Assembly: GCA_024638565.1 (NCBI GenBank)
Contig: JAHEKC010000002.1
Span: 1-60,163 of the forward strand
Origin: Bacteroidota bacterium
GTDB taxonomy: Bacteria > Bacteroidota > Bacteroidia > AKYH767-A > OLB10
Reading direction: 5' to 3'
Length of the DNA: 60,163 nt
The notes beneath the pieces were generated by a model. It worked only from the letters and a program-made list of their open reading frames with translations, did not search any database and had not been told where the DNA came from. The position numbers were made by a program, and so were the translations under genes. Below are positions 1 through 60,163 of the stretch, piece by piece. Position 1 is the stretch's first letter, and every line of letters starts with the position of its first letter.

Positions 1-1
1 C

Positions 2-1075
2 AAACCACGCAGGGACAGCTCAACGGGCAGCAGGACACGAAGGGACGACCAGCCGGGAAAAGACAAACGACGGAAAGAATATAAAAGCAGGACACGAAGG
101 GACGACCAGCCGGGAAAAGACACGCGACGGAAAGAATATAAAAGCAGGACCCGAAGGGACGATGCCCCGGGCAGCAAACCTCGCAGGGACAGCTCAACGG
201 GCAGCAGGACACGGGGAGACGCAGGTAGCGAAACACGCCGCGGTGATTTCAAAAGCAGCCGGTCGCGGCAACGCCCTTCAAAGCCTAATTCACCACGCGG
301 GCATAAGACCTTTTCCACGCTGCCGCCCAGGCCCGAAGAAGGCCCCGTAAGGCTGAACAGGTATATCGCCAATGCAGGCATCTGTTCGCGCCGCGAGGCC
401 GATGAACTGATCTCCGCTGGGCTGGTTTCCATAAACGGCACCATCGTGACCCAGCTCGGCACCAAGGTCGCACCCGGTGACGAAGTGCGCTATAACAATG
501 TACGGCTTCGCGGTGAAAAGCCGGTATATGTGCTGCTAAACAAGCCCAAGGACTTTATCACCACGGTGGACGACCCCGACAAGCGCAATACGGTCATGCT
601 ACTTGTCGAAAAGGCCTGCAAGGAACGCATATACCCGGTGGGGCGCCTTGACCGCAACACGACAGGAGTCCTGTTGTTTACGAACGACGGCGATCTTGCA
701 CGCAAGCTTACGCACCCTTCGTCGAACGTACACAAGATCTATCATGTTGGACTCGATCGCAAACTGAACCCCGAAGACCTCAAGCGGATCAGCGAAGGCA
801 TAAGGCTCGAGGACGGAATGATCAAACCTGACGAGGTTGCCTTTGCGCACGAATCCGACAAGTCGCAGATCGGGATCAGGCTGCATTCCGGCAAGAACCG
901 CATTGTACGGCGGATTTTCGAATCCCTCGGGTACGATATTCGAAAACTGGATCGCGTGGATTTTGCGGGCCTTTCGAAAAAAGATCTGCCGCGCGGCCGG
1001 TGGCGGCACCTGAACGAAATGGAGATTGCCGCATTGCATATGCTGGAGGACAAAAAGAAGAAACAGGCCAATTGA
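2..1075 (+). CDS. rluB: Ribosomal large-subunit pseudouridine synthase (RsuA/RluB family), 5'-truncated at window edge, with long basic low-complexity N-terminal extension
   Basis: Frame is open from nt 2 with no stop up to the S4 domain (RLNRYIANAGICSRREADELISAGLVSING) and catalytic core (YPVGRLDRNTTGVLLFTNDGDLARKLTHPS). The ORF track starts at an internal GTG (446) and so cuts off the S4 domain. Confidence 0.9.
   Translation, partial: KPRRDSSTGSRTRRDDQPGKDKRRKEYKSRTRRDDQPGKDTRRKEYKSRTRRDDAPGSKPRRDSSTGSRTRGDAGSETRRGDFKSSRSRQRPSKPNSPRGHKTFSTLPPRPEEGPVRLNRYIANAGICSRREADELISAGLVSINGTIVTQLGTKVAPGDEVRYNNVRLRGEKPVYVLLNKPKDFITTVDDPDKRNTVMLLVEKACKERIYPVGRLDRNTTGVLLFTNDGDLARKLTHPSSNVHKIYHVGLDRKLNPEDLKRISEGIRLEDGMIKPDEVAFAHESDKSQIGIRLHSGKNRIVRRIFESLGYDIRKLDRVDFAGLSKKDLPRGRWRHLNEMEIAALHMLEDKKKKQAN
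30..171 (+). repeat. 57-bp tandem repeat (about 2.5 units) encoding SRTRRDDQPGKDxRRKEYK within the RluB-like extension
   Basis: gcaggacacgaagggacgaccagccgggaaaagacaaacgacggaaagaatataaaa recurs at 30, 87 and 144 (exact 57-bp period). A 32-bp direct repeat cgcagggacagctcaacgggcagcaggacacg also occurs at 8-39 and 182-213. Confidence 0.9.
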
Positions 1076-1082
1076 CAGCCCC

Positions 1083-2192
1083 ATGCGCACCTGGCCATTT
1101 GCATTGTGTTTCATTTGCCTGTTTTCCGGCCCCGCGGCAGGCCAGGGCAGTGCCATCGAAGTTCTTGCGGGGAAACTGACCGCGGGGCTGAACGGCGATT
1201 CTGCGAAATTGCGTGCCCTGCACGACTGGGTGGCCAGCCATATCGCTTATGATTATAAAAAATTTCAGTCAGGCAGATGGCGTTTACAAAGGGCGCAGGA
1301 CGCTCCGGATCCCAGCCAGGCTGCCGGACAGGTATACCGTTCCCGCAAGGCGGTATGTGAGGGATATGCCAACCTCCTCCAGGCCATGGGCCGCATGGCA
1401 GGAATCCGGATGGCTGTTATCGACGGCCAGGGGCGGCCGGAGGCGGGCACCGTTTTCGCGCACGGATGGAATGCCGCCTGGATCGACGGAAAGTGGTGGC
1501 TGCTGGATGTCACCTGGGCGGCAGGTGGTGTGGACCTTGCCAAGGAGCGGTTTGTGCCGCGCTATGACGATACGTATTTCCTGATGGCTCCGGAAACGTT
1601 TATCCTTTCCCACTATCCCGCGGATCCGGCATGGCAGCTGCTTCCCAATCCTGTTACGCGGCGTGAATTCGAAGCCGGCCATTTCAGGGACCTCATGGAT
1701 GGCGCATTCGCCTATTCCGATACGCTTGCCCTTTACGCGGAGACGGACAGCCTGATTCGCATGATGGCTTCCCTGCGCAGGACCATAGATTTCGATCCGG
1801 GCAACAGCGTGGCGAAAAAGAACCTGGAGTCCATGCTCAACTTCATGGAGAACATGCGTATGGATGAAGCCAACCGGATGGCTGACGCTGCAGTGAAGGC
1901 ATACAATGAATGTGTGAGCATGGTCAACAGCGCCAGGCAGGGAAATGACACCCGCCTGCTTGATGACAACGAAGAAAGACTGCGCGGGCTGCTGGCATCC
2001 AGCAGGGTGTCGCTAGGGGAGGCTATTGCTGTATATGAAACGATTCGGTTTACCGACAGCGGCAATGATGCCATCCTGAAAAAGAATGTGGCCAACATGC
2101 ATAACAACATCCGGGCGCTTGGCGAGATGGAGAAGTACCTGGACAGGTATTTCAGTGCACCCCCTTCAGGTCGAAAAAGGATGCTGCACTAA
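1083..2192 (+). CDS. Transglutaminase-like domain secreted protein
   Basis: Signal peptide MRTWPFALCFICLFSGPAAGQG; C-H-D triad context SRKAVCEGYANL / FAHGWNAAWIDGKWWLLDVTW. Confidence 0.8.
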   Translation: MRTWPFALCFICLFSGPAAGQGSAIEVLAGKLTAGLNGDSAKLRALHDWVASHIAYDYKKFQSGRWRLQRAQDAPDPSQAAGQVYRSRKAVCEGYANLLQAMGRMAGIRMAVIDGQGRPEAGTVFAHGWNAAWIDGKWWLLDVTWAAGGVDLAKERFVPRYDDTYFLMAPETFILSHYPADPAWQLLPNPVTRREFEAGHFRDLMDGAFAYSDTLALYAETDSLIRMMASLRRTIDFDPGNSVAKKNLESMLNFMENMRMDEANRMADAAVKAYNECVSMVNSARQGNDTRLLDDNEERLRGLLASSRVSLGEAIAVYETIRFTDSGNDAILKKNVANMHNNIRALGEMEKYLDRYFSAPPSGRKRMLH

Positions 2193-2196
2193 TCCA

Positions 2197-4149
2197 TCAC
2201 CGCACCACAACCACACCTAGAAACCTGGAAATTTCGGCGATGATCATGTCGTATTTCTGTTGCTTACGCAGGTTCTCGTCAATATCTTCGCCGTCCTTTT
2301 GCATTTGCATGATGTGCTCCCGGTTCTCGTTCCTCAGTTTAATGACTCGCTTCAGCTTGAGATGGTAAATGGGGCTCAGCACGGCCTGCTGGAAATTAAA
2401 TTCCTCTGTCTTTACGAAAATCCCTTTCCGCTCCCAATCGTCGAGGCCATACCGTGACGACAGGAAGTTGACTGCCGCCTTGCGGATGCCGTCCTCATGG
2501 TGGTTCTTCAATTCGTCCAGCACTTGCCTGAATTCAGTCGTTTCCGCATTTGAGAAATATGAAAAGATACCCGCCAGCAGCTCGTCGTCAAACCCGATAC
2601 CGTCCATCATCAGCTCATTCACCAGCACGTCGCGCGTTTTCATCTTCTGGCTGACGGTGCGCCCCTCGGGATCCTTTGCAGGCAGCTCCACATCGCGGTC
2701 ACCGTAATTGAGCAGGATGCGGATGATCTCAGATTCCTGGCTGCCGGAATGGTCGTCTGACGGTGCAGGCTGCTCCTGCTTTTCCGGCTCCGGCAACAGG
2801 TCTTCCGTCTCCTGCTTCAGATCCCGGGTTGCATTGCGCGTGAACTGCTGCCGCCGTGTCTTATTCAACTCCATCATGAGCGTCTGCTCGGTCACCTCGA
2901 GCATGCGCGCACACTGCTTGATATACAGCTCGCGGGTGATGGCATCCGGTATGCGGGCTATGGTTTGCACGATTTCCCTGATCAGGCCTGACATGCCCAC
3001 CGGGTCTCCTGCCACCTCGTCAAGCAGCAGGGAAGTCTTGAAACGGATAAAATCCTGCTTATGCTCCGAAAGGAAGGCCGCGATCTCCGTGCTTCCATGC
3101 GACCTTGCGAATGAATCCGGATCCTGCCCTTCCGGGAACAACACCACCTTTACATTCAGCCCCTCTTCCAGGATAAGGTCAATGCCACGCATGGATGCCT
3201 TGATGCCGGCGGGATCACTGTCGAACAGGATCGTGATGTTCTTCGTGTACCTCCCGATAAGCCTGATCTGGTCCTGGGTCAGCGAGGTGCCTGAACTGGC
3301 TACTACATTTTCCACACCTTCCTGGTGCATCGACAGCACATCCGTATATCCCTCCACCAGGAAACACTCATCTTTCACCGCCATGGGCTTGCGCGCCAGG
3401 TGCATGGCATACAGGATCCGGCTCTTGTGATATATTTCCGTTTCGGGCGAGTTGATATACTTGGGTGCCCGCGCATTCTTCCGCAATATGCGGGCTCCGA
3501 ATGCGATCACCTTCCCCGTGAGGTTATGAATAGGGAAAGTGACGCGTCCCCGGAACCGGTCATGAACAACACCGTCTTCGCGGCGTACCACCAGGCCGGT
3601 CTTTTCGAGCAGCTCCAGGCTATAGCCTTCTTCACCGGCCTTCTGCACCAGCGCATTGCCTTTATCCGGTGCCAGTCCCAGCTGGAACCTTTCAATGGTC
3701 TGGTCGGTAAACCCACGCTCCCGGAAGTAGGTGAGTCCTGTGGATTTCCCTTCTTCGGAATGATGAAGATGCTCGTGGTAAAAGCGTGCCGCGAATGAGG
3801 AAACCAGGAAAAGGCTTTCACGTTCCTGCTGCTCCTCTGCCGAACGCTGCCTCGTGGCATCCTCCTCCACCTCTATATTATATTTCGCGGCGAGGAATTT
3901 CAGCGCTTCCGGGTAGCTATAGTGCTCATGCTCCATGATGAAATTCACGGTGCTTCCCGCCTTGCCGCAACCAAAACACTTGTATATCCCCTTGGTGGGC
4001 GAAACGCTGAACGACGGCGTTTTCTCGTTATGAAAAGGACATAATCCCACCAGGTTGGAACCCCGCTTCTTCATATGCACGAAGTCCTGGATCACCTCTT
4101 CAATCCGTGCGGTATCCAGGACCTGGCGTATGGTATTCTGGGAAATCAT
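2197..4149 (-). CDS. dnaG: DNA primase
   Basis: CHC2 zinc finger CPFHNEKTPSFSVSPTKGIYKCFGCGKAG; TOPRIM motifs EGYTDVLSMHQ and FDSDPAG. Confidence 0.97.
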   Translation of the reverse strand: MISQNTIRQVLDTARIEEVIQDFVHMKKRGSNLVGLCPFHNEKTPSFSVSPTKGIYKCFGCGKAGSTVNFIMEHEHYSYPEALKFLAAKYNIEVEEDATRQRSAEEQQERESLFLVSSFAARFYHEHLHHSEEGKSTGLTYFRERGFTDQTIERFQLGLAPDKGNALVQKAGEEGYSLELLEKTGLVVRREDGVVHDRFRGRVTFPIHNLTGKVIAFGARILRKNARAPKYINSPETEIYHKSRILYAMHLARKPMAVKDECFLVEGYTDVLSMHQEGVENVVASSGTSLTQDQIRLIGRYTKNITILFDSDPAGIKASMRGIDLILEEGLNVKVVLFPEGQDPDSFARSHGSTEIAAFLSEHKQDFIRFKTSLLLDEVAGDPVGMSGLIREIVQTIARIPDAITRELYIKQCARMLEVTEQTLMMELNKTRRQQFTRNATRDLKQETEDLLPEPEKQEQPAPSDDHSGSQESEIIRILLNYGDRDVELPAKDPEGRTVSQKMKTRDVLVNELMMDGIGFDDELLAGIFSYFSNAETTEFRQVLDELKNHHEDGIRKAAVNFLSSRYGLDDWERKGIFVKTEEFNFQQAVLSPIYHLKLKRVIKLRNENREHIMQMQKDGEDIDENLRKQQKYDMIIAEISRFLGVVVVR

Positions 4150-4165
4150 GGATGGGTCAGTAAAG

Positions 4166-4173
4166 CAAAGGTA
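4166..4173 (-). promoter_or_regulatory. Possible Bacteroidota -7 promoter element (TAnnTTTG) upstream of dnaG
   Basis: Minus strand reads TACCTTTG, 16 nt upstream of the dnaG ATG. No convincing -33 TTTG element was seen. Confidence 0.35.
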
Positions 4174-4301
4174 CTTATTCCGGTGTCATGACTCTAGTAC
4201 CGGGGTGCCGGGCTGCGCAGGGAAAACCAGTGGCGGTAGCAGCGGTCCTTCCGCTGGCTGCTGCATCCGGGCACCGACACGTTCAACCGATTTCCGGTAT
4301 C

Positions 4302-5309
4302 TCAATTTGCCTCCACCAGTGGTTTCCGCCGTCCGGGAATCCGCTTTTCCTTTGGCAGGTGCATGTGGATAAAAGCCGCTATGCGGTCGTAGTATTTTTT
4401 CCGTTCGGCTGCGTCCTGTGATATATGATCCTTCCTGAATACGACCCATTCCTTGTTCACCGATGCACAGGCTTCGTACAGCACACCGGTAGACCGGAAG
4501 TCGAGCCGCTCTTCAGACAACAATGAGATGAACAAGGCCGGGTCACGAAGGCGCCGAACCGCCTCCTTTCCACTTACCGCTTCAGGCTCCACGCTGGTTT
4601 GCTTTTCGAACTTACGTTTCATGAGGGGCAGGAACAATTCGCCGGCCGCCCCGTATTTCCCGGCTGCATAATCATGGATATACCTGTCAAGGTCAAGGAA
4701 CGGATTTTGCGCGACTACGACATCCACGGCCGTGTCCCGCGCGGACTCCAGCGCCGCCACGGCGCCCGTGCCGTTGCCCATAAGTATAATGTCACCCGTG
4801 TATGGCAACCCGGAAAGTGCCTCCACGAATTGCAGCACGTCAGCGGCGGCCTGCCGGCCCCATGCATAGCATTCCCCTTGACTCGACCCCATCATCCGCA
4901 TGTCGGCCAGGCAGCAGGCCAGCCCGCGTGCCCACAGCTCGGAGGCAGCGGTGAGGTAGTCGATCCTGCTTTCCCTGATGTCAGGTATCATCAATACCAC
5001 GGGCCTGGCTTCACCCGTATCCCGGACAAACCATCCTGTCATCTGCACGCTGTCATCCGACAATACGAATACCGGTTCGGCATCCAGTGCCAGTTCTTCC
5101 GGTCTGAAAAGGAATAGCTGGCCGGGTGCCGCTTCACCGGCCCGGACCTTTTGCTCGTATTCAATCTGCATGGATCGCATAAACAGGGAATCGCGCCGGA
5201 CCGGGTACATGAGCTCCGATAATGAAAAATAGGACATGGATAGCACGGCGGTCACCAACACGAGCAATGCAATTACCAGGTACAGGGCATGCCTTACTGA
5301 CAGCTTCAT
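4302..5309 (-). CDS. Alpha/beta-hydrolase-fold membrane-anchored protein, probably non-catalytic
   Basis: N-terminal TM segment and fold pattern (VVLMIPDIRESRIDYLTAASELWARGLACCLADMRMMGSSQG). The elbow reads GNGTG instead of GxSxG. Confidence 0.75.
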   Translation of the reverse strand: MKLSVRHALYLVIALLVLVTAVLSMSYFSLSELMYPVRRDSLFMRSMQIEYEQKVRAGEAAPGQLFLFRPEELALDAEPVFVLSDDSVQMTGWFVRDTGEARPVVLMIPDIRESRIDYLTAASELWARGLACCLADMRMMGSSQGECYAWGRQAAADVLQFVEALSGLPYTGDIILMGNGTGAVAALESARDTAVDVVVAQNPFLDLDRYIHDYAAGKYGAAGELFLPLMKRKFEKQTSVEPEAVSGKEAVRRLRDPALFISLLSEERLDFRSTGVLYEACASVNKEWVVFRKDHISQDAAERKKYYDRIAAFIHMHLPKEKRIPGRRKPLVEAN

Positions 5310-5314
5310 GGCAT

Positions 5315-6289
5315 TCAGTATTGTCTTTCCGTCGTGAACTTTACCAGCTCCTCGAGTGAACGCTTGTACGGGCTGTCCGGCCAGGTGCGCAGCAGCGCGA
5401 ATGTCTCATCCCTGAACGCGGCCATGCGTGAACGTGCATAATCGATGCCGCCGTGACCGCGGATAAACGTCAGCACCTCACTCACCGACTTTTCATCATC
5501 CTTCTTCTTTTTGATGATGTTGATGACTTTCCGTTTTTCGCCGCTTCCGGCCTTGCTCAATGCGTGGATCAGCGGCAGGGTCATTTTGCTTTCCTTGATG
5601 TCTATGCCCCTGGGCTTCCCTGTCCGTTCACTTTTTTCGAAGTCAAAAAGGTCATCCTTGATCTGGAAGGCAATACCCGCTTTCTCACCGAACAGGCGCA
5701 TGGTCTCTACTTCCTGCTCACCGGCTCCCGCTGAGCTGGCGCCCACCGCACAGCAAGATGCAATTAGCGATGCTGTCTTCTGCCTGATAATATCGAAGTA
5801 AATCTCCTCATCGATGTCGAGGCGACGTGCCTTTTCAATCTGCAGCAGCTCGCCCTCGCTCATCTCCCTTACGGCGTTGGATACAATTTCGAGTAGCGTG
5901 TATTCTTTGTTGGCAACGGATATCAGCAGCCCGCGCGACAGCAGGTAGTCACCCACCAGCACGGCAATCTTGTTTTTCCAGAGTGCATTTATGGAGAAGA
6001 AACCCCTGCGGAGGTTGGAATCATCCACCACGTCATCATGTACAAGCGTAGCCGTATGCAGCAGCTCAATCAGGGATGCACCTGTATAAGATGATTCCCT
6101 GATGCCGCCACACATCCCCGCGGTGAGGAATACGAACATGGGCCGCATCTGCTTGCCCTTGCGCTTAACGATGTAATGCATGATCTTGTCCAGCAGGGGC
6201 GTCCTGCTGCGCATGGCCTGGTGGAACTTTTTCTCGAAAAGCGCCATTTCCCTGCTGATAGGTTCCTTTATGGCCCCGAGTTCACGCAC
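5315..6289 (-). CDS. Polyprenyl (octaprenyl/heptaprenyl-type) diphosphate synthase
   Basis: FARM LVHDDVVDDSNLRRG and SARM FQIKDDLFDFEKSERTGKPRGIDIKESKMTLPLI. Confidence 0.93.
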   Translation of the reverse strand: MRELGAIKEPISREMALFEKKFHQAMRSRTPLLDKIMHYIVKRKGKQMRPMFVFLTAGMCGGIRESSYTGASLIELLHTATLVHDDVVDDSNLRRGFFSINALWKNKIAVLVGDYLLSRGLLISVANKEYTLLEIVSNAVREMSEGELLQIEKARRLDIDEEIYFDIIRQKTASLIASCCAVGASSAGAGEQEVETMRLFGEKAGIAFQIKDDLFDFEKSERTGKPRGIDIKESKMTLPLIHALSKAGSGEKRKVINIIKKKKDDEKSVSEVLTFIRGHGGIDYARSRMAAFRDETFALLRTWPDSPYKRSLEELVKFTTERQY

Positions 6290-6347
6290 CGGGTAAAAGT
6301 AGGAATTGTTCGGGGCCTGCCGGCCGATGGCTGTTTGCAGACTGCGG

Positions 6348-7532
6348 CTAACCTTTTACAGGTGCCCGTCGCATCACGAAATAGATCACCACGCCAATGG
6401 TACCCGCCGCGGAAATCATGAATGCTGCCAGGGGACCGAGTGTCATCCATGCCAGCCCGGTCCAGGCGCTTGCCGCGATGGCAGCCAGGCTCGATGTACT
6501 GTTATACAATCCCAGTGCCCTTCCACGATCACCGGATGTACACAGGTTGGCGATAAGTGCCCGGGAGGCAGGCTCGAAGCAGGCAGCATAGCCGGCATAT
6601 AGCGTGAACAGGACGAGAAACACCGGAAGCGATGAGGCAAATCCTACCATGGCATACACGGCGGTGAATAACACCAGACCCGCCGCCACCACACGCCTGG
6701 TGCCGATGCGGTCAGCTAGCAAACCCGCCGGCCAGGCAACCAGCGCATAGATCATGTTGTAGAATATATATGCGCCAATCATTTGCGTATCGCTGAAACC
6801 GCGTTCCTTGACAAACAGCAACAGGAAGACATCCGAGCTGTTTAACAGGGCAAAGGCCGTCAGGCCTGCCACGGCTGCACGGTAATCGCTTCGTGCCATC
6901 TTCCAGTACCTGAAAAAGGACAGCAGTCCCGGCCTGGCAACTGAAACGCCGTGGTTTGGTTTCTCCCTGACCAGGAAGGTACACAGCAGTGCCAGCAAAC
7001 CGGGAATGAAGGCGATGGCGATCACTTCGCGGTAACGACCCGGGTTTTCATGCAGGTACCAAAGGGCGATGGCGGGCCCCAGCACGGCACCGGCCGTATC
7101 CATGGCGCGATGCAGCCCGAAAACACGGGCACGGGTTTCCGGCGCCGACTCCTGCGCGAGCATGGCATCACGCGCCGCCGTACGCACCCCTTTCCCGATA
7201 CGGTCTGACACACGAGCCATGAAAACCGGGAATGAAGTCGTGAACACCACCAGTACCCCACGCGCTGCAGCTGACACCGCATAGCCCGCCCGTACAAACG
7301 GCAGCCGCCGCCCGGTGAGATCAGACCAGTGTCCGAAATACCCCTTGCCCAGGCCCGCCACCGCTTCTGCGACGCCTTCCAGCAGCCCGATCAGAAAAAA
7401 GCTGAAACCAATGGTCTTGAGGTAAACCGGCATGACCGGGTACAGCAGTTCGCTGGCCATATCGTTGAAAAGACTTACAACAGACAGCATCCATACTGTC
7501 CGGGTAATTACGCGCCTGCGCGCTTCCTTCAT
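6348..7532 (-). CDS. MFS transporter
   Basis: About 12 hydrophobic segments; motif GKGYFGHWSDLTGRRLPFV and DRIGKGVRTAARDAMLAQE. The start overlaps the rlmN stop (ATGA). Confidence 0.85.
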   Translation of the reverse strand: MKEARRRVITRTVWMLSVVSLFNDMASELLYPVMPVYLKTIGFSFFLIGLLEGVAEAVAGLGKGYFGHWSDLTGRRLPFVRAGYAVSAAARGVLVVFTTSFPVFMARVSDRIGKGVRTAARDAMLAQESAPETRARVFGLHRAMDTAGAVLGPAIALWYLHENPGRYREVIAIAFIPGLLALLCTFLVREKPNHGVSVARPGLLSFFRYWKMARSDYRAAVAGLTAFALLNSSDVFLLLFVKERGFSDTQMIGAYIFYNMIYALVAWPAGLLADRIGTRRVVAAGLVLFTAVYAMVGFASSLPVFLVLFTLYAGYAACFEPASRALIANLCTSGDRGRALGLYNSTSSLAAIAASAWTGLAWMTLGPLAAFMISAAGTIGVVIYFVMRRAPVKG

Positions 7533-8575
7533 GCAACGTTGGGTTTGTTGGCCAGCTGCCCGCAAGCGGCATCTATGTCCTTGCCCCTGCTCTTCCGCAG
7601 GTTTACCTGCATGCCGCGGCTACGGAGCAAGTCTGAAAAGGCCAGCGTGGCTTCGGGTGATGACTTTTCGAATGACACACCGTCAACAGGATTGTATTCG
7701 ATCAGGTTCACCTTGCACGGGACCTTGTGAGCGAAATTCATCAGGTTGCGGGCATCCGCCCGGCTGTCATTGAATCCCGCGAACAGGATATACTCGAATG
7801 TAAGCCCGCGCCGTGTCTTGCGGTGATAATACTGCAAAGCCGCGGCAAGTGCCTCCAGGTTATTCTGTTCGTTGATGGGCATGATGGCGTTGCGCTTTTC
7901 GTCGTCCGCGGCATGCAGTGAAAGTGCGAGATTGCACTTAACCCCGTCATCGGCAAGCTTCATGATCATCCTGGCGACACCTGCGGTTGACAATGTCACC
8001 CTCCGCGGGGCCATTTCAAGTCCCTGCGGGGAGGTAATATGGTCTATGGCGGTGGTTACATGGCGATAGTTGAGCAGCGGCTCCCCCATGCCCATGAAGA
8101 CGATGTTGGACAACGGATGGCCGAGCTTTTCTTCCGCCTGCCTTCTCAGCCAGACCACCTGGTCATAAATCTCTCCCGGTTCCAGGTTACGCATGCGTTT
8201 CATCGCACCCGTGGCACAGAAGGTACATGTAAGGCTGCAACCGACCTGTGATGATACACAGGCCGTCATCCTGTCACGCGCAGGGATCAGCACCCCTTCG
8301 ACCAGGTGACCGTCATGCAGCCGGAATCCTGCCTTTACCGTGCCGTCGCTGCTTTGCTGCGTGATCTCCGGAATGGCGGGATGCCATTCGAAATGCCTGT
8401 CCAGCATCCGCCGCACTTCCAGCGACAGGCTGGTCATCTCATCGAATGACACAGCGGATTTCTTCCATATCCATTCCCATACCTGGCGCGCGCGAAACTT
8501 CTTGTCCCCCGCCTCAAGGAAGAAGGTCTCTAAATCAGCGAGTCCCGTCTGGCGAATGTCCCTCTTGTCTGCCAT
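7529..8575 (-). CDS. rlmN: 23S rRNA (adenine2503-C2)/tRNA methyltransferase RlmN
   Basis: Radical SAM motif CSLTCTFCATGAMKRMRNLEPGEIYDQV; NIVFMGMGEPLLNY. Start set at MADKRDIRQTGL; the upstream extension in the ORF track is antisense to the neighbouring gene. Confidence 0.95.
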   Translation of the reverse strand: MADKRDIRQTGLADLETFFLEAGDKKFRARQVWEWIWKKSAVSFDEMTSLSLEVRRMLDRHFEWHPAIPEITQQSSDGTVKAGFRLHDGHLVEGVLIPARDRMTACVSSQVGCSLTCTFCATGAMKRMRNLEPGEIYDQVVWLRRQAEEKLGHPLSNIVFMGMGEPLLNYRHVTTAIDHITSPQGLEMAPRRVTLSTAGVARMIMKLADDGVKCNLALSLHAADDEKRNAIMPINEQNNLEALAAALQYYHRKTRRGLTFEYILFAGFNDSRADARNLMNFAHKVPCKVNLIEYNPVDGVSFEKSSPEATLAFSDLLRSRGMQVNLRKSRGKDIDAACGQLANKPNVA

Positions 8576-8648
8576 ATCCGCCAAAGATAACGGGTGGCGA
8601 CGGAAGGCGGATGGCCGGTGGCCATGCGATTTCGTATTCTTGCCCCGG

Positions 8649-9803
8649 ATGCGATACCTCACCGCCGACTGGCTTTTCACCGGGGAAGGGACGCCCCTGC
8701 AAGATGCTGTGCTGGAGGTTGCTGATGACGGCACGGTAGCTGGCATCTCCCATGAAGCCGTGAATGCGGAAAAGTACAATGGCGTCCTGTGTCCCGGTTT
8801 CGTCAATGCGCATTGCCACCTGGAGCTGTCCGGCATGAAAGGACGAATCCCGGAAAAAACAGGCCTGCCGGATTTCCTGGGCGCCGTGATGAGCGAGCGG
8901 CACCGCGACATGGATGATGTCATGGCCATGGAATCCGCGGAAGGTGAAATGATCGATGCAGGAATCGTTGCCCTATGCGACATCAGCAATAATGACACCT
9001 CCTTCTCCCTGAAACACGAGGGCAGGATGGCGTACCATACCTTCCTGGAGGTATTTGGCCTCGATCCACGGAAAGCAGATGATATTTATGCGCATGGCAT
9101 TGCACTTGCCGGCCGGCTGCCTGCCGGCACGGCCACCGTGACACCGCATGCGCCCTATTCCGTTTCCCCGGCGCTGTTTCGCAAAATCGCGGTTGATGCG
9201 CTGGCATCGCACAGTGTGCTTTCCGTGCACAACCAGGAATCTGCTTCAGAGGACGTTATGTTCAGCGAAGGTACTGGCGCGTTGAAGGAAATTCTTGAGT
9301 CGATGCAATTCGATCTATCCGCCATCGCCGGAACGGGAAAGCGTTCTCTGCCCTCCTGGCTGCCGCGTTTGCCCCGGAACTGCAGGCTGCTGCTGGTACA
9401 CAATATATACACTACCGAAGCCGACATCCGCTTTGCAACTGCAAGCCATGATGTTTACTGGTGCTTCTGCCCGCGTGCCAACCTGTATATCGAAAACAGG
9501 CTCCCCGACTTCGAATTATTTTCCCGGATGAATGCACGGTGTTGTATCGGCACGGATTCTTATGCATCAAACCATTCGCTTTCGATACTCGAAGAGCTGA
9601 AAGCTATTGCATCGGCAGCACCCGCCATCAGCCTTTCGCTGTTACTGCAATGGGCCACGCTGAACGGCGCAAGATTCATGGGCATCGAAAACCGGTATGG
9701 TTCATTCGCCACCGGCATGAAACCGGGGGTAAATCTCATTACGAATTTTGACGTTGAGCGTTTTCGGCTAACCGGGAAAAGTGTTGTGAAAAAGCTGGTG
9801 TAA
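8649..9803 (+). CDS. Amidohydrolase-family metal-dependent deaminase/hydrolase (COG0402-like)
   Basis: PGFVNAHCHLELSGMKG, VTPHAPYSVSPALF, SVHNQESASE and GTDSYASNHSLSILEEL metal-site pattern. Start ATG at 8649. Confidence 0.85.
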   Translation: MRYLTADWLFTGEGTPLQDAVLEVADDGTVAGISHEAVNAEKYNGVLCPGFVNAHCHLELSGMKGRIPEKTGLPDFLGAVMSERHRDMDDVMAMESAEGEMIDAGIVALCDISNNDTSFSLKHEGRMAYHTFLEVFGLDPRKADDIYAHGIALAGRLPAGTATVTPHAPYSVSPALFRKIAVDALASHSVLSVHNQESASEDVMFSEGTGALKEILESMQFDLSAIAGTGKRSLPSWLPRLPRNCRLLLVHNIYTTEADIRFATASHDVYWCFCPRANLYIENRLPDFELFSRMNARCCIGTDSYASNHSLSILEELKAIASAAPAISLSLLLQWATLNGARFMGIENRYGSFATGMKPGVNLITNFDVERFRLTGKSVVKKLV

Positions 9804-9826
9804 CGCCCGTAACCAGTGAACCGTCC

Positions 9827-10384
9827 CTACCAGAGCGATTTTTTCTCTTTCTTCTTCTCTGCCATGGAAACCTCCAGCTCGCCGGTGGTCTTGGCAGTAT
9901 ACTCGTCCACCTGGTCGAGGTAGTGCGCATAGGCGTCATTATAGGTAGATGACGAGGTGTCCATCCAGCGTTCTGCGGGATAATAGGAAAGCTGCTTCCA
10001 GTTATAATCGGTTAACTGGTACTTGTACTTGCCATCCTTGAAAAGGATGATCAGGGTGTACTGGACCACACCCGCATCGGTGGCAAGTCCGTCTTTGTCC
10101 GCCCGGTTGAATATCTTGAACCTGGCCTTGCAGGTGATCTTTCCCAGGTCCCTGTTTTTTTCTCTCACCACATCCGCGGGATTCTTATAATATGATTCGA
10201 TCCAGGCAACGGCCCGGTCGAACAAATCGTCTTTCTTCGTGTCCTCCACATCGACAATCTTCTCGAAGTTAATTCGCTTTGACTCCTCGTCGATAGGCAG
10301 CATGGCGCCCGCACGCGCCACCTCCTGTGCCACTGAACCCGTGGCGAATGCGGTAAGCAAAACCGCTGTCATTACTTTCCTCAT
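9827..10384 (-). CDS. Secreted DUF4468-like (TBP-like fold) protein
   Basis: Signal peptide MRKVMTAVLLTAFATGSVAQ; central ITCKARFKIFNR...VQYTLIILFKDGKYKYQLTDYNW pattern. Confidence 0.6.
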   Translation of the reverse strand: MRKVMTAVLLTAFATGSVAQEVARAGAMLPIDEESKRINFEKIVDVEDTKKDDLFDRAVAWIESYYKNPADVVREKNRDLGKITCKARFKIFNRADKDGLATDAGVVQYTLIILFKDGKYKYQLTDYNWKQLSYYPAERWMDTSSSTYNDAYAHYLDQVDEYTAKTTGELEVSMAEKKKEKKSLW

Positions 10385-10404
10385 GAATAGCTGGTTAATG
10401 AAAT

Positions 10405-11919
10405 TCAACTGGTCACTTTAATTTTCAACTTGGTTCCCGGGCGGAGCCCCCTGGAGTTCCCGATTTTGTTTATCCGCTTTAGCTGTTCCACCGTCACCCC
10501 CTTGTACCGCCGGGCGATATGCCAAAGGGTATCCCCTTTCTGCACGGTATGGTAAATATAGCTGGGTTTGGATGATCCGTCGGCCTTTTGTTGAAAATTT
10601 CCCTTTTCAGTGCTGTTTTTGACGTCCTGGGTTTCCGCCACGGCCTCCTCCTGGTTTTCTTCCCGGGAATCGCCCGGATCGATCTCTTCCTCCCTTATGG
10701 CAACCTTTTTCTTCACGTTCTTGTAAAGCACCAGCCGGCGGCCGGCATAGATCCGGGATGAACGCAGGTTATTCCATCGCTTGAGGCTGCGCACGGAGCA
10801 ACCGTAGCGTTGCGCAATACCGGACAGGTTTTCTCCGTTCCGGATGCGGTGGTAATATTTTTCATTCGTCCATACATTCCGGTAGGTATAAACCGGCAGC
10901 GTTGATTCCCCGACCGGACCCACAGAATCACTGTGGTGGCGCGCCAGCAGCAAGTCATCTGGTTTCCCCAGTCTGCCGATTCCAATGCGCTCGTAATAAT
11001 TGCTGAGCATATCGGCCACGATGGCATTGCGCTGCCAGGTGTTGCGACAACCCAGCACGATACTGATCAGCCGGTGTCCGTTCTTACCGGATGACGCCGC
11101 CAGGCAATACCGTGCATTCCTCGTATAGCCGGTCTTGAGGCCGTCCACGTCGTTCTCGTAATCGATCACCAGCCTGTTATGGTTGCGGTAGACCGACTTG
11201 CGCTTGTGGTTGGCCACTTCCGCATAACCGATTTTCGAGATGTTGATGATCTCCGGGTATTTGAGACATTCCAGGGAAAGCAAAAGCAGGTCGGCCGGCG
11301 AAGAGCTGTTGTCCAGGTGATCCCTTTTTGCGGGCAACCCGGACGGGTTGGAGAAGAACGTATTGTTCATGTTCAGCTCCCGGGCACGCGTGTTCATCCT
11401 CGCGACGAATGCATCCACGCTCCCTCCGAGGTATTTGGCAATGGTATTGCAGGCTTCATTGTGGGATGGGATCATGGCCAGGTGCAACAGGCCGTCAAGC
11501 GTATAGGATTCTGAAACGGTATAGGTCACGCGCCGTTTCCTGACCCATTTGACAAGCCGTCGTTTCATGACCACTTCATCGCTCCAGTCAGAACGGCAAT
11601 TCAGCACATCCTCCACCACCAGCAGCGCAACCATCATTTTAGTGAGCGAAGCAATCGGATATGCGTAATGCATATCCTTCTCCCAAACGACCTTTCGTGA
11701 TACCCCATCAAAAAGCAACCCGGCCCGCATCCCGGATTCATTCTTCACGATGTCATCCACATACTGTACGGGGAAAAAGTTGTCCCGCAGGATGACCTCA
11801 TTTCCGGCAGTGCCCGTGTGATGGTCCTGGGCTTTCGCCCCAAACGCCAGTAGCAGCACCGCCAGCACCACAAGCATCGTGGCCCGGCAATGTGTCCTGA
11901 ATATTGAGCAGCTAATCAT
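10405..11919 (-). CDS. D-alanyl-D-alanine carboxypeptidase-type (peptidase S11) protein with two C-terminal LysM domains
   Basis: SxxK (IASLTKMM), SxN (PSHNEA), KTG (DGLKTGYT); LysM YYHRIRNGENLSGIAQRYGC... and YHTVQKGDTLWHIARRYKGV.... The exact start is uncertain. Confidence 0.88.
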   Translation of the reverse strand: MISCSIFRTHCRATMLVVLAVLLLAFGAKAQDHHTGTAGNEVILRDNFFPVQYVDDIVKNESGMRAGLLFDGVSRKVVWEKDMHYAYPIASLTKMMVALLVVEDVLNCRSDWSDEVVMKRRLVKWVRKRRVTYTVSESYTLDGLLHLAMIPSHNEACNTIAKYLGGSVDAFVARMNTRARELNMNNTFFSNPSGLPAKRDHLDNSSSPADLLLLSLECLKYPEIINISKIGYAEVANHKRKSVYRNHNRLVIDYENDVDGLKTGYTRNARYCLAASSGKNGHRLISIVLGCRNTWQRNAIVADMLSNYYERIGIGRLGKPDDLLLARHHSDSVGPVGESTLPVYTYRNVWTNEKYYHRIRNGENLSGIAQRYGCSVRSLKRWNNLRSSRIYAGRRLVLYKNVKKKVAIREEEIDPGDSREENQEEAVAETQDVKNSTEKGNFQQKADGSSKPSYIYHTVQKGDTLWHIARRYKGVTVEQLKRINKIGNSRGLRPGTKLKIKVTS

Positions 11920-12023
11920 CACGCTTGCAAGTATAGGAGATAAACGCCCGTGGCTCATCGGTAGTATGCGTCGCTTTTAACAGGTACGTGTTGAAAGTCA
12001 GGCGCTCTGTATACTCCCTTCCC

Positions 12024-12698
12024 TTATACGAAAACAGACCGGTAAAGGGTTTCAGCCATGCCAAGATCACCGGAAGCGGTGATTTTGATGTTACTGCGCT
12101 CTCCTTTAACCAGGAAAACCTCATGCCCGGCCGCTTCGTAGGCCGTGGCATCATCCGTAAATGTCTTGCCCGGAGCCCTGTCATAAGCTGCCTTTAGTTT
12201 GCCGGCATCAAAGCATTGGGGCGTTTGCACAAGCCTGTATGCCGACCTGTCCACCGCCATACTGGAATCTCCTTCGATCTTGCGGAGAGACTGGTCAACC
12301 GGCACCACCGGAATTGCACTGCCATGTTTTGCAGCGGCGGAAAAGACCGATTCGGCAAGCGCCGGGCTTGCCAGCGGCCTGGCGGCATCATGTACTGCCA
12401 CAAGCCCGGCCCCCCTGACAAGATCCAGTCCTTTGCGGACTGATTCCGTCCGTGAGTCTCCTCCGGGTACAGTCACATGGTCCACCGGAAGTTCGTGTGT
12501 TTCCAGCAGCGACTTCCAGTATGCATGCCTGTCGGCCGGAAGCACCACGATCACCTCCGCGTTCACACGGCTTAAAAGGAATATGGAATGGTACAGCACC
12601 GGCCGGCCGGCCAGCAACTGAAACTGTTTGGGCAGCTCCTCGCCAAACCGTGAGCCGCTTCCGCCTGCCACTATGATTGCATGCCGTTTCACCGGCAT
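12024..12698 (-). CDS. ispD: 2-C-methyl-D-erythritol 4-phosphate cytidylyltransferase
   Basis: IIVAGGSGSRFGEELPKQFQLLAGRPVLYHSI, VHDAARPLASP, QTPQCFDAGKLKAAYD, TDDATAYEAAGHEVFLVKGERSNIKIT. Confidence 0.95.
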   Translation of the reverse strand: MPVKRHAIIVAGGSGSRFGEELPKQFQLLAGRPVLYHSIFLLSRVNAEVIVVLPADRHAYWKSLLETHELPVDHVTVPGGDSRTESVRKGLDLVRGAGLVAVHDAARPLASPALAESVFSAAAKHGSAIPVVPVDQSLRKIEGDSSMAVDRSAYRLVQTPQCFDAGKLKAAYDRAPGKTFTDDATAYEAAGHEVFLVKGERSNIKITASGDLGMAETLYRSVFV

Positions 12699-12882
12699 GC
12701 AATTTAGCCAGAAGGGGTCAATTAACAGACGCGCGTTTGACCAAATCGTATGACAAAAATGTGCACAGGGGGCTGGCTGGAACCAGTTGCAGCAGCAATC
12801 TCTACCTGTAATGGATTACCCCACTTGCTGGTTCGGAAGGTCATGTGCCATACAGCGGGGCGGTATGCAGAAACGGTTCCGG

Positions 12883-13932
12883 TCAGACGATCAGCATCGC
12901 ATCCCCGTAGCTGAAAAAGCGGTATTTCTCCTTCATGGCCACCTTGTAGGCATGCATGATGAGGTCATACCCGCCGAAGGCAGACACCATCATCAGCAGC
13001 GTGGATTCCGGCATGTGAAAATTGGTGATCATGCAGTTGGCCACCTTGAAGTCATAAGGCGGGAAGATGAACTTGTTGGTCCAGCCGTTGGCCGGCTTGA
13101 GCTCACCCAGTGTGGTTACGGATGATTCCACGGCACGCATGGTAGTGGTGCCCACGGCGCAGACCCTCTTCTTGGCGGTCTTGGCCTTATTGACTATTTC
13201 ACAGGCCTTCTGCTCCACGCGGTACTGTTCGCTGTCCATCTTATGCTTGGTCAGGTCTTCCACCTCTACCGGGCGGAAGGTGCCAAGGCCTACGTGCAGG
13301 GTTACCTCCGCGCTTTGTACCCCTTTCAACTCGAGCCGCTTTAGCAGTTCCCTGCTGAAGTGAAGTCCGGCGGTGGGAGCGGCAACCGCGCCTTCATGCT
13401 TTGCGTAGACTGTCTGGTAACGCTCCTTGTCGAACGGCTCCGCCTTTCGCTTGATATACTTGGGCAGCGGCGTATGGCCGAGTTGCTCGATGATGTTTCT
13501 GAAATCCTGGGAATCCCCGTCAAACAGGAACCGGAGGGTGCGGCCGCGGGAGGTGGTGTTATCGATCACTTCCGCCACCAGCATTTCATCCTCGCCGAAA
13601 TAAAGCTTGTTGCCAATCCGGATCTTGCGTGCGGGATCCACGAGGACATCCCAGAGCTTGCTTTCCGCATTCAGTTCGCGCAGCAGGAAGACCTCGATCC
13701 GCGCGCCTGTTTTTTCTTTATTTCCAAAGAGGCGGGCAGGAAATACCTTGGTGTTGTTGACCACCATGACATCCCCCTCGTCGAAATAATCGAGCACGTC
13801 CCTGAAGACCTTATGCTCGATTTCGCCAGTATCGCGATGCACCACCATCAGCCGGCTTTCATCGCGGTTGGCCGCGGGATGCGTGGCCAGCAGGTTCTCG
13901 TTAAAATTGATCTTGAATTGTGATAACTTCAT
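12883..13932 (-). CDS. queA: tRNA preQ1(34) S-adenosylmethionine ribosyltransferase-isomerase
   Basis: [72 protein letters not shown]. Confidence 0.96.
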
Positions 13933-14181
13933 AAAACTTACGGGTTTAAGAGCTACTCAAATGGATAAAATCAGGCCCCGGTACAGGCCAGGCGGCCCTG
14001 CAGGGGGCGCAAATATAAGGCAGGAAACACCTGTTTGGTGCCGACAGGCAAAAAAATACCTCGTGAGTCGCTTATTTCCAGCGGGAACGGCCGCGCGTCA
14101 GGACTCCGGGCCGGGCTGCCTGCAATAAACTGTATTTTCGCGCGGCGGGAAACCGCTTATACCGGGCAGCTGTCCCATGCC

Positions 14182-15219
14182 ATGGCCTCCTCACTCAGCG
14201 AACGCGGAAACAAACGCCATATCGAGATCCTCGATTTCCTGCGCGGTATTGCCGCGCTGAGCGTTGTGCTGCTGCATTATTCCCATTCCGCCATCCCGTC
14301 AATCCGTCCCAATGCCCTCACCGAATATTTTGAATGGGGCCGGCTGGGTGTCCAGGTGTTCTTCGTGATATCGGGTTTCGTAATCCCGTATTCGATGTAT
14401 GTGTCAGGTTACAGCCTGCGCAATGCCGGACATTTCATCATGAAGCGGCTGGCCAGGCTCGGTCCGCCGTCCTGGATTGCGGTCGGACTCATGTTCGTCA
14501 TTTATTACGGGGCCATCGCCATGAAGGGCAGCCCCATTGAAGGCATGGCATGGCCCGGCACGGACCCGGTGACCGTCCTCTCCAACCTGTTTTATTCATT
14601 CGTCCTGCTCGACAAGGGTGCATACATCGACATTTACTGGACACTCGAGGTTGAATTCCAGTACTACCTCCTCATTGCCTTCCTGCTGCCGTTGATCCTG
14701 AAGTTCCGTAACAACCTGTACGTGTTGAGTGCCCTGCTGCTCTCGCTGGTGCTGGCAGCCTATATCGAAAACGAACGGGTTATCTTTTTCGAGAACGCCG
14801 GCTTCTTCGTACTGGGCATCCTTCTTTTCCTGTATAACCAGCAACTCATCAGGCGGGATTATTTTGTCTACAGTTCCATTGTCACGATGTTGCTGCTATA
14901 CGGTTCAAACGGCCTTCCGTATGCATTTGCGGGAGTCATCGCCTTCCTGATCATTGCCTATGTCAGGTTCAGCAATTCGTTCACCACATTCCTGGGGCGG
15001 ATTTCATACTCGCTTTACATCACACACATGTTTGCAGGCATCTCTTCGGAATTTATCCTCAAGAGATTCACCGGTACTGAGATGGGTGAACCAATGAAAC
15101 TGGTGATGCTTGTCGTCTACACCGGCATCGCCATCGGCTTTGCCGCGATCTTTTACCAGCTTGTGGAAAAGCCGAGCATCACGCTTGCCCAGAAGTTTTC
15201 CTGGAAAAGGAAGAAATAA
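14182..15219 (+). CDS. Acyltransferase 3 family membrane protein
   Basis: IEILDFLRGIAALSVVLLHYSHS, GRLGVQVFFVISGFVIPYS, multiple TM segments. Confidence 0.88.
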   Translation: MASSLSERGNKRHIEILDFLRGIAALSVVLLHYSHSAIPSIRPNALTEYFEWGRLGVQVFFVISGFVIPYSMYVSGYSLRNAGHFIMKRLARLGPPSWIAVGLMFVIYYGAIAMKGSPIEGMAWPGTDPVTVLSNLFYSFVLLDKGAYIDIYWTLEVEFQYYLLIAFLLPLILKFRNNLYVLSALLLSLVLAAYIENERVIFFENAGFFVLGILLFLYNQQLIRRDYFVYSSIVTMLLLYGSNGLPYAFAGVIAFLIIAYVRFSNSFTTFLGRISYSLYITHMFAGISSEFILKRFTGTEMGEPMKLVMLVVYTGIAIGFAAIFYQLVEKPSITLAQKFSWKRKK

Positions 15220-15251
15220 CCCGCGTTGGTTTTTGCGGCGATGAACCCGCT

Positions 15252-17150
15252 TCAGGGCTGATAACCCAGGATCTCATCGAGGGTATGTGTGCTCACCGCA
15301 TGATATCCGGGCCGGGCATCACGGTATATGGCCAGCGCCTTCTGCTTACCTTCATCCGTTTGTGCCATGGCTGAATAGATCGGCTTCAGGAATTTGCGCC
15401 TGCCCACGTGCATCAGGAATTCCCTGATACGGGTATCGGCGGGGCTGTACCCGTTCCGGATACAATGCTTGAACCAGTCGCACTGGATTTCCGAGTTACC
15501 TGACGCTGTCAGGCGGTAAGCCCGGTCCAGTTTTTCCATTCCTGCCGGATCAAGCGAGTCTCCGAGGGAGCGGAGGAAATGCAGCCAATGATGCGTGGTC
15601 CATCCGGTGGTGTCTATGGCTTCAGGTCCGGCACCTCCCCTGAATGCCTGCGCGGCGGCAGCCGCCTGGTCGAGGGCGGTGGAACTAACCGTGGGGAAAT
15701 TGTCCGGCAGCCCGGTGCCATAAACCCACGCATCCACATTAATGCTTTCGCGCAGGGAGGTATCGTTTGACAATAATTCGCTGTCAAGGTAACCGAGAAA
15801 CCGCTTCGTTGTCATGGTACCAAACTCGAATTTTGAAAAATACCCGCTGAGAAAGGCGTCCCACTTTTCTCTTCCTACCGCACGCTCGATCGTCAAAAGA
15901 AAGAAACGGCCTTTTTCGTACGCAATGTCTGTTACTCCTTCATCCGGGTCACGCCCCTCCAGGTCGAGGTACAGCCTGGTGTCCGGATTGTCGGCACCCA
16001 GCTCTTCCACTGTTCCCCTGAGTTCATTCATCCCAAGCACGGTAAGCATGTCCGCATATTCCTTCCCATAGATCTGTTCCATGATGCGGCCTTCGAAATA
16101 AACGGTAAACCCTTCATTAAGCCAGAAGTCGTTCCATGTGGAGTTGGTTACCAGATTGCCGCTCCATGAATGGGCCAGCTCATGGGCCACGAGCGCGACA
16201 AGCGACCGGTCGCCCGCAATGATCGTGGGAGTGGCGAATGTGAGCCGCGGATTCTCCATGCCCCCGAACGGAAAGCTGGGTGGCAGTACCAGGAGGTCAT
16301 AACGTCCCCAGAGATACGGGCCGTAAAGCGATTCCGCACTGGTGATCATGGCCGGAAGGTCGGCGAACTCATGCCTGGATGCCTCCAATAGCCCGGGCTC
16401 GGCGTATACCCCGCAGGTATCGCTGTAGGCATGATATTCCAGGTTGCCCACTGCCAGTGCCATCAGGTAGCTCGGCACGGGTTGCGGCATCCTGAACCGG
16501 TAAACGCCATCCGCATGCAGGGCCGTATCATTCTCCGCGCTCATAAGCGCCATGAGTTCCGCAGGACAGCGGATCTCCGCATCGTAGGTGAATTTGATGC
16601 CGGGACTGTCCTGCAACGGGATCCAGGTGCGCGCCAGGATGGCCTGGGACTGGGTGAAGAGGAACGGATGCCGGCCCCCATGGGTCTGGGCGGGCTCCAG
16701 CCATTGAAGCGCCGCTGCACCGGGTGAAGTCCGGTATTGAATGGCCACCTGTTTTGTGCTGTCGCCGATGGCAACTTCCAGGGGCTGGCCCAGGAATTCC
16801 ACTGCATCTCCCAACTGGAAAGTGGTTTCCTTTCCCCCGTCAAGCGTGATTTTTTCAATGGACAGGTCGCGGGTATCCAGCCACAGCCTGTTTGTCCCCG
16901 GAGCCGTTTCGATATCAAGCGTTACGGTGCCGGAAAGGGTCTTGTTATCGAAGTCGACATCAAGGTCGAGTGCGAGGTGTTTGATAACTGCTTCGTCAGG
17001 TCTGGCAAACGAATGGACATCGTTGGCCATAATGGCAGTGCTTCCGGTTTGTTCCATGGTTTCGTCTTTTCCGGCCGGGCCCGAGCAGCCGGCTATTGCC
17101 AGGCCAAGCCCCGCGATAAGGGTCGTCTTGTAAAGTGGGGGTATCATCAT
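15252..17150 (-). CDS. M1-family (leukotriene A4 hydrolase-like) metallopeptidase, lipoprotein
   Basis: GGMENPRLTF; HELAHSWSGNLVTNSTWNDFWLNEGFTVYFE zinc site; lipobox-like IAGC. Confidence 0.93.
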   Translation of the reverse strand: MMIPPLYKTTLIAGLGLAIAGCSGPAGKDETMEQTGSTAIMANDVHSFARPDEAVIKHLALDLDVDFDNKTLSGTVTLDIETAPGTNRLWLDTRDLSIEKITLDGGKETTFQLGDAVEFLGQPLEVAIGDSTKQVAIQYRTSPGAAALQWLEPAQTHGGRHPFLFTQSQAILARTWIPLQDSPGIKFTYDAEIRCPAELMALMSAENDTALHADGVYRFRMPQPVPSYLMALAVGNLEYHAYSDTCGVYAEPGLLEASRHEFADLPAMITSAESLYGPYLWGRYDLLVLPPSFPFGGMENPRLTFATPTIIAGDRSLVALVAHELAHSWSGNLVTNSTWNDFWLNEGFTVYFEGRIMEQIYGKEYADMLTVLGMNELRGTVEELGADNPDTRLYLDLEGRDPDEGVTDIAYEKGRFFLLTIERAVGREKWDAFLSGYFSKFEFGTMTTKRFLGYLDSELLSNDTSLRESINVDAWVYGTGLPDNFPTVSSTALDQAAAAAQAFRGGAGPEAIDTTGWTTHHWLHFLRSLGDSLDPAGMEKLDRAYRLTASGNSEIQCDWFKHCIRNGYSPADTRIREFLMHVGRRKFLKPIYSAMAQTDEGKQKALAIYRDARPGYHAVSTHTLDEILGYQP

Positions 17151-17390
17151 ATTGCGTTTGCAAAATAATGCAATTAATACGCATATACGAACGCATTGCG
17201 CATATTAAAAGGCATCTAAAATTTATTTGCGTCTCTTGCCGCGTGCGGACTTCCTGACGGGAGAGCCGTACCCGACATCGTGGCGCGCGGGTTTCCCTTC
17301 AGTGGACAGGGGTGTGGGCAGGCTTAAGTAGCATTAGAACATTCATGAGATGGCTTCTAGAATCTTTATACTTTTACCAGAACCGGTAAA

Positions 17391-17741
17391 ATGATGAAGC
17401 GAATATGCTCCGTATTATTCCTGATGGCATGCCTGGCGGGATGCGAAGAGGAGGAAGTCCCGCTTGGCTGTAACCTGGAAGAGACGGGCTTTGAAGCGCA
17501 TATCCGCCCGATAATCGTGAACAACTGCGCCTTTGCCGGGTGTCACAGCGGATCGCGGGGAAACGGTAACAATTTTGATTTTACCACCTATAGCGGGATC
17601 AAGGAGGGGATCGGCTCCTTTTATGACCGGATCAACCGCGAGCCGGACGATCCGCTGGCCATGCCGCCCGATCACACACTTGATCCCTGTGACCTTTACC
17701 GGCTAAATGTCTGGATACTGAATGGTGCACCCGGGTATTAA
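17391..17741 (+). CDS. Small lipoprotein with CX4CH (c-type heme-like) motif
   Basis: Lipobox LAGC; FEAHIRPIIVNNCAFAGCHSGSRGNG; distal MPP (LAMPPDHTL) resembling a Met axial ligand. Confidence 0.7.
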   Translation: MMKRICSVLFLMACLAGCEEEEVPLGCNLEETGFEAHIRPIIVNNCAFAGCHSGSRGNGNNFDFTTYSGIKEGIGSFYDRINREPDDPLAMPPDHTLDPCDLYRLNVWILNGAPGY

Positions 17742-17757
17742 TACACCTCCCGCAGGC

Positions 17758-18315
17758 ATGGCCTTGCTGGCTGTGCTTGGGTGCTTGTTGCTGATGCCGG
17801 CTGCAGGCAGTGCCCAGTCCGTGTATGCCTGCACCAACGGAACGGCAAGCTTCTTTTCAAGCGCCCCGCTGGAAGACATAGAGGCCAGGAGCGGCAGCCT
17901 GAACTCCGTGCTGAACATGGCCACGGGGGAGGTGGTGTTCATTGTTCCCATGCGCAGCTTCGAATTCGACAAGTCTCTTATGCAGGAGCATTTCAATGAA
18001 CGTTACGTGGAAAGCCACAAGTACCCGCGGGCGGTTTACAAGGGCCGTCTGGAGGGCCATTTCGACGCCGGCGTTAACGGAAAGTACACGGTGATTTCGA
18101 CTGGTACACTCGACCTGCACAATGTTTCCGTTCAGCGAACGGATACCGGAATACTGGTGGTCACTGACAGCGTCATTTCTCTTTCCGCTAAATTCAAGAT
18201 TGCCGTGGCAGACCATCACATAGAAATTCCAAAACTTGTAACCCGGAATATCGCCGAGGTGGTGGAGGTCAGTTTCAACGCCATTTACCGGCCGTACCGC
18301 AAAAAAACAAAGTGA
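17758..18315 (+). CDS. YceI-family secreted protein
   Basis: Signal peptide MALLAVLGCLLLMPAAGSAQ; SAPLEDIEARS...VVFIVPMRSFEFDKSLMQEHFNERYVESHKYPRAVYKG pattern of YceI-like lipid-binding beta-barrels. Alternative upstream ATG at 17722. Confidence 0.75.
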   Translation: MALLAVLGCLLLMPAAGSAQSVYACTNGTASFFSSAPLEDIEARSGSLNSVLNMATGEVVFIVPMRSFEFDKSLMQEHFNERYVESHKYPRAVYKGRLEGHFDAGVNGKYTVISTGTLDLHNVSVQRTDTGILVVTDSVISLSAKFKIAVADHHIEIPKLVTRNIAEVVEVSFNAIYRPYRKKTK

Positions 18316-18316
18316 T

Positions 18317-19279
18317 ATGACCCTCATTAATACTATAAGCCGGCACTTTCGTTCCGCCATTGGGACATTCGCCCGGTTAGCCTTGTTTGCTTCCTGTGCA
18401 TGGCCCTGCCAGGCACAGGACGAAGACCTGCTGGACCTGGCCATGGAAGGGCTGCCCGGTCAAAAGCAGTATACAATCGCCACTTTCAAGACGACCAAAC
18501 TGATCAACGCGCATACCAATGAAACGGTGCATGACCGTACGCTCGACTTCCGTGTGGGGCACCGTTTCGGCAACGTGGGCAAGGAAAGCTTCGGGGGTAT
18601 CCATACTTTATACGGGCTCGATGCTTCCACTGACATCCGGATTGCCTTCGAATACGGACTCACGGACAGGTTCATGGTGGGTATATCACGCAGCAAGCGC
18701 AATGAAAATTACGAGGGCCTGGTCAAGTACCGGCTGCTGCGGCAAACCACCGACGGCTCAGTACCCATGGCGGTGACCCTGTTTGCCAATGCCACCATAT
18801 CGGGCATCCGGGCACCGGAGGGTCTTTATCCCAGGACCACCGACCGGATGACTTACACTTTCCAGGCCATCCTGGCACGCAAGTTCTCGGATCGTATCAG
18901 CATCCTGCTTTTACCCACGCTTGTACATCGCAATTACGTGTTCGCCACTGTCAACGGATTCCCCGCCGACCCGGAGGAAAACAAAAATGACCTGCTCGCG
19001 CTGGGTGCCGGGGGGCGATTCAAGATCACGCGCAGCACCTCGCTTATCGTCGACTATTTTGTCAATTTCGACACCTACCGGCAGCCGGGCAATGAATACG
19101 GGTTTCACCCTGTTCTGGGTGCGGGGGTGGAAATTGAGACTGGTGGCCACGTATTCACGGTTACCTTTACCAATGCAGCAGGGATCATTGAGAACGATTT
19201 CATCCCCTATACGACTGACGACTGGCTGGAAGGCGGATTTAAATTCAACTTTAATATCTCGCGTAACTTCAAGCTCTGA
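18317..19279 (+). CDS. DUF5777-like outer-membrane beta-barrel protein
   Basis: Signal peptide; TFKTTKLINAHTNETVHDRTLDFRVGHRFGN...GLDASTDIRIAFEYGLTDRFMVGISRSKRNE; beta-rich; ends in an aromatic/hydrophobic C-terminus. Confidence 0.7.
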   Translation: MTLINTISRHFRSAIGTFARLALFASCAWPCQAQDEDLLDLAMEGLPGQKQYTIATFKTTKLINAHTNETVHDRTLDFRVGHRFGNVGKESFGGIHTLYGLDASTDIRIAFEYGLTDRFMVGISRSKRNENYEGLVKYRLLRQTTDGSVPMAVTLFANATISGIRAPEGLYPRTTDRMTYTFQAILARKFSDRISILLLPTLVHRNYVFATVNGFPADPEENKNDLLALGAGGRFKITRSTSLIVDYFVNFDTYRQPGNEYGFHPVLGAGVEIETGGHVFTVTFTNAAGIIENDFIPYTTDDWLEGGFKFNFNISRNFKL

Positions 19280-19281
19280 CC

Positions 19282-20112
19282 ATGCCTCAACCCGGCACGG
19301 ATACCAATGCGCTGCCGGGCCTGCCGGCACCTGCCGATACCGGGCCCGTTTTCCGGTTTTCAGATCCGGCACGGTCTTTCTCCGCGGACTCGTTATCCAT
19401 TGCCTCCCCTTCGCCGCAGGTCTTCAGCGGACACCGGCTCCAGCATGAACGGGTGCAGCCATCCCTTCGCCCTCCCGGAAATCCGGATTGGTTCATCTTC
19501 GCGCTGTTCGTGGTGATCGCCTATTTCACCACGCTGCGGGTGATCTATGACCGTGCGGTCAGCCAGCTCCTGAGTGCCTTTACCAGCCAGACCTTCACGA
19601 GCCAGGCTGTCCGGGACGAGAACCTGTTATTGCAACGCACCAGCGTTCTGCTTTCCGTCCTCTTTTATCTTTCCGGCGGCTTGTTCCTGTACCAGCTGGT
19701 GATTCATTTCGGCTGGGAACGGGAACAGCCACAGGGATTCCCTTTGTTCTTTCTTTTTGCCGTGTTGCTCGCATCCGTTTATGCCACAAAGCTGATCCTG
19801 CTGAAGGTCCTCGGTTTCGTCTTTCGAGCCGGCAAGCTGGTATCCTCCTATATATTCAATGTATTCCTCGTGAACAATGTCATCGGTATCCTCCTGTTGC
19901 CCGTGGTGGCATGCATTGCTTTTCTTCCGCCCATGGCCAAACCATTCGTGATCTATACAGCCATTGCTGTGGTATGCCTTTGCTGGCTGTTTCGCATTGT
20001 TCGGGGTATCCGTGCATGGGTCAGCGTGCCCGGATACTCGGTCTATTATTTAATTTTATACCTTTGCGCCTTCGAAATTGCCCCGGTTTTCGTCATTTCA
20101 AAACTGGTTTGA
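19282..20112 (+). CDS. DUF4271-like integral membrane protein
   Basis: Multiple TM segments after a Pro-rich N-terminus; lies directly upstream of a hemD-like gene, an arrangement I recall from Bacteroidota. Confidence 0.65.
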   Translation: MPQPGTDTNALPGLPAPADTGPVFRFSDPARSFSADSLSIASPSPQVFSGHRLQHERVQPSLRPPGNPDWFIFALFVVIAYFTTLRVIYDRAVSQLLSAFTSQTFTSQAVRDENLLLQRTSVLLSVLFYLSGGLFLYQLVIHFGWEREQPQGFPLFFLFAVLLASVYATKLILLKVLGFVFRAGKLVSSYIFNVFLVNNVIGILLLPVVACIAFLPPMAKPFVIYTAIAVVCLCWLFRIVRGIRAWVSVPGYSVYYLILYLCAFEIAPVFVISKLV

Positions 20113-20127
20113 TACGCTCGAGTTCCC

Positions 20128-20907
20128 TTGCAAAAAACGCTTAAACGACCCAAATCAGCGGCGGCAAAGGTCAAGACCATACTGGTCACGCAACCAAGGC
20201 CTGATTCCGACAAATCTCCCTACTTCGACCTGGCCGGGAAGTTCAAACTGAAGATTGACTTCAGGCCTTTTATACATGTGGAGGGCATTCCATGCATCGA
20301 GTTCCGCAAGAACAAGATCAATCTTGCCGACTTCTCCTCCGTTATCTTAACCAGCCGGCATGCGGCTGATCATTTCTTCAGAATCTGCCAGGAGATGCGG
20401 ATGCCAGACCTGGACCGGTTCAAGTATTTCTGCGTGTCGGAAAGCACGGCTTTTTACCTGCAGAAGTATGTCCAGTACCGAAAGCGCAAGATCTTTTTCG
20501 GCCGGCAAACGATCTATGACCTGATCGATATACTCAAGAAGCACAAGGAAGACCAATTCCTGCTGCCCTGCTCAGACATCCACAAACAGGAAATACCTGA
20601 CACCCTCGAACATAACGGCATCCAGTTCACCAAGGCCATCATCTACCGCACCGTCTGTAACGACCTGGCTGACCTGGCTGAGGTGAATTACGACATGCTC
20701 GTGTTTTTCAGTCCTTCCGGAATCACCTCGCTTTTTAAGAACTTTCCCAAGTTCAAGCAGAACAAGACACGGATCGCGGCATTTGGACAGACCACCTCCC
20801 AGGCGGTCGCCGATGCCGGGCTGCGCCTGGATGTCCGCGCACCCGTACCTGACGCACCGTCGATGACCATGGCCATCGAACACTACCTGCGCAAGGCCAA
20901 CAAGTAG
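20128..20907 (+). CDS. hemD: Uroporphyrinogen-III synthase
   Basis: KTILVTQPRPDSDKSPYFDLAGKFKLKIDFRPFIHVEGI, ILTSRHAADHFF, VFFSPSGITSLF, IAAFGQTTSQAVADAGL. Uses a TTG start. Confidence 0.85.
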   Translation: MQKTLKRPKSAAAKVKTILVTQPRPDSDKSPYFDLAGKFKLKIDFRPFIHVEGIPCIEFRKNKINLADFSSVILTSRHAADHFFRICQEMRMPDLDRFKYFCVSESTAFYLQKYVQYRKRKIFFGRQTIYDLIDILKKHKEDQFLLPCSDIHKQEIPDTLEHNGIQFTKAIIYRTVCNDLADLAEVNYDMLVFFSPSGITSLFKNFPKFKQNKTRIAAFGQTTSQAVADAGLRLDVRAPVPDAPSMTMAIEHYLRKANK

Positions 20908-20928
20908 GCCCCAGGCACCCCCCTACCG

Positions 20929-21333
20929 ATGGAAAAGAATCCATCACCGGCAAACACCTTCGGGAAAAGTGAAAGGCTGCACCTCCGCAGGGACCTCGAC
21001 CTGCTGTTCAGCCGGGGAAAAGACCTGCGGGTACCGGGATTCAGGCTGGTATGGGTCCTCACCGGGGGCGAATCCGTACCGCTGCGAGCGGTATTCGTGG
21101 TTCCGAAACGGAACCTGAAGAAGGCGGTGGAACGCAACCTGATGAAAAGAAGGATGCGGGAAGCCTTCAGGTTACACAAGGGAATGGTGAATAAATCCCT
21201 CGTGGCCTGTGACTGCAAAGCCGCGCTGGGGCTTATTTTTACGGGTCGCAAGCCGTTGCCGTCCGGCGAAACGACGGACAAAATAATATTACTTTTACAA
21301 CGTTTTACGAAGAACGCATGCGGAAAACCGTGA
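20929..21333 (+). CDS. rnpA: Ribonuclease P protein component
   Basis: [20 protein letters not shown]..., [25 protein letters not shown] (RNR motif). Confidence 0.93.
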
Positions 21334-21539
21334 CCCGGCTTCTAATTTTTCTGATCCGGCTTTACCAGGCTGCATGGTCTTCTTTGACCATGCCGGCATG
21401 CCGGTATCAGCCCACCTGTTCGTCTTTCGCGATTGAAGCGCTCAATAAGCACGGGATTTTAAAAGGTACCTGGCTTGCGGTGAAACGCATCACCTCCTGC
21501 CATCCGTGGGGAGGCCACGGGCATGACCCTGTCCCGTGA
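21318..21539 (+). CDS. yidD: Membrane protein insertion efficiency factor YidD
   Basis: [62 protein letters not shown]; overlaps the rnpA 3' end. Confidence 0.96.
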
Positions 21540-21562
21540 CCCCGGGAATAACAAATTACGCC

Positions 21563-23269
21563 ATGAAAAAACTATTCAGGAAAACACGAACCCGCGTGGC
21601 CGTTATCGGCATCTTTCTCGGAAGCCTGGCTGCCTACGGCTTTACGGACAACTACTTCGAGATATCCAGGAACCTGGACATCTTCACCACGCTTTTCCGG
21701 GAACTCAACATCTACTATGTGGATGAAACGCGACCCGGCACGCTGATGAAAAAAGGTATCGATGCCATGCTCGAATCGCTGGACCCGTATACCAACTACA
21801 TCCCCGAATCGGAAATTGAAGATTACCGATTCATGACCACAGGCCAGTACGGCGGGATCGGCGCACTCATCGGGCAGAAGGATGACCATGTCGTCATCAC
21901 GGACCCCTATGAAGGATACCCGGCCCAGAAGTCCGACCTGCGGGCAGGCGACATCATCATTGAAATCGACGGCAAGAGTGCCGAAGGCAAACGATACGAC
22001 GAGATCAGTAAAATCCTCAAGGGGCAGCCCAATACCAGGGTGAACATCACGGTGCGGCGCCATGGAGAAGAGGATCTTCTTGTAAAGGAGATCGTACGGG
22101 AAGAAATAAAGATCGACAATGTGCCCTTCAACGGAATGATCGAAGACGGCATTGGTTATATTAAACTGACAGGATTCACGGACAATGCCGGCAAGGAAGT
22201 GGAAGACGCCCTGCGTAAACTCAAGGGAGAACATGACTTGAAGGGCCTGGTCCTCGACCTGCGCAGCAATCCAGGCGGGCTGCTCAATGAAGCGGTGAAC
22301 ATTGTGAATATTTTTGTCACCAAGGGAACGAATGTCGTAAGCACCAAGGGAAAAGTGAAGGAGTGGGACAAACAATACCGGGCACTGAACAACCCGGTCG
22401 ACACCGACATCCCGCTGGTCATCCTGGTCAACCGGGGGTCCGCCTCCGCATCCGAAATCGTATCCGGAAGCATCCAGGACCTGGACCGGGGGCTCGTGAT
22501 CGGGAAACGCACCTTCGGCAAGGGCCTCGTCCAGACCACCCGGCCACTATCCTATAACGCACAACTCAAGGTCACCACCGCCAAGTACTACATCCCCAGC
22601 GGAAGGTGTATCCAGACACTCGATTACAGCCACCGCAACGAAGACGGCAGCGTGGGCAAGGTACCGGACTCCCTGATTAGCGAATTTAAAACCACAGCCG
22701 GCCGCACCGTTTTCGACGGAGGCGGCATCATCCCCGACTACACCACGGAAAAGCAGGTCCTGAGTCCCATCACCCAGAGCCTTATTTCCAAATACCTCCT
22801 CTTCGATTACGCCACGGCATACCGCCAGCAGCACGCAAGCATCAGCGACCCGCGGGAATTCAGCCTCTCGGATAACGAGTACAATGAATTTATCCAGTGG
22901 CTGTCGGACAAGGAGTACGACTATACCACCAAGAGCGAACAATCATTAAACGACCTGAAGAAGCATGCCCGAAAGGAGAAGTACTTCAGCGGGATCGAAA
23001 AGGAATACGAGGAGCTCCGGAGCCGGATGATGCACGACAAAAACCATGACCTGGTCACATACAAAGACGAGATCTCGCAGCTGCTCCAGGACGAAATCAT
23101 ATCAAGGTACTATTTCCAGGACGGCCGCATCGAGTCATCGTTCGCCTATGACCCGGACATTAAAAAAGCAATCAAGGCACTGCTCGAAAAATCGGTCTGG
23201 GATTCCATTTACAACAGGCCGGCGGTGAAGAATACGGAAAACGACACCGTCAACGAATCCGGCAACTGA
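21563..23269 (+). CDS. S41-family C-terminal processing peptidase (PDZ domain)
   Basis: PDZ APEGYPAQKSDLRAGDIIIEIDGK-like region; LVLDLRSNPGGLLNEAV; NRGSASASEIVSGSIQDLDRGLVIGKRTFGKGLVQ (Ser/Lys dyad). Confidence 0.93.
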   Translation: MKKLFRKTRTRVAVIGIFLGSLAAYGFTDNYFEISRNLDIFTTLFRELNIYYVDETRPGTLMKKGIDAMLESLDPYTNYIPESEIEDYRFMTTGQYGGIGALIGQKDDHVVITDPYEGYPAQKSDLRAGDIIIEIDGKSAEGKRYDEISKILKGQPNTRVNITVRRHGEEDLLVKEIVREEIKIDNVPFNGMIEDGIGYIKLTGFTDNAGKEVEDALRKLKGEHDLKGLVLDLRSNPGGLLNEAVNIVNIFVTKGTNVVSTKGKVKEWDKQYRALNNPVDTDIPLVILVNRGSASASEIVSGSIQDLDRGLVIGKRTFGKGLVQTTRPLSYNAQLKVTTAKYYIPSGRCIQTLDYSHRNEDGSVGKVPDSLISEFKTTAGRTVFDGGGIIPDYTTEKQVLSPITQSLISKYLLFDYATAYRQQHASISDPREFSLSDNEYNEFIQWLSDKEYDYTTKSEQSLNDLKKHARKEKYFSGIEKEYEELRSRMMHDKNHDLVTYKDEISQLLQDEIISRYYFQDGRIESSFAYDPDIKKAIKALLEKSVWDSIYNRPAVKNTENDTVNESGN

Positions 23270-23332
23270 CGCTGCACCGCGGCTGCCATTACCTTTCGGA
23301 TTCCAACGCTTGCCCGTTTCCCGCCGCACCAT

Positions 23333-24898
23333 ATGAACCGGTCCGGATTGGCAAAATATTCGTTTCTGGCCGGCACGTTCTTGCTTGCCGCCTCCATGCC
23401 GCTTTCGATGTTTGGCATGAGCCTGGCACAATTCCTCCTGCTTGGAGGCTGGCTGCTGGGTGGCAGTCCCCTTCAGCATTTCAGGAAGGCGCTTGTCCGC
23501 CCGGTGCCGGGGTTGCTAATGGGATTGTTTCTGCTGCACCTGGCAGGCGTTTTCTACAGCGCTGACTTTGACTATGCTTTCAATGACCTTCGAATAAAGC
23601 TTCCCCTTTTGCTGATGCCGGTGATGTTCTATACGTCGCCGGTTGACCTGCGCCCCTTTGCGCGTCCTGTCCTCGGGGTGCTGGTAGCTGCCGTGCTGGC
23701 ATCCACCTTCATCAGCTTCGGCGTGCTGCATGACTGGCTTCCCCACGAAAAACCCGTACGCGACATCAGGGATATTTCCGTATTCATCTCGCATATCCGC
23801 CTTTCCCTCCTCATTTGCTTTTGCATTTTCCTGCTTGCACACACGGCGCAGCGGAAAGGACGCAAAACAGAAAGGTTATTATGCCTGGCGGCGATGGCAT
23901 GGCTCGGCTATTTCCTGTACGTGCTGGAATCTATGACAGGCGTGCTCGTGTTGTTCATCGCGGCGGCATTCCTGCTGCTCAGATTTGTATCCCGCAACAA
24001 AAAGATGCGCCTCCCCATATTGGCATCGCTTGTCATCATACCGGCACTGCTCGTGGTATTTGTCAGGCACGAGGCCTCCCGGATTCACTCTGACGCCCCG
24101 GTGGATTTTGAATCTTTGCCGGCACTGACCGCCAATGGCAATCCATACCAGCATCACCGTGAACGGACGGAGCAGGAGAATGGATTCCTCGTTTGGACAC
24201 ATGTTTGCGAAGCCGAACTGATCGAAAACTGGAACAACCGGAGTGCTTTCGACTATCACGGCACCGACCTGGCGGGTCATGAAATCCGCTTTACACTGAT
24301 TCGGTACCTCGCCAGCAAGGGATTGACGAAGGACTCGGCCGGACTGGCGGCCCTGGGTCCCGGTGATATTGAATCCATCGAAAAGGGAATTGCCAACGCT
24401 GACCACACGCGCATGGGCGACCTGCGGTTGCGTATCCGGAAGTCCATCAAGGAGTATTACCTGTTCCGGGCAGGCAGCAATCCTACCGGCAGTTCCCTGA
24501 TGCAACGAATGGAATACTGGAATGCAGGCCTGCAGATTTTTTCCAGGAACTGGCTGACAGGTGTGGGTACCGGCGATGTGCAAATCGCCTTCGACGACCA
24601 GTATCGCCGCAGCGGCACGCGCCTGGCGCCTGAAAAGTGGCACCGGGCGCACAACCAGTACCTCACCTTCGCCATCACGTTCGGGGCGCCCGGGTTGCTG
24701 TTCTTTCTTCTTGTGCTGCTGTACCCCCTGCGTGCCGCCAGGCCATATCCCTACCTGGCATTCTGGCTGATCGCCTGCCTTTCCATGTTAACCGAAGACA
24801 CCCTGGAGACCCAGGCCGGGGTCACGTTTTTCGCCTTTTTGAACTGTTTTTTGCTGTTCCAGTACCCTGCCGATTCACCCCGTAGCCCGGACAGGTAA
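23333..24898 (+). CDS. O-antigen ligase (WaaL)-family membrane protein
   Basis: Polytopic; GVGTGDVQIAFDDQYRRSG...KWHRAHNQYLTFAITFGAPGLLFFLLVL signature (the H-N-Q-Y loop is typical of Wzy_C). Confidence 0.82.
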   Translation: MNRSGLAKYSFLAGTFLLAASMPLSMFGMSLAQFLLLGGWLLGGSPLQHFRKALVRPVPGLLMGLFLLHLAGVFYSADFDYAFNDLRIKLPLLLMPVMFYTSPVDLRPFARPVLGVLVAAVLASTFISFGVLHDWLPHEKPVRDIRDISVFISHIRLSLLICFCIFLLAHTAQRKGRKTERLLCLAAMAWLGYFLYVLESMTGVLVLFIAAAFLLLRFVSRNKKMRLPILASLVIIPALLVVFVRHEASRIHSDAPVDFESLPALTANGNPYQHHRERTEQENGFLVWTHVCEAELIENWNNRSAFDYHGTDLAGHEIRFTLIRYLASKGLTKDSAGLAALGPGDIESIEKGIANADHTRMGDLRLRIRKSIKEYYLFRAGSNPTGSSLMQRMEYWNAGLQIFSRNWLTGVGTGDVQIAFDDQYRRSGTRLAPEKWHRAHNQYLTFAITFGAPGLLFFLLVLLYPLRAARPYPYLAFWLIACLSMLTEDTLETQAGVTFFAFLNCFLLFQYPADSPRSPDR

Positions 24899-24981
24899 CA
24901 GGCAGGCACGGCCCATTCACCCATAAACAGGCCTTATAACCCGGGTATGCCTTAAATTGGGGGGTCGCGATACTGCATCCC

Positions 24982-25467
24982 ATGAGCTTTGACGCTGAAA
25001 AACAGTTCTATGCCGCCATGCAGCACCTGGAGGCCGGCCGGATAGGCGAGGCCACTGACATGCTGCTTCAGATGGCGGACCGATATCCGGAATTCACCGC
25101 GGGGCAGGCTGTCCTGGGCGATATTTTTTCCAAACGATTCCGGGACCTGGCCAGGGCGGAGAAATATTACAGGCAATCCACGGAGGCGGGTAACAACGCA
25201 AGGGCATTTACGGGCTATGCCTTGTTGCTGATCCTGACCGAAAGGTATGCCGAGGCGAATGCATACCTGAATAAGGCCGCCAACCTTCCGGATGCGCAGA
25301 AGGACGAGGTGCACCACCTTTTCGGCATGCTGCATGAAGCACAGGTGCAACTGAGGGAAGCCGCGGAGTCCTATAAGAAAGCCATTCTTTCCACCTTTTC
25401 GGATTCGCTTCTTGACTCGTGTGAAAAAGCGCTGTCACGTTGCGAAGCGAAAAAGAAATACCTGTAA
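24982..25467 (+). CDS. TPR-like repeat protein
   Basis: Helical repeats: AMQHLEAGRIGEATDMLLQMADRYPEFTAGQAVLGDIFSKRFRDLARAEKYYRQSTE... Confidence 0.65.
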   Translation: MSFDAEKQFYAAMQHLEAGRIGEATDMLLQMADRYPEFTAGQAVLGDIFSKRFRDLARAEKYYRQSTEAGNNARAFTGYALLLILTERYAEANAYLNKAANLPDAQKDEVHHLFGMLHEAQVQLREAAESYKKAILSTFSDSLLDSCEKALSRCEAKKKYL

Positions 25468-25599
25468 GTTAAGCCGGGGTTATTATTGATTGCTTTCCGC
25501 TTGCTCGTTTCACTGAAACAGGACTCACGTTGCGTACCGGAGCTAGGGTCATGTCCGGCGGGAACAAGCCTGCACCCGTGGCCTTGTAAAAAAATGTGT

Positions 25600-26523
25600 C
25601 TATCGCTGATCCGTGTAATGCTGCGCAAAAGTGTAAAGGTTGCCGCCATCCCTGAGATGGCTTAACATGGATTCCTTCATATGAACGGGATCCAGACCCT
25701 TCAGGGTGTAGTCCCGCACCAGCCTCCGGGCCTTTTCAAAGAGCAGCTGTTCCTGCTGCTTCCCGGTCAGCCGGGAATGCGACTTAAGTGCCGCATCCAG
25801 CAGGTCACCCACACCCTTTGCTTCGGTTGCCTCGGTCTTGATCACGGGTCTTTCAAATGACTGGTCCGGGTCGAGTCCTGCGGCCTCTTTGATATACGCT
25901 TCCAGTTTCCCGGCCCCGGGACGATCCGCCTTGTTCACTACGATCACATCTGCCGCCTCCATCAGGCCTGCTTTCACCACCTGTACATCATCCCCGGATT
26001 CCGGTACAAGGACCAATACGGTGACATCGGCAAGCGCGGCGATCTCCATTTCGCTCTGTCCGACACCAACTGTTTCGACAAGAATGAGATCGAATCCCCA
26101 GTCCTTCATCACATCCGTCACCTCAAGTGTCTTGTAGGAAAGCCCTCCCAGCGAGCCACGCGTGGCAAGCGATCGGATGTAAACCTTTGCGTGGCGAAAA
26201 TGGCGGCTCATGCGCAGCCGGTCGCCAAGCAGCGCACCTGAAGTAAAAGCCGATGAGGGATCAACCGCTACCACACCAACACCCTTTTCAAGCACCAGTG
26301 GGCTATCGTCGCCCGTAAGCACTGAAAGCATGGCATCAATCAGCGTACTCTTACCAGCACCCGGTGGGCCCGTGATGCCGATCACAGGTACGGATGATTC
26401 GACAGCAAGCGATGCAAGCAGTTCTGCATATCCCGGTGATTCGTTCTCCACCATGGAAATGCGCCTGGCCAGATCCCTCGTACTTCCCCTCCCGGGTGCG
26501 GCTGAACCCCTTGCTGTCATCAT
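25600..26523 (-). CDS. meaB: Methylmalonyl-CoA mutase-associated GTPase MeaB/ArgK
   Basis: GITGPPGAGKSTLIDAM, VAVDPSSAFTSGALLGDRLRMSRH, SLATRGSLGGLS, ETVGVGQSEMEIA, VVNKADRPGA. Confidence 0.95.
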   Translation of the reverse strand: MMTARGSAAPGRGSTRDLARRISMVENESPGYAELLASLAVESSVPVIGITGPPGAGKSTLIDAMLSVLTGDDSPLVLEKGVGVVAVDPSSAFTSGALLGDRLRMSRHFRHAKVYIRSLATRGSLGGLSYKTLEVTDVMKDWGFDLILVETVGVGQSEMEIAALADVTVLVLVPESGDDVQVVKAGLMEAADVIVVNKADRPGAGKLEAYIKEAAGLDPDQSFERPVIKTEATEAKGVGDLLDAALKSHSRLTGKQQEQLLFEKARRLVRDYTLKGLDPVHMKESMLSHLRDGGNLYTFAQHYTDQR

Positions 26524-26610
26524 TGCCCAAACCTACATGAATTTTTGATACCCGTACGCGGCGGCAGTGGCGTTGCTGCCGGAAATATTTACTTACTAAC
26601 TTGCAAATCC

Positions 26611-27369
26611 ATGCTCCGGATTTCCCTCGTAGTCATTACCCGTAACGAAGCGCAAAATATCGTGCGCTGCCTGGAAAGCGCAAGTGCCGTTTCAGATGAA
26701 ATGATTGTCGTGGATGCGCACAGCACGGATGAAACAAGGGAATTGGCTGCAGGCGCCGGGGCACGTGTCCTGGTGCGTGACTGGGATTCCTATTCCGGTG
26801 CAAAGAATTTCGGCAACAGGCAGGCCAGCCACCCGATGATCCTGTCGCTGGACGCGGACGAAGCGCTTTCTGAGGAGCTGACAAAATCCATCCTTGCCGT
26901 GAAGAACGCCCATTCACCCGGTACGTATAAATTCAACAGGTTGACGCGGTTCGGGGACCGGTGGATCCGGCATGGCGCCTGGTACCCGGATGTCAAGATC
27001 CGTCTTTTCAGCAGGGAGGATTTTCACTGGAGCGGCGAGGTACATGAAACGCTGGTCAATAAAAACCGGGTGCCTATTGCCATGCTGAACGGGCATTTGC
27101 TTCATTACAGCTACAACGACGAAGCGGAACTGGCGCCCCGCCAGCGCCACTACGCCCGCCTTGCCGCTGAAGCCCTGCACGCACGTGGCGCCACAGCCGG
27201 CTGGGGACACCTTTACCTTAAGCCCGCGATCAGGTTTATTCGTGACTATGTTTTACGGCGTGGATTTCTCGACGGCAGGCGCGGGTGGATTATCAGCCTG
27301 GTGACCGCAAGGGCGGTGCACTGGAAATACATCGCATTGCGAACGCTTTACCTGAAGGACCAAGGCTGA
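26611..27369 (+). CDS. Glycosyltransferase family 2 (LPS core WaaE/KdtX-like)
   Basis: ISLVVITRNEAQNIVRCLESA...EMIVVDAHSTDETRELA, LSLDADEALS; start at ATG 26611. Confidence 0.88.
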   Translation: MLRISLVVITRNEAQNIVRCLESASAVSDEMIVVDAHSTDETRELAAGAGARVLVRDWDSYSGAKNFGNRQASHPMILSLDADEALSEELTKSILAVKNAHSPGTYKFNRLTRFGDRWIRHGAWYPDVKIRLFSREDFHWSGEVHETLVNKNRVPIAMLNGHLLHYSYNDEAELAPRQRHYARLAAEALHARGATAGWGHLYLKPAIRFIRDYVLRRGFLDGRRGWIISLVTARAVHWKYIALRTLYLKDQG

Positions 27370-27377
27370 CGCTGCCC

Positions 27378-29183
27378 ATGAACACCCCTGAGCACCTGCG
27401 AGCCGTCATCAAGAACATCCCGGACAGCCCGGGTGCATACCAGTTTTACGACAAGGACCACCGCCTGCTCTACGTGGGAAAGGCGAAAAGTCTGCGAAAA
27501 CGCGTTGCAAGCTACTTTACCAAAAGCCATGACAGTGCACGGACAGCATTGCTGGTAAAGAAGATTGCGGACATTAAATATATCGTTGTCAGCTCTGAAT
27601 ACGATGCCCTGCTGCTTGAAAACACGCTGATTAAAAAGCATCAGCCACGGTATAACGTGAACCTGAAGGACGACAAGACATACCCGTGGATCATCGTAAA
27701 AAAGGAAAATTTTCCGCGCGTCTTTTACACCCGCAGAAAGGTGAATGACGGCTCGCACTATTTCGGGCCATATGCATCTGTGGGGATGATTCAGTCATTG
27801 CTCGAACTGGTGCATGAGTTGTATAAACTGCGCACCTGTACCCTGCACCTGACCCCTGCCAATATCAAATCCGGGAAGTTCAAGGTCTGCCTGGAATATC
27901 AAATTGGGAATTGCAAGGGACCTTGTGAAGGATTGCAGGCAGAGGAGGATTATGACAGGGATATAGGGCAGGTGATCGATATCCTGAAAGGAAATACAGG
28001 AAACGTGATTCGCCACCTGAAAGAAACCATGAAAGACCTGAGCGACGGCATGAACTTCGAGGAGGCCCAGGCTGCCAAGGAAAAGATCACTTTGCTGGAG
28101 AAGTTTCGCAGCAAATCCATTGTGGTACACCCTTCCATCACCAATGTGGATGTTTTTTCAATTATCAACTCCGAGGAAAAAACGGCATATGTGAACTACC
28201 TGAAGGTGATCAATGGCGGAATCATACTGGCGCAGACCATCGAGTTGCGTAAGAAACTCGATGAAGGCGATGCAGAACTGCTTGCACTGGCGGTAGCCGA
28301 ATTGCGCGAAAGGCATGGAAGCACATCAGCCGAGATCATCGTGCCCGTAAAGCCGGAAATCGCACCTGCCGGCGCCCGCTTCACGGTACCGCGGATAGGG
28401 GATAAAAAACACCTGCTCGGGCTTTCACTAAAAAACACCTTCCAGTACCGGAGAGAAAAGCTCAATCGCATGGATAAGCTGGACCCCGGGCACCGGACCG
28501 ACAGGCTGCTGGCCGGTATGCGGGACGACCTGCGTATGCGCGACCTGCCCAGGCATATCGAATGTTTCGATAACTCCAACTTCCAGGGCGCCTACCCGGT
28601 GGCGGCCATGAGCGTGTTCATGGATGCCAAGCCCGCCAGGTCGAAGTACAGGCATTTCAATATCCGCACGGTAAGCGGCCCGGACGATTTCGCATCCATG
28701 GAAGAGGTTATCTCCAGGAGGTACAGCCGGATGCTGCGGGAGAATGAACCGCTTCCACAATTAATTATCGTGGACGGCGGGAAAGGACAGCTGGGAAGCG
28801 CATTGGCCAGCCTCGAGAAGCTGAAACTAAAAGGAAAGATTACCATTATCGGTATCGCGAAAAAGTTGGAGGAAATCTATTTCCCGGGAGACCCCCATCC
28901 CCTGTACCTGGACAAGAAAGGCGAAACACTCAAGGTTATTCAGCGTTTGCGTGACGAGGCACACCGATTCGGGATCACCCACCACCGGAAACGACACGGT
29001 AAAGGAACCGTACGAACGGAACTGGTGGAGATACCCGGCATCGGCGAAAGCACGGCCACGCATCTCTTAAAACAATTCAAATCGGTAAGCAGGATCCGGA
29101 AAGCCTCACTCGAGGCACTCGAAGCGGAAGTAGGCAAGGCCCGCGCCAGGAAGATTTTCGACTATTTTAAAAAGGGGGAGTAG
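27378..29183 (+). CDS. uvrC: Excinuclease ABC subunit C
   Basis: GIY-YIG SPGAYQFYDKDHRLLYVGKAKSLRKRVASYF; UVR motif; ECFDNSNFQGAYPVAAMSVF; C-terminal HhH IPGIGESTATHLLKQFKS. Confidence 0.96.
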   Translation: MNTPEHLRAVIKNIPDSPGAYQFYDKDHRLLYVGKAKSLRKRVASYFTKSHDSARTALLVKKIADIKYIVVSSEYDALLLENTLIKKHQPRYNVNLKDDKTYPWIIVKKENFPRVFYTRRKVNDGSHYFGPYASVGMIQSLLELVHELYKLRTCTLHLTPANIKSGKFKVCLEYQIGNCKGPCEGLQAEEDYDRDIGQVIDILKGNTGNVIRHLKETMKDLSDGMNFEEAQAAKEKITLLEKFRSKSIVVHPSITNVDVFSIINSEEKTAYVNYLKVINGGIILAQTIELRKKLDEGDAELLALAVAELRERHGSTSAEIIVPVKPEIAPAGARFTVPRIGDKKHLLGLSLKNTFQYRREKLNRMDKLDPGHRTDRLLAGMRDDLRMRDLPRHIECFDNSNFQGAYPVAAMSVFMDAKPARSKYRHFNIRTVSGPDDFASMEEVISRRYSRMLRENEPLPQLIIVDGGKGQLGSALASLEKLKLKGKITIIGIAKKLEEIYFPGDPHPLYLDKKGETLKVIQRLRDEAHRFGITHHRKRHGKGTVRTELVEIPGIGESTATHLLKQFKSVSRIRKASLEALEAEVGKARARKIFDYFKKGE

Positions 29184-29184
29184 C

Positions 29185-30243
29185 TCAGTGCTGGATGAAG
29201 AGCCGTTCGGAATGAGCGTCGGAACGGCTTCGGACGGTCAGCATGTAAAGGCCTTTCTTAATGCGGATGTCGCGCCGCTCCATGACCAGGTCCTCGGAAT
29301 CGCTTTCCGGGTAGAATAACTCCTGGTGAACGATCTTTCCGAAGATATCCCGGAGTTCGACAGCCACCTCTTCATTCCGGCAATTGTTAACCAGGATATG
29401 AAACTTGTCGCCGGGAACCGGGTTCGGGTAGACCGAAATCAACGACCTGGTTTTAGCCCGCAGGGTGATGGTCCTGCCCATGTACTTGAAGTCTCCGTTA
29501 AAGTCCGTTTGCTTCAGGCGGTAATACGCCAGCTGGCCGTCATCGAGATCCTCGTGCCAGGAATAATAGGATGCGGTGGTGGTGGTACCCTTCCCCTTTA
29601 TGCGGGCAACCGGCACATAATTCCAGCCATCGTCCGAGCGCTCAACGGTGAAATAATCGTTATTTACCTCGGCCCGCGTTACCCATTCAAGCACTGCTGT
29701 ATTGTTTTTCATGCGGCCTTTGAATAACTCGAGTTCGACGGGCAGCGGAGCGGCCGGGAATGATACCGAAATACCCTCTTGCATGATTCGCCATTTTTCC
29801 GACGATTGGTTGTTGATGGCAATGACCTCCACTGTGGAGTTGGAGGCGGCAGGGACCATGATCTCGAAACTGGCCGTAAACACACTGGAAACCGTATCCC
29901 CCACAACCGTTAACATGGTCTGAAGGGTGCCCTCGTTGTACGCCCTGATGATCAGCGTATCGTCATTATCCAGGTTCCCGGTGGGATTCACGGATACGCT
30001 GATTACGGCGCGCTTGTCAGGCTCCGCAGGCGATCCGCCTGAATTGATATTGGGGCTGTCATAGGTACAGACCCTGTTCTGTATGCTCCACTTATTACCT
30101 GTCGTCGATCCGCAGGAAATGGTATAAGTAGATGGGTCCGTCCAGTTTACCACGTAGCCCTGGCCCAGCATGTCAGGGCTGACCAGGCATACGAGCAGTC
30201 CGCTTAACAGGACCTTGACCGATTTAGACAAAATTGAATTCAT
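29185..30243 (-). CDS. Secreted protein with T9SS type A sorting domain
   Basis: Signal peptide; LPVELELFKGRMKNNTAVLEWVTRAEVNNDYFTVERSDDG...; C-terminal SVYPNPVPGDKFHILVNN...IKKGLYMLTVRSRSDAHSERLFIQH. Confidence 0.85.
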   Translation of the reverse strand: MNSILSKSVKVLLSGLLVCLVSPDMLGQGYVVNWTDPSTYTISCGSTTGNKWSIQNRVCTYDSPNINSGGSPAEPDKRAVISVSVNPTGNLDNDDTLIIRAYNEGTLQTMLTVVGDTVSSVFTASFEIMVPAASNSTVEVIAINNQSSEKWRIMQEGISVSFPAAPLPVELELFKGRMKNNTAVLEWVTRAEVNNDYFTVERSDDGWNYVPVARIKGKGTTTTASYYSWHEDLDDGQLAYYRLKQTDFNGDFKYMGRTITLRAKTRSLISVYPNPVPGDKFHILVNNCRNEEVAVELRDIFGKIVHQELFYPESDSEDLVMERRDIRIKKGLYMLTVRSRSDAHSERLFIQH

Positions 30244-30531
30244 AGCGTGGAATAGGAAGCAATCTCAATGCCAATCATGCCTGTAAGGTGCTTTCGCCCT
30301 TTGCAAAAAATGTAAGGTATGCTTGTAGTTCCCGGCATATTCAGGCTTGTGGATGCCCCTAACATGCTCTTTGACAGCAAAACCGCCACAAATTTGGGCT
30401 GCAAGGGAATGCCGCAATATGATCAACAAACAGGCGGTGGCAGGCCGGCCCCTAACATGAATGCGCGGCATCCTGCATCACCGGGGGTGCAGTTTGAAGA
30501 ATAAACTACCTGTTTCGGAAGATTGTCCTTG

Positions 30532-31302
30532 CTACCGGCTCGTAAGGTCCGGACCCTCTTCTGCGGCTGAACCGGCAGGAGGTTCAATGATAACCAGCAA
30601 GGTCTTATGTACCTTATGGTTGAAAAATGCAGACACGACATATGGGCCCGGCTTCAGCTTGCGTACATCCTGCATGATGAATGCCATTTCACCCTTGTGT
30701 TTCTTCAGGATGCCGTTGGCAATGATCTGTTTCTCGCGGTTTACCGCATCCACAATGATCTCATCCGCCTCCAGCTTCTTTCCGTCAATATAAACAGCTC
30801 CTGGCATATCCCTGAATGGCGAAATCCTGAACTCGCGGGCGTCTTCGGAAAGCTGAAGGGCCACAATGTTTCCCACCACGGCCGATTGCAGATCCTGGCC
30901 TACCAGCCTGAGCCGGTAGTAAACGATGGTGGAGTAATAATCCTTGTCAGTGAACGACCTTGTATCCAGGGTTGATGCAGTACCCTCAGCCGCCACCAGC
31001 CCGACCGTTTCGAACTGTTTGCCATTCCATGACCGCTCGATGGCAAAATAATTATAGGAAGTCCCCGGGGCAACGGTCCAGTACAACCTGATTTTTTCTC
31101 CTGTAAAGTGCGCTTTGAAGGCGAGGACGGGATCCTGGGCCTTCACACCGGACAGGCCGAGCAGCAGGCAGGCGGTCAGGCCTGCTGCCAACCTGATAAC
31201 GGATTCCTTGATTCTGATGCCCCGGGCGGAAAAAATTTTCACCAGTTGAGGGCTTAACACCGGCGTTCCCTGGGTGCCGGTACCGGGTTTGCTGGTCTTC
31301 AT
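30532..31302 (-). CDS. Secreted T9SS-cargo-like protein with the same WT..N.F.IERS module, divergent C-terminus
   Basis: IRLYWTVAPGTSYNYFAIERSWNGKQFETVGLVAAEGTA...VYYRLRLVGQDLQSAVVGNIVAL; lacks a canonical YPNP motif. Confidence 0.6.
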   Translation of the reverse strand: MKTSKPGTGTQGTPVLSPQLVKIFSARGIRIKESVIRLAAGLTACLLLGLSGVKAQDPVLAFKAHFTGEKIRLYWTVAPGTSYNYFAIERSWNGKQFETVGLVAAEGTASTLDTRSFTDKDYYSTIVYYRLRLVGQDLQSAVVGNIVALQLSEDAREFRISPFRDMPGAVYIDGKKLEADEIIVDAVNREKQIIANGILKKHKGEMAFIMQDVRKLKPGPYVVSAFFNHKVHKTLLVIIEPPAGSAAEEGPDLTSR

Positions 31303-31394
31303 GGCATATGGTCTTAAACAGTTGTATACCTACTGTAAATCAAAAGGTTTCAAGTTCCGGAGCCGCTTGAGCCGCAATTTCTATTTTTGCAGGC

Positions 31395-32312
31395 ATGCTG
31401 ACCCTTACACCTGAATCCTTCAAGGAGTACGAACTCATTGATTGTGGGGACTTTGAGAAGCTCGAGCGGTTTGGCAACTATGTGACCATCCGGCCTGAGC
31501 CACAAGCGGTATGGAACAAGAAGCTGTCCGAGAAGGAATGGGAAAAGCAGGCCCATGTCAGGTATATCCCCAAGTCGGCTTCTTCCGGTATCTGGCGTAA
31601 GATCAGGCGAATGCCTGACAAATGGACGGTCAAATACAAATTACCCGAACACAACGGCATCCCTGGCGAGGAGATTGCCTTCAGGCTCAACCTGGGCACC
31701 AGCAAGCAAGTGGGACTATTCCCGGAGCAGGCTGTGAACTGGGATTTTATTTACCGGACCATCCATGACTTCCATGACATGCATGCCCGCAAACCCGGGC
31801 GCAAGACCATGGGCGACATCCGGATCCTGAACCTCTTTGCCTATACGGGGGTGGCTTCTCTTGCCGCCAGGGTTACCGGTGCGGATGTCACGCACCTCGA
31901 TTCCATCAAGCAGGTGATCACCTGGGCCAGGGAAAACATGCAGCTTTCAGGGCTTAAAGACATCCGCTGGGTGATCGAGGATGCCATGACATTTGTAAAG
32001 CGGGAAATCAAGCGGGGTAAAAGGTATCATGGCATTATCCTGGACCCTCCGGCCTACGGGCACGGACCCAAGGGAGAAAGCTGGAAGCTTGAAAACCAGA
32101 TCAACGAGATGATCCGCATGGTACTCCGCCTTTGCGAAGACGAATATTTCCTGATCCTGAATTCCTACTCGCAGGGCTTTTCTGCCTTTATGGTTGACAA
32201 CGTCTTTAAATGCCACACCGACGACAAGGTCGAGATCGGGGAACTGTTCCTTAGGAGCAAGGCAGGACAAAGTCTCCCCGCCGGCGTTTTCGGGCGCATC
32301 CTCAAGGCTTGA
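31395..32312 (+). CDS. Class I SAM-dependent (RlmI-like) rRNA methyltransferase
   Basis: ILNLFAYTGVASLAARVTGADVTHLDSIKQVITWARENMQLSGL...; LDPPAYGHGPKGESWKL. Confidence 0.87.
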   Translation: MLTLTPESFKEYELIDCGDFEKLERFGNYVTIRPEPQAVWNKKLSEKEWEKQAHVRYIPKSASSGIWRKIRRMPDKWTVKYKLPEHNGIPGEEIAFRLNLGTSKQVGLFPEQAVNWDFIYRTIHDFHDMHARKPGRKTMGDIRILNLFAYTGVASLAARVTGADVTHLDSIKQVITWARENMQLSGLKDIRWVIEDAMTFVKREIKRGKRYHGIILDPPAYGHGPKGESWKLENQINEMIRMVLRLCEDEYFLILNSYSQGFSAFMVDNVFKCHTDDKVEIGELFLRSKAGQSLPAGVFGRILKA

Positions 32313-32387
32313 TTTCAACGCCCCGGTTGCGTAATATTCACCCTTTTATGCCGTTTTAGGTACTGGGGTTCTTCTTATATTAGGGAA

Positions 32388-35300
32388 ATGTCATCGGAGT
32401 ACGATCTGCTAATCGGCAAGCTGGACGCTTTTATCCGCAAGTATTATAAAAACCAGCTGATACGCGGCGCTATATACAGCTTCACGGCCGCGCTCGCATT
32501 TTACCTCGTGGTTACCACCCTGGAGTACTTCGGTCACTTCAACACGGTAACCCGTACGGTGTTATTCTATACATACCTCGCCGCAAACGGGTATATCATC
32601 GGAAAGCTTATCGTCATACCGGCATTGAGGCTGTACCGGCTCGGCCACATTATTTCACATGAAGAGGCTGCGGCGATTATCGGCCGTCATTTCCCGAATG
32701 TAAGTGACAAGCTTTTAAATACGCTTCAGCTGAATGCCCTGCGCGACCAAACACGCGGCAGCGCGCTTCTGGAGGCTGGCATCAGCCAGAAGGTAAAGGA
32801 GCTCAGGCCTGTACCCTTCACCGCTGCCATAGATCTTGGCAGGAATGTACGGTACCTGCGATTCGCACTTGTACCGGCACTCGTTTTCGGCGTGCTGTTG
32901 CTGGCCGCGCCCAGCCTGCTGCGTGACGGCACCAACAGGATACTGAAGCACACCGTCTTTTTCGAGAAACCCGCTCCCTTTGCTTTCACCATCCTGAATG
33001 AAAGCCTGGAGACCGTCCAGCAGGAAGACTACACGCTTGAAGTAAAGGTGGAAGGGCGGCAGATTCCTGAGCAGGTATACGTGGAAGCTGGCGACAACCA
33101 GTTTAAGCTCGACAAGGAAAACAACGTCCTGTTCAGCCACCGGTTCAAAGGACCGGACCGTGACATTACCTTCCAGCTGAAAGCCGGGGGTTACACATCG
33201 CGACCTTATGTGCTGAAGGTGCTGCCTAACCCAATTGTGCTGAATTTTTCAGCCTCGCTTGACTACCCTGCATATACCGGGAAAAGGGACGAGGCGCTGA
33301 ACAACACCGGCGACCTGGTCATTCCGGCAGGCACGAAGGTACACTGGGTGTTCGAGACCCGAAACGCCGAAGCGCTGCTCATGCGCTTTAATGATACGAC
33401 TGCTTTTGTCACACGCTCAGGAAACGACGCTTTCAATCACAGCAGGCGATTCCTCAGGAGCAATGCCTACTCGGTCGTTACATCCAATGAAATGCTTACC
33501 GGCAGGGACAGCATGGCATACCACATTCGCGTGGTTCCTGACCTGCATCCGCAGATCAGGGTCGAGCAGCAGGCGGATTCCATGTCGCACCGCCGCATGT
33601 ATTTCCAGGGCATCGTGAAGGATGACTACGGATTCTCCAGGCTGAATTTCTGTTACCGTTTTCTCAAGTCACGCGACTCCCTGCGCAGCATGCTTGCCCA
33701 CTGCAAACGTCTCAGCGTAAACCGCGAGGCCAGGCAGGAGCAGTTTTTTCATTTCTGGGACCTGGCGGAAATGGAAATCCGGCCCGGGGAGGAACTGGAG
33801 TATTACTTTGAAATATGGGATAACGACGGTGTGGCCGGCCCCAAGTCGGCCAGGTCGCATATTGAAGTATACAAGGCGCCCACGCTGGATGAACTGAACG
33901 AGGAAAAGGAGCGCAACGATACCCGGCTGAAAGGCGACCTTAAGGAAAGCATCGAGGAAGCCCGGCGCATGCAGGAGGAAATCGAAAAGGCCTCGCGCAA
34001 GCTGCTGGAGAAAAAAGAACTCGATTACGACGACAAGAAGAAAATCGAAGACCTGTTGCAGCGTCAGCGGGAGCTGGAGGAGAAGGTAAAGAACATCCGG
34101 AAGCAAAATGAACAGAACACGTCGAAGGAACGTGAGTTCCGTACACCCATGGAGCAGATTGCAGAAAAGCAACAACAGCTCCAGGAGTTGTTCGACCAGG
34201 TCATGGACGAGGAAATGCGCAAAATGATGGAGGAGTTGCAGCGGCTGCTTTCTGAACTGGACAAGGACAAGGTCCAGGATATGCTTGATGACATGAAGCT
34301 GGACATGCGTGACATGGAAAAGCGGCTGGACCGTACGCTTGAACTGTTCAAGCAGCTGGAAGTAGAGCAGAAGTTTCGGGAGTCCATCGAACGCCTCGAG
34401 GAGCTTGCCCGGGAGCAGCGGGACCTGGCAGAAGATTCCGAACAAAAAGACGCGGATAGCGAAGACCTCCAGGAGAAACAACAGGAGTTAAACGAGAAGT
34501 TCGACGAATGGAATAAAGACCTGGAAGACGTAGAAAAGAAAAACAGTGAGCTGGAGTTTCCGCAGGACCTTGGCGAAACGGAAGAGGAGCGGCAGGACAT
34601 AAGCGAGGACATGGAGAAAAGCGAACAGGAACTGGGGAACGAGGATAAGAAGGGCGCTTCCGGAAACCAGAAAAAAGCGGCCGGCAAAATGGATCAGCTG
34701 GCCATGAAAATGCAGCAAATGCAACAGATGCAGCAGATGCAGCAGGCCCAGGAAGACCTGGACGCGCTGCGGGCGCTGCTTGAAAACCTGATTCGCTTTT
34801 CTTTTGACCAGGAAGCCCTCATGGAAGACCTGAAACAGGCCAACGTCAACGACCCTAAGTATATTAAGCAAACGCAGGAACAACGCAAACTCAAAGACGA
34901 TGCCCGCATCCTTGAAGACTCCCTGCTGGCGCTGAGCAAACGTGTGATCCAGATCCAGTCAGCGGTGAATGAGCAGATGACGGCCATCAACGACAACCTG
35001 AACCGGTCCATCGTCCATCTGCAGGACCGCATGGTGCCCCAGGCCCGGTCAGACCAGCAATATGTTATGACAGCCGTCAACAACCTCGCCCTGATGCTCA
35101 GTGAGTCCATGCAGCAAATGCAGCAGCAGATGAATCAAATGAGCAAAAGCAATTGCGCCAAGCCGGGGCAGGGCATGCCCAAATCGGCATCAGAGCTGCG
35201 GAAGATGCAGCAGAAGCTCAATGAAAGGATGGAAAAGCTCAAGGGGCAGATGGACGGACAGAATAAACCCGGCAAACGGCCCGGCGGAAAGATGAGCGAG

Positions 35301-35726
35301 GAGCTGGCACGCATGGCGGCGGAGCAGGAAGCCATCAGGAGCGAGCTTCAGAAGCTCAACCAAACGGAAAACAAGGACGGCCAGGGTTCCCTGGGTAACC
35401 TGGATAAGATGGCGCGTGAAATGGAGGAAACCGAAAAAGACCTGGTCAACAAGCGGCTTTCAGAAGAGACCCTGCAACGCCAGCAGGACATCCTCACGCG
35501 GCTGCTCGAAAGCGAGAAGGCGGAACGCCAGCGGGAGTTCGACGACCGGCGGGAGTCCAATGAGGGCAGGGATCAGCCCGGACGGAATGATGCCCGGTTC
35601 GAAGAATACAAAAAACTTAAGATGCGGGAAATGGAGTTATTGAAAACTATCCCGCCGTCATTCAACAACTTTTACAAAAACTTGGTAAATTCGTACTTTC
35701 AAAGCCTCGAATCAAACCGCCCATGA
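32388..35726 (+). CDS. DUF4175-like large membrane/coiled-coil protein
   Basis: Two N-terminal TM segments, beta-rich middle, then a very long charged/Gln-rich coiled coil (KMQQMQQMQQMQQAQEDLDALRALLENLIRFSFDQEALM). Confidence 0.8.
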   Translation: MSSEYDLLIGKLDAFIRKYYKNQLIRGAIYSFTAALAFYLVVTTLEYFGHFNTVTRTVLFYTYLAANGYIIGKLIVIPALRLYRLGHIISHEEAAAIIGRHFPNVSDKLLNTLQLNALRDQTRGSALLEAGISQKVKELRPVPFTAAIDLGRNVRYLRFALVPALVFGVLLLAAPSLLRDGTNRILKHTVFFEKPAPFAFTILNESLETVQQEDYTLEVKVEGRQIPEQVYVEAGDNQFKLDKENNVLFSHRFKGPDRDITFQLKAGGYTSRPYVLKVLPNPIVLNFSASLDYPAYTGKRDEALNNTGDLVIPAGTKVHWVFETRNAEALLMRFNDTTAFVTRSGNDAFNHSRRFLRSNAYSVVTSNEMLTGRDSMAYHIRVVPDLHPQIRVEQQADSMSHRRMYFQGIVKDDYGFSRLNFCYRFLKSRDSLRSMLAHCKRLSVNREARQEQFFHFWDLAEMEIRPGEELEYYFEIWDNDGVAGPKSARSHIEVYKAPTLDELNEEKERNDTRLKGDLKESIEEARRMQEEIEKASRKLLEKKELDYDDKKKIEDLLQRQRELEEKVKNIRKQNEQNTSKEREFRTPMEQIAEKQQQLQELFDQVMDEEMRKMMEELQRLLSELDKDKVQDMLDDMKLDMRDMEKRLDRTLELFKQLEVEQKFRESIERLEELAREQRDLAEDSEQKDADSEDLQEKQQELNEKFDEWNKDLEDVEKKNSELEFPQDLGETEEERQDISEDMEKSEQELGNEDKKGASGNQKKAAGKMDQLAMKMQQMQQMQQMQQAQEDLDALRALLENLIRFSFDQEALMEDLKQANVNDPKYIKQTQEQRKLKDDARILEDSLLALSKRVIQIQSAVNEQMTAINDNLNRSIVHLQDRMVPQARSDQQYVMTAVNNLALMLSESMQQMQQQMNQMSKSNCAKPGQGMPKSASELRKMQQKLNERMEKLKGQMDGQNKPGKRPGGKMSEELARMAAEQEAIRSELQKLNQTENKDGQGSLGNLDKMAREMEETEKDLVNKRLSEETLQRQQDILTRLLESEKAERQREFDDRRESNEGRDQPGRNDARFEEYKKLKMREMELLKTIPPSFNNFYKNLVNSYFQSLESNRP
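34710..34748 (+). repeat. 9-bp ATGCARCAR tandem repeat encoding (MQQ)n inside the DUF4175-like gene
   Basis: atgcagcaaatgcaacagatgcagcagatgcagcag, four units in frame. Confidence 0.8.
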
Positions 35727-36142
35727 ACACCGAAAAGTTCGCCAGCACCCTGAAACTTGCCTCCAGGCCCCAGAGCATTAATACCGTCGAGAAACTGATC
35801 GAGGACCTGCGTGAAGAACTGCAGATCCATGAAGATTGTTTTGGCAATATCCTGGTAGCCGTAACGGAAGCCGTTAACAATGCCATCCAGCACGGGAACA
35901 AGGAAGCTGGTGACAAGAATGTGGAGCTGAGTTACGAGGTGGACGGCGACAGCCTGATGTTTACCGTCCGGGACGAAGGATCCGGATTCGACTACTACAA
36001 CCTGCCCGACCCCACGGCCCCCGAGAATCTCGAAAAACCCACCGGCCGCGGCATCTTCCTGATGAAGCACCTTGCAGACCAGGTGATCTTTTCCGAAGAC
36101 GGCAAGGTGGTTGAAATGTACTTCAAGACCAGCGTACACTAG
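35723..36142 (+). CDS. RsbW/anti-sigma-type HATPase_c serine-kinase-like protein
   Basis: NILVAVTEAVNNAIQHGN (N box), FTVRDEGSGFD (G1), GRGIFLMKHLADQV (G2); ATGA overlap with the preceding CDS. Confidence 0.85.
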   Translation: MNTEKFASTLKLASRPQSINTVEKLIEDLREELQIHEDCFGNILVAVTEAVNNAIQHGNKEAGDKNVELSYEVDGDSLMFTVRDEGSGFDYYNLPDPTAPENLEKPTGRGIFLMKHLADQVIFSEDGKVVEMYFKTSVH

Positions 36143-36202
36143 GTTCAGCCTTCCCGGGCAGAATGACCTGGCATGGCGGGGAAAAACCGCGAACCGCAAA
36201 CA

Positions 36203-36952
36203 TTAAACTTTCTTCAACCCCTGCATCACGCGGCTGGCGAACACGAAATCGTTCAGCTCCTTGTTGTCGCTTCGCATGAGCTCGTCCACGGAACCTTCCC
36301 AGCTCTTGCGGCCCTGGTGAATGAACATGATCCTGTTACCCTGCCCCATGACCGTATTCATGTCATGGGTATTCACGATGGTCGTCATCCTGAACTCCTC
36401 CGTAATTTCTTCGATCAACTCGTCGATCACCAGCGCGGTGCGCGGGTCCAGTCCGCTGTTGGGCTCGTCGCAGAAAAGGTACTTCGGGTTGTTGGCAATG
36501 GCCCGTGCAATGGCCACACGCTTTTTCATGCCGCCGCTGATCTCTGAAGGATACAGGTGGCCTGCATTCTCGAGGTGAACCCGTTCCAGGCAGAACGAAA
36601 CGCGATCAGCACGCTCCGCCGGCGTCATGTCAGAAAACATGACCAGGGGAAACATGACGTTTTTCTCCACATTCATGGAATCGAACAATGCACCGCCCTG
36701 GAACAGCATGCCAATTTGCTGCTGGATGGGTTTGCGTTGCCGGTGGTTCATGGCAGAAAAATCCTGTTCGTCATAGATCACCGCCCCGCTGTCTGCCTCC
36801 ATCAAACCCACCAGGCACTTCATGAAAACGGTCTTCCCGGACCCGCTCGCGCCGATAACCAGGTTCACCCTTCCGGGTGAAAAGGCGCCGGACACCCCGT
36901 CCAGAATCACCTTGTCGCCGAACTTTTTGAATACGTTTCTCGCCTCTATCAT
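36203..36952 (-). CDS. mlaF: ABC transporter ATP-binding protein (MlaF-like)
   Basis: Walker A GASGSGKT; ISGGMKKRVAIARAIANNPKYLFCDEPNSGLDP (MlaF/Ttg2A-type signature). Confidence 0.88.
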   Translation of the reverse strand: MIEARNVFKKFGDKVILDGVSGAFSPGRVNLVIGASGSGKTVFMKCLVGLMEADSGAVIYDEQDFSAMNHRQRKPIQQQIGMLFQGGALFDSMNVEKNVMFPLVMFSDMTPAERADRVSFCLERVHLENAGHLYPSEISGGMKKRVAIARAIANNPKYLFCDEPNSGLDPRTALVIDELIEEITEEFRMTTIVNTHDMNTVMGQGNRIMFIHQGRKSWEGSVDELMRSDNKELNDFVFASRVMQGLKKV

Positions 36953-36953
36953 T

Positions 36954-37694
36954 TCAGGCCAGGAATATCTGCGTACATATATAGTCGAACAGGAGGATGA
37001 GGATGTTGCTGAATACGACAGCACGTGTACTGGACTGCCCCACTTCAAGCGCACCACCTTTGGTGAAATAGCCCTGGTACGATGAAATACTCGTGATGAG
37101 AAATGCGAAGATCACGGTTTTGATGAGTGCGAAGGTGATGTTAAAAGGCAGAAATGAATCCTGGAGGCCTTTCAGGTAGTCAGCCGACGGGCAGGCGCCG
37201 GTAAGGTCCCCGGCGATCCAGCCACCGAAAATCCCGACGAACATACTGATGGTAACCACGAACGGCAGTATAAATACAGCGGCAACGATCTTGGGTAGCA
37301 CCAGGAAGCTGGCAGAATTAATGCCCATGATCTCCAGGGCATCAATCTGCTCTGTAACACGCATGGTGCCGATTTCGGAGGCGATGCTGGAACCGATCTT
37401 GCCGGCCAGCACCATCATAATAACCGTGGGGGAGAACTCGATGATGATGGAATCACGCGTCACGATACCGATGGCCGACAACGGAACCATGGGATTCACA
37501 ATGTTATAAGCGCTCTGGATCGTGATCACCGCGCCCATGAAAACGGAGTTGATGGCCACAATGCCAAGTGATCCGTATCCCATCGCCTCCATCTCCACGA
37601 AGATCTGGCGGATGTAAACGCGAAACTTCTCCGGCTTGGCGAAAAGCCCCCGCATGAAAATCCAGTACCGGCCGATATCGAAAAGGTAGTTCAT
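36954..37694 (-). CDS. mlaE: ABC transporter permease (MlaE-like)
   Basis: SIASEIGTMRVTEQIDALEIMGINSASFLVLPKIVAAVFILPFVV (MlaE family EQIDALxxMG motif). Confidence 0.92.
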   Translation of the reverse strand: MNYLFDIGRYWIFMRGLFAKPEKFRVYIRQIFVEMEAMGYGSLGIVAINSVFMGAVITIQSAYNIVNPMVPLSAIGIVTRDSIIIEFSPTVIMMVLAGKIGSSIASEIGTMRVTEQIDALEIMGINSASFLVLPKIVAAVFILPFVVTISMFVGIFGGWIAGDLTGACPSADYLKGLQDSFLPFNITFALIKTVIFAFLITSISSYQGYFTKGGALEVGQSSTRAVVFSNILILLFDYICTQIFLA

Positions 37695-37924
37695 AAAATT
37701 AACGGGGGGCGGAATACGGCGCCGCGCTGCGGGCATAAAAGTAAAAAATCAATGTCATGCCTGAATAATCTGTCGATCGGCTGTGAACGGTACCGGGGCA
37801 GGAACCGGCTCAAGGAACTGGTGACAAAGGCCATGAAGCAGCAAAGCGGCATGTAAACGACCGGGACCCGGCATATGCTTCCCGCCACGGCAGGCAGGCA
37901 AGCAGGCGAGATTCCAAATGCTGT

Positions 37925-38674
37925 TTATTCAAACCAGCGAAAAAGGTCTTCGCTTTCCAGGCCCCTGCGTGCTTCACCGCTTACATCCCTTTTTATCCTG
38001 CCTTCATGCATCATCAGGACCCGGTCGCCATACCGTGCCGCCTCCTTCATGCTGTGCGTCACAAGCAGCGCCGTAACGCCCGCCTGCCTGATCATTTCAA
38101 CGGCGGAGGTCATCAACGCCCCGGACGTCTTCGGGTCCAGCGCGGCAGCCGGCTCGTCAAGCAGCAATACCTTTGGCCGGTCCATGAAAGACATGGCCAG
38201 TGTAAGCGCCTGTCGCTGCCCCCCTGAAAGCGTGCCTGCATCACGGTCCAATGCTTCTTCCAGCCGCAATCCCATTGAAGCCAGGCTTGCGACCGCCCGG
38301 TCCCGGAATGCCCTGCCGGTACCTATCTTCAGGCCCTTTGATCCGGACCGGAGCGCTGCCAAACGCATATTGTCCACCACCGAAAGGCCTGGGGCCGTGC
38401 CACGCAGCGGGTCCTGGAAAATACGGGCCACGCTGCCGCTCCGCATATAATCGTGAAGAGGCGTAACGTCGTGCCCGTCAATCAACACCTGTCCTGTACG
38501 CGGCTTTACGCTTCCGGCCACAAGGTTCAGCAATGTGGATTTCCCTGACCCGTTGCTTCCCACGATCACTGCGAACTCACCAGCCGGGACGGCAAGGCTG
38601 ACATCCCTGAGGGCCCGTACCTCGCGCGGTGTTCCCTCGTTAAAGGTCACACTGACATCCTTCAATTCAATCAT
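37925..38674 (-). CDS. ABC transporter ATP-binding protein (ABC_sub_bind-type system)
   Basis: VGSNGSGKSTLLN; LSGGQRQALTLAMSFMDRPKVLLLDEPAAALDPKTS. Confidence 0.9.
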   Translation of the reverse strand: MIELKDVSVTFNEGTPREVRALRDVSLAVPAGEFAVIVGSNGSGKSTLLNLVAGSVKPRTGQVLIDGHDVTPLHDYMRSGSVARIFQDPLRGTAPGLSVVDNMRLAALRSGSKGLKIGTGRAFRDRAVASLASMGLRLEEALDRDAGTLSGGQRQALTLAMSFMDRPKVLLLDEPAAALDPKTSGALMTSAVEMIRQAGVTALLVTHSMKEAARYGDRVLMMHEGRIKRDVSGEARRGLESEDLFRWFE

Positions 38675-39536
38675 ATACCTCCTTCCTGGTCATGCCCAGC
38701 GCCAGAATGGCCAGCACAAGTACAGAAGTGACCAGTTTGAGATAGTTGGGGTCCAGTCCTGCCGACAGCGCGGCGGCGAGTGCCAGCCTGAATACGATGG
38801 TGCCCGCCACCACACCGAGCAATTGTGCCACGATGCCACGCGCACGCAACAGCCTAACGAGCGATCCGCCGATGATAACAGACGCAAGCCCGGAAATAAC
38901 GATACCTATACCCATGTTGATATCGGCATAGGCCTGGTACTGGGTTACCAGGTACCCGCTCAGCGCTGTGAGTGAATTGGCAAGTGCCAGGCCGGCAATT
39001 TTCATCCTTCCCGTATTCACACCCATGGCCCGTACCATGGCTTCGTTGCTGCCCGTGGCGCGCATGGCAATACCGAAATCCGTATGCAACAGCCAGGCAA
39101 GCAGGAAAAAAACTACCAGGATGAATACCCCTGTAATAACAAGCACATTAAGCGTTACCTGTTGGCATACAGGTATAATGCTGTAGAGGTTTTCCACCCG
39201 CACAAGCGGGATATTGCTCCTTCCCATCAGGCTCAGATTTACGGAATACAATGCCGTCATGACCAGGATGCCGGCCAGCAGGGCATGCACCCGGAGCCGC
39301 GTATGGATCACCCCGGTAAGCACTCCTGCCGCCGCGCCGCCCGCCATGGCTGCCGGCAGGGCTGCCAGCGGGTGGACATGCTGAACCAGCATCACTGCCG
39401 TGATGGCCCCTCCCAGCGTATAGCTGCCGTCTGTAGTAATATCCGGGATGTTGAATATTCGTAACGTCAGGTATATCCCGGCGCCAAGCGCACAAAAAGC
39501 CAGACCCAGGATAATGGCTGTCAGGTAAAAGCTCAC
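38667..39536 (-). CDS. ABC transporter permease
   Basis: Polytopic; DITTDGSYTLGGAITAVMLVQ...LARLAGLALANSLTALSGYLVTQYQAYADINMGIG-like BPD_transp_2 pattern; overlaps the ATPase gene. Confidence 0.87.
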   Translation of the reverse strand: MSFYLTAIILGLAFCALGAGIYLTLRIFNIPDITTDGSYTLGGAITAVMLVQHVHPLAALPAAMAGGAAAGVLTGVIHTRLRVHALLAGILVMTALYSVNLSLMGRSNIPLVRVENLYSIIPVCQQVTLNVLVITGVFILVVFFLLAWLLHTDFGIAMRATGSNEAMVRAMGVNTGRMKIAGLALANSLTALSGYLVTQYQAYADINMGIGIVISGLASVIIGGSLVRLLRARGIVAQLLGVVAGTIVFRLALAAALSAGLDPNYLKLVTSVLVLAILALGMTRKEVYD

Positions 39537-39566
39537 TTCTTTCAGGTATAATATTCCGGCCGGTTG

Positions 39567-40532
39567 TCAATTAACGGGCTCGAAGGACACAGCCGGACGA
39601 ATGCCGTACCGGGCAGCGACTTCACTGTTGTAAACCTGTTTGCGGTCCCTGACCACTTCGGGAGCCAGCCCGTCCATCACACCCGCGCGCAGGAAATCGG
39701 CCGCCTGTTCACCTGCCTGGTATCCCCAGTTGTAAAAGTCGGCACCAAAAGATGCTACCGCCCCGCGGGATACCAGCCCTGCTTCACTGGTGAAGACCGG
39801 GACGCCGGCTTCGTCGCAGCTCCGGGCTATGGTTTCGAAGGAAGCGAAGATCACGTTATCCGGGAGCGCAAAGAATACGTCTATGTCACGCGTCAGCAGC
39901 GAGGCCGTGACCAGTTGTGTTTCGGAAGAATTGTTGACCGGCAGGCTTTCAAGCTCCAGGCCCAGTTTCCCGCATTGCATTTCAAGCCTGGCGAAGGCAT
40001 CACGTGACTGGGGTTCGGACTGGTTGTATACCGTGCCGATACGCTTTACCCCGGGAAGCAGGGTGGTAATCAGGGTCACCGACGTATCGATATATTCAAG
40101 GGTTTCATAGACACCGAAAAGGTTTACCGGGTAGTCATCGGCGGAAGCCGAAAGGCCGGCAAGGTCGGGCCGCGGTGCCACCATCATGCATACCGGTACA
40201 GTTTCTGTCCGCTGTACGGCGGTAATGGTGGAAAGCGTGGTGCTGGCCGCCAGCAGGTCTACATTTTTGGAGATGAGCAGGTCGCAGGCCTGGCCCAGCG
40301 TGGGAATATCGCCCTGTGCATTGAGGTATTCAACTTCCAGGGTGCCGTCAACTTCTGAAAAACCGTTTGCAGCCAGTGCATCGAAGAACCCGGCACGGGC
40401 CCTGTCCAGCGTTTCATCCTCTACAAAATCGAGGAATCCCACCAGCGGCACGCCGGACCGCTCACCACATCCGTAAAGAGAAAACGTGAAACACAGCAGC
40501 AACCAGGCCACGTGTATCTGCTTCGCATCCAT
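39567..40532 (-). CDS. ABC transporter substrate-binding lipoprotein (ABC_sub_bind family)
   Basis: Lipobox LYGC; LISKNVDLLAASTTLSTITAVQRTETVPVCMMVAPRP, GVKRIGTVYNQSEPQSRDA, VPVFTSEAGLVSRGAVASFGADFYNWGYQAGEQAADFL. Confidence 0.87.
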   Translation of the reverse strand: MDAKQIHVAWLLLCFTFSLYGCGERSGVPLVGFLDFVEDETLDRARAGFFDALAANGFSEVDGTLEVEYLNAQGDIPTLGQACDLLISKNVDLLAASTTLSTITAVQRTETVPVCMMVAPRPDLAGLSASADDYPVNLFGVYETLEYIDTSVTLITTLLPGVKRIGTVYNQSEPQSRDAFARLEMQCGKLGLELESLPVNNSSETQLVTASLLTRDIDVFFALPDNVIFASFETIARSCDEAGVPVFTSEAGLVSRGAVASFGADFYNWGYQAGEQAADFLRAGVMDGLAPEVVRDRKQVYNSEVAARYGIRPAVSFEPVN

Positions 40533-40537
40533 CCCGG

Positions 40538-42163
40538 CTAAAAACGTACCAGTTTTTTCCGGGCTGACCGGCCATGTGAAACCAGCTCAAGCCAGTAGAT
40601 ACCGGGCGCAACGGATAACTCATCATGGGGGATGTGTACCTGGCGATACCCCGGACGCTCTGCATTCCGGGATACCTGCCATACCGTTTCCCCTACTGAA
40701 GAAAAAATACGAAGCGACACATCAGCTTTTTGCTTCAGCTGGTATGCCACCGTCAGGGAAGAGCCGGACGGATTCGGATAGACTGTCAGCCACGGGCTGT
40801 CATTATCATGTGCGGCCAGGCCGGTAGCCATTGTGTCGTTTAAAACGAGAAGGTTCAGCCAATAGACGGCAGGAGAAACATACTGTGCCTGTGATGACAT
40901 GGTAACCCTGGTCTGCACGCGGGCCGAATCCATTGGCATGCCTGTAAGCAACCCCGGCACAGGCGAATAATTCGCTGCGGGACTCCAGGAACTCCACATG
41001 GCGCCGCCGTCGGTGCTGAACCGGGTTTCCACCAGCAGGGAGGTACCGGCAAACGTATCGGCATCCCATGAGATCATGGATGTGTTCAGCGTGGATGCCG
41101 GTGTCGAAACATCGTGCACCGGTGATACCCGCATGCCGGAAGACACGAATTCATCCAGCTCCGCTCTTACCGACCCTTGCCCGATATGATAGTATCCAAG
41201 GTTAAAGATGGAATCCCCGTTGAACAAGGGACTGTTGTCATAATGGCCGTCACTGGTTGCCACACCCAGTGCTGTCGACATGAGGAAAGATCCACCGCCG
41301 CCTGCACATGATGATCCGCCGCCGGTGTATTGCACACTGCCGCCCGAGTAGCCGCCACCGCCGCCTGGTGACGAAGCGGCGTTGACCCCGCCCCCGCCAC
41401 CAAAGCCGCCGTCATATGATGCGCTGCCACCCGTGGCGCCATTGATAAAGGCAAGGCCGCCGCCACATCCCTGGCCGTCACCCAGCAACCCGCCACCCGC
41501 ACCGCTGCAACCGCCACCTCCTGTTGCCTGGCCGCCCTGTCCTGCCACCCCGCCAGGCGTGCTGCAGTTGGAACTGCTTACACCCTGTCCAGAGGTGGCG
41601 GTACTTCCCAGGTTGGACGAATCGGAATAGGACCGCATGCCCGCCGCGCCACCGGCGATAATTACGGGTGTCGTATCTGTAAGTGTGACAAAACTGCCAC
41701 CGCTGCCACCCCGTGGTGAATCACCTTCCTGCCCTGCCAGTACGACCAGCCCTGTTCCCTGGGTCAGTTCCATGTAGGCCTTCACTACCGCACCGCGCAG
41801 GAACGGATCCGCATTGTGTCCTGCGCCTGATGCCGTTACACGGTACAGGCCGGTCTGCGGGACCTGCCAGTATTGCTTGCCTGCCAGGACCGTCACCTGA
41901 CCCGCCAGGTCGGTGCCGGTATAATCACCGTCGCACATCACCTGCGAGGGCCCCGATAATCCCAACTGCATGCAGTTGGTAAACTGGAACCGGAACGACT
42001 GCACCGGCTCCAGCGTGAGCGTATCAGACGTGGTGCTCAGCGAATCGATCGTACCCAGGATCCAGTCGGCCTGGGATGATTCTGAGACGGAGATGGTGAC
42101 CTGGGCTTTCGCATGTGGTGCCAGGAAAAGAGCAATGGCACAGGTTAGAATTATTTTCCGCAT
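40538..42163 (-). CDS. T9SS type A secreted protein with an ALK/LTK-type glycine-rich domain
   Basis: Gly-rich segment (GGVAGQGGQATGGGGCSGAGGGLLGDGQGCGGGLAFINGATGG...FGGGGGVNAASSPGGGGGYSGGSVQYTGGGSSCAGGGGSFL); C-terminal LTVYPNPSGSSLTVAYQLKQ...PGIYWLELVSHGRSARKKLVRF. Confidence 0.83.
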   Translation of the reverse strand: MRKIILTCAIALFLAPHAKAQVTISVSESSQADWILGTIDSLSTTSDTLTLEPVQSFRFQFTNCMQLGLSGPSQVMCDGDYTGTDLAGQVTVLAGKQYWQVPQTGLYRVTASGAGHNADPFLRGAVVKAYMELTQGTGLVVLAGQEGDSPRGGSGGSFVTLTDTTPVIIAGGAAGMRSYSDSSNLGSTATSGQGVSSSNCSTPGGVAGQGGQATGGGGCSGAGGGLLGDGQGCGGGLAFINGATGGSASYDGGFGGGGGVNAASSPGGGGGYSGGSVQYTGGGSSCAGGGGSFLMSTALGVATSDGHYDNSPLFNGDSIFNLGYYHIGQGSVRAELDEFVSSGMRVSPVHDVSTPASTLNTSMISWDADTFAGTSLLVETRFSTDGGAMWSSWSPAANYSPVPGLLTGMPMDSARVQTRVTMSSQAQYVSPAVYWLNLLVLNDTMATGLAAHDNDSPWLTVYPNPSGSSLTVAYQLKQKADVSLRIFSSVGETVWQVSRNAERPGYRQVHIPHDELSVAPGIYWLELVSHGRSARKKLVRF

Positions 42164-42253
42164 GGATTAATGAGTTTAAACCGTTGTAAAGGCTAAAGTA
42201 AGGATTTCGGGATTTTGCTATGCCGGCGCTTCTCTACCCGGAAACAACCGGGT

Positions 42254-42634
42254 TCATTCCAGGCAGCCGCTGTAAAAGGGCGACATTTCGAAGATCTCCA
42301 CGCTGAACAGCTTGTTTTGAATCGCGGGGTCCGCGTTCACCCAGTCCCGCACATCCTCCTCTTTGCCCGCCCGGAAAACCACCATGCCCGTATCGCTGTA
42401 GCGCGCGCCCATGGTGATCTTACGGTCCTTCCTGAGTGCCGACAGGTGGGCCGAATGTTCCTTGAAATATTCCTGCTCGCCGGCGGCTTTTGATTGGTCC
42501 CAGCCCTTGCCCAGCGTATAAAGCGCTGCATAGTACTTGAATTCGTACCGGCTGTGTCCTTCCTGCGCATAGGTGTGGCCGATCAACGCAAGTAGGAGAA
42601 TACATACAAGGATTGATTTGCTAATTAAAGTCAT
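42254..42634 (-). CDS. Secreted YciI-like domain protein
   Basis: Signal peptide; YAALYTLGKGWDQSK...YFKEHSAHLSALRKDRKITMGARYSDTGMVVFRAGKEEDVRDWVNADPAI. Confidence 0.7.
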   Translation of the reverse strand: MTLISKSILVCILLLALIGHTYAQEGHSRYEFKYYAALYTLGKGWDQSKAAGEQEYFKEHSAHLSALRKDRKITMGARYSDTGMVVFRAGKEEDVRDWVNADPAIQNKLFSVEIFEMSPFYSGCLE

Positions 42635-42782
42635 ATCAGGATAATTTAATGTAAAAATAAAATGTAATCAATTTGCATGGCTGTCTCAATGCCGCATTTT
42701 TAAACAATATACTTGTACTAATCAACATACGAATCTCAGGGCAAATAATATTTTAGCTTTCGTAACAACTGAGGTGCAACGC

Positions 42783-44123
42783 TTAGCCTTCTGTCGATAT
42801 TCCTGATCTCTTAATATACCAGCTGTTCGGCAACAGGTTATTGAACCTTCCCGCCGCCTTTTTCGAAAACCCCAGCGGCAGCCCCTTGTAATCCATCAGG
42901 AAAAAACCGTTCTCCCCCGGGAAGTCGAAATCGGTGGCGCCACGCAGGTAGCGCAATGCCTGCGCATGGTTCAGTTCAGCAACCGGGAATGCGTCCCGGT
43001 TCAGCTCACAGGATAAAGCCAGCTCCGGCGCAGGTACCGGCAGGGCTCCCTTCATTTGCGCGATGCGTGTACCTGAACTTACCGGCTTTAACAACTCCAG
43101 TGCGGAAAATGTCCCGGATTGGTCCGCGGGAACTACGCAGACAGTGTTTCCGCGCAGCACAAATTCAAATCGGTCCGGTTCACGAACCCATCCTTTCACC
43201 GTGGCGGCCACTTGAACAGGGGCAGGCTGAACGTGCCGTGCAATCCTGTGCGGCTGATGCCCGCCCGGTTTAATCATCGCGGCAGCGAAAAAGCCTTCCG
43301 CCCGGTGGCGGTGCGGGTAGGTTCGCAAGCCATGCCCCCTGGAGGCAGCCAGTTCCGCGGGAATGGGATCAGCCCCTTGCATTTCCTCCGCACCCTGGTG
43401 TTTCATGATCCATTCTACGTTGTCATCGTTCTCCACGCGGTTATAGGTACACGTGCTGTAAATAAACGTGCCTCCCGGCTTCAGGGCAGGCCAAACATCC
43501 GCCACGATGCTCCGCTGACGGGACGCATTGAACTTCACTTTCTCGGGCGACCAGTGCGACATTGCCGTCGGATCCTTCCGGAACAAGCCTTCCCCGCTGC
43601 AGGGGGCGTCGCACAGGATGACGTCAAAAAAACCGGGCAATGCGGAAAATGCCTTTGCATCCGCGTTCAGGATCGCATGGTTCACATACCCCCACCGTGC
43701 CAGGTTGTGCTTCAGGGCGGGCAACCGGGATTTCACGTGCTCATTTGATACAACCATTGATCCTTCGGGCAGCAATGCGAGCAGGTGGGTAGCCTTGCCT
43801 CCCGGCGCGGCGCACAGGTCGAGGACCGCAAGCGGTTTGGTTTTATCCAACAGGCATTCGATGGCCATGCTGCCCGCCTCCTGTACGTAATAGGCGCCTG
43901 CATGCAAATAGGGGTCTTCGGTGAATGCCGGCCGCTCCGGCAAATAGCGACCTGCTTCACACCAGGGAACCGGTTCCCCTTCCACCGGGAAAGGCTTACG
44001 CGGGTTCAGCCGGATGCTGACAGGCGGCGGCTGCGACAGGCTTTCGAAAAACGCCTCCGCCTCCTCCCCCAGCAGGGCATGCATTTGACTGCGAAAGCCT
44101 GGCGGCAATGAATTGGTGCTCAA
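42783..44123 (-). CDS. RNA (cytosine-C5) methyltransferase, NOL1/NOP2/Sun family (RsmF-like)
   Basis: VLDLCAAPGGKATHLLALLPEGSMVVSNE; VILCDAPCSGEGLFRKDP; YSTCTYNRVENDDNVEW. Confidence 0.92.
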   Translation of the reverse strand: MSTNSLPPGFRSQMHALLGEEAEAFFESLSQPPPVSIRLNPRKPFPVEGEPVPWCEAGRYLPERPAFTEDPYLHAGAYYVQEAGSMAIECLLDKTKPLAVLDLCAAPGGKATHLLALLPEGSMVVSNEHVKSRLPALKHNLARWGYVNHAILNADAKAFSALPGFFDVILCDAPCSGEGLFRKDPTAMSHWSPEKVKFNASRQRSIVADVWPALKPGGTFIYSTCTYNRVENDDNVEWIMKHQGAEEMQGADPIPAELAASRGHGLRTYPHRHRAEGFFAAAMIKPGGHQPHRIARHVQPAPVQVAATVKGWVREPDRFEFVLRGNTVCVVPADQSGTFSALELLKPVSSGTRIAQMKGALPVPAPELALSCELNRDAFPVAELNHAQALRYLRGATDFDFPGENGFFLMDYKGLPLGFSKKAAGRFNNLLPNSWYIKRSGISTEG

Positions 44124-44295
44124 GATCTATTTCTGTTGATCATGAATTCAGCGAAATATTCACTGCTTACCGTTCAACTGCAATCTTCAAATTTTTCTAT
44201 AAACATATCTTCCAAGCCGGAAAAAACCTGATCTGTAATGACGGTTTGCCTTTCTGACGACTTTCTCCCTACTGCCAGTGCCACTGCCACTGATT

Positions 44296-45114
44296 TCACC
44301 AGCTTCCGCCCGCGCCGCCTCCGCCGAAGCTGCCGCCGCCAAAGCCGCCGAAGCCGCCGCCGCCACCGCCGCCACCGAAGCCGCCGCCTGAAAAGCCGCC
44401 CCATCGTCCGCTCCGGGACCTGCGTGCCGCGTTTATCAGCATCCATGCGGTGAACAGATCAACGCCGTTAACCGCTGCATATCGCTTCGCCCTGCGGATG
44501 GCGTTGAAAAAAACGAATGCCATCATCAGGATAAAAAAGACTATGGGCAGCCAGACCGAGGGTTTTTTTTCTTTCCGAACGTCTTCGGCGCTGTACTCGC
44601 CGCTGGCGAGCCCGATCATCGTATTGACGGCTTCGTCGACGCCCCTGTAATACGCGCCCTCCCTGAATGCCGGAACGACCTGCGTTTCCACGATGCGCTT
44701 GGCAAGCGCGTCAGGAATGGCTCCTTCGAGTCCGTATCCCGTGGCGATAAATACCTTCCGGTCATTCTTCGCCACCAGCACCAGGGCCCCGTTGTTCTTG
44801 CCCTGCCTGCCGATGCCCCAGGCCTCGCCCAGTTTAAACGCGTAATCGTCGATGGGATAACCGTCAAGCGAGGTAAGCGTGACCACTGCTATCTGCGTGG
44901 ATGTGGAATCGTTAAAAGCCACCAGCTTCGATTCCAGCCGGCCGCGTTCTTGTTCGGAAAACAGCCCGGCGAAGTCGTTAACCAGGCGTGGCGGGTCCGG
45001 TTTGGCAGGCAGTTCCTGCGCCCCGGAAAACGCCGGAACCACGGCCAGTGCCATGGCCAGGGCTACCCGGCGAACGGCCCTTGCCCGGCTTGTTAATGCT
45101 GGAACAGGCTTCAC
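44296..45114 (-). CDS. TPM-domain (YgcG-like) protein with glycine-rich C-terminus
   Basis: RLVNDFAGLFSEQERGRLESKLVAFNDSTSTQIAVVTLTSLDGYPIDDYAFKLGEAWGIGRQGKNNGALVLVAKNDRKVFIATGYGLEG; C-terminal GGGGGGGGFGGFGGGSFGGGGAGGSW. Confidence 0.93.
   Translation of the reverse strand: MKPVPALTSRARAVRRVALAMALAVVPAFSGAQELPAKPDPPRLVNDFAGLFSEQERGRLESKLVAFNDSTSTQIAVVTLTSLDGYPIDDYAFKLGEAWGIGRQGKNNGALVLVAKNDRKVFIATGYGLEGAIPDALAKRIVETQVVPAFREGAYYRGVDEAVNTMIGLASGEYSAEDVRKEKKPSVWLPIVFFILMMAFVFFNAIRRAKRYAAVNGVDLFTAWMLINAARRSRSGRWGGFSGGGFGGGGGGGGFGGFGGGSFGGGGAGGSW
44323..44402 (-). repeat. GGC/GCC-rich trinucleotide low-complexity run encoding the poly-Gly tail
   Basis: gccgccgccaaagccgccgaagccgccgccgccaccgccgccaccgaagccgccgcctgaaaagccgcc. 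Confidence 0.85.
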
Positions 45115-45545
45115 CTGAACGCTATCGTATTGGGAAGTTCATCCTTGTCATCGCCGGAGCGCGGGAACCAGGACGACAGGGCTTTCCCGGCATGGCGAAT
45201 GCCCATCACCAGCCCGTGGATGATTTCTCCTTTCCTGAATTCCTCCTGCATCTCATCCCGCACCTCCTGCCAGAACTCGTCGTGGACATGCTCATGGATC
45301 CCCTTGTCACCGATCACGGCGAACTTATGGTCCTCCATGCTTATATATATAAGCACCCCGTTGCGCGCTTCCGTTTTATGCATGCCCAGCTTTTCGAAAA
45401 CGTCGGCTGCATGGTCCAGTTCGCTTCCCTTGCACCGATCGTCGACAAAAACGCGGATTTCACCTGACGTGATGGCTTCCGCTTCGGCAATGGCGTCACG
45501 GACCTTCTTCCTGTTTTCCGGCGTAAAAATCTTTTCCGCTTTCAT
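45111..45545 (-). CDS. TPM-domain protein (second copy)
   Basis: IAEAEAITSGEIRVFVDDRCKG...FEKLGMHKTEARNGVLIYISMEDHKFAVIGDKGIHEHV. Confidence 0.88.
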   Translation of the reverse strand: MKAEKIFTPENRKKVRDAIAEAEAITSGEIRVFVDDRCKGSELDHAADVFEKLGMHKTEARNGVLIYISMEDHKFAVIGDKGIHEHVHDEFWQEVRDEMQEEFRKGEIIHGLVMGIRHAGKALSSWFPRSGDDKDELPNTIAFR

Positions 45546-45553
45546 GCCGCGGA

Positions 45554-46141
45554 TCAGAACTCGACCTGCGGCACTTCGGCGGCGCCCTTGTCAGCTTCGA
45601 AGTAGGCTTTGGATTCGAATCCGTACATACCGGCAAGCATGGTTTGCGGGAAACGCCTGATGTACGTATTGAAATCCCTGGCCATGCCGTTGAATTTCTG
45701 CCTTTCGACGGCTATCCTGTTCTCGGTGCCTTCGAGCTGTGCCTGCAGCTCCAGGAAGTTCTGGTTGGCTTTCAGGTCCGGGTATCGCTCAACAACCACC
45801 AGCAACCTGGCCAGCGCACCGGACAGCTGGCCCTGGGCGGCCTGGAATTGCTGCAAGGATTCGGCGTTCAGGTTCTGCGGGTCCACCTTGACCTGCGTGG
45901 CCTGCGCACGCGCTTCGATGACCTCGGTGAGCGTTGATTTTTCGAAGTCTGCATAGCCCTTAACCGTATTCACCAGGTTCGGTATAAGGTCCAGCCTTCG
46001 CTGGTACTGGCTTTCCACGTTGGCCCATTGTGAAACGACCGCTTCGTCTTTCATGACCATATTGTTATAGGAGCCCGCGAATAACCTGTATACGATGACG
46101 GCCAGGATAACGATCCCGCCCACTACAATCCATTTTTTCAT
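45554..46141 (-). CDS. lemA: LemA family protein
   Basis: YNNMVMKDEAVVSQWANVESQYQRRLDLIPNLVNTVKGYADFEKSTLTEVIEARA; FNTYIRRFPQTMLAGMYGFESKAYFEAD. Confidence 0.95.
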   Translation of the reverse strand: MKKWIVVGGIVILAVIVYRLFAGSYNNMVMKDEAVVSQWANVESQYQRRLDLIPNLVNTVKGYADFEKSTLTEVIEARAQATQVKVDPQNLNAESLQQFQAAQGQLSGALARLLVVVERYPDLKANQNFLELQAQLEGTENRIAVERQKFNGMARDFNTYIRRFPQTMLAGMYGFESKAYFEADKGAAEVPQVEF

Positions 46142-46216
46142 GATTTACTTGTATTGATTAACGATTAGCTTGGTTGCCTTACCCCACAACCCGGGAACAA
46201 AAGTAACCCATGCGGG

Positions 46217-46720
46217 TCAAACGCCGGTATCCTTACCGGCAGCCCCTATGCAGCTGCTGATGATCCGCTTCAGTTCTTCAGGACGCTGTGTGCCTACCAG
46301 GTACACCAGGCCCTGGCGGTCCGTGAGCCGGAGGGCATGTCTGCCTGACGTATAAAAGCGAATCACGCCTTTAATGTGCAGGTTATAAGCGGGGTTGTTG
46401 ATCAGGTACGGGCTGTAATCTGTCTGCTCGCACTTTACAATGGAGTTCAGGTCGACCCTTACCTTGCGCGTGGTCCAGATCCCGTCCAGCTCCAGGTAGT
46501 CAGAAAAAACTTTCGTGTGCAGGTGCTTCACAAAAAGAAACAGGATGGCAATGACGAGGATGGCACAGCCTACCAGGAAAAATAGTTCACCGTTCTTTTC
46601 CCGCTCTTCCGTCCAGTAGTAGGCGACAAAGCAGAACAGGACGAACACCAGATTACGCATCAGTGCAGGCTTATTGAAACCCAGGTATTGCTTTTCCTCG
46701 AACAGGGGCTTTTCCTTCAT
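46217..46720 (-). CDS. Small two-TM membrane protein with PH-like domain
   Basis: Two hydrophobic segments followed by a beta-rich LELDGIWTTRKVRVDLNSIVKCEQTDYSPY...VIRFYTSGRHALRLTDRQGLVYLVGTQRPEELKRII. Confidence 0.55.
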   Translation of the reverse strand: MKEKPLFEEKQYLGFNKPALMRNLVFVLFCFVAYYWTEEREKNGELFFLVGCAILVIAILFLFVKHLHTKVFSDYLELDGIWTTRKVRVDLNSIVKCEQTDYSPYLINNPAYNLHIKGVIRFYTSGRHALRLTDRQGLVYLVGTQRPEELKRIISSCIGAAGKDTGV

Positions 46721-48060
46721 TGTGCTTCAAAGATAACTTCCAGGCAGTTTTGAGTGGCTGCGGTAACTTTAAACCGATCGTCAATGCGGTCACCGGTTAC
46801 CCAGGCGATACTGCCACCTGAAACCAGCAGCCAGGTAGCCGCCTTGCGGGTCACCGAATATTTGTTGTTTATAAAGAAATCGCTCAGTTTCATCTTGCCC
46901 CGCATGCCCAGTGGCCTGAAGGTATCACCCTTTTCCCATTTGCGCAAATGAAGCGGAAATTTAAGCCTGGCCATATCAAGCCATGCCACATTCGGATCAC
47001 CCAGCCTGCCCGTCACGATGTTCTTTTTCATATCTGAGGTGAGGGCGAGCTTTCGGATGCTGAATGTCCCGTGGCTGGTGTCGATATGATGTTGGTCGGC
47101 GCCGATAACATGTTCCTCCCGGCCGGACACTTTGCGCCTGGCGAGCAGCAGGTGCGTTCGATCCCTGAGGATACGATAATCCCCCGATAAAAATATTTTG
47201 CCGGGAGGGCCGTCAAGCGACCGGTAAATGTCTTCACATACGGAGCGATTGAATCCGTATGACCTGATCAATTCAAATAGCAGGGTAGGCGCACCTGCAT
47301 GTGACCTGAGCTTCCTGGTGTCGATGCGCAGTTCGTTCCCTTTCCGGATTACAATTTTCTTCCGAAGCAACTCCACGTATTCCGCCAGCAGGTGCCCGGT
47401 GTCCATTGCGATTTCGCCATGCAGGCGAAAGGCCTCGAGAACGGATGGATTGATTTCCGCCAGTACCGGCATGACCTTGCGCCGGACCAGGTTGCGCCTG
47501 TAATGTGTTTTTCTGTTGGACCTGTCTTCCCGCCATTCGATTTTTTCCCTTCTGGCAAAGGACCTGATGTCTTTTCTTGTTGCAAACAGCATCGGGCGGA
47601 TAAGTGCACCCCGGACCGGAACGATCCCATGCATGCCCGCCACGCCGGCACCCCTGACCAGGTTCAGGAGCATGGTTTCGGCGGCATCGTCGAGGTGGTG
47701 CGCCGTGGCCACCTTCTGGTACCCGTATCGTTTCCGCAGCTTTTCGAAGTAATCATACCTGAGGGTCCGCGCGGCCATCTGGATGGATATCCCTTCCTTT
47801 TCAGAGACCTTCATGGCATCGAGCTTTCTGGAATAGACCGGCAGCCGGTTCCGCTTGCAGCACATCCGTACGAATGCTTCATCATCATCCGATTCTCCTC
47901 CCCGAAGGCCAAAATTGCAATGGGCTACCCCGATCCTTATTTCAGACCGGATGAACAGGTGCAGCATGACCATGGAGTCAATGCCCCCGCTGACAGCAAG
48001 GAGCACCTTTTCCCGGGCCAGCTTTCTGTCTTCAATAAATCTCAAAAATGCTTCCCACAT
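46717..48060 (-). CDS. tilS: tRNA(Ile)-lysidine synthase
   Basis: PP-loop VLLAVSGGIDSMVMLHLF; VATAHHLDDAAETMLLNLVRGAGVAGMHGI; RPLGMRGKMKLSDFFINNK. Confidence 0.95.
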   Translation of the reverse strand: MWEAFLRFIEDRKLAREKVLLAVSGGIDSMVMLHLFIRSEIRIGVAHCNFGLRGGESDDDEAFVRMCCKRNRLPVYSRKLDAMKVSEKEGISIQMAARTLRYDYFEKLRKRYGYQKVATAHHLDDAAETMLLNLVRGAGVAGMHGIVPVRGALIRPMLFATRKDIRSFARREKIEWREDRSNRKTHYRRNLVRRKVMPVLAEINPSVLEAFRLHGEIAMDTGHLLAEYVELLRKKIVIRKGNELRIDTRKLRSHAGAPTLLFELIRSYGFNRSVCEDIYRSLDGPPGKIFLSGDYRILRDRTHLLLARRKVSGREEHVIGADQHHIDTSHGTFSIRKLALTSDMKKNIVTGRLGDPNVAWLDMARLKFPLHLRKWEKGDTFRPLGMRGKMKLSDFFINNKYSVTRKAATWLLVSGGSIAWVTGDRIDDRFKVTAATQNCLEVIFEAQ

Positions 48061-48181
48061 GATTGGCCAGGCTACCCGGCCGAATAAGATAATGCTTTTG
48101 GTATAAATTCCGTACGCTTTGAATCGCGGTATACCTGCGGGCGGTGAAACCCTGCCCCGAATTCGTAAATTAGGGCACATC

Positions 48182-48742
48182 ATGGATTTCAAGAATGTCT
48201 TGACGGTTAGCATGATCCTTTTCGCGGTGATAGACATCATCGGATCCATCCCTGTCATCATTGAAGTGCGGCGCAAGGCCGGCAGCATTCATGCGGAAAA
48301 AGCCACGATCACCGCATTGGGCATCATGCTGCTGTTCCTTTTCGTGGGAGAGAACATCTTAAAGCTTATTGGCCTCGACCTTTCGTCATTTGCCATTGCA
48401 GGCGCCCTCGTGTTGTTTTTCATTTCCCTGGAAATGATCCTGGGCGTACGCATATATAAAGACGAACTTCCTGAAACTGCCAGCATCGTTCCCATCGCCT
48501 TCCCGCTCATCGCCGGGGCCGGCACCATGACTACCATCCTCTCGCTGCGGGCGGAATACCTGGCTTTAGAGATCATCACCGGCATTGTGCTGAACATCGT
48601 CCTGGTATACCTGTGCCTGAAGAACATCGGTTTCCTGGAAAGGCTGCTCGGCCCCACCGGTATTGGCGTCGCACGCAAGGTATTCGGGTTCATTCTACTG
48701 GCCATCGCGGTAAAGCTGTTCCGGAGTAATATCGGTTTGTGA
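48182..48742 (+). CDS. MarC family membrane protein
   Basis: LFAVIDIIGSIPVIIEV...FAIAGALVLFFISLEMILG...VPIAFPLIAGAGTMTTILSL. Confidence 0.92.
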   Translation: MDFKNVLTVSMILFAVIDIIGSIPVIIEVRRKAGSIHAEKATITALGIMLLFLFVGENILKLIGLDLSSFAIAGALVLFFISLEMILGVRIYKDELPETASIVPIAFPLIAGAGTMTTILSLRAEYLALEIITGIVLNIVLVYLCLKNIGFLERLLGPTGIGVARKVFGFILLAIAVKLFRSNIGL

Positions 48743-48778
48743 ATGACCGCCGTCACCAGGCGTTAAATCAATAAGTAA

Positions 48779-48786
48779 TACATTTG
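48779..48786 (+). promoter_or_regulatory. Possible Bacteroidota -7 element (TAnnTTTG) upstream of lpxC/fabZ
   Basis: TACATTTG, 22 nt upstream of ATG 48809. No clear -33 TTTG partner. Confidence 0.35.
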
Positions 48787-48808
48787 TCACCCCGCAAACT
48801 GACCGCAA

Positions 48809-50209
48809 ATGCCTGCCAGACAAACGACTATTAAGCAGCCGGTATCCATCTCGGGCGTGGGCCTGCATACCGGCGAAGAGGTGGAAGTGACCTTTAAGCC
48901 GGCACCGGAAAACTACGGGTACAAGTTCATCCGCACAGACCTTCCGAACCAGCCGGTAATCGAAGCGGACGTGGACCTGGTATCTGATACCGAACGGGGT
49001 ACCACCCTGTCCAGGGACGGTGTGAAGGTGTCGACCACGGAGCATGCGCTGGCCGCGGTAGCCGGCCTGGAGATCGACAATGTGAAGATCGAGGTACACG
49101 GGAGCGAACTGCCCATTCTCGATGGCAGCTCGGCGCCGTTTATCCGGGCCCTCCAAAAGGCGGGCACAAAGGAACTGCAGGCTGAACGCGTGTATTTCGT
49201 ATTAAAAGAAAACCTCACGTTCGAGGACACGGACAAAAAGGTGGAGATGCTGGCCGTGCCCAGTGAAGACTTCCGGGTCACGGTGATGGTGGACTATAAT
49301 TCCGAGGTGCTGGGCACACAGCATGCCCAGCTGCATAAGATCGACGAATTCACCGGTAACATCGCCCGGTGCCGGACCTTCGTATTCCTGCATGAGCTCG
49401 AAACACTGGTCAGGCATAACCTGATCAAGGGCGGCGATCTTGACAATGCCATCGTGGTCGTGGACAAGCCGGTGGAACAGACCAAACTGGATGAGCTGGC
49501 TACGCTGCTGAACAAGCCCAAGGTGGAAGTGGTGGAAAAAGGGTTTCTCAATAACGTGAAACTTCATTTTCAGAATGAACCGGCCCGGCACAAACTGCTT
49601 GACATCGTAGGTGATTTTGCCCTGATAGGCATGCCTGTCAAGGCGCACATCCTCGCTGCGCGTCCAGGACATAAAGCCAACGTGGCATTCGCGAAGAAAA
49701 TCAAGGAGCTGATCAAGAGTCAAAAAAACGGTACGGACCGGCGTGTATTTGACCTCGAAAAGGAACCGCTTTATGATGTCAATAAAATACAGGAGTTTCT
49801 GCCGCACCGTCCCCCTTTCCTGTTTATCGACAAGATTCTCGAACTGAGCGACACCCACGTGGTCGGGCTGAAAAATTTCAGTATGGGTGAATGGTTTTAC
49901 CAGGGACACTTCCCGGGAAATCCCGTTACGCCGGGTGTCATCCTGGTTGAGGCCATGGCACAAACCGGTGGCATCCTGGTGCTGAATACGGTTCCGGATC
50001 CGCAGAACTACTGGACATATTTCATGAAGATCTCCGAGGCACGTTTCAAACAAAAGGTGATGCCCGGCGACACGGTGGTTTTTGCGCTGAAGCTGGTAAG
50101 CCCTATCCGGAGGGGCATCTGTCATATGAAGGGTGAAGCGATCGTTGGCGGGAAAGTGGTGATGGAGGCTGAAATGCTCGCACAAATCGCAAGAAAGGAA
50201 GGCGCATGA
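48809..50209 (+). CDS. lpxC/fabZ: Bifunctional UDP-3-O-acyl-GlcNAc deacetylase / 3-hydroxyacyl-ACP dehydratase (LpxC-FabZ fusion)
   Basis: LpxC: ISGVGLHTGEEVEVTFKPAP, STTEHALAAVAGLEIDN, HKLLDIVGDFALIGMPVKAHI. FabZ: LPHRPPFLFIDKI, GHFPGNPVTPGVILVEAMAQTGG. Confidence 0.97.
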   Translation: MPARQTTIKQPVSISGVGLHTGEEVEVTFKPAPENYGYKFIRTDLPNQPVIEADVDLVSDTERGTTLSRDGVKVSTTEHALAAVAGLEIDNVKIEVHGSELPILDGSSAPFIRALQKAGTKELQAERVYFVLKENLTFEDTDKKVEMLAVPSEDFRVTVMVDYNSEVLGTQHAQLHKIDEFTGNIARCRTFVFLHELETLVRHNLIKGGDLDNAIVVVDKPVEQTKLDELATLLNKPKVEVVEKGFLNNVKLHFQNEPARHKLLDIVGDFALIGMPVKAHILAARPGHKANVAFAKKIKELIKSQKNGTDRRVFDLEKEPLYDVNKIQEFLPHRPPFLFIDKILELSDTHVVGLKNFSMGEWFYQGHFPGNPVTPGVILVEAMAQTGGILVLNTVPDPQNYWTYFMKISEARFKQKVMPGDTVVFALKLVSPIRRGICHMKGEAIVGGKVVMEAEMLAQIARKEGA

Positions 50210-51000
50210 TCAGCAAGTTTGCCTCCGTTCATAAGGAGGCCCGCATTGGCAGCAACGTCCACATTGAGCCGTTCACCAATATCCAGCGCGACGTCGAGAT
50301 TGGAGACGGCACCTGGATAGGCTCCAATGTCACCATCATGGATGGAGCGCGCATAGGCAAGCATTGCAAGATATTTCCCGGTGCGGTCCTTTCCGCCATT
50401 CCACAGGACCTGAAATATGCCGGCGAATACACGACGGCCGAGCTGGGTGATTATTCCATCGTTCGGGAATGTGTTACGCTCAACAAGGGAACCAAAGCCC
50501 TTGGGAAGACCGTAGTGGGTTCGCATTCCCTGTTGATGGCCTACGTACATGTAGCCCATGACTGCATGGTGGGCAACCACTGCATCCTTGCCAACGGCGC
50601 CACGCTTGCGGGGCATATCAATATTGATGATTATGCCATTATCGGAGGACTTTCAGCCGTTCACCAGTTTGTACATATCGGGGGCCACGTCATGATCTCC
50701 GGTGGTTCACTGGTCAGAAAGGACGTGCCGCCTTTTACAAAGGCAGCACGTGAACCACTCTGTTATGTGGGCATCAACTCCATCGGTTTGCGCAGGCGCG
50801 GGTTCCCAACTGAAAAAATTAACCAGATCCAGGATATCTACCGCATTCTTTTCATGAAGGGATACGGGTATGGAAAGGCCGTTGCAAAAATTGAGGCTGA
50901 ATTACCCGCTACGCCCGAAAGGGACGAGATCATGCAGTTTTTCCGCAACTCTTCGAGAGGGCTCATGAAAGGCTATTTCTCCAGGGACGACAGGCCGTGA
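50206..51000 (+). CDS. lpxA: Acyl-ACP--UDP-N-acetylglucosamine O-acyltransferase
   Basis: Hexapeptide repeats; VGSHSLLMAYVHVAHDCMVGNHCILANGATLAGHI. Confidence 0.96.
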   Translation: MISKFASVHKEARIGSNVHIEPFTNIQRDVEIGDGTWIGSNVTIMDGARIGKHCKIFPGAVLSAIPQDLKYAGEYTTAELGDYSIVRECVTLNKGTKALGKTVVGSHSLLMAYVHVAHDCMVGNHCILANGATLAGHINIDDYAIIGGLSAVHQFVHIGGHVMISGGSLVRKDVPPFTKAAREPLCYVGINSIGLRRRGFPTEKINQIQDIYRILFMKGYGYGKAVAKIEAELPATPERDEIMQFFRNSSRGLMKGYFSRDDRP

Positions 51001-51010
51001 CAGGTCAGAC

Positions 51011-51661
51011 GTGACAAGGCTTCAGTTAAATAATGTCGGCAAGCACTACGGGCCGGGATGGGTGTTCCGGCACTTTGAAAGTCGCTTTGACTCCGGTGAC
51101 AGGGTGGCGGTTACCGGGTACAACGGTTCGGGCAAATCGACCCTGCTCCTGCTGATCGCCGGGGCAGTGGCGCCTGACGAAGGCACGGTCATGCTTGATG
51201 CGGGTAATGGGGAAATTCCCGGAAACATGCTGTACCAGCATATTACCTATGCAGCCCCGTATATCGACCTGCCGGATGCCTATTCCGTATCGGAGCTGAT
51301 GCATCTTTATGGGAAATTCAAGCATCCCCTTGAATCGCTGTCCGGTTTTTTTTCGGAATCCGGCCTGGAAGCACACCATAACAAGAAAATCAGGGAATTG
51401 AGTTCTGGCATGCAGCAAAGGCTCAAATTGTTGCTTGCCCTGGGGTACCACTCAGCCATGGTGCTGCTTGATGAACCCGCCTCCAATTTGGATGAACCGG
51501 GGCTGTCCTGGTACAGCGGCCTGCTGCAACGGGTGGATCCCGGGTCCATCCTGTTTATCGCATCCAACGATCCCGGGCGCGAAACGCCCGGCTGCACCCG
51601 CACGGTTCGCATGGAAGAGCACAAGACCGGGGATAAAAGGTCAGTTCATACAAATGCATGA
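51011..51661 (+). CDS. ABC transporter ATP-binding protein
   Basis: GYNGSGKSTLLLLIAG; ELSSGMQQRLKLLLALGYHSAMVLLDEPASNLDEPG; GTG start. Confidence 0.88.
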   Translation: MTRLQLNNVGKHYGPGWVFRHFESRFDSGDRVAVTGYNGSGKSTLLLLIAGAVAPDEGTVMLDAGNGEIPGNMLYQHITYAAPYIDLPDAYSVSELMHLYGKFKHPLESLSGFFSESGLEAHHNKKIRELSSGMQQRLKLLLALGYHSAMVLLDEPASNLDEPGLSWYSGLLQRVDPGSILFIASNDPGRETPGCTRTVRMEEHKTGDKRSVHTNA

Positions 51662-51905
51662 GGTCCTTCAGCCTGTAAGATTTCAGCCAGTCCTGCCTTG
51701 ATTTTTACACGCATGAGGGGTGCTTTTACAGACGTATTTCGCTAAGTGTTTATCAACCAGCACGCATGGGAACCCTGGAATCGGAAAGGGCGGAAAAGCA
51801 GCGGGGACAAGGGTTGTAAGGTTTTATGAAGTCCGTCTTAATTTTTCCTATTAATTAACTTTTCCAGCGCAGATTGGTTTAATAGTTGTAGTATAACCGG
51901 CAAGA

Positions 51906-52106
51906 ATGGAAGTAACAGGAAATAACACCAAGGACGATATGTACAAAGAGCCGGTAATGACATACAATCACATGCAGGAAGAAGCCGTGGAGCATACGGC
52001 TGAAGAAAAGCGGTTCGGCAAGATCAGGAACAACGTCGTGTTCAAATTCATTGCCGAGGAACTGATTATCGCCCTGCTCCTGGCCCTGATCTTTTACATG
52101 ATCTGA
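51906..52106 (+). CDS. Small (66 aa) putative tail-anchored single-TM protein
   Basis: Acidic N-terminus and C-terminal TM FIAEELIIALLLALIFYMI; own intergenic leader. Confidence 0.5.
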   Translation: MEVTGNNTKDDMYKEPVMTYNHMQEEAVEHTAEEKRFGKIRNNVVFKFIAEELIIALLLALIFYMI

Positions 52107-52143
52107 TACCCCGCCAGCGGTTATGGCCGGCCCGGGGGAATGG

Positions 52144-52527
52144 TCATGCCAGGTCCTTTTGAAGGAATCCGTTGAATTCCTCCCTCAACTCCTTAAATAT
52201 TTTTTCGAATTGCGCCAGCCGGTCTTCGTGGCTTTTATGTTTGTCCTGCAGTGACTCATCCTTGCCGTTGTTGTCCTGCTGCAATGCCTCGATAGCATTT
52301 TCGTGTTGCTTGAAATCATGTCTCATGATATCCAGCACCTCAGCCTGTACGGTAAACTGGTTTTGAAAATGTTCGATTTCCGCCATCTGTTCCTGGGGCG
52401 GCTTGTTCATTACCACTTCGTCGAGCTGCTTATTGAGCTTTTCCAGTTCACCACGGTAAAACTTGATCTTGTTTTGCCACTCCGCATGCCGGGCATGCAT
52501 GTCGAGGAGCTGTTCTTTGGTGTGCAT
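52144..52527 (-). CDS. Coiled-coil hypothetical protein
   Basis: MHTKEQLLDMHARHAEWQNKIKFYRGELEKLNKQLDEVV..., continuous charged heptad-like pattern. Confidence 0.6.
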   Translation of the reverse strand: MHTKEQLLDMHARHAEWQNKIKFYRGELEKLNKQLDEVVMNKPPQEQMAEIEHFQNQFTVQAEVLDIMRHDFKQHENAIEALQQDNNGKDESLQDKHKSHEDRLAQFEKIFKELREEFNGFLQKDLA

Positions 52528-52869
52528 GATTATAAAGGTTTAAGGTGATTAATGCAGTACGTATCGGTTTTCCCTTGCGACAATAATAATATCAATCCGT
52601 TTTCCGGTGCACCAAGCAGCGCTTTGCTAACCGGCTGATCCGCAGGCCCGGCAGGCACCCTGCCCCTACCCGCTCCTAACAAATATACTGTTTTTCCGGG
52701 CTAAAATGCCGTTTTCCACTGCTGATTCCTGTTCTGCCCCGTGGCAGGCCTGCCCTTTGTTCCACTATGGGGCCGAACCTTACAGCAGATATAATTCACC
52801 GGATAATGCGCCCTGCCCGCATCAAGCTGGTAGTATCCTTGCAACTGACGCTAGCAAGAATCCAATGTT

Positions 52870-53301
52870 ATGAAAAGACTCCTTATTTTAAGCATCATCG
52901 CCACAATGCTGGCCACGACGGCCTACAGCCAGACGGTACAGCTCAGCCGGAAATACCGTGTCATTGCCGTAAAGAAAGGGCAGCCGGGCATCACGAGCAT
53001 GTCCAATGAAACGGAGGTTATTCCAACCATGTACCTGTATATTCCCAGTGCCTTTACCCCTAATGGGGACGGCCTCAACGACACGTTCGGTATCCAGGGA
53101 GAATCCATCAGTGGCTTCCATATCCAGATTTTTAACCGGTGGGGGCAAATGGTTTATGAAAGCCAGGACGCCACCATGGCATGGGATGGCAGTTACAAGG
53201 GGCTGGCTGCCCCTCAGGGTGCGTATGTGTACAAGCTGGCCGCATCCAATGTCAGCGGGCGAACGATGGTAAAAAAGGGTACGGTCAACCTGGTACAATA
53301 G
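52870..53301 (+). CDS. Minimal secreted protein: signal peptide + CHU_C (T9SS type B / gliding-motility-associated) C-terminal domain
   Basis: MKRLLILSIIATMLATTAYSQ; IPSAFTPNGDGLNDTFGIQGESISGFHIQIFNRWGQMVYESQDATMAWDGSYKGLAAPQGAYVYKLAASN. Confidence 0.88.
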   Translation: MKRLLILSIIATMLATTAYSQTVQLSRKYRVIAVKKGQPGITSMSNETEVIPTMYLYIPSAFTPNGDGLNDTFGIQGESISGFHIQIFNRWGQMVYESQDATMAWDGSYKGLAAPQGAYVYKLAASNVSGRTMVKKGTVNLVQ

Positions 53302-53345
53302 GTTCACTGTCTCCACCCTCCTCTCTTAACAAACCAAAAGCATCC

Positions 53346-53375
53346 AAGGCCGGCCTCCAGGCCGGTCTTTTGTTT
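53346..53375 (+). terminator. Rho-independent terminator
   Basis: AAGGCCGGCC-TCCA-GGCCGGTCTT stem (10 bp with one G-U) followed by TTGTTT, 44 nt after the CHU_C gene stop. Confidence 0.8.
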
Positions 53376-53523
53376 CTATCCGGGTGCATGCTTCGGCTTC
53401 CGGGAAAACACCAGCTGCCACGCGGTATCAAATCCTTAACCCTGGCCACCGCAAAGCGACGCTGAGTTTGGGTGAAATCATCTTTTTCTTTGGTGAACGT
53501 CTTTTTTTCAGGGGCGAATTGCG

Positions 53524-53554
53524 GTTTTCAACAACCACTTGAAAACTTTTATTT
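53524..53554 (+). promoter_or_regulatory. AT-rich perfect inverted repeat in leader of the 1874-aa gene
   Basis: GTTTTCAA-CAACCAC-TTGAAAAC followed by TTTTATTT. Confidence 0.5.
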
Positions 53555-53691
53555 CTGAATATCAGTCGATTAAATAATTAAATTTTGGTTGTGGCTGATT
53601 ACTAGGACATTCGGATTAGCTTAGGCTTTGCCAATTCAAAGGGCACCTTGCTTAAAGCCGCTTGTTTAGTCCTCTTTTCAAAAAATAACCA

Positions 53692-56600
53692 ATGCCAATT
53701 TTCAGACAGATCATGTTGTATCCTTTTGTACGCCGGTATACGGTACCGGCCTTATTACTGACCATTTGGTTTACCATTATTTCGCCCACGGTAAGCGGAC
53801 AAACATTCAACCCGAGGTATTACTGGAATTTCGATGACCCTGCACAGCCCATGAAAGATCAAATGGGCCAGTTCGACCTGGATCCGAATTTTTACGGATC
53901 ACCATACACGGTAAACAGCGGAACGCCGGGCCAGGGTGTGGGCGATCACCTGACGCTGGACGCGTCGTCCGACCTTTTCCGTGCAGGGTCACTACCCATC
54001 GATTCCGCATTCACGATCGAGTTCCAGTTCCGGCCCGGGTATGGGTTCAAGGAAACACGCTTCTTCTACCGCCTGGATGATGCCATCACCATCCGGATGA
54101 GCTATCCGTATATCCTCTTCCAAACACGGATCCAGACACCTGCGGGAAGCGAGTATGATGACCTCCGGGTGGAACTTGACGCCCTGGGCCGCCGGTCATA
54201 CGGTTATTACATTGACGGAGACTGGCACCACATTGTATTCAGGTACAACTCCAATACCGGGCAGAAATCGATTTGGGTAGACGGACAGGTTGCGCCCGGA
54301 TTTTCAAAAACAACCTCCACGGGTTATTTTCCGAATTCTTCAGGCGTAAACCGCGACATGGTTCTCAATACCAACATCAGCTACCAGAAATACGGGGGCG
54401 ATTATGATGAAATTGCCATTTACGGGTATGAGCTTCCTGACCGGATGATCTACAGGCATTACCTGGATTTCCAGTCCGGCCAGCATTATTCGTTTGTCAA
54501 TGCCAACCTGACCGTACCCGGTCCGGATCCGGTTACGGGCCCGATCGATCCTGATGATTTCGCTCCCGGCCATCCGGCCATAAACGTGAATGCCCTCGAG
54601 CAGCTCAGCACCTTCCCGGTTCCGCGCTACGTACCGGGGCATACCCTGCTGCCCAATTTTAACTGGATAGACCCGGTGTATATGTCGGGCCGGTTCCAGC
54701 CCGGCGTGGGCGATGCCCTGTCCGTATCCACCAGCGTGGAAATGCAACGGGTACTTGCAAGTGACTTCAATTACATGCTGCAGGTATCCAACAACAACAA
54801 TCAATGGAACGATGCCTGGATTTTTCTTGCGAACCAGAACCCACAGTGGAAACTCAGCATGATCACCTTCCGGCTGCAGTTGCCCAATGATAGAATCTCC
54901 AGCCAGTCACTTCCCAATGACCACTATCTGCAAAACAGCAGCGGCCAGTTTCTGGACCTGAATGGAAACGTTACATCGAATAAAATATGGAGACCCAGCG
55001 CACCGGTAGGCAGCTACCAGGATGACGGCAAGGATATGCTCAATTATATTAACGCAAATCTTGCCGGAAAGCTGAGCCGCCCCATCGACTTTGTCAATGA
55101 GAATGGCGAAGCGTTCCCGCTCATTTCAAATACAGCCCTGGCGAAGGATCCGCAGGTGACTGCCGGAAAGAATGCGTCCGGCCTGGGGTGGGAGGAATAC
55201 CTGGCCAACCGGTACAAGGAACATTCCACCGTCCCGTACCGGGATATCATCATGAATTCCTCCGCGTTCGCGCCCGGGACCATATATTCCGAATACCGGA
55301 TCGATGGTCACCGTGACTGGCAGTTCCGGTACAGCCAGTCAAGGCTGATCAACACCCCCATCAACGGACAGCGGTATTCAACCACCGATTTCTACGTGCG
55401 GTGGCCCAAAAACTGGCGGTGGTGGCAGGGCCCCTGGCATGGCTGGCAGTGGATCGTGGAATCGCGCATTAATGAGCTTGCCCAGGGCGACAAGCTGTTC
55501 TCGCCATTCGTGGCAGCAGGGTGGGACGAAGATTCGGAGAAGAATGTACGTCCTGCACAATGGCTCGGCCTGCTCAAAAGCCTGAGCATGCTGGGTGCCG
55601 AGTTCTTTTACACCGGATATTTCAACGAGAACGGAAGCTATATGCCCCCGAATCCCCCGCCACATGATCCCGACGGTTATATATGGCAGGCTGTCATGCC
55701 ATCCTACGCACAGGGAGTGGCAAGCCGCTATGAGCAGTTTTACCGTAACGGCGATCTGCTGGAAGGTGACGTACCCATTAGCCCGTATGATCCTGCCAGC
55801 GATATGGCACTTAACTTCTGGACTGGGGATCCGCGACAGATCGTCACCGTGCGCAAGGAGCAGAATCAGCCACGTTATGCCATCAGCGGTACGCTGCAAC
55901 CCAATTCCAATATGACGGGTGCCGCGGAAAAGGAACGCATCTCGACCATCATCCTCAATGGAGACCCGGTCACTTTCAATGTCCGTCGCCAGGGAAGCAC
56001 CTATATATATGACAATTCACAGGCGTCAGCACCGGTATTCTACCAGTTGGACGGCTGGCATGAGTCTACCCATCCCAGTCTATGGAGTACAGATTTTATC
56101 CTGGAAGCGGAGTTGTTCGATAACCAGCCTTCGTCGGTCGATATCAAAACAAGCGTCCCCCCGGGAACGCCCGTGGGCGACTTTTCGGAGTTTACCAGCT
56201 ACCTGAGCTTCCGCGCCGTTGCACCGGTGCAGTATCATTTCCAGCCCAAAGGTGCCGCACGTGATTACTATTTCTGGGTGCGCGCCCGCAGTACCGACGG
56301 AACTTCGACCGGGATAAACATAACGATGAACGGAAGTAACCAGAAGACCATCGACTGTATCACTGACACCAGCTGGAACTGGTACCGTTTTGACAAGAAC
56401 AATGCAGTCATCACCTATCCTTCCGTGACGCTGCAGGACCAGCTGCTGCAAATCATCCCGCTAAACACCAAGATTGAAATTGATGTGATCTCGCTGGTCA
56501 ACGCATCGGGTCCCGTATACGGCAGTATCCCCCCGCCTTGCAACAACGGCGCAACCATATCCGCAAGCGGTCCCACCACGTTCTGCCAGGGGCAGCAGGT

Positions 56601-59316
56601 CATACTGACTTCCAGCACCGGCGCCTCCTACCAGTGGTCAACCGGGGCCACCTCGCAGTCCATCAACGTCACTTCCTCCGGTACCTATACCGTAACCGTT
56701 GATGGCACTGATGTGGCCACCCCTGTGCAGGTAACCGTGCATCCTCTTCCCCAGGCCGGCGTAACCGCTTCCGGGCCAACCACGTTTTGCCAGGGCGAAG
56801 ACGTCACGCTTACTGCAGGAAACGGAACCGCTTACCTGTGGACACCCGGAAACCAGACCACCGCCGCCCTCACCGTAAGCACGGCCGGCAGCTACTCTGT
56901 CCGTGTCACCAACCAGTACGGCTGCTCAAAGGTTTCCCAGCCGGTATCCGTCACCGTGCAGCCCCTGCCATCGACGGCGGTTAACGCAAACGGCCCGACC
57001 ACGTTCTGTGACGGCGAACAGGTCACGCTGAGTGCTCCGCCGGGTGGTGCTTATGTATGGCTGCCGGGCAACCAGACATCACAATCGATCAATGTATATA
57101 CCCAAGGGAGCTACCAGGTCATGGTGACAGGGAGCAATGGCTGCTCCGCAACATCATCCGCCACACAGGTTACGGTTCTGCCGCTGCCACCTGCAAACGT
57201 GACTGCCAGCGGCCCGTTGTCGTTCGCTTACGGCGACAGCGTGGTGCTGACCGCAAACCCGGTTGCATCCTACTACTGGTTTCCCGGCGGCGAAACAACA
57301 CAGTCCATCACCGTATTCACAACGGGAACCTACGGCGTGCTGGTTACCGGTACGAATGGATGCACGCAATACTCCCAGGCAACCTCCGTGTTCGTCAGCA
57401 GCACGTCGACACCTGCAATTGTCCCAAGCGGGCCCACCACGTTTTGCCAGGGCAATAATGTGGTGCTTACCGCCCCCGCCGGCATTTCATTTCTCTGGTC
57501 GAACGGTGCCACCACGCAGTCCATCACAGTCACATCATCAGGACAGTACCTGGTAACCGTCCAAACGCCGACATCCTCATTCACAACTGCCCCCGAAACC
57601 GTGACGGTACATCCATTGCCAACGGCTCAAATCAGTGCCTCCGGGCCAACCGCTTTCTGCCCGGGCGGCCATGTGATCCTCCAGGCTGCAGTTGCCTCTT
57701 CTTACCTCTGGTCCCCGGGCGGCGAAACCACCCAGTCAATAACGGTATCAAGTACCGGCTCCTATTCCGTCCAGACTACCAATGTCCAGGGTTGCACGGA
57801 TGTGTCCGCAACCCTGGGTGTCACTGTAAGTCCGACCCCAGCCGCCACCATAACGCCCGGTGGTTCCACGAGCATTTGTCCCGGTGACAACGTGACCCTG
57901 CAGGCTTCCGCGGCGGCCGCCTATCTGTGGTCGCCCGGCGGTGAGACCACGCAATCTGTCGCGGTTGCCGCTGCCGGTTCGTATTCCGTACAAACGACCA
58001 ATGCGCAGGGATGCACCGCTTCTTCCGCCGTGGTATCGGTCAGTGTCAGTGCGCTGCCTGTTGCCGCCATCACCCCGGGCGGGAATACGAGTTTCTGTGA
58101 CGGGGAGACCGTGTTATTGCAGGCGGGAGCCGCGTCTTCATACCTTTGGTTGCCCGGTGGACAGACGACTGCCTCGATCAGTGTCGCAACGGCGGGAAGC
58201 TATTCCGTCCAGGTTTCGAATGCCTCCGGATGTACGGCAACCTCTCCTTCGGTACCTGTCCTGGTTTACCCGTCTCCGAATGTGATCGTATCAGCCAATG
58301 GCCCGGTGGCGTTCTGTGATGGCGGTAACGTGAATCTGCAGGCCTTTGGCGGAAGTGTTTATCAATGGTCGCCAGGCGGTCAAACGACCGCGGGAATAGT
58401 TGTGTATTCTGGCGGCGCTTATTCCGTACAGGTCACCAACAGCGACGGGTGCTCTGCGATATCCGGCGTGACAACCGTCAAGGTTTACCCCCTTCCCACG
58501 GCGACTGTCACCCCCGGGGGCTCCACTACATTATGTCATGGCGCCGGGGTCAACCTGAATGCCAGTCCCGGGACCTCGTATATATGGACCCCGGGGGGAC
58601 AGACGACCGCTTCCATATACACTACAACTTCGGGGTCCTATTCCGTACAGGTGATGAACCAGTATGGCTGCGCATCCGCCTCTGCCCCTGTAGCGGTCAC
58701 GACGCAGGGCAACTGCCCCTGCGATCCGCCACAGGGCCTGTATGAAAGCAACCTTACGGCATCAGGCGCCGTGCTGAACTGGACACCGGCTGCCGGGGCT
58801 GACAGCATGCAAATACTCCTGTTCAGGGTTTTTCCCTCCCCGAGGATGAAAATCATCGACGGCATTGGAGGTGCTCAGACAAGTATGGCCATCAGTGTAT
58901 TCCCAAGCGCATGGTACATGTGGAGAATGCGGTCCTATTGCGGCGGATCGAGGAGTGCATGGTCATCTCTTAATTGGTTTTATACCCCTTTTGTGAAGAC
59001 CACGGGTCCCGGCCGGCAGGACATTCCGGTTCTTCCGCAACCCGTTCGCACCGCATCCCAGGGTCCGGATCATATGCTGGTGTATCCCAACCCCGCGCAT
59101 GACCGGGTAACCATCCGTTTCACTGCCCCTGTAAACGGCCATGCGTTCTGGCTGCTCAAGGATGGAAGAGGCAAGGTGATCCGCCAGTCCGATATTATCG
59201 TTAACGAAGGGGTCAACATTTTGGAAACGGAAATTGCCGAAGTTGTTCCCGGGCTCTATTTCATCGAGATCGCTAATGACCGCATGCAGCATCTCGGAAA
59301 GGTCGTCATCCATTAG
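53692..59316 (+). CDS. 1874-aa secreted multidomain protein: LamG/ConA-like + uncharacterised putative catalytic domain + CBM-like domain + ten Ig-like repeats + FnIII-like + T9SS type A sorting domain
   Basis: RYYWNFDDPAQPMKDQMGQFDLDPNFYG...FTIEFQFRPGYGFKETRFFYR (LamG-like); WDEDSEKNVRPAQWLGLLKSLSMLGAEFFYTGYFNENG; PKGAARDYYFWVRARSTDGTSTGINITMNGS (CBM6/35-like); repeats GPTTFCQGxxVxLTA...; C-terminal MLVYPNPAHDRVTIRFTAPV...GLYFIEIANDRMQHLGKVVIH. Confidence 0.85.
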   Translation: MPIFRQIMLYPFVRRYTVPALLLTIWFTIISPTVSGQTFNPRYYWNFDDPAQPMKDQMGQFDLDPNFYGSPYTVNSGTPGQGVGDHLTLDASSDLFRAGSLPIDSAFTIEFQFRPGYGFKETRFFYRLDDAITIRMSYPYILFQTRIQTPAGSEYDDLRVELDALGRRSYGYYIDGDWHHIVFRYNSNTGQKSIWVDGQVAPGFSKTTSTGYFPNSSGVNRDMVLNTNISYQKYGGDYDEIAIYGYELPDRMIYRHYLDFQSGQHYSFVNANLTVPGPDPVTGPIDPDDFAPGHPAINVNALEQLSTFPVPRYVPGHTLLPNFNWIDPVYMSGRFQPGVGDALSVSTSVEMQRVLASDFNYMLQVSNNNNQWNDAWIFLANQNPQWKLSMITFRLQLPNDRISSQSLPNDHYLQNSSGQFLDLNGNVTSNKIWRPSAPVGSYQDDGKDMLNYINANLAGKLSRPIDFVNENGEAFPLISNTALAKDPQVTAGKNASGLGWEEYLANRYKEHSTVPYRDIIMNSSAFAPGTIYSEYRIDGHRDWQFRYSQSRLINTPINGQRYSTTDFYVRWPKNWRWWQGPWHGWQWIVESRINELAQGDKLFSPFVAAGWDEDSEKNVRPAQWLGLLKSLSMLGAEFFYTGYFNENGSYMPPNPPPHDPDGYIWQAVMPSYAQGVASRYEQFYRNGDLLEGDVPISPYDPASDMALNFWTGDPRQIVTVRKEQNQPRYAISGTLQPNSNMTGAAEKERISTIILNGDPVTFNVRRQGSTYIYDNSQASAPVFYQLDGWHESTHPSLWSTDFILEAELFDNQPSSVDIKTSVPPGTPVGDFSEFTSYLSFRAVAPVQYHFQPKGAARDYYFWVRARSTDGTSTGINITMNGSNQKTIDCITDTSWNWYRFDKNNAVITYPSVTLQDQLLQIIPLNTKIEIDVISLVNASGPVYGSIPPPCNNGATISASGPTTFCQGQQVILTSSTGASYQWSTGATSQSINVTSSGTYTVTVDGTDVATPVQVTVHPLPQAGVTASGPTTFCQGEDVTLTAGNGTAYLWTPGNQTTAALTVSTAGSYSVRVTNQYGCSKVSQPVSVTVQPLPSTAVNANGPTTFCDGEQVTLSAPPGGAYVWLPGNQTSQSINVYTQGSYQVMVTGSNGCSATSSATQVTVLPLPPANVTASGPLSFAYGDSVVLTANPVASYYWFPGGETTQSITVFTTGTYGVLVTGTNGCTQYSQATSVFVSSTSTPAIVPSGPTTFCQGNNVVLTAPAGISFLWSNGATTQSITVTSSGQYLVTVQTPTSSFTTAPETVTVHPLPTAQISASGPTAFCPGGHVILQAAVASSYLWSPGGETTQSITVSSTGSYSVQTTNVQGCTDVSATLGVTVSPTPAATITPGGSTSICPGDNVTLQASAAAAYLWSPGGETTQSVAVAAAGSYSVQTTNAQGCTASSAVVSVSVSALPVAAITPGGNTSFCDGETVLLQAGAASSYLWLPGGQTTASISVATAGSYSVQVSNASGCTATSPSVPVLVYPSPNVIVSANGPVAFCDGGNVNLQAFGGSVYQWSPGGQTTAGIVVYSGGAYSVQVTNSDGCSAISGVTTVKVYPLPTATVTPGGSTTLCHGAGVNLNASPGTSYIWTPGGQTTASIYTTTSGSYSVQVMNQYGCASASAPVAVTTQGNCPCDPPQGLYESNLTASGAVLNWTPAAGADSMQILLFRVFPSPRMKIIDGIGGAQTSMAISVFPSAWYMWRMRSYCGGSRSAWSSLNWFYTPFVKTTGPGRQDIPVLPQPVRTASQGPDHMLVYPNPAHDRVTIRFTAPVNGHAFWLLKDGRGKVIRQSDIIVNEGVNILETEIAEVVPGLYFIEIANDRMQHLGKVVIH
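56557..58713 (+). repeat. Ten tandem ~219-bp (73-aa) Ig/PKD-like repeats within the 1874-aa protein
   Basis: Consensus xxIxxxGPTTFCxGxxVxLxAxxxxxYxWxPGGxTTxSIxVxxxGSYSVxVTNxxGCxxxSxxxxVxVxPxP recurs ten times. Confidence 0.9.
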
Positions 59317-59338
59317 AAGGCTGACAAATGCTTTCATG

Positions 59339-59367
59339 GGCCCGGCTGCTGCCGGGCCTTTTTTTTT
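59339..59367 (+). terminator. Strong rho-independent terminator
   Basis: GGCCCGGC-TGCT-GCCGGGCC (8-bp perfect stem) followed by T9, 22 nt after the stop of the 1874-aa gene. Confidence 0.92.
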
Positions 59368-59735
59368 AATCAGGGCATGCACAATCCGTGCCCTGCAATA
59401 CTGTTTTCACTGGCTGAATAAGATGGCTCAGGCTTTTTCTTACGCGTGAAACGGATGGGTTGCTTGCCGGGCATTTCCGGTAACCAGCCCGTTAGCATCA
59501 AAATCCCGGGAAATATAAACGCAGAATGCGGGAAACGGCCGTTTCCTTACGCATGATATAAAGCGCCGGAGATTCCGGGAACGACAGGCTGTTCCTGCCG
59601 TTTATTGGGTTGTTGTACATGAAGCCTTCTTCCTCCACACACTTATCGAATGGATTGCAAACACCATACCCGGTTCATCGGATTGTAAGGTATGTGTAAG
59701 GTCAGGAATGAAAAACAAACCACACAAATAAAACC

Positions 59736-60163
59736 ATGAAATTATTCTACAAAAATGACCTGTCCGGGAACGACTCCCTGATCAAAACGGGAATCTGGAT
59801 CAGCTTCCTGATTGCCTTTTTACTTCTGGCTTCCACTTATGCCTCGACTGCACAGTCAGTAATCGTACCCGAGCGCTACTACACGTTTAACAGCGCCAAT
59901 CCTTCAGCGGATTCCACGGGAACCGCCGACCTTAATTTTTTATTCTACGGCTGCCAGTACACCCATGAATCCGGAGGGCAGGTAGGAGACTTCCTGCGCC
60001 TGGGCGACGGCGGGAACCTGATCAACGCGGCCACGCTGGATCTGGATACCGCCATTACAGTGGAGTTCCTGATGCGGGTGGGTCACGGGTTTAACAATAC
60101 CGGCTTCATCCGGCGTGGTGACGGGGTTTTCGACATACGCATCAACTATCCTGAAATTTACTT
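59736..60163 (+). CDS. Second LamG-like secreted protein, paralogous to 53692-59316; 3'-truncated at window edge
   Basis: ATG 59736 opens MKLFYKNDLSGNDSLIKTGIWISFLIAFLLLASTYASTAQSVIVPERYYTFNSANPSADSTGTADLNFLFYGCQYTHESGGQVGDFLRLGDGGNLINAATLDLDTAITVEFLMRVGHGFNNTGFIRRGDGVFDIRINYPEIY, open to the window end; missing from the ORF track. Confidence 0.85.
   Translation, partial: MKLFYKNDLSGNDSLIKTGIWISFLIAFLLLASTYASTAQSVIVPERYYTFNSANPSADSTGTADLNFLFYGCQYTHESGGQVGDFLRLGDGGNLINAATLDLDTAITVEFLMRVGHGFNNTGFIRRGDGVFDIRINYPEIY

Follow-up and report, generated by a model that had tools for sequence, protein, structure and literature searches.

Genes A and B, two giant genes in tandem, lie at the 3′ end of the window, the whole stretch of 60,163 nucleotides analyzed here (bases 1-60163 of an 88111-base, 88-kb scaffold, C70). 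On balance, we favor the reading that their products are a long-standing pair of surface proteins, exported by the type IX secretion system (T9SS), that are predicted to bind, and probably to cleave or trim, a polysaccharide. Computation establishes the paralogy of the two genes, their domain order, their secretion tail, the presence of the SprA gene in the genome, the family-wide conservation of the pair and the mosaic ancestry of gene A. An earlier note on this DNA had guessed at a glycan-binding or -degrading surface system. A role of this kind is a prediction that the data below support or are consistent with, and the guess was reasonable though incomplete: the pair is old and family-wide, its shared core is unclassified, and gene A is a gene-conversion mosaic.

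Genes A and B are tandem paralogs

The two genes and the hairpins that border them are as follows.

53692-59316, + strand: gene A, a 1874-aa giant T9SS-secreted protein in the upstream position of the pair (open frame; T9SS tail)
59736-60163, + strand: first 142 aa of gene B (leader and first half of the LamG-like domain)
59338-59367, + strand: rho-independent terminator after gene A (hairpin 59338-59359)
53346-53377, + strand: terminator-like hairpin between the CHU_C gene and gene A (hairpin 53346-53369)

The visible N-terminus of B is identical to that of A at 44 of 101 positions (44%, E 3e-19), so the match, which the earlier note had aligned by eye, is not due to chance. The N-terminal homology claimed is real, but its extent was underestimated: it runs ∼700 aa further, with 53-55% identity between A and B, and the gene at 59736 is a tandem paralog of A, as proposed.

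The edge of the window coincides with a scaffold gap of 37 N (C70:60164-60200). Gene B, which had been suspected to be hidden by this edge, resumes past the gap with 1514 aa in a frame homologous to A and ends at C70:64747. Aligned with A, B lacks about 102 aa (∼306 bp); since these would fall inside the gap, the real gap should be about 300 bases and B about 1760 aa long. The orthologs of B in two sister-genus genomes are unbroken at the gap position and have the whole LamG domain. An artefact of the window edge was considered and rejected, because the break is a scaffold gap inside one continuing gene. When the contig was followed beyond 60163 no early stop was found, and neither of the two outcomes that the note had named as contrary to it, B stopping early or unrelated N-termini, occurred.

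Both proteins begin with signal-peptide-like leaders of their own, as read from the sequence and as the note had stated. The strong terminator it had placed after A is present (a 9-pair stem with 8 G-C pairs, followed by 8 T), and from this hairpin and the one before A the two genes are probably transcribed independently, in line with the note.

Modular organization of the pair

The order in A is leader, LamG/ConA-like domain, barrel, beta-sandwich, CBM6/35-like domain, ∼10 Ig-like repeats, an FN3-like stretch and the T9SS tail. The modules of A, with the evidence that delimits them in brackets, are as follows.

53806-54426, + strand: N-terminal LamG/ConA-like jelly roll, A aa ∼39-245 (Laminin_G_3, model, Foldseek)
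54559-55671, + strand: predicted orphan (beta/alpha)8-like barrel, A aa ∼290-660 (conservation, model, Foldseek, similarity profile, segment trees)
55789-56076, + strand: beta-sandwich after the barrel, A aa ∼700-795 (models; conservation)
56083-56511, + strand: CBM6/35-like jelly roll, A aa ∼798-940 (model; weak profile matches; Foldseek)
56530-58761, + strand: Ig-like repeats, about 10 of ∼73 aa, A aa ∼947-1690 (repeat HMM and listing)
59080-59313, + strand: T9SS type A C-terminal sorting domain, A aa ∼1797-1874 (PF18962)

The LamG-like domain reported earlier was recovered both by profile and by fold. Laminin_G_3 (PF13385) matched A with E 4.5e-5 and 24.1 bits, under the gathering threshold of 27.6; the best E among 16 relatives was 1.3e-6, and the threshold was exceeded in the distant relatives L099 and L114 (32.5 and 32.0 bits). 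This part of the model has a pLDDT of mostly 70-90, and Foldseek matched it to domain 4 of AbnA (E 2.3e-8, TMt 0.71). The beta-sandwich carries the motif RRQGSxYxYD...QLDxWHExxHP. The CBM6/35-like part is modeled at a pLDDT of ∼70-87; in a few members, weak profile matches to GH115_C, CBM60 and CBM_6 fell in the C-terminal modules only, and Xyn30D (4qaw) was among the Foldseek matches.

The stalk repeats of A are of the same type as those of GhpA of Aureispira (PDB 9flp; E 5e-91), and their number varies from about 2 to 14 across full or partial relatives. The part of B past the gap includes 6 Ig-like repeats and FN3 domains and ends in its own T9SS tail, so that the "different tails" ascribed to the two proteins proved largely wrong: both consist of Ig-like repeats and a sorting tail. 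The tail of A is marginal (PF18962, 27.3 bits vs. a gathering threshold of 27.0; TIGR04183, 22 vs. 23) and that of B is stronger (PF18962, 40.2 vs. 27; TIGR04183, 47.8 vs. 23). The genome has the translocon gene sprA (SprA, full-model match of 2529 bits; 0 of 14 control genomes matched), and T9SS secretion, which the note had assumed, is supported by the two tails and this gene.

The genome also holds many other giant frames (1800-3267 aa) with Ig-like repeats, on contigs C29, C61, C122, C141 and C150; several are consecutive on C61, and together they make up a large repertoire of repeat-bearing surface proteins.

The central barrel belongs to no recognized family

When single proteins and alignments of 16 and 44 members were searched, the barrel had no sequence match in Pfam, NCBIfam or PDB. 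Weak profile matches, such as those to P2_Phage_GpR, DUF3540 and DAGK_cat, were set aside as due to chance. Profile-profile comparison with glycoside hydrolase (GH) families covered GH29 and GH27, and hhalign returned probabilities of 0.4% against GH29 (PF01120) and 0.1% against GH27 (PF16499); at the sequence level, membership in a known GH family is not supported.

Among 44 relatives, some with as little as ∼32% identity, the residues invariant in all (44/44) are E473, part of a NENGE motif, W575, D600, Q623, K629 and W665, as well as several of the beta-sandwich; E470 is E or D in 43 of the 44. The invariant acids E473 and D600, together with the near-invariant E470, argue for an active site, with the putative catalytic residues named here as guesses.

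In a 930-aa model the LamG and C-terminal beta domains were good, and much of the barrel had a pLDDT <50. A trimmed 533-aa model reached a mean pLDDT of 62 and a pTM of 0.56, with strands alternating with helices; the other four models were <49. The Foldseek matches listed for the 533-aa model were overwhelmingly (beta/alpha)8 glycosidases or their non-catalytic homologs: GH29, GH13, GH27, GH36, GH30, GH31 and others were represented among them, and a small number, including rBAT and CD98, were homologs that are not catalytic. The best match was to GH29 (probability 1.00, E 7e-5), and the TM-scores were low, mostly 0.2-0.4 (query TM-scores mostly 0.2-0.3). A glycosidase-like (beta/alpha)8 fold is thus likely, as judged from a model of low-to-middling confidence.

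Many (beta/alpha)8 glycosidases carry a catalytic acid at the fourth strand. E473 appears to lie near the putative fourth strand of the barrel, a placement read from a weak model and by analogy with these glycosidase families.

Gene A is a mosaic of two paralogs

In whole-domain trees the upstream copies of other genera formed one starred clade. A and B of this genome, together with the pairs of two sister-genus genomes (the upstream and downstream copies of these three genomes, hereafter the own six), formed another (95/99), placed among the downstream copies, and holding all upstream copies together was rejected (p 1.4e-5). The similarity profile of gene A is upstream-like to ∼aa 275, downstream-like from ∼290 to 660 and upstream-like again after ∼666.

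Trees of the separate segments conflict accordingly. With the LamG segment, A grouped with the upstream copies and a clade of the own six was rejected (p 9e-9). With the C-terminal segment, the own-six clade was also rejected (p 0.003), and all upstream copies grouped together (93/96, not starred). With the barrel segment, the own six formed a clade (100/98), A being placed with the downstream copies, and monophyly of all upstream copies was rejected (p 9e-5). The segments were picked after the profile had been seen, which makes the p values somewhat too favorable, but the conflicts for LamG and barrel amount to 59 and 70 log-likelihood units, which is large. Gene A is therefore a mosaic, with LamG and C-terminal modules from the upstream paralog and the barrel from the downstream one, and the tract exchanged corresponds roughly to one domain, the barrel coordinates being close to its limits. 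The trees are most simply explained if, before genera g1 and g7 split, gene conversion replaced the barrel of the upstream copy with that of the downstream one.

In another pair of genera (g6/g8), the downstream copy has a LamG domain that groups with the upstream one (98/96), apparently the trace of a second, independent conversion event in a different domain. In most genera the upstream- and downstream-type barrels share about 35-45% identity over much of their length, and so strong a divergence suggests two activities or specificities. In the lineage of the window, both copies have a downstream-type barrel and differ in their binding modules.

Distribution of the domain family

The central domain of A and B was found in 22 of the 25 genomes of the window's family (f1, known here from metagenome-assembled genomes only). 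At least two matches were present in 18 of these 22 genomes; in one genome, several were fragments of broken copies. The central domain was found in 0 of 18 other genomes of the order. In a sample of Bacteroidia it is patchy, as LamG-barrel proteins of ∼920-980 aa or proteins of ∼680 aa with neither LamG nor stalk, and among 396 genomes across the phylum there was one further full-length match (G667, same class) besides that of the window. A scan of viral contigs for relatives found none. The pair is an old fixture across family f1. A literature search found no description of such a pair, within partial coverage of a literature that is not searchable by sequence.

Some copies depart from the common form. 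The downstream copy of L049 (G013:C31) is broken by one in-frame TGA, either a pseudogene or a sequencing error, and G019:C14:1725-4438 holds a third, fragmented copy with TAA stops. Extra divergent barrel proteins of 2100-2750 aa occur in one genus, on a long branch of their own (L052 and L053 in G009, and G014:C26). In genus g2 (L060, L062, L064) the downstream copy has no LamG domain and begins shortly before the barrel.

Genomic context

The upstream copy follows lpxC-fabZ, lpxA, an ABC ATPase and a ∼145-aa CHU_C protein in fourteen of the loci inspected, including that of the window, where the last of these is:

52870-53301, + strand: 143-aa protein with leader and CHU_C (T9SS type B) domain (CHU_C E 8.6e-21; synteny)

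Homologs of this protein (∼145-165 aa) stand immediately upstream of the pair in other genera, with CHU_C present in four relatives, and it could be a partner of the pair. On the opposite strand (52144-52527, − strand) lies a 127-aa predicted coiled-coil-like protein, found at the same syntenic position in 11 loci; its relative in L058 had no Pfam match.

In eight loci (L058, L059, L060 and others), a gene of opposite orientation 3′ of the barrel gene encodes a homolog of the exo-beta-N-acetylmuramidase NamZ, and in most of these loci an FtsX-like permease comes next. In the lineage of the window both are missing 3′ of the pair, and yidC is found there instead.

No susCD, sulfatase or known CAZyme gene, the neighbors that the note had proposed to look for, was recognized among the ORFs listed for the window and the next 26 kb (by inspection and Pfam scans of ten neighbors), and a search of the genome for a single SusD family, SusD_RagB (PF07980), found no member. 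The pair does not look like a PUL-type system, and the neighboring lpx genes are not polysaccharide-degradation genes.

A glycosyltransferase (GT)/Wzy cluster occurs in the same scaffold (C70 ∼71000-76900), some 6-12 kb past the end of B. Three of the four f6 homologs lie within or beside such clusters: L099 and L101 each belong to a Wzy/GT operon whose genes share one strand and are very closely spaced, and L100 has GT genes on its flanks. The operons of L099 and L101 encode glycosyltransferases, Wzy_C, a hexapeptide transferase and an asparagine-synthase-like protein. In other families, the neighbors of standalone relatives are unrelated metabolic genes. A polysaccharide link drawn from glycosyltransferase neighbors, mainly those in f6, is suggestive only.

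Proposed function and alternative explanations

Under the reading that we favor, the type IX system would export both proteins, to be shown on, or released from, the cell surface. The LamG/ConA-like and CBM6/35-like end modules, both putatively carbohydrate-binding, would hold a polysaccharide and offer it to the barrel between them, which is probably a catalytic glycosidase and would cleave it. The Ig/FN3 stalk would carry the modules and the sorting tail would deliver the protein. The putative substrate is a polysaccharide outside the cell, which may be one that the cell itself makes. In the lineage of the window, the upstream copy kept its own binding and tail modules and gained the downstream barrel by gene conversion. 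A bolder version, which we advance tentatively, is that the barrel founds a new GH family, present as a tandem T9SS pair throughout one Bacteroidota family, whose paralogs have repeatedly swapped single domains by conversion (the catalytic barrel in the lineage of the window and apparently LamG in g6/g8).

A more specific form of the favored reading would make the pair a processor of the cell's own exopolysaccharide (EPS), capsule or O-antigen, trimming or remodeling it during or after export. The f6 loci (L099 and L101 in Wzy/GT operons, L100 flanked by GT genes), the place of the pair after the lipid-A (lpx) genes and the GT/Wzy cluster at C70 ∼71000-76900 point this way, and PgaB, which acts in this way on PNAG, is a precedent for a GH domain in an EPS operon (PMC5933820). 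However, most homologs outside f1 and f6 are away from GT genes, the closeness to lpx may be simple inheritance, and the terminators speak against co-transcription with the neighbors; we regard this form as somewhat doubtful. An unlikely alternative is that A and B are non-catalytic adhesins, with a dead or purely binding barrel, used for attachment to algae, particles or cells on Ig stalks. The long stalks, with a repeat number that changes several-fold between relatives and a repeat type shared with the Aureispira grappling-hook protein, would suit such a role, as would the failure to find SusD_RagB in the genome. Yet the polar and acidic residues of the barrel are invariant even in the standalone ∼680-aa proteins that have neither stalk nor LamG, and the common denominator of the family is the barrel rather than the stalk.

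It is also conceivable, though very improbable, that the pair is just an ordinary tandem duplication, recent and confined to this lineage. The whole-domain tree, which unites A and B of this and two sister-genus genomes (95/99), is what such a duplication would give, but the LamG and C-terminal trees follow the old upstream/downstream split and only the barrel joins A to B, and the pair occupies the same lpx-CHU_C position in other genera. The segment trees led us to reject a simple recent duplication, and we retain the long-standing polysaccharide-active pair as the best explanation.

Significance and comparison with known systems

These data suggest that (i) the ∼700 aa shared by A and B define a protein family that has no name yet; some of its acidic and aromatic residues are invariant, its fold is likely that of a glycosidase, it is near-universal within a single Bacteroidota family and it is sometimes encoded in polysaccharide-synthesis operons, all of which recommend it as a concrete candidate for a new family of glycoside hydrolases; and (ii) the conflict between segment trees marks A as a clear case of conversion whose limits roughly follow those of a domain. 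If the bolder version given above is true, domain exchange would re-pair binding and catalytic specificities without gene re-ordering.

Like the T9SS modular polysaccharide-active enzymes of Bacteroidota, the pair combines a signal peptide, binding modules, a glycosidase-like barrel, Ig/FN3 linkers and a type A tail; in contrast to them, its barrel is outside the recognized Pfam, NCBIfam and PDB families, it forms a conserved tandem, and no SusD_RagB gene was found. The likeness to GH29, GH27, GH36 and GH13 glycosidases consists in a predicted barrel followed by a beta-sandwich and in the top Foldseek matches, but it comes without profile similarity to GH29 or GH27 and with low TM-scores, GH36 and GH13 being compared by fold only. 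The N-terminal domain of A has the same ConA-like jelly roll as Laminin_G_3 and domain 4 of AbnA, the C-terminal binding domain of a GH43 arabinanase (TMt 0.71); clostridial neurotoxin binding domains, also in the LamG Foldseek list, share this fold, with no bearing on function here. GhpA has the Ig-like stalk repeat type in common with A, but it is a protein of 5898 aa, matched only via its repeats and with no match to the barrel. Some LamG-barrel homologs reside in Wzy/GT operons, as PgaB-type glycosidases do in exopolysaccharide operons, whereas the window pair is outside operons of this type, and its sequence showed no relationship to that of PgaB. The pair is thus of a known kind, the modular T9SS surface carbohydrate-active proteins; new are its unclassified core domain and the domain-scale conversion between tandem paralogs.
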